The notes under the pieces: generated by a model
Told to the model about the DNA's origin: nothing
Database searches by the model: none
Seen by the model: only the letters and a program-made list of their open reading frames with translations
Source: Gemmatimonadaceae bacterium
Lineage (GTDB): Bacteria; Gemmatimonadota; Gemmatimonadetes; Gemmatimonadales; Gemmatimonadaceae
DNA: 32,253 nucleotides
Direction of reading: 5' to 3'
NCBI GenBank assembly: GCA_013816855.1
Contig: JACDDT010000023.1
Span: forward strand, 1 to 32,253
Position numbers and translations under genes: made by a program
In this document: positions 1 through 32,253 of the stretch, one piece after another
Position numbering within the stretch: position 1 is the first letter of the stretch
Layout: each line of letters starts with the position of its first letter

Positions 1-1
1 T

Positions 2-586
2 CGCCTTCGCCGCTTTCTGTTGCGAGGCGAGTGCAAACGCATCCTGATCCGCGCGCGAGATCTTGAACTGCTCGGCCACATTCTCGGCGGTTTCACCCAT
101 CGAGTCCACGCCGAACAAAGGCGGCATTCTCGGATTAACGAATCGCCAGCCGAGGCTGGTATCGAACATCTCGACGTTTCTGGCGAACGGCTGCGTCGCT
201 TTAGACATCACATACGGCGCCCGCGTCATGCTCTCCACCCCGCCGGCGATGAACACATCTCCTTCACCGCTTTTGATCGCCCGCACCGCGTGTGCGACAG
301 CGCTCATCCCCGACGCGCACAAGCGGTTCACCGTTTCGCCGGGAACGGATTCGGGGAGGCCGGCGAGGAGCAGCGACATTCTCGCGACGTTGCGGTTGTC
401 CTCGCCCGCCTGATTAGCGCATCCTAAAATGACGTCGGTGATCCTCGCAGGATCAATTGAAGGGGAGCGCCCCACGAGCTTCGCGATCACGTGAGCCGCT
501 AGATCATCCGGACGAACGTGGGCGAGCGAACCGCCGAAGCTCCCGATGGGAGTGCGGACTCCGTCAACAATGAAGGCATTCTGCAT
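2..586 (-). CDS. paaJ: Beta-ketoadipyl-CoA thiolase, N-terminal part (cut by window edge)
   Basis: This gene starts at the ATG complementary to 584-586 and is open to the window edge, so 195 residues are visible. The product should cleave 3-oxoadipyl-CoA to succinyl-CoA and acetyl-CoA, the last step of phenylacetate degradation. The N-terminal thiolase domain is clear: '[12 protein letters not shown]' at residues 8-19, and the nucleophilic cysteine C90 in 'NRLCASGM'. '[16 protein letters not shown]' at residues 55-70 is characteristic of the PcaF/PaaJ subgroup rather than of acetoacetyl-CoA thiolases (recalled family knowledge). It is divergent from paaG with 49 bp between start codons, so the two transcription units probably share a control region. 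The C-terminal catalytic His and Cys are outside the window, and more paa genes may follow to the left. The thiolase call is secure; the substrate rests on motif plus context. Confidence 0.9.
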
Positions 587-635
587 CGTGTCTTAATCTA
601 GTGAATCGGCGTGAGCGGGAATAAATTGCGCTTGG
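587..635. promoter_or_regulatory. Short divergent control region thiolase/paaG
   Basis: These 49 bp separate the divergent start codons of the thiolase and paaG, so both 5' signals must lie here or inside the coding ends. AT-rich stretches (TTAATCTAG near 593-601 and ATAAATT near 621-627) could be -10 elements, but I cannot assign a convincing -35/-10 pair in either direction. No strong Shine-Dalgarno precedes paaG. Confidence 0.35.
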
Positions 636-1424
636 ATGACAGGTCAATTCGTTCTCTCGGAAATGGACGGAAGCGTGCTTCGCCTCACGCTCAATCGCCC
701 CGACGTGTTGAACAGCTTCAATCGGGCGATGGCCGTCGAGCTCGCCGCGGCGGTGACCGCAGCTGCGTCGAACAAACAGGTGCGCGCAGTCATTTTGACT
801 GGAGCGGGACGTGCGTTTTGCGCGGGGCAGGATCTTTCCGAAGCGACGCCGGTCGCCGGGCAACCGACCAATCTCGCCGAGATCGTGAGGAAGAGCTACA
901 ACCCGGTCATCCGCGCCATTCGTAAGATTGAAAAGCCGGTTGTATGCGCGGTGAATGGCGTCGCCGCGGGAGCGGGCGCCAATCTCGCGCTCGCGTCTGA
1001 TATTGTTCTCGCCTCGAGCGGAGCCTCGTTCATTCAGTCGTTCGCAAAGGTTGGCCTCATCCCCGACAGCGGGGGAACATTCTTTCTGCCGAGACTAGCG
1101 GGCCTGGCGCGCGCGACGGCGCTAATGATGTTGGGCGAAAAAATCAGCGCCCAACAGGCGTTCGAATACGGGATGATCTACCGGGTTTGCGAGCCGGCCG
1201 ATTTAATGACGCAAGCGGGCGATATCGCCAGAACGTTATCCGAGCTTCCCACGCGCGCTCTCGGGCTAACCAAGCGCGGGCTCAACCTTTCCTTTGGAAA
1301 TGACTTCGACCGGCAACTGGATGTCGAAGAAGAGCTTCAGGGCGCCGCGGGCGACACGCAGGACTTTCGTGAAGGCGTCACTGCTTTCCTGGAGAAGCGG
1401 AAGCCAAACTTTCGCGGTGAATAA
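636..1424 (+). CDS. paaG: PaaG: 1,2-epoxyphenylacetyl-CoA isomerase (crotonase family)
   Basis: The 262-aa product is a crotonase-fold enzyme of the family that converts the 1,2-epoxide of phenylacetyl-CoA to the seven-membered oxepin-CoA. E. coli PaaG has the same length. Visible features are the oxyanion-hole segment 'FCAGQDL' (61-67), the second oxyanion-hole region 'GVAAGAGANLALASD' (108-122), and 'GLIPDSGGTFFLPRLAG' (140-156), in which D144 matches the catalytic Asp of PaaG. The C-terminal 'FREGVTAFLEKRKP' is typical of the subfamily. The next gene, paaH, begins at the base after its stop codon, so the two are probably translated together. The ATG at 636 is taken because it gives the full N-terminus; no strong Shine-Dalgarno is seen. 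Confidence 0.92.
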   Translation: MTGQFVLSEMDGSVLRLTLNRPDVLNSFNRAMAVELAAAVTAAASNKQVRAVILTGAGRAFCAGQDLSEATPVAGQPTNLAEIVRKSYNPVIRAIRKIEKPVVCAVNGVAAGAGANLALASDIVLASSGASFIQSFAKVGLIPDSGGTFFLPRLAGLARATALMMLGEKISAQQAFEYGMIYRVCEPADLMTQAGDIARTLSELPTRALGLTKRGLNLSFGNDFDRQLDVEEELQGAAGDTQDFREGVTAFLEKRKPNFRGE

Positions 1425-2612
1425 GTGCCGATAAGAGCGAGCGAAACTGTCGTCGGTGTCATCGGGGCCGGTGCAATGGGCAGCGGCATCGCCCAGGTCG
1501 CGGCCACCGCCGGGCATAACGTAATTCTTCGCGATGTGAGCGACAGAGCAGTGCAGAGCGGCGTCGATGCGATCAAGAAATCACTTGCCGGGCAAGTCGC
1601 GAAGAAGAAGATGACTGAAGCGCGCGCCGAAGAGATTCTGGAGCGTGTGTCAAAGGACGCGGGCGTGGAGAGCAATGCTCTCCGCGAGTGTGCAATTGTC
1701 ATCGAAGCGATCATTGAAGAGATCGAGGCGAAGCGCCGCCTCTTTCGCGAGCTCGAGGACACGGTATCTGCAACCTGCATTCTCGCGACCAATACGTCGT
1801 CGCTTTCGGTGAGCGTTATCGCGAGCGGGTGCGCCCGTCCGCAGCGCGTTGTGGGAATCCACTTTTTTAATCCGCCGGCGGTACTTCCCCTCGTCGAAAT
1901 TGTCCCCGGAAAGCAGACGTCTCCGGACGTCGCCAACCAGGCGCGCCTTCTCATCGACTCCTGGGGGAAAACGACGGTCATCGCTTCCGATACGCCTGGG
2001 TTCATCGTCAATCGAATAGCGCGTCCTTTCTACGGAGAGGCGATACGTATCAATGAAGAAGGTATCGCCGATCCCGCTACCATAGATTGGGCAATGAAGG
2101 AAATTGGCGGATTCAAGATGGGTCCGTTCGAGCTGATGGATTTCATAGGCAACGATGTGAATCTCGCCGCCACAACGGCGGTGTATGAAGGAACGAACAG
2201 GGATCCGCGGTACACGCCTTCCGCCACTCAGCAACGCCTGGTGAGCGAGGGGCGTCTCGGAAAGAAAACCGGCGCAGGGCACTACGATTATTCCGAAGGC
2301 GCAGCGCAGCCACAGCCTGTAAAGGACCCGGAGATCGGACAACGCATCGTCGACCGGATTCTTGCCATGCTCGTCAACGAGGCAGCGGATGCGGTGCGCC
2401 AGGGCTGCGGCTCCCCCGCCGATGTCGATCTCGCCATGACCAAAGGCGTGAATTACCCGAAAGGTCTTCTCTCCTGGGGAAACGAGATCGGCTTGACGCA
2501 CATCGCCGATAGGATCAACACGCTGCGCGCCGAGCACGGCGACGACGATCGCTATCGCGTTAGCCCGCTGCTCAGTGAGATGGCATCGCGCGGCGAGCAA
2601 TTTCACCAGTGA
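1425..2612 (+). CDS. paaH: PaaH-type 3-hydroxyacyl-CoA dehydrogenase
   Basis: NAD-dependent L-3-hydroxyacyl-CoA dehydrogenase, 395 aa, expected to oxidise 3-hydroxyadipyl-CoA to 3-oxoadipyl-CoA. The N-terminal Rossmann domain carries 'GVIGAGAMGSGIAQVA'. The conserved 'GIHFFNPPAVLPLVEIV' contains the catalytic His. 'SDTPGFIVNRI' opens the first C-terminal helical domain, and a second copy of that domain runs from about residue 305 ('LAMLVNEAADAVRQG') to the end. It is shorter than E. coli PaaH (about 475 aa) but keeps both C-terminal modules. The start is a GTG immediately after the paaG stop, consistent with translational coupling. The last bases overlap the GTG start of paaI. Confidence 0.92.
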   Translation: MPIRASETVVGVIGAGAMGSGIAQVAATAGHNVILRDVSDRAVQSGVDAIKKSLAGQVAKKKMTEARAEEILERVSKDAGVESNALRECAIVIEAIIEEIEAKRRLFRELEDTVSATCILATNTSSLSVSVIASGCARPQRVVGIHFFNPPAVLPLVEIVPGKQTSPDVANQARLLIDSWGKTTVIASDTPGFIVNRIARPFYGEAIRINEEGIADPATIDWAMKEIGGFKMGPFELMDFIGNDVNLAATTAVYEGTNRDPRYTPSATQQRLVSEGRLGKKTGAGHYDYSEGAAQPQPVKDPEIGQRIVDRILAMLVNEAADAVRQGCGSPADVDLAMTKGVNYPKGLLSWGNEIGLTHIADRINTLRAEHGDDDRYRVSPLLSEMASRGEQFHQ

Positions 2613-3046
2613 GCGACAAGCCGGACCAGGCGAACGCGGAGAAGCTCGTCGCGGGTATGGTCTCGCGCGACGGCTTCAGCGCCTGGCTCGGTATCGAGAT
2701 CGTCGAAGTGCGGCCTGGCGCGTGCACCGTCCGTCTGAAAGTCCGGCGAGACATGCTCAACGGGTTCGGTATGTGTCACGGCGGAATTCCGTATTCGATT
2801 GCCGATAGCGCTCTCGCATTCGCCTCGAACACACACGGTACGGTGACGGTCAGCATCGAAAACACCATCAGCTACCCGGCGCCGGTCAGCGAAGGTGATA
2901 TTCTTACTGCTGTGGCAGCAGAAGAGAGCGCGGGGAACCGCATCGCATTTTATCGTGTGACTGTCACGAACCAGGCAGACGTCACGGTCGGCCTCTTTCG
3001 CGGAACAGTTTACAGGACGAAGAAGATTTTGGAGCCGGCGCAATGA
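2609..3046 (+). CDS. paaI: PaaI hotdog-fold thioesterase
   Basis: 145-aa thioesterase of the PaaI/4HBT family, which hydrolyses stalled aryl- or hydroxyacyl-CoA intermediates of the phenylacetate pathway and frees trapped CoA. The signature 'MCHGGIPYSIADSALAFASN' (55-74) holds the family HGG motif and D66, equivalent to the catalytic Asp of E. coli PaaI. The start is GTG in a GTGA overlap with the paaH stop (2609-2612). The stop overlaps the ATG of the next gene (ATGA, 3043-3046). Size, motif and position after paaH agree well. Confidence 0.92.
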   Translation: MSDKPDQANAEKLVAGMVSRDGFSAWLGIEIVEVRPGACTVRLKVRRDMLNGFGMCHGGIPYSIADSALAFASNTHGTVTVSIENTISYPAPVSEGDILTAVAAEESAGNRIAFYRVTVTNQADVTVGLFRGTVYRTKKILEPAQ

Positions 3047-5169
3047 CTGCCATCGACCCGTCCCACACGCCGCGCGCAAAATCCCGCGCGAAGAGCAATG
3101 CCGGGCAGCACCTCGATTGGCGGCGCATCGCTTATCTCGTAAATGCGTCGCGGTTGATGGACGAAGTCGAAGAGACCACCAACAAGAATAGAACGAGCGT
3201 TCCAAAAGAGCATCTAGTTCTCTACCAGTTCTCCGCGCGCGGGCATGATGTCGGCCAGGCGATTCTTGGCTCATTCATGGATCATCCCCACGATGCAGCC
3301 GGCGCGTACTATCGCTCGCGGCCGCTACTCATCACCCTCGGTCTCTCCCTCGAAGACGCGATGGCGAGTCCGCTGGGACGATCCGGCGGATTCAGCGACG
3401 GGCGCGACATCGGTGTGGTTTGCAATCTTCCGAATAAGAACGGTCCGATTGTACTCCCCATGTCCGGTGACGTCGGCTCGCAGTACACGCCCTCGGCGGG
3501 ATGGGCGCAGGCTATTCAGTACCACCGCGATGTCCTTGGTGATGAGAGCTATCGCGGTGCGATGAGCGTCGTGCTCGGCGGAGAAGCATCCGTCGCCACG
3601 AACGGATTCTGGTCCGCCCTGACTATGGCGACGACGCTCAAGCTTCCGATGCTCTTCTATATAGAAGACAACGGTCTCGGAATCTCCGTGAAAGGAGAGA
3701 TGCAGACGCCGGGCGGCAACATCGCCGACAACCTCGCCTCGTTCGCCAACCTGCTCATTCGCGACGGCGACGGATACAATCCCGGAGAATCCGCGGCCCT
3801 CATAGGAGAATGCGTCGAGCACGTGCGCGCGGGAGAGGGGCCGGCTTTAGTTCGTCTGACAGTCCCCAGGCTGTGCAGTCATTCCGGTCCCGACAATCAG
3901 CGCGGCTACCGGAGTGACCGGGAAATCGCCGACGATGAGAAGCGCGATCCACTCCCAAAGCTCCAGCGACATGTGGTGCCCGACATTTTATCGGCGGCGG
4001 AATGGCGCGGCGTTGAAGAGGAAGCTAAACGGGATGTCGAAGCGGCACTCAATGCCGCGAGAGCGCGCCCCGGTCCTGACGCCGCTACAGTAAAGAAGTT
4101 CATCTACGCCGAAAGTGACGGTGAGGAAGCACTCGGCGGTTTGTCACGCCGGGAGATTGCGAAGCTGCCGTCGAAGACGGAGGCAGAGCATGGGGAAATG
4201 GTGCGGTTCGCCGAGGCGGTTCGGAAGACGCTCGCGCGGGAGTTGGAGGTGAATCCGAAAGTTCTAGTTTTCGGAGAGGATGTCGGCCGGAAGGGCGGAG
4301 TGCACCTCGTCACGGAAGGACTGCAAAAGAAATTCGGTGAAGCGCGGGTGTTCGACACGAGCCTTTCAGAAGAAGGAATCATCGGGCGGTCCGTGGGAAT
4401 GGCGATCGCCGGGCTGATGCCCGTCGCGGAAATACAATTCCGTAAGTACGCCGATCCCGCGACTGAACAGCTCAACAACTGCGGAACGATGCGGTGGCGT
4501 ACGGCGAACAGGTTCGCAGCACCAATCGTGGTAAGAATGCCGGGCGGTTTTGGAAAAGACGTCGGGGATCCGTGGCACAGTCTCTCGAGTGAAGTGACGT
4601 GGGCGCACGCGATCGGTTGGCAGGTGTGCATTCCCTCGAACGCGGCCGACGCCGTCGGTTTGCTCCGGTCGGCGATGCGCAGCTCCAATCCGAGCATTTT
4701 CTTCGAGCATCGTTCGCTCCTCATGACGAGCGATGGCAGCGCACGATATCCGGGCGACGATTACGTAATCCCGCTCGGGAAGGGAAACGTGCTTACCGAG
4801 GGGACCCGCATTTCGGTGATCACGTGGGGCGCGATGGTGCACCGCTGCGCCGAAGCAGCAGACCAATTCCGCGGCGATGTGGAGCTCATCGACCTCCGCA
4901 CGATCGCACCGTGGGACCGCGAGCTGGTGATCCAATCGGTGACGAAAACCGGCCGTTGTTTGATTGTGCACGAAGACACGACGACTGCGGGGTTCGGCGC
5001 CGAGGTTGCGGCGCGTGTCGCGTCGGAGGCGTTCTGGCACCTCGATGCGCCGGTGGAACGTCTCACGGTAGACGACGTTCCGATGCCGTATCATCCCGAT
5101 TTACTGAACGCCGTTCTTCCCGATGCGGCAAAAATTGCCGCGAAGATCGAAGAGCTGCTGAAGGCGTGA
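3043..5169 (+). CDS. Fused alpha-beta 2-oxoacid dehydrogenase E1 (branched-chain/phenylpyruvate type)
   Basis: The 708-aa protein joins an E1-alpha domain (about 25-340) to an E1-beta domain (about 382-708); in most bacteria these are separate subunits. E1 is the thiamine-diphosphate decarboxylase of 2-oxoacid dehydrogenase complexes. The alpha half shows 'RGHDVGQAILG', and the cofactor loop appears as 'GGEASVATNGFWSALTMA' with 'IEDNGLGIS' (207-215), which departs from the usual GDG...NN pattern. The beta half has the typical 'VLVFGEDVGRKGGVH', 'DTSLSEEGIIG' and 'PVAEIQF'. It overlaps paaI by ATGA, so it is co-translated with paa genes. No E2 or E3 gene is nearby, so it would have to use subunits encoded elsewhere. 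The substrate is inferred: branched-chain E1 enzymes can accept aromatic 2-oxoacids, and phenylpyruvate would yield phenylacetyl-CoA. Confidence 0.85.
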   Translation: MTAIDPSHTPRAKSRAKSNAGQHLDWRRIAYLVNASRLMDEVEETTNKNRTSVPKEHLVLYQFSARGHDVGQAILGSFMDHPHDAAGAYYRSRPLLITLGLSLEDAMASPLGRSGGFSDGRDIGVVCNLPNKNGPIVLPMSGDVGSQYTPSAGWAQAIQYHRDVLGDESYRGAMSVVLGGEASVATNGFWSALTMATTLKLPMLFYIEDNGLGISVKGEMQTPGGNIADNLASFANLLIRDGDGYNPGESAALIGECVEHVRAGEGPALVRLTVPRLCSHSGPDNQRGYRSDREIADDEKRDPLPKLQRHVVPDILSAAEWRGVEEEAKRDVEAALNAARARPGPDAATVKKFIYAESDGEEALGGLSRREIAKLPSKTEAEHGEMVRFAEAVRKTLARELEVNPKVLVFGEDVGRKGGVHLVTEGLQKKFGEARVFDTSLSEEGIIGRSVGMAIAGLMPVAEIQFRKYADPATEQLNNCGTMRWRTANRFAAPIVVRMPGGFGKDVGDPWHSLSSEVTWAHAIGWQVCIPSNAADAVGLLRSAMRSSNPSIFFEHRSLLMTSDGSARYPGDDYVIPLGKGNVLTEGTRISVITWGAMVHRCAEAADQFRGDVELIDLRTIAPWDRELVIQSVTKTGRCLIVHEDTTTAGFGAEVAARVASEAFWHLDAPVERLTVDDVPMPYHPDLLNAVLPDAAKIAAKIEELLKA

Positions 5170-5234
5170 AGGCCTAATTCCGAGAATTGGCGATACCATC
5201 TTGATTTGAGCTACGGCTTCCGCCACAGTTCAGC

Positions 5235-5450
5235 ATGGCCGCACCGCTCATGGATTTTAGCCACTTGACGCCTGACCAGCGCATTGAGCTGGCAGAGCAA
5301 TTATGGGATAGTCTCGACCCTTCCGATCTCGAACCCTCTATCGCGGATATTGCGCTATTGCGGACTCGCCGGGCCGAGCTGGCCAAAGATGGTGATCGGG
5401 GTGACCCGTGGCGCCAAACAATTCAGGAGCTCAAGAAGCGCGGCGGATGA
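5235..5450 (+). CDS. Addiction-module antitoxin (TIGR02574-like)
   Basis: 71-aa acidic protein resembling the 'putative addiction module component' family that pairs with ParE/RelE toxins. The pattern 'LTPDQRIELAEQLWDSLDP' (10-28) is the helical start typical of that family, followed by a variable linker and 'GDPWRQTIQELKKR' at the C-terminus, which usually wraps the toxin. The stop overlaps the ATG of the downstream toxin gene (ATGA). The 65 bp upstream hold no recognised promoter, but such pairs normally autoregulate. Confidence 0.82.
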   Translation: MAAPLMDFSHLTPDQRIELAEQLWDSLDPSDLEPSIADIALLRTRRAELAKDGDRGDPWRQTIQELKKRGG

Positions 5451-5743
5451 CGCCGCGCTTGTTCGTTCGGAAAGCGGCCAGAGCCGATGTTGCTAATGCG
5501 TTCGGATGGTACGAAGCGCACCGAGTTGGCCTCGGCAATGACTTCGCGATGGAGTTGACCGCCGCCTACGAGGGAATTGAATCTCAGCCTCTGCGTTTCC
5601 CGCCCATCGTCGATGACATTCGCATGGCTCTCCTGCGTCGCTTCCCCTATGTCATTTACTTTGTCGTGCTCCCGCGCCACATATCAGTGATCGCCGTCGT
5701 GCACGGCCATCGCAAGCGGCAGGTCTGGCAGCAACGTCGCTAA
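5447..5743 (+). CDS. RelE/ParE-family toxin
   Basis: 98-aa basic protein of the RelE/ParE superfamily, which inhibits either mRNA translation or DNA gyrase. Family features are the early 'ADVANAFGWYEAHRVGLGNDF', central 'QPLRFPPIVDDIRMALLRRFPY' and the C-terminal strand 'VIYFVVLPRHISVIAVVHGHRKR'. The sequence looks closer to ParE-type partners of TIGR02574 antitoxins. An in-frame upstream start exists inside the antitoxin gene, but the ATG at 5447 is preferred because it gives the standard ATGA coupling and the usual length. The stop lies only 4 bp from the stop of convergent paaD. Confidence 0.85.
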   Translation: MTPRLFVRKAARADVANAFGWYEAHRVGLGNDFAMELTAAYEGIESQPLRFPPIVDDIRMALLRRFPYVIYFVVLPRHISVIAVVHGHRKRQVWQQRR

Positions 5744-5747
5744 CAAG

Positions 5748-6239
5748 CTAAATGCTCTTAAAGCTGTCGAACGGTTGGTGGCAGCTGTTGCAGAAGTTGA
5801 TCGACTTGCAGGCCGTCGATCCGAATTCGCTTTTCTCTTCGGTGTTCGAGGACCCGCAATAGGGACACGCGACGGTATGCCGGGCGCGCTCGAGGACGAT
5901 GAGCGGCTCCGCTTCACGTACGTGCGGCGGCGCGACGCCATACGCCTTGAGCTTCGCCTTCGACTCCGCACTCATCCAATCGGTTGTCCACGCCGGCGAA
6001 TAGACTTTTCGCACTTCGACATCAGGGAATCCGCCCGCCTTCAGCGCCGCGATGATTTCGTCCTCCATCATTTGCAGCGCGGGACAGCCCGAGTAAGTAG
6101 GCGTGATCTCGACGACGACTTTGCCGGATTCTTCACGGACATCGCGGACGACGCCGAGCTCTACCACGTCCAGGACGGGAATCTCTGGGTCCTTCACCGT
6201 CCGGAGGATCTCGAGCAGATCCGCGTTGGCGATCACCAC
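5748..6239 (-). CDS. paaD: PaaD: phenylacetyl-CoA epoxidase Fe-S maturation subunit
   Basis: 163-aa PaaD. An N-terminal DUF59/MIP18 domain (about 6-88, with the conserved 'TPTYSGCPALQMME' and C52) is followed by a C-terminal zinc-ribbon-like or cluster-binding segment with C125/C128 ('CPYC'), C144 and C150/C153 ('CNSC'). PaaD is required for assembly of an active PaaABC(D)E epoxidase and probably acts in iron or Fe-S cluster delivery. It is the last gene of the leftward paaABCD operon. Its ATG (6237-6239) lies inside the end of paaC, a 7-bp overlap. No paaE reductase follows; the operon ends against the toxin gene. Confidence 0.93.
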   Translation of the reverse strand: MVIANADLLEILRTVKDPEIPVLDVVELGVVRDVREESGKVVVEITPTYSGCPALQMMEDEIIAALKAGGFPDVEVRKVYSPAWTTDWMSAESKAKLKAYGVAPPHVREAEPLIVLERARHTVACPYCGSSNTEEKSEFGSTACKSINFCNSCHQPFDSFKSI

Positions 6240-7006
6240 TCCGCCCCGGGATGGGATCTCGCCACGATCTGCATTTCAGCGAGCAGATGACCGAGATGTT
6301 CAGTGTGTTTTCCGGTGCGCCCACCGCGCATGAACACTTCGTCCGCGGGACGCGTGATATTCGCCCGCGCAAAAACGTCGTTCACCACTGCATCCCACTT
6401 CTCTTTCAATGTTGATGCGGCAGGCGCAATACCTGCCGCTGCGGCTGCATCGTCAACCGGGTCAGCTAGAAACATCTCACCGGTGAACCGCCAGAGATCG
6501 TTCACCGCGTTCTGGAGACGCGTGTGACTCTCGTCCGTTCCATCACCGAGCTTCACCATCCACTCCGCGCTGTGCCGAACGTGGTATCTGTCTTCCTTCA
6601 CCGCTTTGGCGGCGAGCTCGGCTATTCGCGGCTCAGCGCTTTTCTGCAGCGCGTCCATGAGATGCACACTGAAGGCGTCAAAGAGAAACTGCCTCGCGAT
6701 GGTGAACGCAAAATCGCCGCGCGGGAGCTCGACGATGAGGAGGTTGCGGAACTGCACGCCCTCACGAAAGAAGGCGAGATCATCAGCGCTTCGTCCCGCA
6801 CCTTCAGCGGCTGCCGCCACCTCGAGCGCGTGTGATGCCTGGCCCAGGAAGTCGAGCGCGATGTTGGCGAGCGCGATGTCTTCTTCGAGAATCGGCCCGT
6901 GACCGCACCACTCGGAAAGCCGGTGTCCGAGGATGAGGCGGTCGTCACCAAGGCGAAGACAGTACTCGAGCAGCGTGTCCGTCGAAGTGGCGCGCTCCTC
7001 CGCCAT
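6233..7006 (-). CDS. paaC: PaaC: structural subunit of phenylacetyl-CoA 1,2-epoxidase
   Basis: 257-aa ferritin-like helical protein matching PaaC, the non-catalytic partner that forms the PaaAC core. Family features: 'CLRLGDDRLILGHRLSEWCG' near the N-terminus, 'EEDIALANIALDFLGQA', 'RNLLIVELPRGDFAFTIARQ', and the C-terminal 'GRTGKHTEHLGHLLAEMQ'. The ATG (7004-7006) overlaps the paaB stop (TGA, 7006-7008 on the complement) and its end overlaps paaD, so the operon is translationally coupled throughout. Confidence 0.94.
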   Translation of the reverse strand: MAEERATSTDTLLEYCLRLGDDRLILGHRLSEWCGHGPILEEDIALANIALDFLGQASHALEVAAAAEGAGRSADDLAFFREGVQFRNLLIVELPRGDFAFTIARQFLFDAFSVHLMDALQKSAEPRIAELAAKAVKEDRYHVRHSAEWMVKLGDGTDESHTRLQNAVNDLWRFTGEMFLADPVDDAAAAAGIAPAASTLKEKWDAVVNDVFARANITRPADEVFMRGGRTGKHTEHLGHLLAEMQIVARSHPGAEW

Positions 7007-7326
7007 CAGAATCCTTTGAGGCCGCGCGGAATCTTATAAAACTGCGGATGACGATAAATCTTATCGTCGGCGGGATCGAAGAAGGAGCCCGCATCCTCCG
7101 GCTTCGACGCCACGATCGCGCTCGAAGGAACTACCCAGATGCCGATTGCTTCGCCGCGCCGGGCATAGACATCGCGCGCATTCTGCATCGCGCCCTCTGC
7201 GTCCGCTGCGTGAACGCTTCCGCAATGCTCGTAGGGCGCGGCTTGAGCCGGTTGAACAAAAACTTCCCAAAGCGGCCACTGGCTATCCGTGCCGTTTCCT
7301 GTCGCGCCCTTCGGGGTGTCGGTCAC
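7006..7326 (-). CDS. paaB: PaaB: small subunit of phenylacetyl-CoA 1,2-epoxidase
   Basis: 106-aa PaaB, which bridges PaaAC heterodimers and is needed for epoxidase activity. Recognisable segments: '[20 protein letters not shown]', then '[19 protein letters not shown]', '[14 protein letters not shown]' and '[14 protein letters not shown]'. The frame is open further upstream to 7470, but that extension lies entirely inside paaA and has no family similarity. The GTG at 7324-7326 forms a GTGA overlap with the paaA stop and gives the normal PaaB length, so it is taken as the start. Confidence 0.93.
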
Positions 7327-8321
7327 GCAGCAGCCGGCTGATTGCGCGCTGCTTTTTTTGCCGCGTGCGCTTCGGCGGCGTCTCGAACCCATCGTCCATT
7401 CTCGTGGGCTTCCCGCCTCGCGGCGATGCGCTCGCGGTTGCAGGGACCGTTGCCTTTCACCACCTGCCAAAATTCATCCCAGTCGATCGCACCGTGCTCC
7501 CAGTGCTGTGTCTCTTCATTGTACTTGAGATCGGGATCGGGAAGGGTGAGTCCAACGGCCTGTGCCTGCGGAACGGTTATGTCCACGAATCTTTGGCGCA
7601 GCTCGTCATTCGTCTTCCGCTTCACGCGCCACTTGATGAGCTCGGCGGTGTTCGGTGAATCCTTGTCACTCGGCCCGAGCATCATGAGGGAAGGCCACCA
7701 CCATCGGTTTATCGCGTCCTGCGCCATCGCCTTCTGCTCCGGCGTTCCGTTCGCGAGAGTGGCGATGATCTCGTAGCCCTGCTTCTTGTGGAAATTTTCT
7801 TCCTTGCAGATGCGGATCATGGCGCGCGCGTACGGGCCGTACGACGCTTTCGCTAAAACAGTCTGATTGACGATTGCAGCTCCGTCGACGAACCATCCGA
7901 TGACGCCCATATCCGCCCAGCTGAGCGTCGGATAATTGAAGATGCTCGAGTACTTCGCCTTTCCTGTAAGCAGTTGGTCGACGAGCTCGGAGCGGTCGAC
8001 ACCCAGTGTTTCCGTGCCGCAGTATATGTAGAGTCCATGCCCCGCTTCATCCTGCACCTTCGCGAGAAGGATCATCTTCCGGCGGAGACTCGGCGCTCGC
8101 GTGATCCAATTCCCCTCGGGGAGCATTCCCACAATCTCGGAGTGCGCGTGCTGGGACATCATGCGGATGAGCTGCGTCCTGTAGCGATCGGGCATCCAGT
8201 CTTTCGGCTCGATGCTTTCTCCACGGGCGATGCGCGCTTCGAATTCGGCGATGCGCTGCGGGTCTTCGGCTTTCTGTTCGCTTGGCGTCATACTCGCGCG
8301 GGGTTGGGGGGCGTCGGACAT
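7323..8321 (-). CDS. paaA: PaaA: catalytic diiron subunit of phenylacetyl-CoA 1,2-epoxidase
   Basis: 332-aa catalytic subunit of the multicomponent monooxygenase that epoxidises the aromatic ring of phenylacetyl-CoA. The diiron EXXH elements are visible: '[11 protein letters not shown]' (E92, H95) and '[13 protein letters not shown]' (E175, H178), with E62 in '[15 protein letters not shown]' as a further likely ligand. '[15 protein letters not shown]' and '[21 protein letters not shown]' are strongly PaaA-like. It heads the leftward paaABCD operon. An AGAGGT ribosome-binding site sits about 9 bases before the ATG. The divergent neighbour is a PaaF-like hydratase, and the 68 bp between starts probably hold both promoters. 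Confidence 0.96.
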
Positions 8322-8389
8322 GCACGCGTTACCTCTTAAACGTATATACTACAGCCCCAACATGAAACTGATCCGCGAATGGCTTGCCG
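8322..8389. promoter_or_regulatory. Divergent promoter region paaA/enoyl-CoA hydratase
   Basis: This 68-bp divergent gap contains an AT-rich core, CTTAAACGTATATACTACAG (8334-8353). TATACT at 8345-8350 resembles a rightward -10 box; the complement of the same core reads TATACG and could serve leftward transcription of paaA. No clear -35 or TetR-type (PaaR) palindrome is seen. An ATG at 8362 opens a 12-codon frame ending at 8400 that overlaps the hydratase start, possibly a leader peptide. Confidence 0.45.
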
Positions 8390-9142
8390 ATGACAGATAA
8401 TGGCCGCGTCGAGACGGGAACGAAGGATGGTGTGGGCACCATCACGTTCTTTCACCCGAAGGGTAATTCGCTACCGGGAAGCATCCTAGCCGAGCTCGCT
8501 GCAGCGGTCGAGAAGCTCGGCGGCGACGACGGGGTGAAGGTCATCGTGCTCCGCAGTGACGGCAGCGGAGCATTTTGCGCAGGCGCTTCCTTCTCCGAGC
8601 TGCAGTCGATTTCCGACGAAGCGGCGGGAAAGAAATTTTTTCTCGGCTTCGCGCGCCTCATCCTCGCAATGATCCGATGCCCGAAATTCATCGTCGCGCG
8701 GGTGCAGGGGAAGACCGTCGGCGGCGGAGTCGGAGTTCTCGCCGCATCCGATTACGCGATCGCGACCGAGGAATGCTCTGTGCGACTCAGTGAGCTCGCG
8801 GTCGGCATCGGGCCCTTCGTCGTCGGGCCGGCGATCGAAAAGAAGATTGGTCTTGCCGCATTCACCCAGCTTGCCGTGAGTGCTTCGTGGAGGCATGCCG
8901 CCTGGGCCAGAACTCACGGACTTTACTCCGAGCTCCATCCGACGATCGAAGAAGCGGATGCTGCGGTGACCGCGCTTGCGCAGCGTCTCGTAGCGTCGAA
9001 TCCCGAAGCGATGGCGAAAATGAAAAAAACGTTCTGGGAAGGAACGGATTCTTGGGAAACGCTTCTCGACGAGCGGGCTGCCGCGAGCGGAAAGCTCGTC
9101 CTGTCCGACTTCGCGCGGAAGGCAGTCGCCGCTGCGAAGTAA
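8390..9142 (+). CDS. Enoyl-CoA hydratase/isomerase (PaaF-like, crotonase family)
   Basis: 250-aa crotonase-fold protein. '[10 protein letters not shown]' (62-71) and '[19 protein letters not shown]' (107-125) form the oxyanion hole. '[19 protein letters not shown]' (134-152) supplies E135 at the position of the first catalytic Glu of hydratases. The 'GIGPFVVGP' pattern recalls methylglutaconyl-CoA hydratase-like proteins as much as PaaF, so the substrate is uncertain. In this island it best fills the PaaF role (2,3-dehydroadipyl-CoA hydration), a step not otherwise covered here. The ATG at 8390 is chosen; a TTG two codons upstream (8384) is also possible. It is only distantly similar to the PaaG at 636-1424. 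Confidence 0.85.
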
Positions 9143-9209
9143 TGGACCAACTGGGCGCCGAGGGTGTAGGACGGTGGGTGGAGCAGGGCACCCTATCCAG
9201 GAATGCAGC

Positions 9210-9797
9210 TTGATCAAAAATCGCTATTCTCTCGTCATCGTTGCAGCAGGTGCTCTCTCATTGTTCGCGTGCGATACCGGGCACGCGCAATCCGCACAAC
9301 CCGCGGCCGCAAAGCCAACAACGAAACCGGTCACAAATGGTAGATACATGAAGCCTTCCGAAGCCGACCTAAAGAAACGTCTGACTCCCCTTCAATTCGA
9401 AGTCACGCAAAACGCCGATACCGAGTCGCCGTTCAGAAACGAATATTGGGACAACCACCGCGTGGGCATCTACGTAGACGTCGTCTCCGGCGAGCCGCTT
9501 TTCAGCTCGCTCGACAAATACGATTCGGGCACGGGATGGCCGAGCTTCACCAAGCCGCTCGAATCTGCGAACATCGTCACTAAATCGGATCGCGCGCTCT
9601 TCATGGTACGCACGGAGGTTCGTTCCGCACAGGCAAACTCGCACCTCGGCCACCTGTTTTCCGATGGCCCGGCTCCTACTGGACTTCGTTACTGCATGAA
9701 CTCTGCGTCGATGCGGTTCATTCCAGTTGAGAAGCTCGAAGCCGAAGGTTATGGCCAGTATGCCTCGCTCTTTCAGAAGCAGGCGGCGAAAAAGTAA
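9210..9797 (+). CDS. msrB: Exported methionine-R-sulfoxide reductase MsrB, single-cysteine type
   Basis: 195-aa MsrB that reduces methionine-R-sulfoxide in proteins. Catalytic C162 lies in '[13 protein letters not shown]'. The core '[20 protein letters not shown]' and '[11 protein letters not shown]' are family hallmarks. The zinc-binding CXXC pairs of many MsrBs are absent: the usual cysteine positions read '[11 protein letters not shown]'. Apart from signal-region C21, C162 is the only cysteine, so no internal resolving Cys exists and reductant may be supplied by another thiol. The N-terminus is a signal sequence with a possible lipobox 'LFAC' (C21), implying an exported, perhaps lipid-anchored enzyme. 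The TTG at 9210, preceded by CAGGAA, gives the clean signal peptide; a GTG at 9174 would add 12 residues before it. Confidence 0.88.
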
Positions 9798-9838
9798 ACG
9801 CTCTTGTCGAGTGCTGGCTCCTCACGCCTCGTTCGGAG

Positions 9839-10090
9839 GTGCGGCGCTTCGAGTTCGAAGAGCCGCCCGAGGAGCTATGTCTCCCTGACAGGCCGCTCGT
9901 TGACATGGAAGACGACGCACACCTGACGGCGATTCAGGATGCGCCCTACATCATTTATAAACGCCACCGTCTCCCCGCCGACAGCCCGCGGCTCGGTGTG
10001 ATTTACTCCGTGGACGCTCCAACTGTCGGCGACATTCAGATCATCTCCGCCTATCGCGCCGGAGACGAGTCCCGTCCAAAGCCCGCCTAG
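9839..10090 (+). CDS. Hypothetical protein, 83 aa
   Basis: Unrecognised small acidic protein. It has no membrane segment and no known motif. The middle reads as plausible beta-rich sequence ('APYIIYKRHRL', 'LGVIYSVDAPTVGDIQIIS'). The GTG start at 9839 is preceded directly by CGGAG, too close for an ideal ribosome-binding site, so the true start could be an ATG at 9905. The stop overlaps the stop of the convergent coiled-coil gene by 3 bp. Codon use looks like that of its neighbours, which supports real coding. Confidence 0.5.
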   Translation: MRRFEFEEPPEELCLPDRPLVDMEDDAHLTAIQDAPYIIYKRHRLPADSPRLGVIYSVDAPTVGDIQIISAYRAGDESRPKPA

Positions 10091-10272
10091 CGCTTTTTTA
10101 GCTTGTCCACGGCGCCGTCGAGGAGCGATTGAAGACGGCGGTATTCCTCATCCAGCCGCTTCGCTGCGTGCGGCAGCTCGTCTTTGCCCTTTTCCGCGAA
10201 TTCCGCGAGACGGGCGCCAGCCTTGGTGAGCTCTTCGCGAAGTTTATCGAGTGTTGCTCCAATATCGTCCAT
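10087..10272 (-). CDS. Small helical hypothetical protein, 61 aa
   Basis: 61-aa charged, Lys/Glu/Leu-rich protein ('DDIGATLDKLREEL', 'ARLAEFAEKGKDELPH', 'RLDEEYRRLQSLLDGAVDKL') that should be nearly all alpha-helix or coiled coil. The function is unknown; it is not clearly any named family. The start at the ATG complementary to 10270-10272 is supported by AGGGAGA at a good distance. The frame is open 17 codons further up but without an equally good site. It is convergent with the 83-aa gene, their stops overlapping. Confidence 0.6.
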   Translation of the reverse strand: MDDIGATLDKLREELTKAGARLAEFAEKGKDELPHAAKRLDEEYRRLQSLLDGAVDKLKKR

Positions 10273-10375
10273 TCCAATCTCCCTGTTACAGGTGAAGTGA
10301 ATGCGAGCACTCGCAGGAAACAAGCCGCGTGCGCCTATCGCTTAGCACGCCCATTGCACCATATCCAGTCGCACA

Positions 10376-10708
10376 ATGGCGCATCGAATATTTTCCGACT
10401 CGAGCGGGACGTCCTGGCTCGTTCTCGCCGTCTATCCGTCGTCCCTGGAGAGACGGAGCCGTGCCGAGCGCCGCACTATCCATACTTCGGAATACGAGGA
10501 GCAGCGCCGAACAGTTGTACGACGGCAGACAGTCCGCCGCACCATGGAAAAGGGCTGGCTCGTGTTCAAGTCCGATGGGGGCCGGCGTAGGCTCACGCCA
10601 ATTAGCGAGAATTGGGACAGCTGCGGGGTCGCTGAGCTCGAAGTGCTACTAGATCGCGCCATTCCGGCGAGACGAACCTCGGATCCAGCGCGAGACCGCC
10701 CATCCTAG
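10376..10708 (+). CDS. Gemmatimonadota-style hypothetical protein, 110 aa
   Basis: Starts 'MAHRIFSDSSGTSWLVLAVYP' in which the first residues are aromatic/basic, then carries a variable Arg-rich middle, then 'MEKGWLVFKSDGGRRRLTP' and 'ISENWDSCGVAELEVLL'. I recall this arrangement (short beta motif, 'GWL.F' and 'RRRL.PIP..W') from small conserved hypotheticals in Gemmatimonadota; the function is not known. The tail is Arg/Pro-rich. The stop (10706-10708) falls inside the apparent 5' coding sequence of the following glycosyltransferase, so the two genes overlap in different frames. Confidence 0.72.
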   Translation: MAHRIFSDSSGTSWLVLAVYPSSLERRSRAERRTIHTSEYEEQRRTVVRRQTVRRTMEKGWLVFKSDGGRRRLTPISENWDSCGVAELEVLLDRAIPARRTSDPARDRPS

Positions 10709-10764
10709 GTCTTCTGCATGGGTGGCTCCTCGAGGGCTCGGGAAGCAATCTTTGGACGCGCTCG

Positions 10765-12345
10765 GTGGTGCGATCCCTCTGCCGTCAGGGCGAAACAGTC
10801 CATCTGGTTTGCCAGGAGAACGATCCCGCTGCCTACGATTTTATAGGGGCGGCCTTCACGCACAAACGTGACGGCGGCGTCGTGAAGCACTTCGAGCGCG
10901 AGACGCCTTACCGCGGCAGCTGCGTGCTGCACAAGCCGGAGCTCGACGGCATACTGCCCGTATTCGTGTGGGACGAGTACGCAGAGCATTCCCGCGTAGT
11001 TCCAATGATCGACCTCGCCAACGCCGAGCTGGAGGCGTACATCGCCCGGAACGTGATGGTGGTCGAAGCGATCGTGGATGAATATGGAATAACGGGGATT
11101 CACGCGAACCACGCCGTGCTTATGCCAACCGTCGCGCAGCGCGTGCGTTTGTCACGAGGCATTCCATTTACGATCATGCCGCACGGGAGCGACATCGAGT
11201 ACGCGGTGAAGAAGGACCCCCGCTTCCTGGCGTATGCGTCCTCCGCGATCGAGAGCAGCGGGCGCGTGTTTGTGATCGGAGACGAAATGCGGGAGCGCGT
11301 ACGCGCGGTGTTCCACACCGTCCCGGAGCTCGAGTCAAAGCTCACCGGGCTTCATCTGGGGGTGGACACGTCCGAGTTCGAGCCGGTCGAGCGTGATGGC
11401 AGACGAGGGCGGATCCAACAGCTCATTGTTTCGGCCGGAGATCTTGCGAAGGGCAAAACTGCCCGGGACACGGCCCGCATGCGCGATGCTCTGAGGGTGT
11501 GGGCTCACGGCGAGCCGCTCGCACCACTTCTTCACGCCTCCGCCGGATACGATCCCAAAAAAGCCGACGCCGACATCGCCGTGAAGCTCGAACGCATCGA
11601 TTGGAGCAAACCGACCGTCCTTTTTGTCGGGCGCCTCATCGCAGCGAAAGGAATCCAATCCGTAATCGCGGCGCTCCCGGCTGCGCTCGAGCGCCAGCCC
11701 GATCTGCAGTTGATAGTCGTTGGACACGGGCCACTTCGCGAGCTGATGGAAGCATTCATTTTCGCTCTCTCCGAGGGTCGGGATGACCTTCTCGCGGAAA
11801 TTCTCGAGCACGGACGCCTCCTCGAGCAAGCGGGTAGCGTTGACCCGGGCTACGCAGAGGTGTCAGCGTATATGGCTCGCCTCCGCGAGAAAGGCGGGAT
11901 GGAGAGCTACCAGGCGTGCGCGCAGTCGTCACGCTTTCGAGAATCCATCACCTTCACCGGCTATCTCACCCATCACGAGCTGAAGCATCTCTTCGCTTGT
12001 TGCGACGTTGGGATTTTCCCGTCCGTCGTTCGAGAAGCGGGCCCACTCGTGTTTCTTGAAGCGATCGCGTCCGGATGTCTGCCCATGGGCACATACATGG
12101 GAGGGATGGCGGCAAGCATCGACGCGGTGAGCGACGAGATCGGCTCCGACCTGAAGCGGCTGATGGGTCTCAGTCCGGAGCGAACGGCCGACGACATCGC
12201 GGCCAAGCTTCCCGATGCGCTCCATCATGCGCCGGAGTTCCGGCTCGCGCTCGCCGATGTAGCGCGCAAGCACTACGACTGGAGCTCGGTCAGCACAAAG
12301 CTCCGTGCCGAGGTCGATCTACTTTCCGGGGGGCTTCACCAGTAG
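10765..12345 (+). CDS. GT-B glycosyltransferase (GT4-like), start probably upstream
   Basis: Cytoplasmic or membrane-peripheral GT-B glycosyltransferase; at least 526 aa. The C-terminal nucleotide-sugar domain shows 'PTVLFVGRLIAAKGIQSVI', 'LQLIVVGHGPLRE', 'ITFTGYLTHHELKHLF' and the EX7E motif in 'REAGPLVFLEAIASG'. About 60 extra residues sit between 'GHGPLRE' and 'ITFTGY'. The first canonical start in frame is the GTG at 10765, but the frame upstream to 10702 translates as 'ILGLLHGWLLEGSGSNLWTR', which is the first strand and glycine-rich loop expected at a GT4 N-terminus. The real start is therefore upstream, at a non-canonical codon or one lost by mutation or sequence error (the codon at 10690 is GCG where ATG/GTG would fit). 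Acceptor and donor are unknown. The 3' end overlaps the convergent LysM gene by 27 bp. Confidence 0.88.
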   Translation: MVRSLCRQGETVHLVCQENDPAAYDFIGAAFTHKRDGGVVKHFERETPYRGSCVLHKPELDGILPVFVWDEYAEHSRVVPMIDLANAELEAYIARNVMVVEAIVDEYGITGIHANHAVLMPTVAQRVRLSRGIPFTIMPHGSDIEYAVKKDPRFLAYASSAIESSGRVFVIGDEMRERVRAVFHTVPELESKLTGLHLGVDTSEFEPVERDGRRGRIQQLIVSAGDLAKGKTARDTARMRDALRVWAHGEPLAPLLHASAGYDPKKADADIAVKLERIDWSKPTVLFVGRLIAAKGIQSVIAALPAALERQPDLQLIVVGHGPLRELMEAFIFALSEGRDDLLAEILEHGRLLEQAGSVDPGYAEVSAYMARLREKGGMESYQACAQSSRFRESITFTGYLTHHELKHLFACCDVGIFPSVVREAGPLVFLEAIASGCLPMGTYMGGMAASIDAVSDEIGSDLKRLMGLSPERTADDIAAKLPDALHHAPEFRLALADVARKHYDWSSVSTKLRAEVDLLSGGLHQ

Positions 12346-13056
12346 GCGCTGTCCGATTTTCACCCGGTCATTGGGAAGGTTGTTCCAGCTTTTGATTTGA
12401 TCGGGAGTCGCCTCGAACTTCGTCGCTATCAGTGACAACGCGTCTCCGCGCTTCACTGTGTAGTAGAGCGGCTCACGTATCATCGCCGCCACGTCCTGGC
12501 GCAGCTTCCTCTCCTTCGCCGCTTCCGCGCGCTGCTTCGCGTGAATCGAGCTCACGTAATCGATGAGATCGTCGAGCGCTTTCTCATCGCCTCGATTGGC
12601 GCCGAACTGGCCACGCGGATAACCAGCGTGGGCGATGGCGACGCCGTGCGCTGTCAGAAAGAAAAGGCGGCGATGCTCGAGGCTGAGCAGAGTGTCGTTC
12701 GGATATTCCTGCGTGATCATTACCGGCGGCGCGTCCGCATTCTCGAGCTTGTCACTTGGCGCCGTCCCAATGAAGAGGAGTCGGTCATTGGTCGCGAAGA
12801 GAATTCCATCGAGGCCGCGGAAGTAATCCGTTGGCCTGCGCTGATAGACTCGCGCCTTTTTCTCGACGCGCTCACCGTAGTGGAGCGTGCCACCTTGCAG
12901 CTCCCGTTCGGCCGCTGCCTGCGCTTTTGGCGCATCGACGTGGCGCATGAAAATGAAATAGCCGAAGATGAGGAGGCCAAAGGCGACCGCGGTGATACCC
13001 AGCAGCGCCTGCTTGATGAAGTTGAACGATCTGTAGAGGCCTTCGGATTCTTTCAT
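12319..13056 (-). CDS. Membrane-anchored LysM-domain protein
   Basis: 245-aa protein with an N-terminal transmembrane helix (about 14-37, 'IKQALLGITAVAFGLLIFGY') and a C-terminal LysM peptidoglycan-binding domain (198-242: 'YYTVKRGDALSLIATKFEAT', then 'IKSWNNLPNDRVKIGQRLLV'). The central region (45-160) is unrecognised; it has beta-rich strands such as 'RLLFIGTAPSDKL' and 'RLFFLTAHGVAIAHAGYP'. A charged helix ('AKQRAEAAKERKLRQDVAAM') precedes LysM. It is probably an envelope protein facing the periplasm. It is divergent from a lytic transglycosylase (73 bp between starts), suggesting a shared cell-wall role. The ATG at 13054-13056 has no obvious Shine-Dalgarno. Confidence 0.85.
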   Translation of the reverse strand: MKESEGLYRSFNFIKQALLGITAVAFGLLIFGYFIFMRHVDAPKAQAAAERELQGGTLHYGERVEKKARVYQRRPTDYFRGLDGILFATNDRLLFIGTAPSDKLENADAPPVMITQEYPNDTLLSLEHRRLFFLTAHGVAIAHAGYPRGQFGANRGDEKALDDLIDYVSSIHAKQRAEAAKERKLRQDVAAMIREPLYYTVKRGDALSLIATKFEATPDQIKSWNNLPNDRVKIGQRLLVKPPGK

Positions 13057-13129
13057 TTATCTGTATGATTGGCGCGTCCGAAGGGCAAGCTCCATACCGA
13101 TGGCATATGGGGTGCACACAAGCTAGCTC
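13057..13129. promoter_or_regulatory. Divergent control region LysM protein/lytic transglycosylase
   Basis: These 73 bp separate the divergent starts of the LysM gene and the first transglycosylase gene. They contain CATACCGATGGCATATGG (13093-13110) and AAGCTAGCT (13119-13127), which are partly symmetric, but I cannot name a regulator or a confident -35/-10 pair. Confidence 0.3.
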
Positions 13130-13891
13130 ATGAGTGAACCCGAGGTGGAGAATCGCCGGGAAGCAGAAGGCGACATTTTCACCAATGTGCGTGTAAGGCA
13201 TCCGCGCCAGGAGCAAGCAGACTGGATCAAGCTGCTGAAAGGCGTGGCACACGCTGTCGGCGCAGCGATCCTGCTCATCGCGGGCACCGTGTGGACGCTT
13301 CGCCTGCAGCACCCGAAGTATGTGAATCCCGGCGGACTCCTCAATCTCCCGGCGGCGGTCGTGACGGCGCCGAGCGAGGCGGATGCGATCCTCATGGACA
13401 CCACCGCGCCTCCGCCGACGACCGCGCAGGCGAAAGAGCAGGTTTTCAAGATCTCGCGCTTCCTCCACTCCTACACGCGCGATACAGTGCGCGCGAACAG
13501 GATCGCCACCGCCATCGTCGACCAGGCGGCTAAACGGCATCTGAGTCCAACGCTCCTCGTCGGGATTCTCCTCACTGAAGACGCGAAGCTCGATCCCCAG
13601 GCGAGAAGCTCCGTCGGTGCAAGGGGACTATTTCAGGTGATGCCGTTTCACGCCGGTAAGCACGATTGCGGCTCGAGCGACCTGTTCAATATCGAAGCGA
13701 ACGTGTGTTACGGCGCCAGCATCATTCAGCAGCTCTCCAGGCGGTCACCGAGCATGGCAAGAGCGCTCCAGCGCTACAACGGATGCGTGCACGGGACTAA
13801 TACCCCGAACTGTTATACCTATTCGGGGAAAGTCTTCAAATTCGCGGAGCAGGCCGCGACGAAGATGTTGAGCTTCCGAGTAGGGGACTAA
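13130..13891 (+). CDS. Membrane-anchored lytic transglycosylase (SLT domain), copy 1
   Basis: 253-aa protein with a single N-terminal membrane helix (about 36-57) and a C-terminal SLT lysozyme-like domain (about 115-240). The domain shows 'LLVGILLTEDAKLDPQARS' (catalytic Glu probably E150) and 'SVGARGLFQVMPFH', the family GLxQvMP motif. Four cysteines, C180, C193, C219 and C228, are positioned to form two disulfides around the active-site region and are conserved in the second copy. The enzyme should cleave the glycan strands of peptidoglycan with 1,6-anhydro product formation on the periplasmic face. It is a paralogue of the gene at 14589-15251. The start ATG at 13130 gives a cytosolic tail of about 35 residues. 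Confidence 0.88.
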   Translation: MSEPEVENRREAEGDIFTNVRVRHPRQEQADWIKLLKGVAHAVGAAILLIAGTVWTLRLQHPKYVNPGGLLNLPAAVVTAPSEADAILMDTTAPPPTTAQAKEQVFKISRFLHSYTRDTVRANRIATAIVDQAAKRHLSPTLLVGILLTEDAKLDPQARSSVGARGLFQVMPFHAGKHDCGSSDLFNIEANVCYGASIIQQLSRRSPSMARALQRYNGCVHGTNTPNCYTYSGKVFKFAEQAATKMLSFRVGD

Positions 13892-13907
13892 GTCCACCAA
13901 AGATCAC

Positions 13908-13973
13908 AAATCTGGGGTCAGCCAACCGGCCAAACAGATTTCCGTTGACCTAATTTGATATCGGCATTACTCT
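13908..13973 (+). promoter_or_regulatory. Inverted repeat and putative sigma70-type promoter of the XRE/transglycosylase operon
   Basis: AAATCTG (13908-13914) and CAGATTT (13935-13941) are a perfect inverted repeat with a 20-base loop. Overlapping it, GGTCA (13916-13920) and TGACC (13946-13950) are also complementary. TTGACC at 13945-13950 is a good -35 box; 17 bases later TACTCT (13968-13973) is a fair -10, about 37 bp before the XRE start. The symmetric sequences around the -35 could be an operator, perhaps for the XRE protein itself, or a weak terminator of the upstream gene. Confidence 0.45.
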
Positions 13974-14010
13974 AATAGGTATCACGGTACTGCTGTTAAC
14001 GGATTAGGTA

Positions 14011-14592
14011 ATGGCCGAATGGATTGGGCGGGAGCTGGAGCGGCTGAGGAAGCTCAGAGGCCTCCGGCGCGAGGACGTAGCGGCACAGCTCACTGAGCCG
14101 GTGTCGCCATCGACAATTCGAAACATCGAGCACGACGAGTCCTACAACGTCTCACTCGCGCTGCTGCGCCAAATCGCGGCGGTGCTTGGCGCAAGGATCA
14201 ACGTGGCGTGTGAGAGCCTCGACGCGCCTGTGACGGAAGACGAAACGCAAAGCACTACGCGCCTCATCGATAACGAATACTTCATCAGCTACATCCGCTC
14301 AAAGTACCCGGAGTGCCCGCTTACCAACTCGCAGATCGGACGGCGCATGTGGGATTTCGCCAAGCCTCGCGGCGCTGAGATGATGAACGGCAGGAAGCAG
14401 ATGAAGAAGCTTCCGGCAACGACGACGGGAGCGAATTACAGGCTGCCCAGCCACGCGGCGGAATACCGCGTGCGCGAAAGCGATTTGGATTTGCTTCATA
14501 GCTTTGCCGACAGGTTAGGTCGCGCCTTCCGCGACGAGAAGGGAAGAGTGTTGGTACCGGTTGGTCCCGTCATTCGACAGGAGCAATTATGA
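14011..14592 (+). CDS. XRE-type helix-turn-helix regulator
   Basis: 193-aa protein with an N-terminal HTH of the Cro/C1 (XRE) kind, about residues 1-68: 'ELERLRKLRGLRREDVAAQL' then 'VSPSTIRNIEHDESYNVSLALLRQIAAVLG'. The C-terminal ~120 residues ('FISYIRSKYPECPLTNSQIG...') match no family I know; they are basic and contain no membrane segment. The TGA stop overlaps the ATG of the downstream transglycosylase (14589-14592), so regulator and wall hydrolase are co-translated. A TAGG ribosome-binding site lies close before the ATG at 14011. A role as local regulator of the transglycosylases is inference from the overlap. Confidence 0.82.
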   Translation: MAEWIGRELERLRKLRGLRREDVAAQLTEPVSPSTIRNIEHDESYNVSLALLRQIAAVLGARINVACESLDAPVTEDETQSTTRLIDNEYFISYIRSKYPECPLTNSQIGRRMWDFAKPRGAEMMNGRKQMKKLPATTTGANYRLPSHAAEYRVRESDLDLLHSFADRLGRAFRDEKGRVLVPVGPVIRQEQL

Positions 14593-15251
14593 TCGAAAGA
14601 AGACGTGAGACCGAAATGCCGCGCCGAGCGCCGCGTGCGCGACGCATGCTGCGAGTGGCGGCGCGCTTCACAGCGCTCAGCATGCTGCTTGCGGCCGGAA
14701 CGGTTTGGACCATTCAGCATCGCCGCTCTCTCGAGGCGCCGAAGCTGATGACTCTTCCCGTGTCTGTGGTCGAGCCGATGAAGCCGACCGAAGAAGCGTT
14801 CCGTATCGGCCAATTCCTCGGTCGCTACACCCAAGACCGCGGTGTTGCCTTCAGAGTCGCCGATGCTCTCGTGCACGAAGGGCACAAGCAGAACATCAGC
14901 CCCGAGCTTCTGGTTGGAGTCCTGCTTACCGAGGATCCGGAGCTGAATTTGACCGCACGCAGTCACGTCGGCGCGAGAGGGCTGATGCAGGTGATGCCTT
15001 TTCACGGCGGGAAGTGGGGATGCGGTTCGAACGATCTGTACGACATCGATTCGAACATCTGCCACGGCGTGAAGATCTTGAAGCAGGCAATAGCGAATGC
15101 GCCAAACATGCGCCTCGCTCTTCTCCGCTACAACGGATGCGTCCGCGGCCGCAACACGCGCGACTGTCATAAGTACGACGACAAGGTTCTTCGTCATCTC
15201 GACAAGACGCAGGAAGCCCTGCGCGTATTGCGAATACCGGACGGCGAGTAG
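14589..15251 (+). CDS. Membrane-anchored lytic transglycosylase (SLT domain), copy 2
   Basis: 220-aa paralogue of the gene at 13130-13891. It has a basic N-terminus, one membrane helix (about 24-42) and an SLT domain. Shared blocks include 'AAGTVWTIQ' (copy 1 'IAGTVWTLR'), 'LLVGVLLTEDPELN' with E115 the likely catalytic acid, 'HVGARGLMQVMPFH' and 'LLRYNGCVRGRN'. All four cysteines are retained (C145, C158, C184, C193). The main difference is a shorter linker between membrane helix and domain. It starts inside the XRE gene stop (ATGA) and ends just before a strong terminator, so XRE plus this gene form one operon. Confidence 0.88.
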   Translation: MIERRRETEMPRRAPRARRMLRVAARFTALSMLLAAGTVWTIQHRRSLEAPKLMTLPVSVVEPMKPTEEAFRIGQFLGRYTQDRGVAFRVADALVHEGHKQNISPELLVGVLLTEDPELNLTARSHVGARGLMQVMPFHGGKWGCGSNDLYDIDSNICHGVKILKQAIANAPNMRLALLRYNGCVRGRNTRDCHKYDDKVLRHLDKTQEALRVLRIPDGE

Positions 15252-15261
15252 AGCTTTCCCG

Positions 15262-15290
15262 AGCCGGTGCAAATGCGCCGGCTTTTTTTT
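15262..15290 (+). terminator. Rho-independent terminator after transglycosylase copy 2
   Basis: AGCCGGTGC (15262-15270), loop AAAT, GCGCCGGCT (15275-15283): a 9-bp stem with one G-U pair, followed directly by a run of eight T (15283-15290). It lies 10 bases after the stop at 15251 and ends the XRE/transglycosylase operon. A GTG inside it at 15267 is in frame with the next gene but is not a credible start. Confidence 0.9.
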
Positions 15291-15302
15291 CGCCACTCCT
15301 CC

Positions 15303-16208
15303 ATGCGACGATCCCCAGGCGTAGTCCTCGCCTTCGCACTCCTCGGCATTTCCTTCGCCGGTCCGCTCGTGCGACTCTCCAACGCCGACCCGGTCGCGAT
15401 TGCCGCGTGGCGCCTTGGCTTCTCGCTCTTCATCGTGGGCGCGTTCGTGATAGTCACGGGCGAATGGAGGGAGTGGAGAACGGCGGGGCGGCCGACGATT
15501 CTGCTTTCCGTTCTTGCGGGTGTATTTCTCGCGCTCCATTTCTGGGCATGGAATGCGTCCATTCACCTCACTACCATCGCGGCTTCGGTAACGCTGGTGA
15601 GCATTCAGCCGGCAATCGTTGCAGCCCTCTCTGCTGTTTTGCTTCGGGAAGCGCCTAGCAGGCGTCAGGTCGCAGGAATGGCGCTCGCTATCACGGGCGC
15701 ATTCGTGATCGCGGCGCCGGCCCTCCGTGCCGACCAGCCACTTGCTACGAACTCGGCGCTTCTCGGGAATATTCTCGCCATCTCGGGAGCGGTCACCGCC
15801 TCACTCTACTATACGATAGGCCGCTACGCGCGCGGCAAGCTCGGCGTCTGGTCTTATGTAGCGATTGCGTATCTCGCGGCATTTCTCACGCTCATCGCCA
15901 TTGCCGCGTGGCGAAGAGTTCCGCTCACTCCGCAGCCGACCCGCGAGATCGCGATCTTTGCTGGCCTCGCGCTGGGCCCGATGCTCCTTGGCCACACGGG
16001 GATGAATTGGGCACTGAAGTTTATGCCCGCGTACGTCGTCAATCTGCTAGTGCTTGGGGAGCCCATCGGCGCGACCGCACTTGGCGCGATCATTCCCGCT
16101 ATTCACCAGGTTCCTTCGCCGACGACCCTGATAGGTGGCGCGATCGTTCTTGCCGGGGTCATCATCGCCGCCACCGCGCCCTCACGAGCTCGCGTTCGGA
16201 GCGAGTAG
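15303..16208 (+). CDS. EamA/DMT-family permease
   Basis: 301-aa integral membrane protein with about ten predicted helices in two EamA repeats, for example 'VVLAFALLGISFAGPLVRLS', 'LLSVLAGVFLALHFWAWNAS', 'SALLGNILAISGAVTASLYY' and 'LIGGAIVLAGVIIAAT'. The drug/metabolite transporter superfamily exports or imports small metabolites; the substrate cannot be told from sequence. The short motif 'IHLTTIAASVTLVSIQPAIVA' is typical of the first repeat's end. The ATG at 15303 is preferred to the in-frame GTG at 15267 because the latter is inside the upstream terminator hairpin. Confidence 0.9.
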   Translation: MRRSPGVVLAFALLGISFAGPLVRLSNADPVAIAAWRLGFSLFIVGAFVIVTGEWREWRTAGRPTILLSVLAGVFLALHFWAWNASIHLTTIAASVTLVSIQPAIVAALSAVLLREAPSRRQVAGMALAITGAFVIAAPALRADQPLATNSALLGNILAISGAVTASLYYTIGRYARGKLGVWSYVAIAYLAAFLTLIAIAAWRRVPLTPQPTREIAIFAGLALGPMLLGHTGMNWALKFMPAYVVNLLVLGEPIGATALGAIIPAIHQVPSPTTLIGGAIVLAGVIIAATAPSRARVRSE

Positions 16209-16215
16209 CCGCTTC

Positions 16216-16242
16216 CTCCGGCTCTCATCGCCGGAGTAATTT
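16216..16242 (+). terminator. Hairpin after the EamA gene, possible terminator
   Basis: CTCCGGC (16216-16222) and GCCGGAG (16230-16236) form a perfect 7-bp stem with a 7-base loop, followed by TAATTT. The T-run is short, so termination may be weak. It sits 8 bases after the permease stop and 34 bases before the M14 peptidase start. Confidence 0.45.
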
Positions 16243-16275
16243 GAAAGAAACCGTCCACCCGGAATCCCAGCGTAA

Positions 16276-19026
16276 ATGAAGCGATCGATGTTCTTTCTCG
16301 GATGCATGAGCGCCCTCTTCGCATCCGCCGCCCCCGCCCAGAGCAGAGTCACAACCCCCGCCGAGCAATTCGGCCACAACATCGGCGACGATTACTTCCT
16401 CGCCAACTATGAGCAGATGATCGACTACTGGCAGAAGATCGCCAAGGAGTCGAGTCGCGTTCATTTGGTAAGAATCGGCACGAGCTCGGACAACCGCCCG
16501 ATGTGGATGGCGATCATCACCTCTCCGGAGAATTACCGGAAGCTCGCCCGCTATCAGGAGATCTCGCGGCGGCTCGCGCATGGCGACGACATGACCGACG
16601 CGCAGGCGCACACGCTCGCTGCCGAAGGGAAGGCGGTGGTCTGGATCGATGGCGGACTGCACGCGACGGAAGTTCTCGGCGCGCAGCAAATCATCGAGAC
16701 GGTTTATGAGATGGCAAGCAGAACAGATGCCGAGACGATGCGTTTTTTGCGCGACGACATCCTGCTGGCGGTGCCGGCAAATCCGGACGGACAGGACATC
16801 GTCTCGAATTGGTACATGCAACAGCCGGATACGCTGAAGAGAACGACGAGCCGGCTGCCTGTGTTATACCATAAGTACGTCGGTCACGACAACAACCGTG
16901 ACGCATACATGGCGTCGCAGCGCGAGACGCAGGCGATGGACAGCATTCTCTACCGCGCCTGGTATCCGCAGATCATGTACAACCATCACCAGACCGGACC
17001 GACTGGGACGGTGATCTTCGCCCCGCCGTTCCGCGATCCGTTCAACTACAACTTCGATCCGCTGGTTCCGATGGAGCTCGATCTCGTCGGTGCGGCGATG
17101 CATGGCCGGTTCGTCGCCGAAGGAAAGCCGGGCGCGACGATGCGGAGCGGACAGACATACTCCACCTGGTGGAACGGTGGAATGCGCACGACGGTTTACT
17201 TCCACAACATGATCGGTCTTCTCACCGAGGCAATCGGGAATCCCACGCCGATGGAGATTCCGGTCGTGCCGTCCCGGCAGCTGCCGCACGGAGATCTGCC
17301 GATGCCGATCACTCCGCAGAAGTGGCATTTCGCGCAGTCGATGGCGTACGAGCTGACGGCGAATCGCGCGGTGCTCGACGTCGCCTCGAGGTATCGCGAG
17401 ACGTTCCTGTACAACGCGTGGAAGATGGCGCGCAATTCCATCGCGCGGGGAAGCACCGATTCGTGGACGATAACGCCCAAGAAAGTGGCGGCACTGAAGA
17501 TGGCGCTCCCCGACACGACCAAGGAGGGATCTGCAGGCGGACTCAACAGCCCCGCTATGGCAAAGTGGACGGCCATCATGCGTAATCCCGCAGACCGAGA
17601 TGCGCGCGGGTACATCATTTCCGCAAATCAGCCCGATTTTCCGACGGCGACCAAATTCGTGAACGCGCTCATCAAGAACGGCATTACAGTTTTGCGCGCG
17701 GGCGCCGACTTCAATGTGAACGGAAAGAGTTACCCCGCGGGATCTTTCGTAGTGAAGACGGCGCAGGCGTTCAGGCCCCACGTTCTGGACATGTTCGAGC
17801 CGCAGGATCATCCGGATGATTTCCCCTATCCCGGCGCGCCGCCTACCCCGCCGTATGACAACGCGGGTTGGACGCTCGCCTATCAGATGGGTGTGGAATT
17901 CGACAGGGTGCTTGAGCCCTTCGACGGCCCGTTCACGCCCGTCACCGGATTTGCGCAGCCAAGCTTGCAAACCGGAATGCCGGCTTCATCAGCGGCGGGA
18001 TTCCTGCTCACCCGTTCGGAAAACGACGCGTTTACCGCCGTGAATCGCGTTCTCGCCCGCGGCGGGAGCGTGTACGCATTGGCGTCGCCGATCACCGCTA
18101 ATGATCGTCGCTACGAGCTCGGAACGTTCTACATCCCCGCAACCGACGTAACGCGAAAAATCATCGCCGATACGCAGCGGGAAAAAGGATTCATTGTCGG
18201 ATGGACGCAGGCCGCTCTGGCGGCATCGTCGCTTCGCCCGGTGGTCCCCGTCCGGATTGCACTATTCGATCAGTACGGCGGACTGCTCACGGCCGGATGG
18301 ACGCGATTCATTTTTGATCAGTTCGAATTCCCCTATACCGTCGTATATCCGCAGGACATCGACGCGGGCGCGTGGAAGAACAATTTCGATGTCCTCATCC
18401 TCCCGGACGGGGCAAATCTCAACGGCGGATCAGTAACGCGCCGCGGAGCGTCGGGCGGCGCGCAAGCGATCAATCCGAACGACATTCCCGCCGAGTACCG
18501 AAACCGTCTGGGCTCGATGTCGGTGTCGAAATCTCTGCCGCAGATCCGGGAGTTTCTCGAGGCGGGAGGAACCGTGTTGACTGTCGGAACGGCGACAAGC
18601 CTCGCGTACGATTTGAAGATTCCGGTCGCGAGCGCGCTGGTGGACAGCGCCGGCGCGGCGCTTCCAGATACGAAGTACTACGTGCCGGGTTCCATACTCA
18701 GCGTTCAAGTGGACAGCACGAGCCCTCTCGCCCTTGGAATGGGAAGCAGGGCGGACATGTACTACGACAATGCCGCAGCATTCCGTCTGCTTCCCGGGTC
18801 GGAAGCTGCGGGAGTCCGCCGCGTCGCGTGGATCGACACGGCCGCGCCGCTTCGAAGCGGCTGGGCGTGGGGGCAACGATATCTCAAAGGCGCTACCGAA
18901 GTGGCAACAGCGATGGTGGGGAAGGGTACGCTCATATTGTATGGCCCCGATCCCTATTTCCGCTCTCAGCCGCACGGAACGTTCAAATTGTTCTTCAACG
19001 GAATCTTTTACCCGTCCGCGAAGTAG
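16276..19026 (+). CDS. Exported M14-family zinc carboxypeptidase, 916 aa
   Basis: Large secreted metallopeptidase. A signal peptide (1-22, ending 'SAAPAQS') precedes the M14 catalytic domain (about 40-330). Zinc ligands H129 and E132 are in 'GGLHATEVLG', the third is H237 or H238 in 'YNHHQTGP'. 'NPDG' (169-172) and 'HDNNRD' (204-209, the substrate-carboxylate Asn-Arg pair) are present, and the catalytic Glu is E318 in 'GLLTEAIGNP'. The C-terminal ~550 residues hold beta-rich and Rossmann-like segments ('VPVRIALFDQYGGLLTAG', 'NFDVLILPDGANLNGG') seen in related large M14 proteins of Gemmatimonadota and similar phyla (recalled). Probable role: scavenging of extracellular peptides. An S9 peptidase follows 28 bp downstream, likely in the same operon. 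Confidence 0.92.
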   Translation: MKRSMFFLGCMSALFASAAPAQSRVTTPAEQFGHNIGDDYFLANYEQMIDYWQKIAKESSRVHLVRIGTSSDNRPMWMAIITSPENYRKLARYQEISRRLAHGDDMTDAQAHTLAAEGKAVVWIDGGLHATEVLGAQQIIETVYEMASRTDAETMRFLRDDILLAVPANPDGQDIVSNWYMQQPDTLKRTTSRLPVLYHKYVGHDNNRDAYMASQRETQAMDSILYRAWYPQIMYNHHQTGPTGTVIFAPPFRDPFNYNFDPLVPMELDLVGAAMHGRFVAEGKPGATMRSGQTYSTWWNGGMRTTVYFHNMIGLLTEAIGNPTPMEIPVVPSRQLPHGDLPMPITPQKWHFAQSMAYELTANRAVLDVASRYRETFLYNAWKMARNSIARGSTDSWTITPKKVAALKMALPDTTKEGSAGGLNSPAMAKWTAIMRNPADRDARGYIISANQPDFPTATKFVNALIKNGITVLRAGADFNVNGKSYPAGSFVVKTAQAFRPHVLDMFEPQDHPDDFPYPGAPPTPPYDNAGWTLAYQMGVEFDRVLEPFDGPFTPVTGFAQPSLQTGMPASSAAGFLLTRSENDAFTAVNRVLARGGSVYALASPITANDRRYELGTFYIPATDVTRKIIADTQREKGFIVGWTQAALAASSLRPVVPVRIALFDQYGGLLTAGWTRFIFDQFEFPYTVVYPQDIDAGAWKNNFDVLILPDGANLNGGSVTRRGASGGAQAINPNDIPAEYRNRLGSMSVSKSLPQIREFLEAGGTVLTVGTATSLAYDLKIPVASALVDSAGAALPDTKYYVPGSILSVQVDSTSPLALGMGSRADMYYDNAAAFRLLPGSEAAGVRRVAWIDTAAPLRSGWAWGQRYLKGATEVATAMVGKGTLILYGPDPYFRSQPHGTFKLFFNGIFYPSAK

Positions 19027-19054
19027 CCCCCGCAAAATTCCCGAACCGGATTCG

Positions 19055-21127
19055 ATGATGCTCACGAAAAAACTGTTTCTCGCCGCTTCGCTTCTTGTCA
19101 CTCCGGTCGCGCTCGTCGCGCAAACGCAACGGGCGATAACCATTCAGGATTTTGAAGCGGTGAAGGCGATCGGCGACCCGCAACTCTCGCCGGACGGGAA
19201 GTGGGTTCTCTACTCGGTTCGCTCGACCGATATGGCCGCGAACAAGCGCAAGTCGGTAACAGTAATGCAGCCGGTTGCTGGCGGAACAGTTAAGCAGTTC
19301 CCGGACGCGAACACGGCCGTTACCGAGGCGCGATGGTCGCCGGACGGAAAATGGATCGCGTACACATCCGGCGGACAGCTGTGGGTAGCAGATGTGGCGG
19401 GGGGAAACAAAAAACAGCTCACCAGTCTCAGCGACGGCGCTTCCGGCCCGGTGTGGGCTGCTTCCGGAGACAAGATCGCCCTCGTCTCCGGCGTCTATCC
19501 GGACTGTGCCACCGATGCTTGCAACGTCGCGCGCTCGAAAGCGGCGGACACCATGAAGGTGCACGCCCACATCGCGGACAATCTGATGTACCGCCACTGG
19601 AATGCCTGGACGGCGGAAACGCACGCCCATCTCTTCGTCGTCGCGCCGGACGGCAGCGGACTTCGTGATGTAACACCACGCGCGAATTACGACGTGCCCC
19701 CCGGCCCCTTCGGCGGCAGCGAGGGATACTCGTTCTCGCCCGATGGAAAAGAGATTGCTTTTACGGCGAAGGATCAGGGGCGCGAGGATGCCTGGTCCAC
19801 AGACATCAATATTTATACGCTCAAGCTGGACGGGTCGTCGTCGCCGGTAGCGATCACATCCGCGAACAAAGGCGCCGATCAGAATCCCGTTTACTCACCC
19901 GACGGACGAACGATTCTTTACGGTTCGCAGGAAACTCCAGGATACGAGTCGGATCGTGTGCGGCTGATGGCGTATGATCGCTCCACGGGTCAGTCGCGCG
20001 AGCTGCTACCGAAATGGGATAGAAACTCCGATAGCTACGCGTTCTCCCCGAACGGAAGCACGATCTACATCGGCTCGGTCGACGCATCGCATACAAAGAT
20101 CTTTCGATTGATGCGAAGTCCAGCCGGCTGGACAATGCCCGCTCCGGAAACATTGGTCAGCGCAGGCAACAATACGGCGCTTTCAGTCTCACTGGACGGA
20201 AAGACCATCTCGTGGCTGCAGGAATCGGCCAGTCATCCGTCCGATGTATACGTTGCCACCGTTGGGCCGCGCGGAATTACCGGTACGCGCAGGCTCACGC
20301 ACGACAACGATGCGCTTCTCGCGCAGCTCAAGGTCAATCCGATCGAGGAGTTCTGGTTCAAAGGCGCAAATGGTGACAGCGTGCAGGGTTTCGTGATAAA
20401 GCCGCCACAGTATGAAGCGGGGAAAAAGTTTCCCGTGATCTTTCTCATTCACGGCGGCCCGCAAGGTGAGTGGGCGGATCAGTGGCACTCGCGCTGGAAC
20501 TACCAGATGTTCGCCGCACCCGGATTTGGAATCGTGGCGATCAACCCGCGCGGGTCGATCGGCTACGGCGCGAAATTCACCCGCGGCATCAGCATGGATT
20601 GGGGCGGAAAAGTATTCGTTGACCTGGAGAAAGGACTCAACGCCGCGCTTGCGAACAATGCGTGGCTCGACTCGACGCGAGTGGGTGCGGCCGGCGGATC
20701 ATTCGGCGGCTACGCGGTGAACTGGATCGCCGGGCATCCGATGGCTAACCGGTTCAAGGCTTTGTTTACACACGACGGCGTTTTCAATCTCGAGAATATG
20801 TACGGGGCGACCGAGGAGATTTGGTTCACGGATTTCGAGTACGGCGGACCGTACTGGGATCCGAAGCTGATGGAATCTCAGTACCGGAAGTTTTCGCCAC
20901 ATCTGTTCGCCGGGAATTTCCACGTACCGCACCTCGTCGTGCACGGCGACCTGGATTACAGAATCCCGTCGAGCGAAGCGATGTCGCTCTTCACCGCGCT
21001 GCAGCGCCAGGGAGTTCCATCGCGACTGATCATTTTCCCGGACGAAGGCCACTGGGTGCTCAAGCCGCAGAATCAGCAGCTGTGGTGGGGCCAGGTGCAG
21101 GGCTGGTTTTCGAAATACCTTCAGTGA
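19055..21127 (+). CDS. Exported S9-family prolyl-oligopeptidase-like serine peptidase
   Basis: 690-aa exported peptidase. The signal peptide 'MMLTKKLFLAASLLVTPVAL' is followed by a beta-propeller of WD40/TolB-like repeats ('DPQLSPDGKWVLYSV', 'EARWSPDGKWIAYTS', 'GYSFSPDGKEIAFTA', 'NPVYSPDGRTILYGS') and a C-terminal alpha/beta hydrolase domain. The triad is S549 ('GGSFGGY'), D634 ('HGDLDYRIP') and H666 ('DEGHWV'). It cleaves short peptides, typically dipeptidyl or acylaminoacyl substrates. The frame is open far upstream into the M14 gene, but only the ATG at 19055 (or the next codon) yields a signal peptide. It pairs with the M14 enzyme as a peptide-degrading unit. Confidence 0.94.
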   Translation: MMLTKKLFLAASLLVTPVALVAQTQRAITIQDFEAVKAIGDPQLSPDGKWVLYSVRSTDMAANKRKSVTVMQPVAGGTVKQFPDANTAVTEARWSPDGKWIAYTSGGQLWVADVAGGNKKQLTSLSDGASGPVWAASGDKIALVSGVYPDCATDACNVARSKAADTMKVHAHIADNLMYRHWNAWTAETHAHLFVVAPDGSGLRDVTPRANYDVPPGPFGGSEGYSFSPDGKEIAFTAKDQGREDAWSTDINIYTLKLDGSSSPVAITSANKGADQNPVYSPDGRTILYGSQETPGYESDRVRLMAYDRSTGQSRELLPKWDRNSDSYAFSPNGSTIYIGSVDASHTKIFRLMRSPAGWTMPAPETLVSAGNNTALSVSLDGKTISWLQESASHPSDVYVATVGPRGITGTRRLTHDNDALLAQLKVNPIEEFWFKGANGDSVQGFVIKPPQYEAGKKFPVIFLIHGGPQGEWADQWHSRWNYQMFAAPGFGIVAINPRGSIGYGAKFTRGISMDWGGKVFVDLEKGLNAALANNAWLDSTRVGAAGGSFGGYAVNWIAGHPMANRFKALFTHDGVFNLENMYGATEEIWFTDFEYGGPYWDPKLMESQYRKFSPHLFAGNFHVPHLVVHGDLDYRIPSSEAMSLFTALQRQGVPSRLIIFPDEGHWVLKPQNQQLWWGQVQGWFSKYLQ

Positions 21128-21129
21128 TG

Positions 21130-21312
21130 TAACTACGACTGAAGAACTACCGGCCGGGGGCCGTCGGCGTTGACGGCTTTTGGCCGGGTGCCTTTTCGGA
21201 TAGTTCAACAAAAAGGGAGACCGGGTTTCGGTCTCCTTTTCTCATTGCGAGGCCCGAAGCCATCCGCCGCTCCGCCGAAAGCCCCCGGCCGGTAGTTCTT
21301 ATTTTGTAGTTA
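21130..21312. repeat. Palindromic intergenic element A with bidirectional terminator core
   Basis: It fills the gap between the convergent S9 peptidase and ABC exporter genes. Arms 21142-21161 and 21281-21300 are perfect 20-bp inverted complements (AAGAACTACCGGCCGGGGGC). Outside them TAACTAC (21130-21136) and GTAGTTA (21306-21312) are also complementary, the latter overlapping the exporter stop. At the centre GGAGACCG (21216-21223) and CGGTCTCC (21229-21236) form an 8-bp stem flanked by AAAA on the left and TTTT on the right, so it can terminate both strands. A smaller hairpin GCCGTC/GACGGC (21160-21177) followed by TTTT lies near the left arm. A related copy is at 28525-28712. Confidence 0.85.
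21214..21240. terminator. Bidirectional terminator inside element A
   Basis: Stem GGAGACCG/CGGTCTCC with a five-base loop, TTTT after it on the plus strand and, via AAAA before it, TTTT after it on the minus strand. It is placed to stop both the rightward peptidase transcript and the leftward ABC exporter transcript. Confidence 0.8.
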
Positions 21313-23187
21313 GCGGTACCCAGCCGCCTGCATCGAGAACAACTCCTCATACAAGCCTTTCCCCGCAATCAGCTCCTCGTGCGAGCCCGACTCCTCCACC
21401 TTGCCGTGCCGAAGGACGATGATCCGGTCCGCCATCCGCACCGTTGAGAACCGGTGCGAAATCAGCACCGCCATTCTCCCCGCCACTAGCTCCGAGAACC
21501 GTAGAAACACCTCGTACTCGGCGCGGGCGTCGAGCGCCGCCGTAGGCTCATCGAGAATGAGCACCTGCGCGTCTCGCATGTAGGCGCGTGCGAGCGCGAT
21601 CTTCTGCCATTCTCCTCCGGAGAGATCCACCCCTTCGTCAAACCGCTTGCCGAGCATCTGCTGATAACCATTCGCGAAACGCGGGAGCAGGGAAGCGGCC
21701 AGCGAGTTGTCCGCGGCGACCCTGATGCTCTCGGGCGGCGACTCTCCAGGATTCTCCAGTGCGGCGCGAACGGATTCGATCTCGCCCACTCCGATGTTCT
21801 CGTCGAAGCGCATGTCGTACCGCACGAAATCCTGAAAGATCACGCCGATGGTTTTGCGCACGGCGGCCAGATCGTACTCGCGTAAATCGACTCCCTCGAG
21901 GAGAATGCGGCCTTCGGTCGGATCGTAGAGGCGGGCGATGAGCTTGGTGATCGTCGTTTTCCCGGCGCCGTTTTCACCGACGAGCGCGATGCGCTCACCC
22001 GGGGTCAGGGTGAAGCTCACGTTCCGCAGTGCCCACCTCTCGCTTCCAGGATAGCGGAATCCGACATCCTCGAAGCGGAAGCCGTCGCGCAGCTCACGAG
22101 GAATCGGTCGGGCATTCGCGGGAGACGTTATCGTCGGCTTCAAGCCGAGGAAGACGAAAAGATCTCTAAGGTAAAGCGCCTGCTCATAAACGTTGCTGGC
22201 GGAGAGGAGAATGTTCTGAATTACATCCCGGCCTCTCCCGAAAGACGCCGCGAGAAAGGTGAGCATTCCGATGGTGATCTCGCCGTGCACCGCACGCAGC
22301 AGAATTATCACGTACGCTGCGTAGTAGCCGACGGTGCCGAGTATGGAGAGTATTGCGCTCACCAGGCCACGGCGAATGGAGAGTGAGCGGTTCTCTTCGT
22401 AAAACTTCTGTGCGAGCACCCGGTAACGCTCGGCGAGCCACGGCGCGAGCCCGAACATCTGCACTTCCTTCGCCGTCACATTGCTAGCTCCGACGTAGCG
22501 CAGGTAATCGAGCTGGCGGCGCTCCGGTGTCCAGCGGAAAAGCAGCGAATAACCGAGCGATGCGTAGTGCGTCTCTCCCAGAAAGCTGGGCAGCACAGCG
22601 ACCGCAAGAAGCAAGAGCAGCCACGGGCTGTACGCGATGAGTGCGCCGCCAAGCGTGATGAGCGTGATGAAGTCCTGGCTCATCGAAAGAAGAATGGTGA
22701 GCAGCGCGATGCGGCCAACCGTTTGGCGGCGCGCGCGCTCGAGGTGATCGTAAAACGCAGGGTCCTCGAACTGCGCCAGATCGAGCGTGGCGGCGTGCTG
22801 CATCAGCTTCACGCTCATATCGTTCGAGAACAGATCGCTTAACAGACTTTCCACGAGCGACGAAGTGCGCGCGAAGATTTCACCGGCGAGGACGACGGCC
22901 ACTTCGATCGCGACGTAGCGCCATACCGGTGTGAGGCTGGCGTGCCCGGCTCTCGCCGCAATCACGGAATCCAGAATCAGCTTTCCGACCCAGAAAGTCG
23001 TGACGGGGACGAATGCACGAAGAATCCGCAGCACGACCATAGAGAAGGCGAAACCGCGGTGCGTGTGCCAAATCGCTTTACCAAGGGGCGGCACGTATCT
23101 CAGCGCCGCGATTCGCTCACTCCACGTTGCGTCCTTCGCTTCCTGCGATTGCCGGCGAATGAGGCCGAGCCCGATTGGATGGCTCAT
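21310..23187 (-). CDS. ABC exporter, fused permease and ATPase (MsbA-like)
   Basis: 625-aa half-transporter. The membrane domain spans about 40-330 with roughly six helices ('MVVLRILRAFVPVTTFWVG', 'YVAIEVAVVLAGEIFA', 'DFITLITLGGALIAYSPWLL', 'ILGTVGYYAAYVIILLRAV'). The nucleotide-binding domain has Walker A GENGAGKT (404-411), signature LSGGE (522-526), Walker B VLILDE (542-547) and switch H578. Such proteins act as homodimers that flip lipids, drugs or peptides outward; the substrate is not evident. The linker between helices 2 and 3 and the 'QFEDPAFYDHLERAR' segment are typical of exporters in environmental phyla. The ATG overlaps the stop of the upstream CstB-like gene (ATGA), so both belong to one leftward operon. 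Confidence 0.93.
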   Translation of the reverse strand: MSHPIGLGLIRRQSQEAKDATWSERIAALRYVPPLGKAIWHTHRGFAFSMVVLRILRAFVPVTTFWVGKLILDSVIAARAGHASLTPVWRYVAIEVAVVLAGEIFARTSSLVESLLSDLFSNDMSVKLMQHAATLDLAQFEDPAFYDHLERARRQTVGRIALLTILLSMSQDFITLITLGGALIAYSPWLLLLLAVAVLPSFLGETHYASLGYSLLFRWTPERRQLDYLRYVGASNVTAKEVQMFGLAPWLAERYRVLAQKFYEENRSLSIRRGLVSAILSILGTVGYYAAYVIILLRAVHGEITIGMLTFLAASFGRGRDVIQNILLSASNVYEQALYLRDLFVFLGLKPTITSPANARPIPRELRDGFRFEDVGFRYPGSERWALRNVSFTLTPGERIALVGENGAGKTTITKLIARLYDPTEGRILLEGVDLREYDLAAVRKTIGVIFQDFVRYDMRFDENIGVGEIESVRAALENPGESPPESIRVAADNSLAASLLPRFANGYQQMLGKRFDEGVDLSGGEWQKIALARAYMRDAQVLILDEPTAALDARAEYEVFLRFSELVAGRMAVLISHRFSTVRMADRIIVLRHGKVEESGSHEELIAGKGLYEELFSMQAAGYR

Positions 23188-24620
23188 TGCTTACTTGCTC
23201 CATCCCGGGCGACTGGGAATCCTGCGCCGGCCCAGCCGTCGAATCCTTCGCTGATGTTCGAGACGACAGCGACGCCTTTCGCGCGGAGAATGCTCGCCGC
23301 AATCGACGACCGGCCGCCCCCCTTGCAGTGAACGGCGACCGGATTTCCCGCGGCAGCGAGCTCGGCGGCTTTCCCTGGAAGCTCAGCGAGCGGAATGTGA
23401 ATAGCTCCGGGTATGTGTCCTTCACTCCACTCATACGGCGCGCGCACGTCGATGATTGTAGTTCCGGAATCCGGCTTGCCGTGAATGTCGCGAACGGAGA
23501 CCTGCGAGATAGTCTCGAGCGACGCGCCCGTTCGCTTCCACGAGTCGATTACATCGGGAAGAAAGTGTCCGCGAATTTTCCCGAGTCCGATCTTCGCGAG
23601 CTCCCTCGTAATCTTTTCGGCTTCTGCCGCGCTCTCGGAAATCAGAATGACATCGCGCGCCGGATCGATGATTGCGCCCGCCCAATTCAAAAACGATTTA
23701 TTGAATGGAATGTTAATCGTACCGGGAACGTGCCCTGCCGCGTATGATTTCGCGGGGCGAGTGTCCACTATCGTCGCGCCCCCACCCAACGCACTCCCTA
23801 CTGAATCCCCCGGGAGCTTGGCTGGCGCCGTCGGCATCTGCACCACTTCGCCGAGGCGGTTCCGCTTTTTCATGTCCGCGAAGTATCTCGGAGGTGGTGG
23901 CTGATCGGTCAATACTGCCTGGACGAACGCGTCTTCCGATTTCGTCTGCAACGCCCAGTTGAAAAGCCTTTCGTAACCAAGCGTTGACGACGGCATCGCG
24001 CCCAGCGCCTTGCCGCAAGCGGATCCAGCTCCGTGACCGGGCCAGAGCTGCAGGTGCTCGGGCTGTGAGCCGGCGAATGCCTGAAGCGATTGATAGAGCA
24101 TCCCCGCCGCGGCGCGCATCGTTCCCTCGGCGCCTGCCGCTTTGTCGAGCAAGTCGGGACGACCTACATCACCGACGAAAATGAAATCGCCGGTGAGGGC
24201 GCCAGCCGGCGTATCCCCGCGCGTCGAATCGGAAACGAGATAGCTCACGTGCTCAGGCGTGTGTCCTGGCGTATGCAGCACGCGAAGAGTGAGCGTGCCA
24301 AGTGAAATCGCATCGCCGTCGCGAAGCTTCCGCGCATCGGGGATCGCACCGAAGTCGTAACCCCACTTCGGATCGCCTTCGGCGCTCACGCAAAGCTCCG
24401 CTCCTGTCGCGCGCGCGAGTGTCGCGCCACCCGAAAGAAAATCTGCGTGAACGTGCGTCTCGAGTACGTGTGTGATGGTCAGCTTCTGCGCCGCCGCCGC
24501 GCGAGTGTACAGCTCAACGTCGACAGTCGGGTCGATGACCGCGGCTTTCTTGCTTTTTTCACAGGCTAGCAGGAAGCTCGCCTGGGCGAGGTTGTCGTCG
24601 TAGAAGCGGGTGAGTTGCAT
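23184..24620 (-). CDS. CstB-like persulfide dioxygenase with tandem rhodanese domains
   Basis: 478-aa fusion. The N-terminal metallo-beta-lactamase fold (1-240) has iron ligands in 'THVHADFLSGG' (H56, H58, D60), 'TPGHTPEH' (H120), D151 and H196. C202 in 'GAGSACGKALG' matches a cysteine I recall as important in staphylococcal CstB. Rhodanese domain 1 (about 280-365) has no active-site cysteine: the loop reads 'ILISESAAEAEK'. Rhodanese domain 2 (about 385-475) has C432 in 'HCKGGGRSS'. This is the CstB layout. The family oxidises low-molecular-weight persulfides to sulfite and thiosulfate, detoxifying sulfide. The ATG at 24618-24620 is preferred over the longer open frame. It is divergent from a ThiF/MoeB-rhodanese fusion. 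Confidence 0.9.
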   Translation of the reverse strand: MQLTRFYDDNLAQASFLLACEKSKKAAVIDPTVDVELYTRAAAAQKLTITHVLETHVHADFLSGGATLARATGAELCVSAEGDPKWGYDFGAIPDARKLRDGDAISLGTLTLRVLHTPGHTPEHVSYLVSDSTRGDTPAGALTGDFIFVGDVGRPDLLDKAAGAEGTMRAAAGMLYQSLQAFAGSQPEHLQLWPGHGAGSACGKALGAMPSSTLGYERLFNWALQTKSEDAFVQAVLTDQPPPPRYFADMKKRNRLGEVVQMPTAPAKLPGDSVGSALGGGATIVDTRPAKSYAAGHVPGTINIPFNKSFLNWAGAIIDPARDVILISESAAEAEKITRELAKIGLGKIRGHFLPDVIDSWKRTGASLETISQVSVRDIHGKPDSGTTIIDVRAPYEWSEGHIPGAIHIPLAELPGKAAELAAAGNPVAVHCKGGGRSSIAASILRAKGVAVVSNISEGFDGWAGAGFPVARDGASKQ

Positions 24621-24714
24621 CGTCGTCGGTGACTCGTGAGCGCGGTTGCTGTGCGGAGATACAGTAGTTAGCGTACCCCGGAGATCCATCACTGCTGGAG
24701 AGGTCAATATACCA
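24621..24714. promoter_or_regulatory. Divergent control region CstB-like/MoeB-rhodanese
   Basis: These 94 bp separate two divergent sulfur-metabolism genes. GGAGAGG (24697-24703) is a strong ribosome-binding site for the rightward gene and points to the TTG at 24715. I do not see a clear CsoR/CstR-type operator or a confident promoter pair. Confidence 0.4.
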
Positions 24715-25884
24715 TTGGAGAAGGACGCCTTTACGGATGGCAGTGATGCCCTGAGCTCTGACGAGCTCATCCGCTACAGCCGCCACCTTCTTCTTCCCCA
24801 GGTGGGCGAAGAAGGTCAGCTCGCGCTCAAGCGCGCCAAGGTTTTGGTGATTGGCGCAGGCGGGCTCGGTTCTCCCGCGCTTCTTTACCTTGCCGCCGCG
24901 GGGGTCGGAACGATCGGGATCGTCGACTTCGACGTGGTCGATCTCTCGAACCTTCATCGCCAAATCGTGCACGCGTCCAGTGCCGTCGGCGAGCGGAAGG
25001 CAGACTCTGCGGTCAATCGTTTGCGAGAAGTAAATCCGAATGTGAAAGTCGTTCCGTATCGCGAGCGATTCACGGCGGCGAACGGATTGGAGATCGCGCG
25101 TGGCTACGATCTCATCCTCGACGGCACTGACAATTTCGCAACGAGATATCTCATCAACGATGCCGCCGTGCTGCTCGGAGCGCCGAGCATCTACGGCAGC
25201 GTTCATCGCTTCGAAGGGCAGGTATCGGTATTCGCAACGAAGGACGGGCCGTGCTACCGCTGTCTCTTCAGAGATCCGCCGCCTCCCGACCTCATTCCAA
25301 ATTGCGCCGAGGCCGGGGTGCTCGGCGTTCTGCCCGGGCTGATTGGAACGATCCAGGCGACCGAAGCGATCAAGGTGATTCTCAAAATTGGGGACCCGCT
25401 CATCGGGCGGCTTCTTCTCGTAGATACAACGACGATGCAATTCCGCACCATAAATGTGCGTAAAGATCCGTCGTGCCCGTCCTGCGGCACTCGTGAAATT
25501 CGTAAGCTCGTGAGCTATGACGAGTTCTGCGCCGCGCCCGTAGCGACGGCGCAGAAGGGCGGAGAGATTCTCGAGATTTCTCCAACTCAGCTCGCCGCGC
25601 GACTCGAGCAAACCAACGGAGTGGATCTCATAGATGTTCGCGAGCCCTCCGAATGGCGTCTTGGCCACATCCCGGGAGCCCGTCTCGTGCCGCTCGCTCA
25701 GATTGAAGAGGAGATTCCGAAACTCGACCCGCAGCGTGAGACGATCGTGTATTGCAAGGTTGGAGGACGAAGCCGCCACGCCGCCAAGCAGCTCCTTGCC
25801 GCGGGTTTCAAGAACGTCTCGAATCTTTCGGGCGGGATTCTCGCCTGGCGCGACGATGTCGATCCTTCGCTTCCGAGGTATTAG
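24715..25884 (+). CDS. ThiF/MoeB-family adenylyltransferase fused to rhodanese (MoeBR/MOCS3-like)
   Basis: 389-aa two-domain enzyme. The E1-like domain shows 'RYSRHLLLPQVG' (20-31), nucleotide-binding GAGGLGS (47-53), 'DFDVVDLSNLHRQ', zinc cysteines C180/C183 and C254/C257, and C197 before 'AEAGVLGVLPG'. A C-terminal rhodanese domain (about 285-385) carries C347 in 'YCKVGGRS'. Relatives adenylate the C-terminal glycine of ThiS/MoaD-type sulfur carriers and load sulfur from a persulfide on the rhodanese Cys, for molybdopterin, thiamine, tRNA thiolation or cysteine synthesis. Which carrier is used is unknown; none is encoded here. An open frame begins at 24646, but the TTG at 24715 has the strong GGAGAGG site. 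The gene abuts pdxH without a gap. Confidence 0.92.
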   Translation: MEKDAFTDGSDALSSDELIRYSRHLLLPQVGEEGQLALKRAKVLVIGAGGLGSPALLYLAAAGVGTIGIVDFDVVDLSNLHRQIVHASSAVGERKADSAVNRLREVNPNVKVVPYRERFTAANGLEIARGYDLILDGTDNFATRYLINDAAVLLGAPSIYGSVHRFEGQVSVFATKDGPCYRCLFRDPPPPDLIPNCAEAGVLGVLPGLIGTIQATEAIKVILKIGDPLIGRLLLVDTTTMQFRTINVRKDPSCPSCGTREIRKLVSYDEFCAAPVATAQKGGEILEISPTQLAARLEQTNGVDLIDVREPSEWRLGHIPGARLVPLAQIEEEIPKLDPQRETIVYCKVGGRSRHAAKQLLAAGFKNVSNLSGGILAWRDDVDPSLPRY

Positions 25885-26472
25885 ATGAACGCAAATCCGA
25901 TCGATCGCTTTCGCGAGCTTTACGTGCGCGCCGAAGCCGCGGATCGCGCCGGGATCCCCGATCCGAACGCAATGGCACTCGCCACCGTGGACGCCGGGTA
26001 TCAGCCATCCTTGCGCATCGTTCTACTCAAGGATTTTGACGAGCGGGGATTTGTTTTCTACACCAACTATCACGGCCGGAAAGGGCGCGAGCTCTTAAAG
26101 ACCTCCAAAGCCGCGCTCTGTTTCTACTGGCCACCGCTTGGATCGCAGGTTCGCATCGAAGGCGCGGTGACGAAGGTGTCAGACAGCGAGGCGGATGCGT
26201 ATTTCGCGACGCGACAACGCCCAAGCCAGATCGGAGCGTGGGCGTCAAAACAAAGCGAGACGATCCAAAACGAAGGAGATCTCGAGCGCCGCGTCGCGGA
26301 GTACGATAAGGAATTCGCCGGCAAGCAGGTCACCCGTCCGCCGTTCTGGTCCGGGTTCCGTGTGAGCCCCGATCACATCGAGTTTTGGGAGGACCGTCCT
26401 AACCGCCTCCACCAGCGCCATTTGTACGTGCGCGACGGGTCGAGCTGGAATACGCATGTGCTCTACCCCTGA
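25885..26472 (+). CDS. pdxH: PdxH: pyridoxamine/pyridoxine 5'-phosphate oxidase
   Basis: 195-aa FMN-dependent oxidase that makes pyridoxal 5'-phosphate from PNP or PMP. Family blocks: 'PNAMALATVDAGYQPSLRIVLLK' split across 27-49, 'FVFYTNYHGRKGREL', 'ALCFYWPPLGSQVRIEGAV', 'RPSQIGAWASKQS', and the C-terminal 'HIEFWEDRPNRLHQR' with FMN/PLP-contacting residues. Length matches the family. The ATG is the first base after the stop of the MoeB-rhodanese gene, so the two are presumably co-transcribed and coupled. The following speA product, like cysteine desulfurases, is a PLP enzyme, which is at least consistent with the placement. Confidence 0.94.
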   Translation: MNANPIDRFRELYVRAEAADRAGIPDPNAMALATVDAGYQPSLRIVLLKDFDERGFVFYTNYHGRKGRELLKTSKAALCFYWPPLGSQVRIEGAVTKVSDSEADAYFATRQRPSQIGAWASKQSETIQNEGDLERRVAEYDKEFAGKQVTRPPFWSGFRVSPDHIEFWEDRPNRLHQRHLYVRDGSSWNTHVLYP

Positions 26473-26492
26473 GCAGTGGGTGGAAGGGTTCC

Positions 26493-26527
26493 CCAAATGG
26501 ATTTGGCGCCGTCATTCCAACGGCGCC
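26493..26527 (+). other. Two adjacent hairpins between pdxH and speA
   Basis: CCAAATGGATTTGG (26493-26506) is a 14-base near-palindrome. It runs into GGCGCCGT (26505-26512), loop CATTCCA, ACGGCGCC (26520-26527), a perfect 8-bp GC-rich stem. No T-run follows, so it is not a standard intrinsic terminator. It ends 22 bp before the speA ATG and could affect mRNA stability or speA translation. Confidence 0.5.
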
Positions 26528-26549
26528 TGACATAGCCTAGAATGATGCG

Positions 26550-28514
26550 ATGACTTCAAGCATTCCGATTTTCAGGCCGACTCCCGAGCGCGCCGAGATG
26601 AATGGCGCCGAGCCGTGGACGATTGAATCCGCTCGCTCGCTCTACAACATCGAAGGGTGGGGAATCGGGTATTTCGACATAAACGCGAAAGGCCACATCG
26701 TGGTGCGCCCGGATGCGAATCGGCCGGAGCGCGAGCTCGATCTATACGAGATGGCAGTCGATTTGGAAGCGCAGGGTGTCAGCCTGCCGGTGCTGCTTCG
26801 GTTCTCCGATATCCTCCGATCGCGGATTGAATCGCTGGCCGCAAAATTCGCCGGAGCGAAAGAAGAGTACGGATATAGCGGCGGCTACACGACCGTTTTC
26901 CCGATCAAAGTCAATCAGCAGCGCCACGTAGTGGAGGAGATTGTTGAGTTCGGAAAGGCGACGGGCGTGGGACTGGAGTGCGGAAGCAAGCCGGAGCTGC
27001 AGGCGGTTCTCGGGCTCGCCGAGCACACCGACCACTTGATCGTATGCAACGGATACAAGGACGAGGAGTTCATGCGCCTCGCCCTCATGGGCCAGAAGCT
27101 CGGCCATCAGGTGTTCATCGTTCTCGAGCAGCTTTCCGAAGTGGACATCCTTCTTCAGGTGGCGGATGAGCTTGGCGTGAATCCGACGGCTGGGGTTCGC
27201 ATCAAGCTCACCACGGAAGGATCGGGACGATGGGCGAAGAGCGGAGGCGAGAAGTCGAAATTCGGCCTCACCGCCGCGCAGCTCGTGAAGCTCATCGACA
27301 AGCTCAGGGCGGCGAATCGCCTCGACATCATCAAGCTGATCCATTTCCATCTCGGATCTCAGATAACCGACATCCACTTCATCAAGACGGGTCTGCAGGA
27401 GATCGCGCGCTATTACGCCGAGCTGCGCGCGCTCGGCGTAGACATCACGCACGTTGACGTCGGCGGCGGATTGGGAGTGGATTACGACGGAAGCAACTCG
27501 ACGTCGCAGGCGAGCGTGAACTATTCGCTGCAGGAATACGCGAACGACGTGATCTATACTTTGGCGGAGGCCTGCAGAGAGCACGAGCTGCCGATGCCGC
27601 ACGTGATCAGCGAGTCCGGGCGCGCGCTCACCGCGCACCACGCACTTCTCCTCATCAGCGTCATCGACGTGGAGTCGCAGGCGGACAACGTCGTGCCGGA
27701 GCTGACCGAAGAGAATCACTCGATGCTTCACGAGATGGCTTCGGATTACGCCAGCATATCGTCGCGCCGCGTGCGAGAGGTGTATCATGACGCTTCCTTC
27801 GCGAAGGAGCGCGCGCACGAGCTGTTCAACAGCGGCGTGCTCTCCCTGCGCGACCGAGCCATCGCCGAGCAGGTTTATCTGGCGACCATCTCGAAGGTCG
27901 CCCTTCTCGCGCAGCGGGACCGGGATGAGTACGAGGATATCATCGAGGATCTCGAAGCGATTCTCGTTGACCGGTACTTTTGCAACTTCTCGCTCTTCCA
28001 ATCGCTTCCCGACAGCTGGGCAATCGACCAGCTGTTTCCCATCGTTCCGATTCACCGGCTTGACGAAGAGCCGATCCGTCGCGGGACGATTCAGGACGTC
28101 ACCTGCGACAGCGACGGTAAGATCGAGCAATTCATTGGCGACCGGCCTTACAGAAAGAGTCTCGAGCTCCATCCGTTCGAGGACGGGAACCCCTATATCC
28201 TCGGAATCTTTCTCACCGGCGCATACCAGGAAATCCTCGGCGATTTGCACAACCTTTTCGGCGACACGAACGCCGTCCACATCCGGCTGCCGAAAAAGAA
28301 AAAAGGTTATGAAGTCACCGATCTGGTTCACGGCGACACCGTGACCGAGGTTCTCGATTACGTGCAGTTCCGCGCTTCCGATTTGCTGGCCGTGTTCCGG
28401 CGCAAAGTGAACAACGCGAATAATCTCACGAGGCAGGAGGCGAATACGTTCGTCGCGGATTACCTCGCGGGGCTCGAGGGGTATACGTACCTCGAGGGTG
28501 AGGCGGCGCGGTAG
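26550..28514 (+). CDS. speA: SpeA: biosynthetic arginine decarboxylase
   Basis: 654-aa PLP enzyme of fold type III that converts arginine to agmatine, the first step of one putrescine/spermidine route. The PLP-binding Lys is K120 in 'YTTVFPIKVNQQRHV'. The glycine-rich phosphate loop is 'VDVGGGLGVDYDGS', and the catalytic cysteine lies in 'DVTCDSDGKI' near residue 515. The N-terminal 'YNIEGWGIGYFDINAKGHI' and 'LDLYEMAVDLEAQGVSLPVL' are diagnostic of the long biosynthetic SpeA. Size fits (E. coli 658). The gene is followed by palindromic element B, which supplies its terminator. No speB or other polyamine gene is in the window. Confidence 0.96.
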   Translation: MTSSIPIFRPTPERAEMNGAEPWTIESARSLYNIEGWGIGYFDINAKGHIVVRPDANRPERELDLYEMAVDLEAQGVSLPVLLRFSDILRSRIESLAAKFAGAKEEYGYSGGYTTVFPIKVNQQRHVVEEIVEFGKATGVGLECGSKPELQAVLGLAEHTDHLIVCNGYKDEEFMRLALMGQKLGHQVFIVLEQLSEVDILLQVADELGVNPTAGVRIKLTTEGSGRWAKSGGEKSKFGLTAAQLVKLIDKLRAANRLDIIKLIHFHLGSQITDIHFIKTGLQEIARYYAELRALGVDITHVDVGGGLGVDYDGSNSTSQASVNYSLQEYANDVIYTLAEACREHELPMPHVISESGRALTAHHALLLISVIDVESQADNVVPELTEENHSMLHEMASDYASISSRRVREVYHDASFAKERAHELFNSGVLSLRDRAIAEQVYLATISKVALLAQRDRDEYEDIIEDLEAILVDRYFCNFSLFQSLPDSWAIDQLFPIVPIHRLDEEPIRRGTIQDVTCDSDGKIEQFIGDRPYRKSLELHPFEDGNPYILGIFLTGAYQEILGDLHNLFGDTNAVHIRLPKKKKGYEVTDLVHGDTVTEVLDYVQFRASDLLAVFRRKVNNANNLTRQEANTFVADYLAGLEGYTYLEGEAAR

Positions 28515-28524
28515 AACTACAACG

Positions 28525-28712
28525 TAAGAAATACCGGCCGGGGGCTTTCGGCTTAGCCGGCCCGGGGCTGCGGGCTTGGCGAGGGTTCGAACAATTGCTC
28601 GGCAATAAAAAAAAGGAGACCGTCGTGGTCTCCTTCTTTATTCGTGATCGTTCCGTGGTCAGGCGCCAAGCCCGAAGCCGCTCCGCCCAAAGCCCCCGGC
28701 CGGTCGTTCTTA
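28525..28712. repeat. Palindromic intergenic element B, related to element A
   Basis: It fills the gap between convergent speA and sodA. The left arm from 28525 (TAAGAAATACCGGCCGGGGG...) and the right arm ending 28712 are inverted complements over 28 positions with three mismatches; CGGGCTTGGCG (28571-28581) pairs with CGCCAAGCCCG (28664-28674) further in. The core hairpin GGAGACC (28615-28621)/GGTCTCC (28627-28633) has A8 before it and TTCTTT after it. The right flank GCCCGAAGCC...GCTCCGCC.AAAGCCCCCGGCCGGT is almost the same as in element A, which carries an extra seven bases. A further hairpin ATTGC/GCAAT is at 28594-28606. Confidence 0.85.
28607..28640. terminator. Bidirectional terminator inside element B
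   Basis: Stem GGAGACC/GGTCTCC with loop GTCGT. Eight A on the left give a strong U-run for leftward transcripts (sodA); TTCTTT on the right gives a weaker one for speA. The same stem sequence is used in element A. Confidence 0.8.
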
Positions 28713-28726
28713 GTTTGTCGTTCTCT

Positions 28727-29329
28727 TTACTTCCCGAACCTCTTCTCCACTTCCTTCCAATTCACAACGTTCCACCAGGCCGCCATGTAATCCGGCCGCT
28801 TGTTCTGGTACTTGAGGTAGTACGCGTGCTCCCAGACATCGAGTCCGAGGATGGCGTTTTTCCCCTCCATGAGCGGATTGTCCTGATTCGGCGTGGTCGT
28901 GATCGAGAGCTTTCCGCCGTCATTGACCAGCCACACCCACCCGGATCCGAAGCGTCCTGCGCCCGCGGCTTGAAACTGTTCCTTGAACTTCGCGAAATCG
29001 CCGAACGCGCTCGAGATGGCGGAGCCAAGCGCTCCACCCGGCTCGCCACCGGCGCCCGGTCCCATGACCTGCCAGAACATCGAATGGTTCCAGTGTCCAC
29101 CGCCGTTGTTGCGAACGGCCGTGCGAACGGCTTCCGGAACGGAATTGATCCCTCGCATCAAATCGTCGAGGGATTTGTTCGCCAGCTCGGGCGTTTTCTC
29201 GACCGCCGCATTGAGATTCGTGACGTAGCTCTGGTGATGCTTGCCGTGATGAATCTCCATCGTCTTCGCATCTATGTGCGGCTCGAGTGCGCCGATATCG
29301 TAGGGAAGGGTTGGAAGTGTGAATGCCAT
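28727..29329 (-). CDS. sodA: Superoxide dismutase, Mn-type
   Basis: 200-aa Fe/Mn-superfamily SOD converting superoxide to peroxide and oxygen in the cytoplasm. Metal ligands are H27 ('[12 protein letters not shown]'), H82 ('[11 protein letters not shown]'), D164 and H168 ('[11 protein letters not shown]'). Q149 in 'TPNQDNPL' and the Gly-rich 'NNGGGHW' favour manganese over iron, although cambialistic use cannot be excluded. Two ATGs are possible. GAGGAG sits directly next to the upstream one (29333-29335) but 7 bases before the ATG at 29327-29329, so the latter is preferred. The gene is followed by element B and preceded by the DedA gene in the same orientation, 67 bp away. Confidence 0.95.
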
Positions 29330-29396
29330 TATCATCTCCTCGTTCGTTCAGGGCGCATGCGCCCGCCGTTCCTGCCGGCTCCGGAATCTCCGGCGC

Positions 29397-30035
29397 CTAC
29401 GCGGCTCGTTCCCGCCGCTCTTTAGACCGCTCTCTCACCGCACTGATGATGCCGGGAAGAATCGAGATGAAGACCACTATAATGACCACGATCTCGATGT
29501 GCTTGTCCAATCCCGGAATATACCGGCCGAGAAAATATCCCGTGAATATCATGCTCCAGATCCACAACACCGCGCCGATGGCGTTAAAGGTGAGGAATGT
29601 CCTGAACGGCATTCCTCCCACGCCGGCGACGACTGGCGAAAACGTGCGGATGATCGGCATGAACTGGGCGAGGATTATTGTCTTTCTGCCGTGCTTCTCG
29701 TAGAACTCGCGAGCGCGGATAGCATGCTTCTTGTTGAAGAGAAGGCTGTCATCGCGGCTGAAGATGCGCGGGCCGGTGGAGTGTCCGATGAAGTAACCGG
29801 TGGAATTGCCGCAGATCGCCGCAAGAGTCAGGAGTGGCGCAAGGGTATATACATTGAAATAGCCGGCGGCTCCGAGAAGGCCGGCTGTGACGAGAAGGGA
29901 ATCGCCGGGAAGAAAGAAGCCGACGAGAAGGCCCGTCTCCGCGAAGATGATGATGGTGAGGCCGACGAAGCCGGCCCAACGTATCAGCTCGGAGAGGTTG
30001 GACAAACGGTGAACGAGATCTGTTATCGGGCCCAT
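29397..30035 (-). CDS. DedA-family membrane protein
   Basis: 212-aa integral membrane protein of the DedA/SNARE-associated family, whose members help flip undecaprenyl phosphate or phospholipids and support membrane potential. Family motifs: 'FAETGLLVGFFLPGDSLL' (with the conserved FxPGD), 'AAICGNSTGYFIG', 'EKHGRKTIILAQFMPIIRTF' and 'VVAGVGGMPFRTFLTFNAIGAVLW'. Several helices are evident. The frame is open to a TTG at 30099-30101; the ATG at 30033-30035 is preferred because it gives the usual length and does not overlap the divergent gene. Only 20 bp separate it from that gene's start, so its promoter must lie within the neighbour's coding region. Confidence 0.9.
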   Translation of the reverse strand: MGPITDLVHRLSNLSELIRWAGFVGLTIIIFAETGLLVGFFLPGDSLLVTAGLLGAAGYFNVYTLAPLLTLAAICGNSTGYFIGHSTGPRIFSRDDSLLFNKKHAIRAREFYEKHGRKTIILAQFMPIIRTFSPVVAGVGGMPFRTFLTFNAIGAVLWIWSMIFTGYFLGRYIPGLDKHIEIVVIIVVFISILPGIISAVRERSKERRERAA

Positions 30036-30055
30036 TAAGGCTGCCAAGGGGAAGA

Positions 30056-31225
30056 ATGGAAGAGAGGCGCTCAAGTTCAACTTCTGAGAGGGCGAGGTCA
30101 ACTGCCGAGGGATTGCTCGCTTTCCCGGAGGTGCGCGCAGACTCGTCGCGGCGCCCTCCCACGCGTGCGGAGCGGCTCTTCAATGTTTTCTCCGTGCTCG
30201 TACTCCTGCTGTTCGCGGGAGGATGGTCGTGGTCGATCGCGATGGCCCGGTCAGCCGGGGACACGGGCACTCCCGGTGCGACGCCCGCTACGTTGGCGAT
30301 CGCGAATGGATTGACCGACGAATCTGCGCCCAGCGCCGCATATCTGACGGGTGCGATGCTCGACGCGCTCATGCCGCTCACCGGCGAAAGCGGTAAGCTG
30401 AAAGCGAGTATCCGTTCCCCGGGGAGCCAAATCTTTGCCGATCCGCTACCAGCCGGCGCCCGAGCGACGTTCTCGAACGGAAGCGCTGCCGAGTCCACCG
30501 CCGCGATCACGGCCCCGCAGAAAGTCGGCATCTGGCGTCTCGCGATCAACGCGGCAAACGCGCTCAAGCCGCTCGCCGGCTTCAGCGTGATCACTCTACG
30601 CTCCGCGAGCGAAGAGAAAGGTGGGCGACTTGGCCTCTATTTCATCGGAAGCTGGCCCGCAGCGAAGCAAATCCGCCCAGGCGTCTCCTATCGCCCGCCG
30701 AGCGGGTTCATCGAGGTGACTCCGGAAAATCAGAACACGCAGCTGTCGGAGCATTTTCGGATCAAGGATTTTCTCCCTCACGACCAGGCGAACGTCTGGC
30801 CGAAATACATCGTCCTGGACATGAAGCTCATCGACAAGGACGAGCTCGTGCTCACTGATCTTCAACGGAATGGGATAAACATCAGCGGTGTCCGCGTCAT
30901 GAGCGGCTTCAGGACTCCGCAGTACAACGCGGGTGGTGGCGATCGCCGCGGACGCGCCGCGCTCAGCCGGCATATGTATGGGGATGCGAACGACATCTTT
31001 ATCGACAGCGACGGAAACGGCGCCATGGACGACCTCAATCATGACGGGCGCGTGAATATTGCAGATGCACGGGTGATACTGGATGCTGTAGCCCGTGTCG
31101 AGCGGGCACATCCTTCGCTAGTGGGAGGGTGTGGCGTATATTCGGGCACGTCTGCGCACGGGCCCTTTACTCACATTGACACGCGGGGTTATCCGGCCCG
31201 CTGGATAGGAACAGGAGATAGCTAA
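30056..31225 (+). CDS. M15-like zinc D-Ala-D-Ala carboxypeptidase with calcium-loop insert
   Basis: 389-aa envelope protein. One membrane helix (about 41-63) follows a charged N-terminus. After a low-complexity region comes an unrecognised domain, then an M15A/DUF882-type catalytic domain. Zinc-site motifs are H306-x2-G-x-A-x-D313 ('SRHMYGDANDIF') and H373-x-D375 ('GPFTHIDTRGY'). Between them lie two EF-hand/dockerin-like loops: DSDGNGAMDD (317-326) and D326-x-N328-x-D330-G...D337 ('DLNHDGRVNIADARVIL'), suggesting calcium stabilises the active site. The likely substrate is peptidoglycan stem peptides. The ATG at 30056 has AGGGGA upstream. The stop TAA shares its last base with the next ATG. 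Confidence 0.85.
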   Translation: MEERRSSSTSERARSTAEGLLAFPEVRADSSRRPPTRAERLFNVFSVLVLLLFAGGWSWSIAMARSAGDTGTPGATPATLAIANGLTDESAPSAAYLTGAMLDALMPLTGESGKLKASIRSPGSQIFADPLPAGARATFSNGSAAESTAAITAPQKVGIWRLAINAANALKPLAGFSVITLRSASEEKGGRLGLYFIGSWPAAKQIRPGVSYRPPSGFIEVTPENQNTQLSEHFRIKDFLPHDQANVWPKYIVLDMKLIDKDELVLTDLQRNGINISGVRVMSGFRTPQYNAGGGDRRGRAALSRHMYGDANDIFIDSDGNGAMDDLNHDGRVNIADARVILDAVARVERAHPSLVGGCGVYSGTSAHGPFTHIDTRGYPARWIGTGDS

Positions 31226-31662
31226 TGGACCAGACTACAACCACGACCGCCACCGTCACCGAGGAGCACCGGCATCCTTCGGGAAACCCGAAGCGCGATC
31301 CGGCAATGCCGGTTCGCACAGCCGACCTCGAGCCGTACATCGGCTTGGGCTATCTGTCGAAGCTCTTCAAGCTGATGGCGATCATCCTCCTCCTCCTCCT
31401 GGTTTCGGAGATCATCACCGGACTCGTCGCGCAGGGGACGGCGTCGATCCCGACGCTGCTCGGAGAGATGAGCCGGCTCATCGTGCTGGCCGGACTTCTT
31501 TGGGGTAGCGGCGATCTCGCCCTCCTGCTCATCGACGTCGGCCACGACGTGAGGGCGACGCGTATTCTGCTCGGCAGGCAGGCGCTGCATATGTCGGGCG
31601 CTACCATCGCCGACCCGCGGCCGAGAGGCCAGCCGGATTTCGTGGAGCGTGGACCCCGCTAG
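31225..31662 (+). CDS. Hypothetical two-TM membrane protein, 145 aa
   Basis: Unrecognised. A soluble N-terminus rich in Thr and charged residues (1-40) precedes 'LFKLMAIILLLLLVSEIITGLVA' (TM, about 46-68) and 'LIVLAGLLWGSGDLALLLIDVG' (TM, about 84-105). A short polar tail follows. No catalytic motif is seen. It starts one base inside the stop of the M15-like peptidase gene (TAATG), so it is co-translated with it and may form or support a membrane partner for that enzyme. The function remains unknown. Confidence 0.75.
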   Translation: MDQTTTTTATVTEEHRHPSGNPKRDPAMPVRTADLEPYIGLGYLSKLFKLMAIILLLLLVSEIITGLVAQGTASIPTLLGEMSRLIVLAGLLWGSGDLALLLIDVGHDVRATRILLGRQALHMSGATIADPRPRGQPDFVERGPR

Positions 31663-31956
31663 AATTTCCACAATCGGGCACTCGACGAGAGCGCTCGACG
31701 AATTTGTGGGACGCGCTTGCGGCGCGCGGAGTGGCGATGATGCATATTCTTGACGCTGGCGTGAAGCCGCACACGCTGTCGTCGTTCGCACGCGTTGATG
31801 GTTCTGGACTTGTTCCGTTAATTTTCGACGCAACGGTACGATGGTTGCCAGTGGCACATGCAGTTGTTGGATAGCGCCGTCGGCGGAATCCGGGCGCGCC
31901 CAGAAAACGGGCGTCCAGGTCTTCCCGGTGCAACTCACTTTAGCGAGGATGCCCTC
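31663..31956. other. 294-bp gap without a supported gene
   Basis: No convincing coding frame on either strand. CCACAA (31674-31679) and TTGTGG (31705-31710) are inverted complements around two direct copies of CTCGACGA (31682-31689 and 31693-31700), which could be a weak structured 3' end of the upstream operon or a binding site. AT-rich sequence near 31815-31830 (CCGTTAATTTTCG) may belong to the promoter of the small membrane protein gene downstream. GAGGA at 31945-31949 is that gene's ribosome-binding site. Confidence 0.5.
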
Positions 31957-32106
31957 ATGCTTTGGACCATCGCGGTAATACTTCTGATCCTGTGGGTGCT
32001 CGGAGCGTTCGTCGTCCCGATCGGCGGCAGTCTGATTCATCTGCTGCTCGTCATCGCGGTGATCGTGGTCATCTACCGCCTCGTCACGGGACGACCCGTA
32101 GTCTAG
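31957..32106 (+). CDS. lmo0937-family small membrane protein, 49 aa
   Basis: 49-aa hydrophobic protein with two membrane helices: 'MLWTIAVILLILWVLGAFVV' and 'GGSLIHLLLVIAVIVVIYRL', ending 'VTGRPVV'. This is the pattern of the lmo0937 (DUF5670) family, common and often linked to stress conditions, with no known biochemical activity. GAGGA lies 7 bases before the ATG at 31957. A longer in-frame version from 31858 adds residues with no family similarity and is rejected. A terminator follows 25 bp later. Confidence 0.82.
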   Translation: MLWTIAVILLILWVLGAFVVPIGGSLIHLLLVIAVIVVIYRLVTGRPVV

Positions 32107-32130
32107 GCACAGCGGTTCGCAGGTTTGGAA

Positions 32131-32166
32131 AGGCCCCGCCGCGAGAGTGGTGGGGCTTTTTTCTTT
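32131..32166 (+). terminator. Rho-independent terminator after the lmo0937-type gene
   Basis: GCCCCGCC (32133-32140), loop GCGAGAGT, GGTGGGGC (32149-32156): an 8-bp stem with one G-U pair, followed by TTTTTTCTTT. It ends transcription of the small membrane protein gene. The remaining 87 bp to the window end show no supported feature. Confidence 0.88.
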
Positions 32167-32253
32167 AAGCAGTGCTTCAGGGCGCGCTTACGCTTCGAGA
32201 GAACTGCAACTGAACGCGTTCCCGGTTCCCGGTAACGAACGTTGCCGGTGGCC

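Follow-up and report, generated by a model that had tools for sequence, protein, structure and literature searches.

Background

Palindromic copies without an open reading frame (ORF) that accompany a related full locus encoding one protein are known from the REPIN/BIME repeats with RAYT. A further parallel is offered by the intervening sequences (IVS) of 23S rRNA that contain the gene of the S23 or intervening-sequence protein (S23/IVP), for instance in Coxiella burnetii, which according to the available part of that report have terminal inverted repeats forming a long stem with S23 inside, occur sporadically and are suspected to be an old mobile element (PMC4990558). The same part describes the origin of the Coxiella IVS as unclear and its mobility as long ago proposed, and it suggests that S23 is not made in vivo from the IVS (PMC4990558), which counts against a reading in which S23 drives the element. 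In the excerpts available, IVP is also reported from rRNA insertions of CPR (PMC11270868) and the Avd protein of diversity-generating retroelements (DGR) is described as homologous to S23 (PMC10053308); solved structures of S23 proteins exist (2gsc, XCC0516, and 2rld). Finally, repeats of 7 bp that are intergenic and often close to stop codons have been described as the families GGGAATC in Xanthomonas and GGGGA(C/T)T in Nostoc (PMC4692102) and as TAACTGA in Beggiatoaceae, Cyanobacteria and Bacteroidetes (PMC4679880). Xanthomonas has 70-75 inverted convergent heptamer pairs per genome, and the available sections of that paper report the inverted pairs and their closeness to stop codons without a link to mobile elements (PMC4692102); those of the Beggiatoaceae study muse on a repeat-binding protein as mobile element and name none (PMC4679880).

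Here we analyse a window of 32,253 nucleotides (contig JACDDT010000023.1) from a 2.47-Mb Gemmatimonadales draft genome of 170 contigs, which holds two palindromic copies, A and B, of one repeat family. Like the rRNA IVS, the elements of this kind have terminal inverted repeats that form a long stem and are sporadic in distribution; some of them, such as a copy on contig C104 but not copy B, have S23 inside. They differ from the IVS, which are excised by RNase III, in that they lie between protein genes chromosome-wide and on plasmids, in many copies and many of them without the gene, copy B itself being placed between arginine decarboxylase and superoxide dismutase genes rather than in 23S rRNA. 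Whereas the heptamer papers name no protein in their accessible parts (PMC4692102, PMC4679880), the inverted arrays here are the ends of S23-bearing elements. The arm family is an intergenic palindromic multicopy repeat as REP/BIME are, but the window's own genome has no Y1 transposase, the protein is S23 and the arms are 7-bp arrays. Different from Avd in DGRs, the S23 genes occur in a genus in which 16 of 19 genomes, the window's own included, lack a reverse transcriptase. Among open-licence PMC articles, as distinct from subscription papers and preprints, we found no link of S23 to heptamer arrays or to intergenic palindromes, and the accessible parts of PMC4990558, PMC4679880, PMC4692102, PMC11270868 and PMC10053308 make no connection between S23 and arrays.

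Results

Copies A and B lie 7.4 kb apart (Table 1). As the earlier note had described, both carry the GGAGACC/GGTCTCC stem and differ in loops and spacers, A having a 7-nt insertion (ATCCGCC) and five A's before the stem against eight in B. By the arm model B spans 28515-28722, slightly more than the piece first described (28525-28712). Direct pairing aligns the inverted arms of B over 54 nt (28513-28566 with 28671-28724, 78% complementary) and those of A over 40 nt (21130-21169 with 21273-21312, 85%), and the two copies are alike at 84% over 62 nt in their right parts and 81% over 47 nt in their left parts. The predicted folds are very stable (B, -118.5 kcal/mol, z -9.0; A, -110.8 kcal/mol, z -9.9), none of 200 shuffles equalling either. 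The interior of both copies has the form of an intrinsic terminator, a GC hairpin followed by a T-run, termination itself being a prediction. A scan of the window against Rfam gave no match at the gathering threshold.

Table 1. Coordinates of features in the window
Feature	Position	Strand	Basis
Copy A left arm	21131..21194	+	E 1.3e-14, arm model
Copy A interior terminator-like hairpin	21216..21236	.	
Copy A right arm	21249..21311	-	E 1.3e-19, arm model
Arginine decarboxylase gene, ends at copy B	26550..28514	+	Pfam PF02784, PF17810, PF17944
Copy B left arm (unit of 64 nt with its AACTAC... end outward)	28515..28577	+	E 2.9e-16, arm model
Copy B interior terminator-like hairpin (core GGAGACC, preceded by an A-run and followed by T-rich sequence)	28613..28635	.	
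Copy B right arm (64-nt unit, inverted)	28661..28722	-	E 1.2e-17, arm model
Fe/Mn superoxide dismutase gene, converges on copy B	28727..29335	-	Pfam PF00081, PF02777
First part of an element truncated by the window end, with arms of a different family (that of S23 element L031)	32202..32253	+	Outer motif match; arm likeness to L031, L261, L262 by eye

The 64-nt arm is found at 20 loci of the genome, ten with two arms and ten with one, so that the two copies do belong to a family of elements. A DNA search gave 16 loci with 26 arms, and a sequence model of those arms raised the number to 20, each of the four added loci having one clear arm. The unit measures about 64 nt, and its AACTAC end points outward in all ten two-arm loci. 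Counting the window's own, 11 of the 19 genomes of the genus have the family, and none of the 42 from outside does. Other parts of the first reading did not hold. The motif GGAGACC-N3-9-GGTCTCC occurs genome-wide only at A and B, and the supposedly conserved terminator core is therefore a trait of these two alone, one of which could have been copied from the other; by eye, one more locus, C30, resembles them in its A- and T-runs but not in the hairpin itself. Nor is there a sign of maintained pairing: in the ten two-arm elements arms match within an element hardly better than between elements (56.7 versus 55.7, permutation p 0.39), and in the consensus fold of the single arm no pair has changed on both sides. 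Since arms match no better within a copy than across copies, covariation is not supported, a stem selected by covariation was rejected on the two tests, and what forms the arms is a single repeat unit in inverted copies, not a stem that co-varies. The local duplication that the earlier note would have read from two copies without covariation thus fits in one respect only, as there is no covariation and there are many copies.

The arms have a seven-base period, although by look they do not resemble simple repeats. Among lags 2-29 the self-match of the window-family arms is highest at lag 7 (0.439 versus 0.274 when shuffled; lags 22 and 14 come next), the 26 arms tested sharing ancestry and hence not being 26 independent tests. 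The flanks of S23 genes show the same lag-7 excess in the genus (0.321 versus 0.254 in controls, 71 loci) and in other phyla (0.369 versus 0.256, 75 loci), with peaks at lags 7, 14 and 21 that are absent from controls, the lag-21 value in the genus being below the codon-driven control. At L035:1260-1390 about six tandem copies of a unit of about 21 nt, three heptamers each, adjoin the arm of an S23 element.

Both copies are flanked by convergent genes. The left arm of B directly adjoins the TAG that ends the arginine decarboxylase gene (distance 0) and its right arm lies 4 nt from the superoxide dismutase stop; the left arm of A lies 3 nt past the stop of an S9 peptidase gene and its right arm overlaps the stop codon of an ABC transporter gene (-2). 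Genome-wide, 19 of 26 arm ends of the family face a gene 3' end, with the stop codon from 12 nt inside to 29 nt outside the arm, and 7 face gene starts; of the ends of S23 elements in the genus 68 point to the 3' side of a gene, 29 to the 5' side and 15 are undecided, all these gene ends being called by a codon-usage heuristic, not annotation, on arms that themselves hold stop codons.

Arms of copy B's family also enclose an S23 gene on contig C104 of the same genome (TIGR02436, E 3.1e-30), copy B itself enclosing none. All seven S23 genes of this genome lie between inverted arms (score at least 57), which are of different arm families. In the genus PF05635 matched 72 times, in 17 of 19 genomes, which makes 71 loci after merging two pieces of one broken gene, and eight loci with a short flank were dropped. 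Inverted arms scoring at least 40 surround 56 of the remaining 63 genes, typically 60-100 nt long at 80-92%, the other seven falling below this strict threshold, as compared to none of 121 control positions taken 850 nt away within these loci (highest score 37) and 44 of 600 combinations with left and right flanks swapped. A set of 80 S23 loci from many phyla, two of which were dropped, gave such arms in 33 of 78 at a score of at least 40 and in 58 at one of at least 30 (controls 4/281 and 13/281); three of the 78 come from the window's own genus and are apparently genes already in the genus test, and the 45 below the strict threshold are mostly of other phyla. In the cultured Gemmatirosa kalamazoonensis, inverted arrays of GGCAGGA enclose an S23 gene (score 61). 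A distant S23 subfamily with the start DPLxRMRAY... has very long arms of its own, 68-128 nt (L079, L113, L115, L117, L118, L119, L120), and the element cut by the window end has its S23-bearing form in L031 (contig C113) and short ORF-less forms in L261 and L262. No S23 gene was found in 50,697 phage records.

The ORF-less copies hold no trace of an S23 remnant (best tblastn E 0.13), and the idea that they are deletion remnants of S23 elements was rejected on this ground. Together with the ten of 20 loci that have one arm, this suggests that ORF-less forms may not stem from full ones by simple deletion.

Arms and S23 travel together between unrelated sites. Among 51 of the 56 armed elements, five with a protein under 70 aa having been dropped, arm similarity tracks S23 identity, the correlation being weak (Mantel rho 0.224, reached by 0 of 2000 permutations). 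For 26 of the 51 the nearest S23 from another genome has the same arm family, against a background of 0.035, and pairs from different genomes have a median S23 identity of 0.73 with shared arms and 0.50 with unrelated arms. Comparison of the genes up to about 1.1 kb beyond the arms revealed homology in two of the 46 pairs with common arms, the other 44 showing none on either side. The window's arm family encloses S23 in seven elements of five genomes (G000, G003, G011, G014, G017), yet in G008, which has many arms of this family, the sole S23 detected is in another arm family. In one case (L075 in G018, L077 in G015) the same genes lie on both sides, the arms are unrelated and the S23 genes are 70% identical, which points either to one site used repeatedly or to arm turnover.

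The site occupied by copy B, where the decarboxylase and superoxide dismutase genes meet, was compared across 16 sister genomes. Five have a gap of at most 69 nt, including G002, where the gene ends overlap, seven have palindromes and four have other content. All seven palindromes have arm scores above those of 200 shuffles and they represent at least four arm families: the window's family in G000, a second in G016, G008 and G011, which may go back to one old event of insertion, arrays of 7-bp units in both G010 and G013, and another family in G017. In five of the seven (G000, G010, G011, G013, G016) the same genome has an S23 gene between matching arms; in G008 and G017 none was found. Of the four with other content, G009 has an 80-nt insert that was rejected as a palindrome (arm score 13, shuffle maximum 19), one is unreadable (N), and G015 and G018 (L220, L219) have about 1 kb of other sequence where sisters hold palindromes.

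Plasmids provide empty and filled sites. S23 occurs in 34 of 72,556 plasmid records, chiefly cyanobacterial, among them Nostoc plasmids that share an operon (g1-g4) at 91-96% identity. Between g2 and g3 five records have a 3-nt gap and three are longer by 417 nt, with S23 between CAGGAGT/CAGAAGT arrays; L249, with another small ORF at this place, was assigned to neither group, and L250 was left out. One of the three filled records has an extra 182-nt insert, an ORF-less palindrome that has heptamers of this type and a structured interior that is not repetitive, and that splits the S23 gene (L246:771-1334) with no base lost and at most 1 nt duplicated. The gap between g3 and g4 is closed in seven records, and in one it is filled by another S23 element, whose arms are of the AAAGGGG type; that between g1 and g2 holds ORF-less heptamer palindromes in five and measures at most 22 nt in four, one of which is 88% identical. 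S23 elements also lie between cas6 and cas4, cas10 and cmr3, and nrdB and nrdA, and relatives without S23 (gap 36-40 nt) were found for the first and the last of these. On the cyanobacterial plasmids L233, L236 and L238 S23 genes with heptamer arrays break CRISPR operons (cas6-cas4, cas10-cmr3). The apparent association of S23 with CRISPR may come only from such insertions, and they may also explain why a figure legend in a CRISPR survey, of which part was available, lists 23S rRNA IVP among its proteins (PMC10910872).

Discussion

The original observation of two related palindromes is right, its reading in terms of a conserved terminator and of covariation does not hold, and the phenomenon is larger than was thought. 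We consider it likely that copy B represents an IVS-like mobile element in its ORF-less form, S23 being the element's sole protein, and that it has settled at a 3'-3' gene junction. Such an element would have a pair of inverted arms, both of them diverged arrays of repeats of about 7 bp, and in the full form these arms would enclose one gene for the S23/IVP four-helix bundle, and full and ORF-less forms would live side by side in one genome. It would land in intergenic space, mostly right at stop codons and with no visible target-site duplication. The family, the association of S23 with arms, their co-segregation, the movement and the position all emerge from comparison of sequences. Movement itself is the strongest step, of which we are highly confident. 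Mobility, for which the earlier note had looked to target-site duplications, is well supported by the sister genomes and the empty sites, while no such duplication is seen at A or B.

For the role of S23, the intermediate and termination we rely on inference. S23 may recognise its own arms as a hairpin of DNA or RNA and drive or protect the movement of both full and ORF-less copies or serve to maintain them, a role like that of RAYT for REPINs with a different protein, for which no host reverse transcriptase would be needed. This is the weakest step, toward which the evidence leans modestly. We know of no catalytic site in S23, and because no duplication is seen, joining would be left to host enzymes. 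A resident reverse transcriptase as partner of S23, as for Avd in DGRs, was considered and rejected, being absent from the window's own genome and from G011 (98% complete, eight S23 matches); RVT_1 was found in three of the 19 genomes of the genus. At its 3'-3' junction copy B probably acts as a two-way terminator or as an RNase III substrate for converging transcripts.

That A and B are nothing but two-way terminators of the host, locally duplicated and only incidentally linked to S23, is strongly disfavoured as a full account and in our judgement quite unlikely. Both indeed lie in convergent junctions with a terminator-like hairpin, and the core hairpin is confined to these two neighbouring places. 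However, the arms are common to 20 loci, most of which lack the GGAGACC hairpin, the same junction in sister genomes has unrelated palindromes or nothing, and 7 of the 26 arm ends are turned towards a gene start. The palindromic, multicopy, intergenic and ORF-less nature of the copies would also suit a family of the REP/BIME or MITE kind that owes its movement to a classical transposase (RAYT or DDE) encoded elsewhere and in which S23 is a captured passenger. We regard this as unlikely, since the Y1 transposase (PF01797) has no match in the window's own genome, a result that also led us to reject RAYT as the mover (5 of 14 control genomes were positive), the duplication expected of a MITE is absent at A and B and amounts to at most 1 nt at the clean Nostoc insertion, and S23 recurs between arms of many unrelated families.

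One might further suppose that the 7-bp arrays arise by replication slippage at gene ends and that S23 is a host family which prefers, or is tolerated in, such arrays, as heptamer arrays are widespread, judging from the available parts of PMC4679880 and PMC4692102, and their lengths differ among relatives. Slippage would not readily explain that the arms pair as inverted repeats, that clean units of 182 and 417 nt are inserted where relatives with 91-96% identity are empty, and that S23 and arms co-segregate between non-homologous sites, and we think it very improbable.

Conclusions

For decades S23/IVP has been known from rRNA intervening sequences with no function assigned to it, and descriptions of heptamer arrays have come with no protein. 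The anatomy of arms plus S23 joins both and makes it testable whether S23 binds its own arms and moves them, cultured hosts being on offer in Nostoc strains and Gemmatirosa kalamazoonensis, and it explains S23 genes inside cas and nrd clusters as insertions. Tentatively, and at a little short of an even chance, we extend this to S23/IVP proteins in general, which may be mobility factors of palindromic elements that span phyla and have arms of heptamer repeats; the rRNA IVSs, along with heptamer arrays and palindromes scattered over many bacterial genomes, would then be full, ORF-less or decayed copies of them. If true, this would be a class of mobile elements without any known recombinase that targets the 3' ends of genes.
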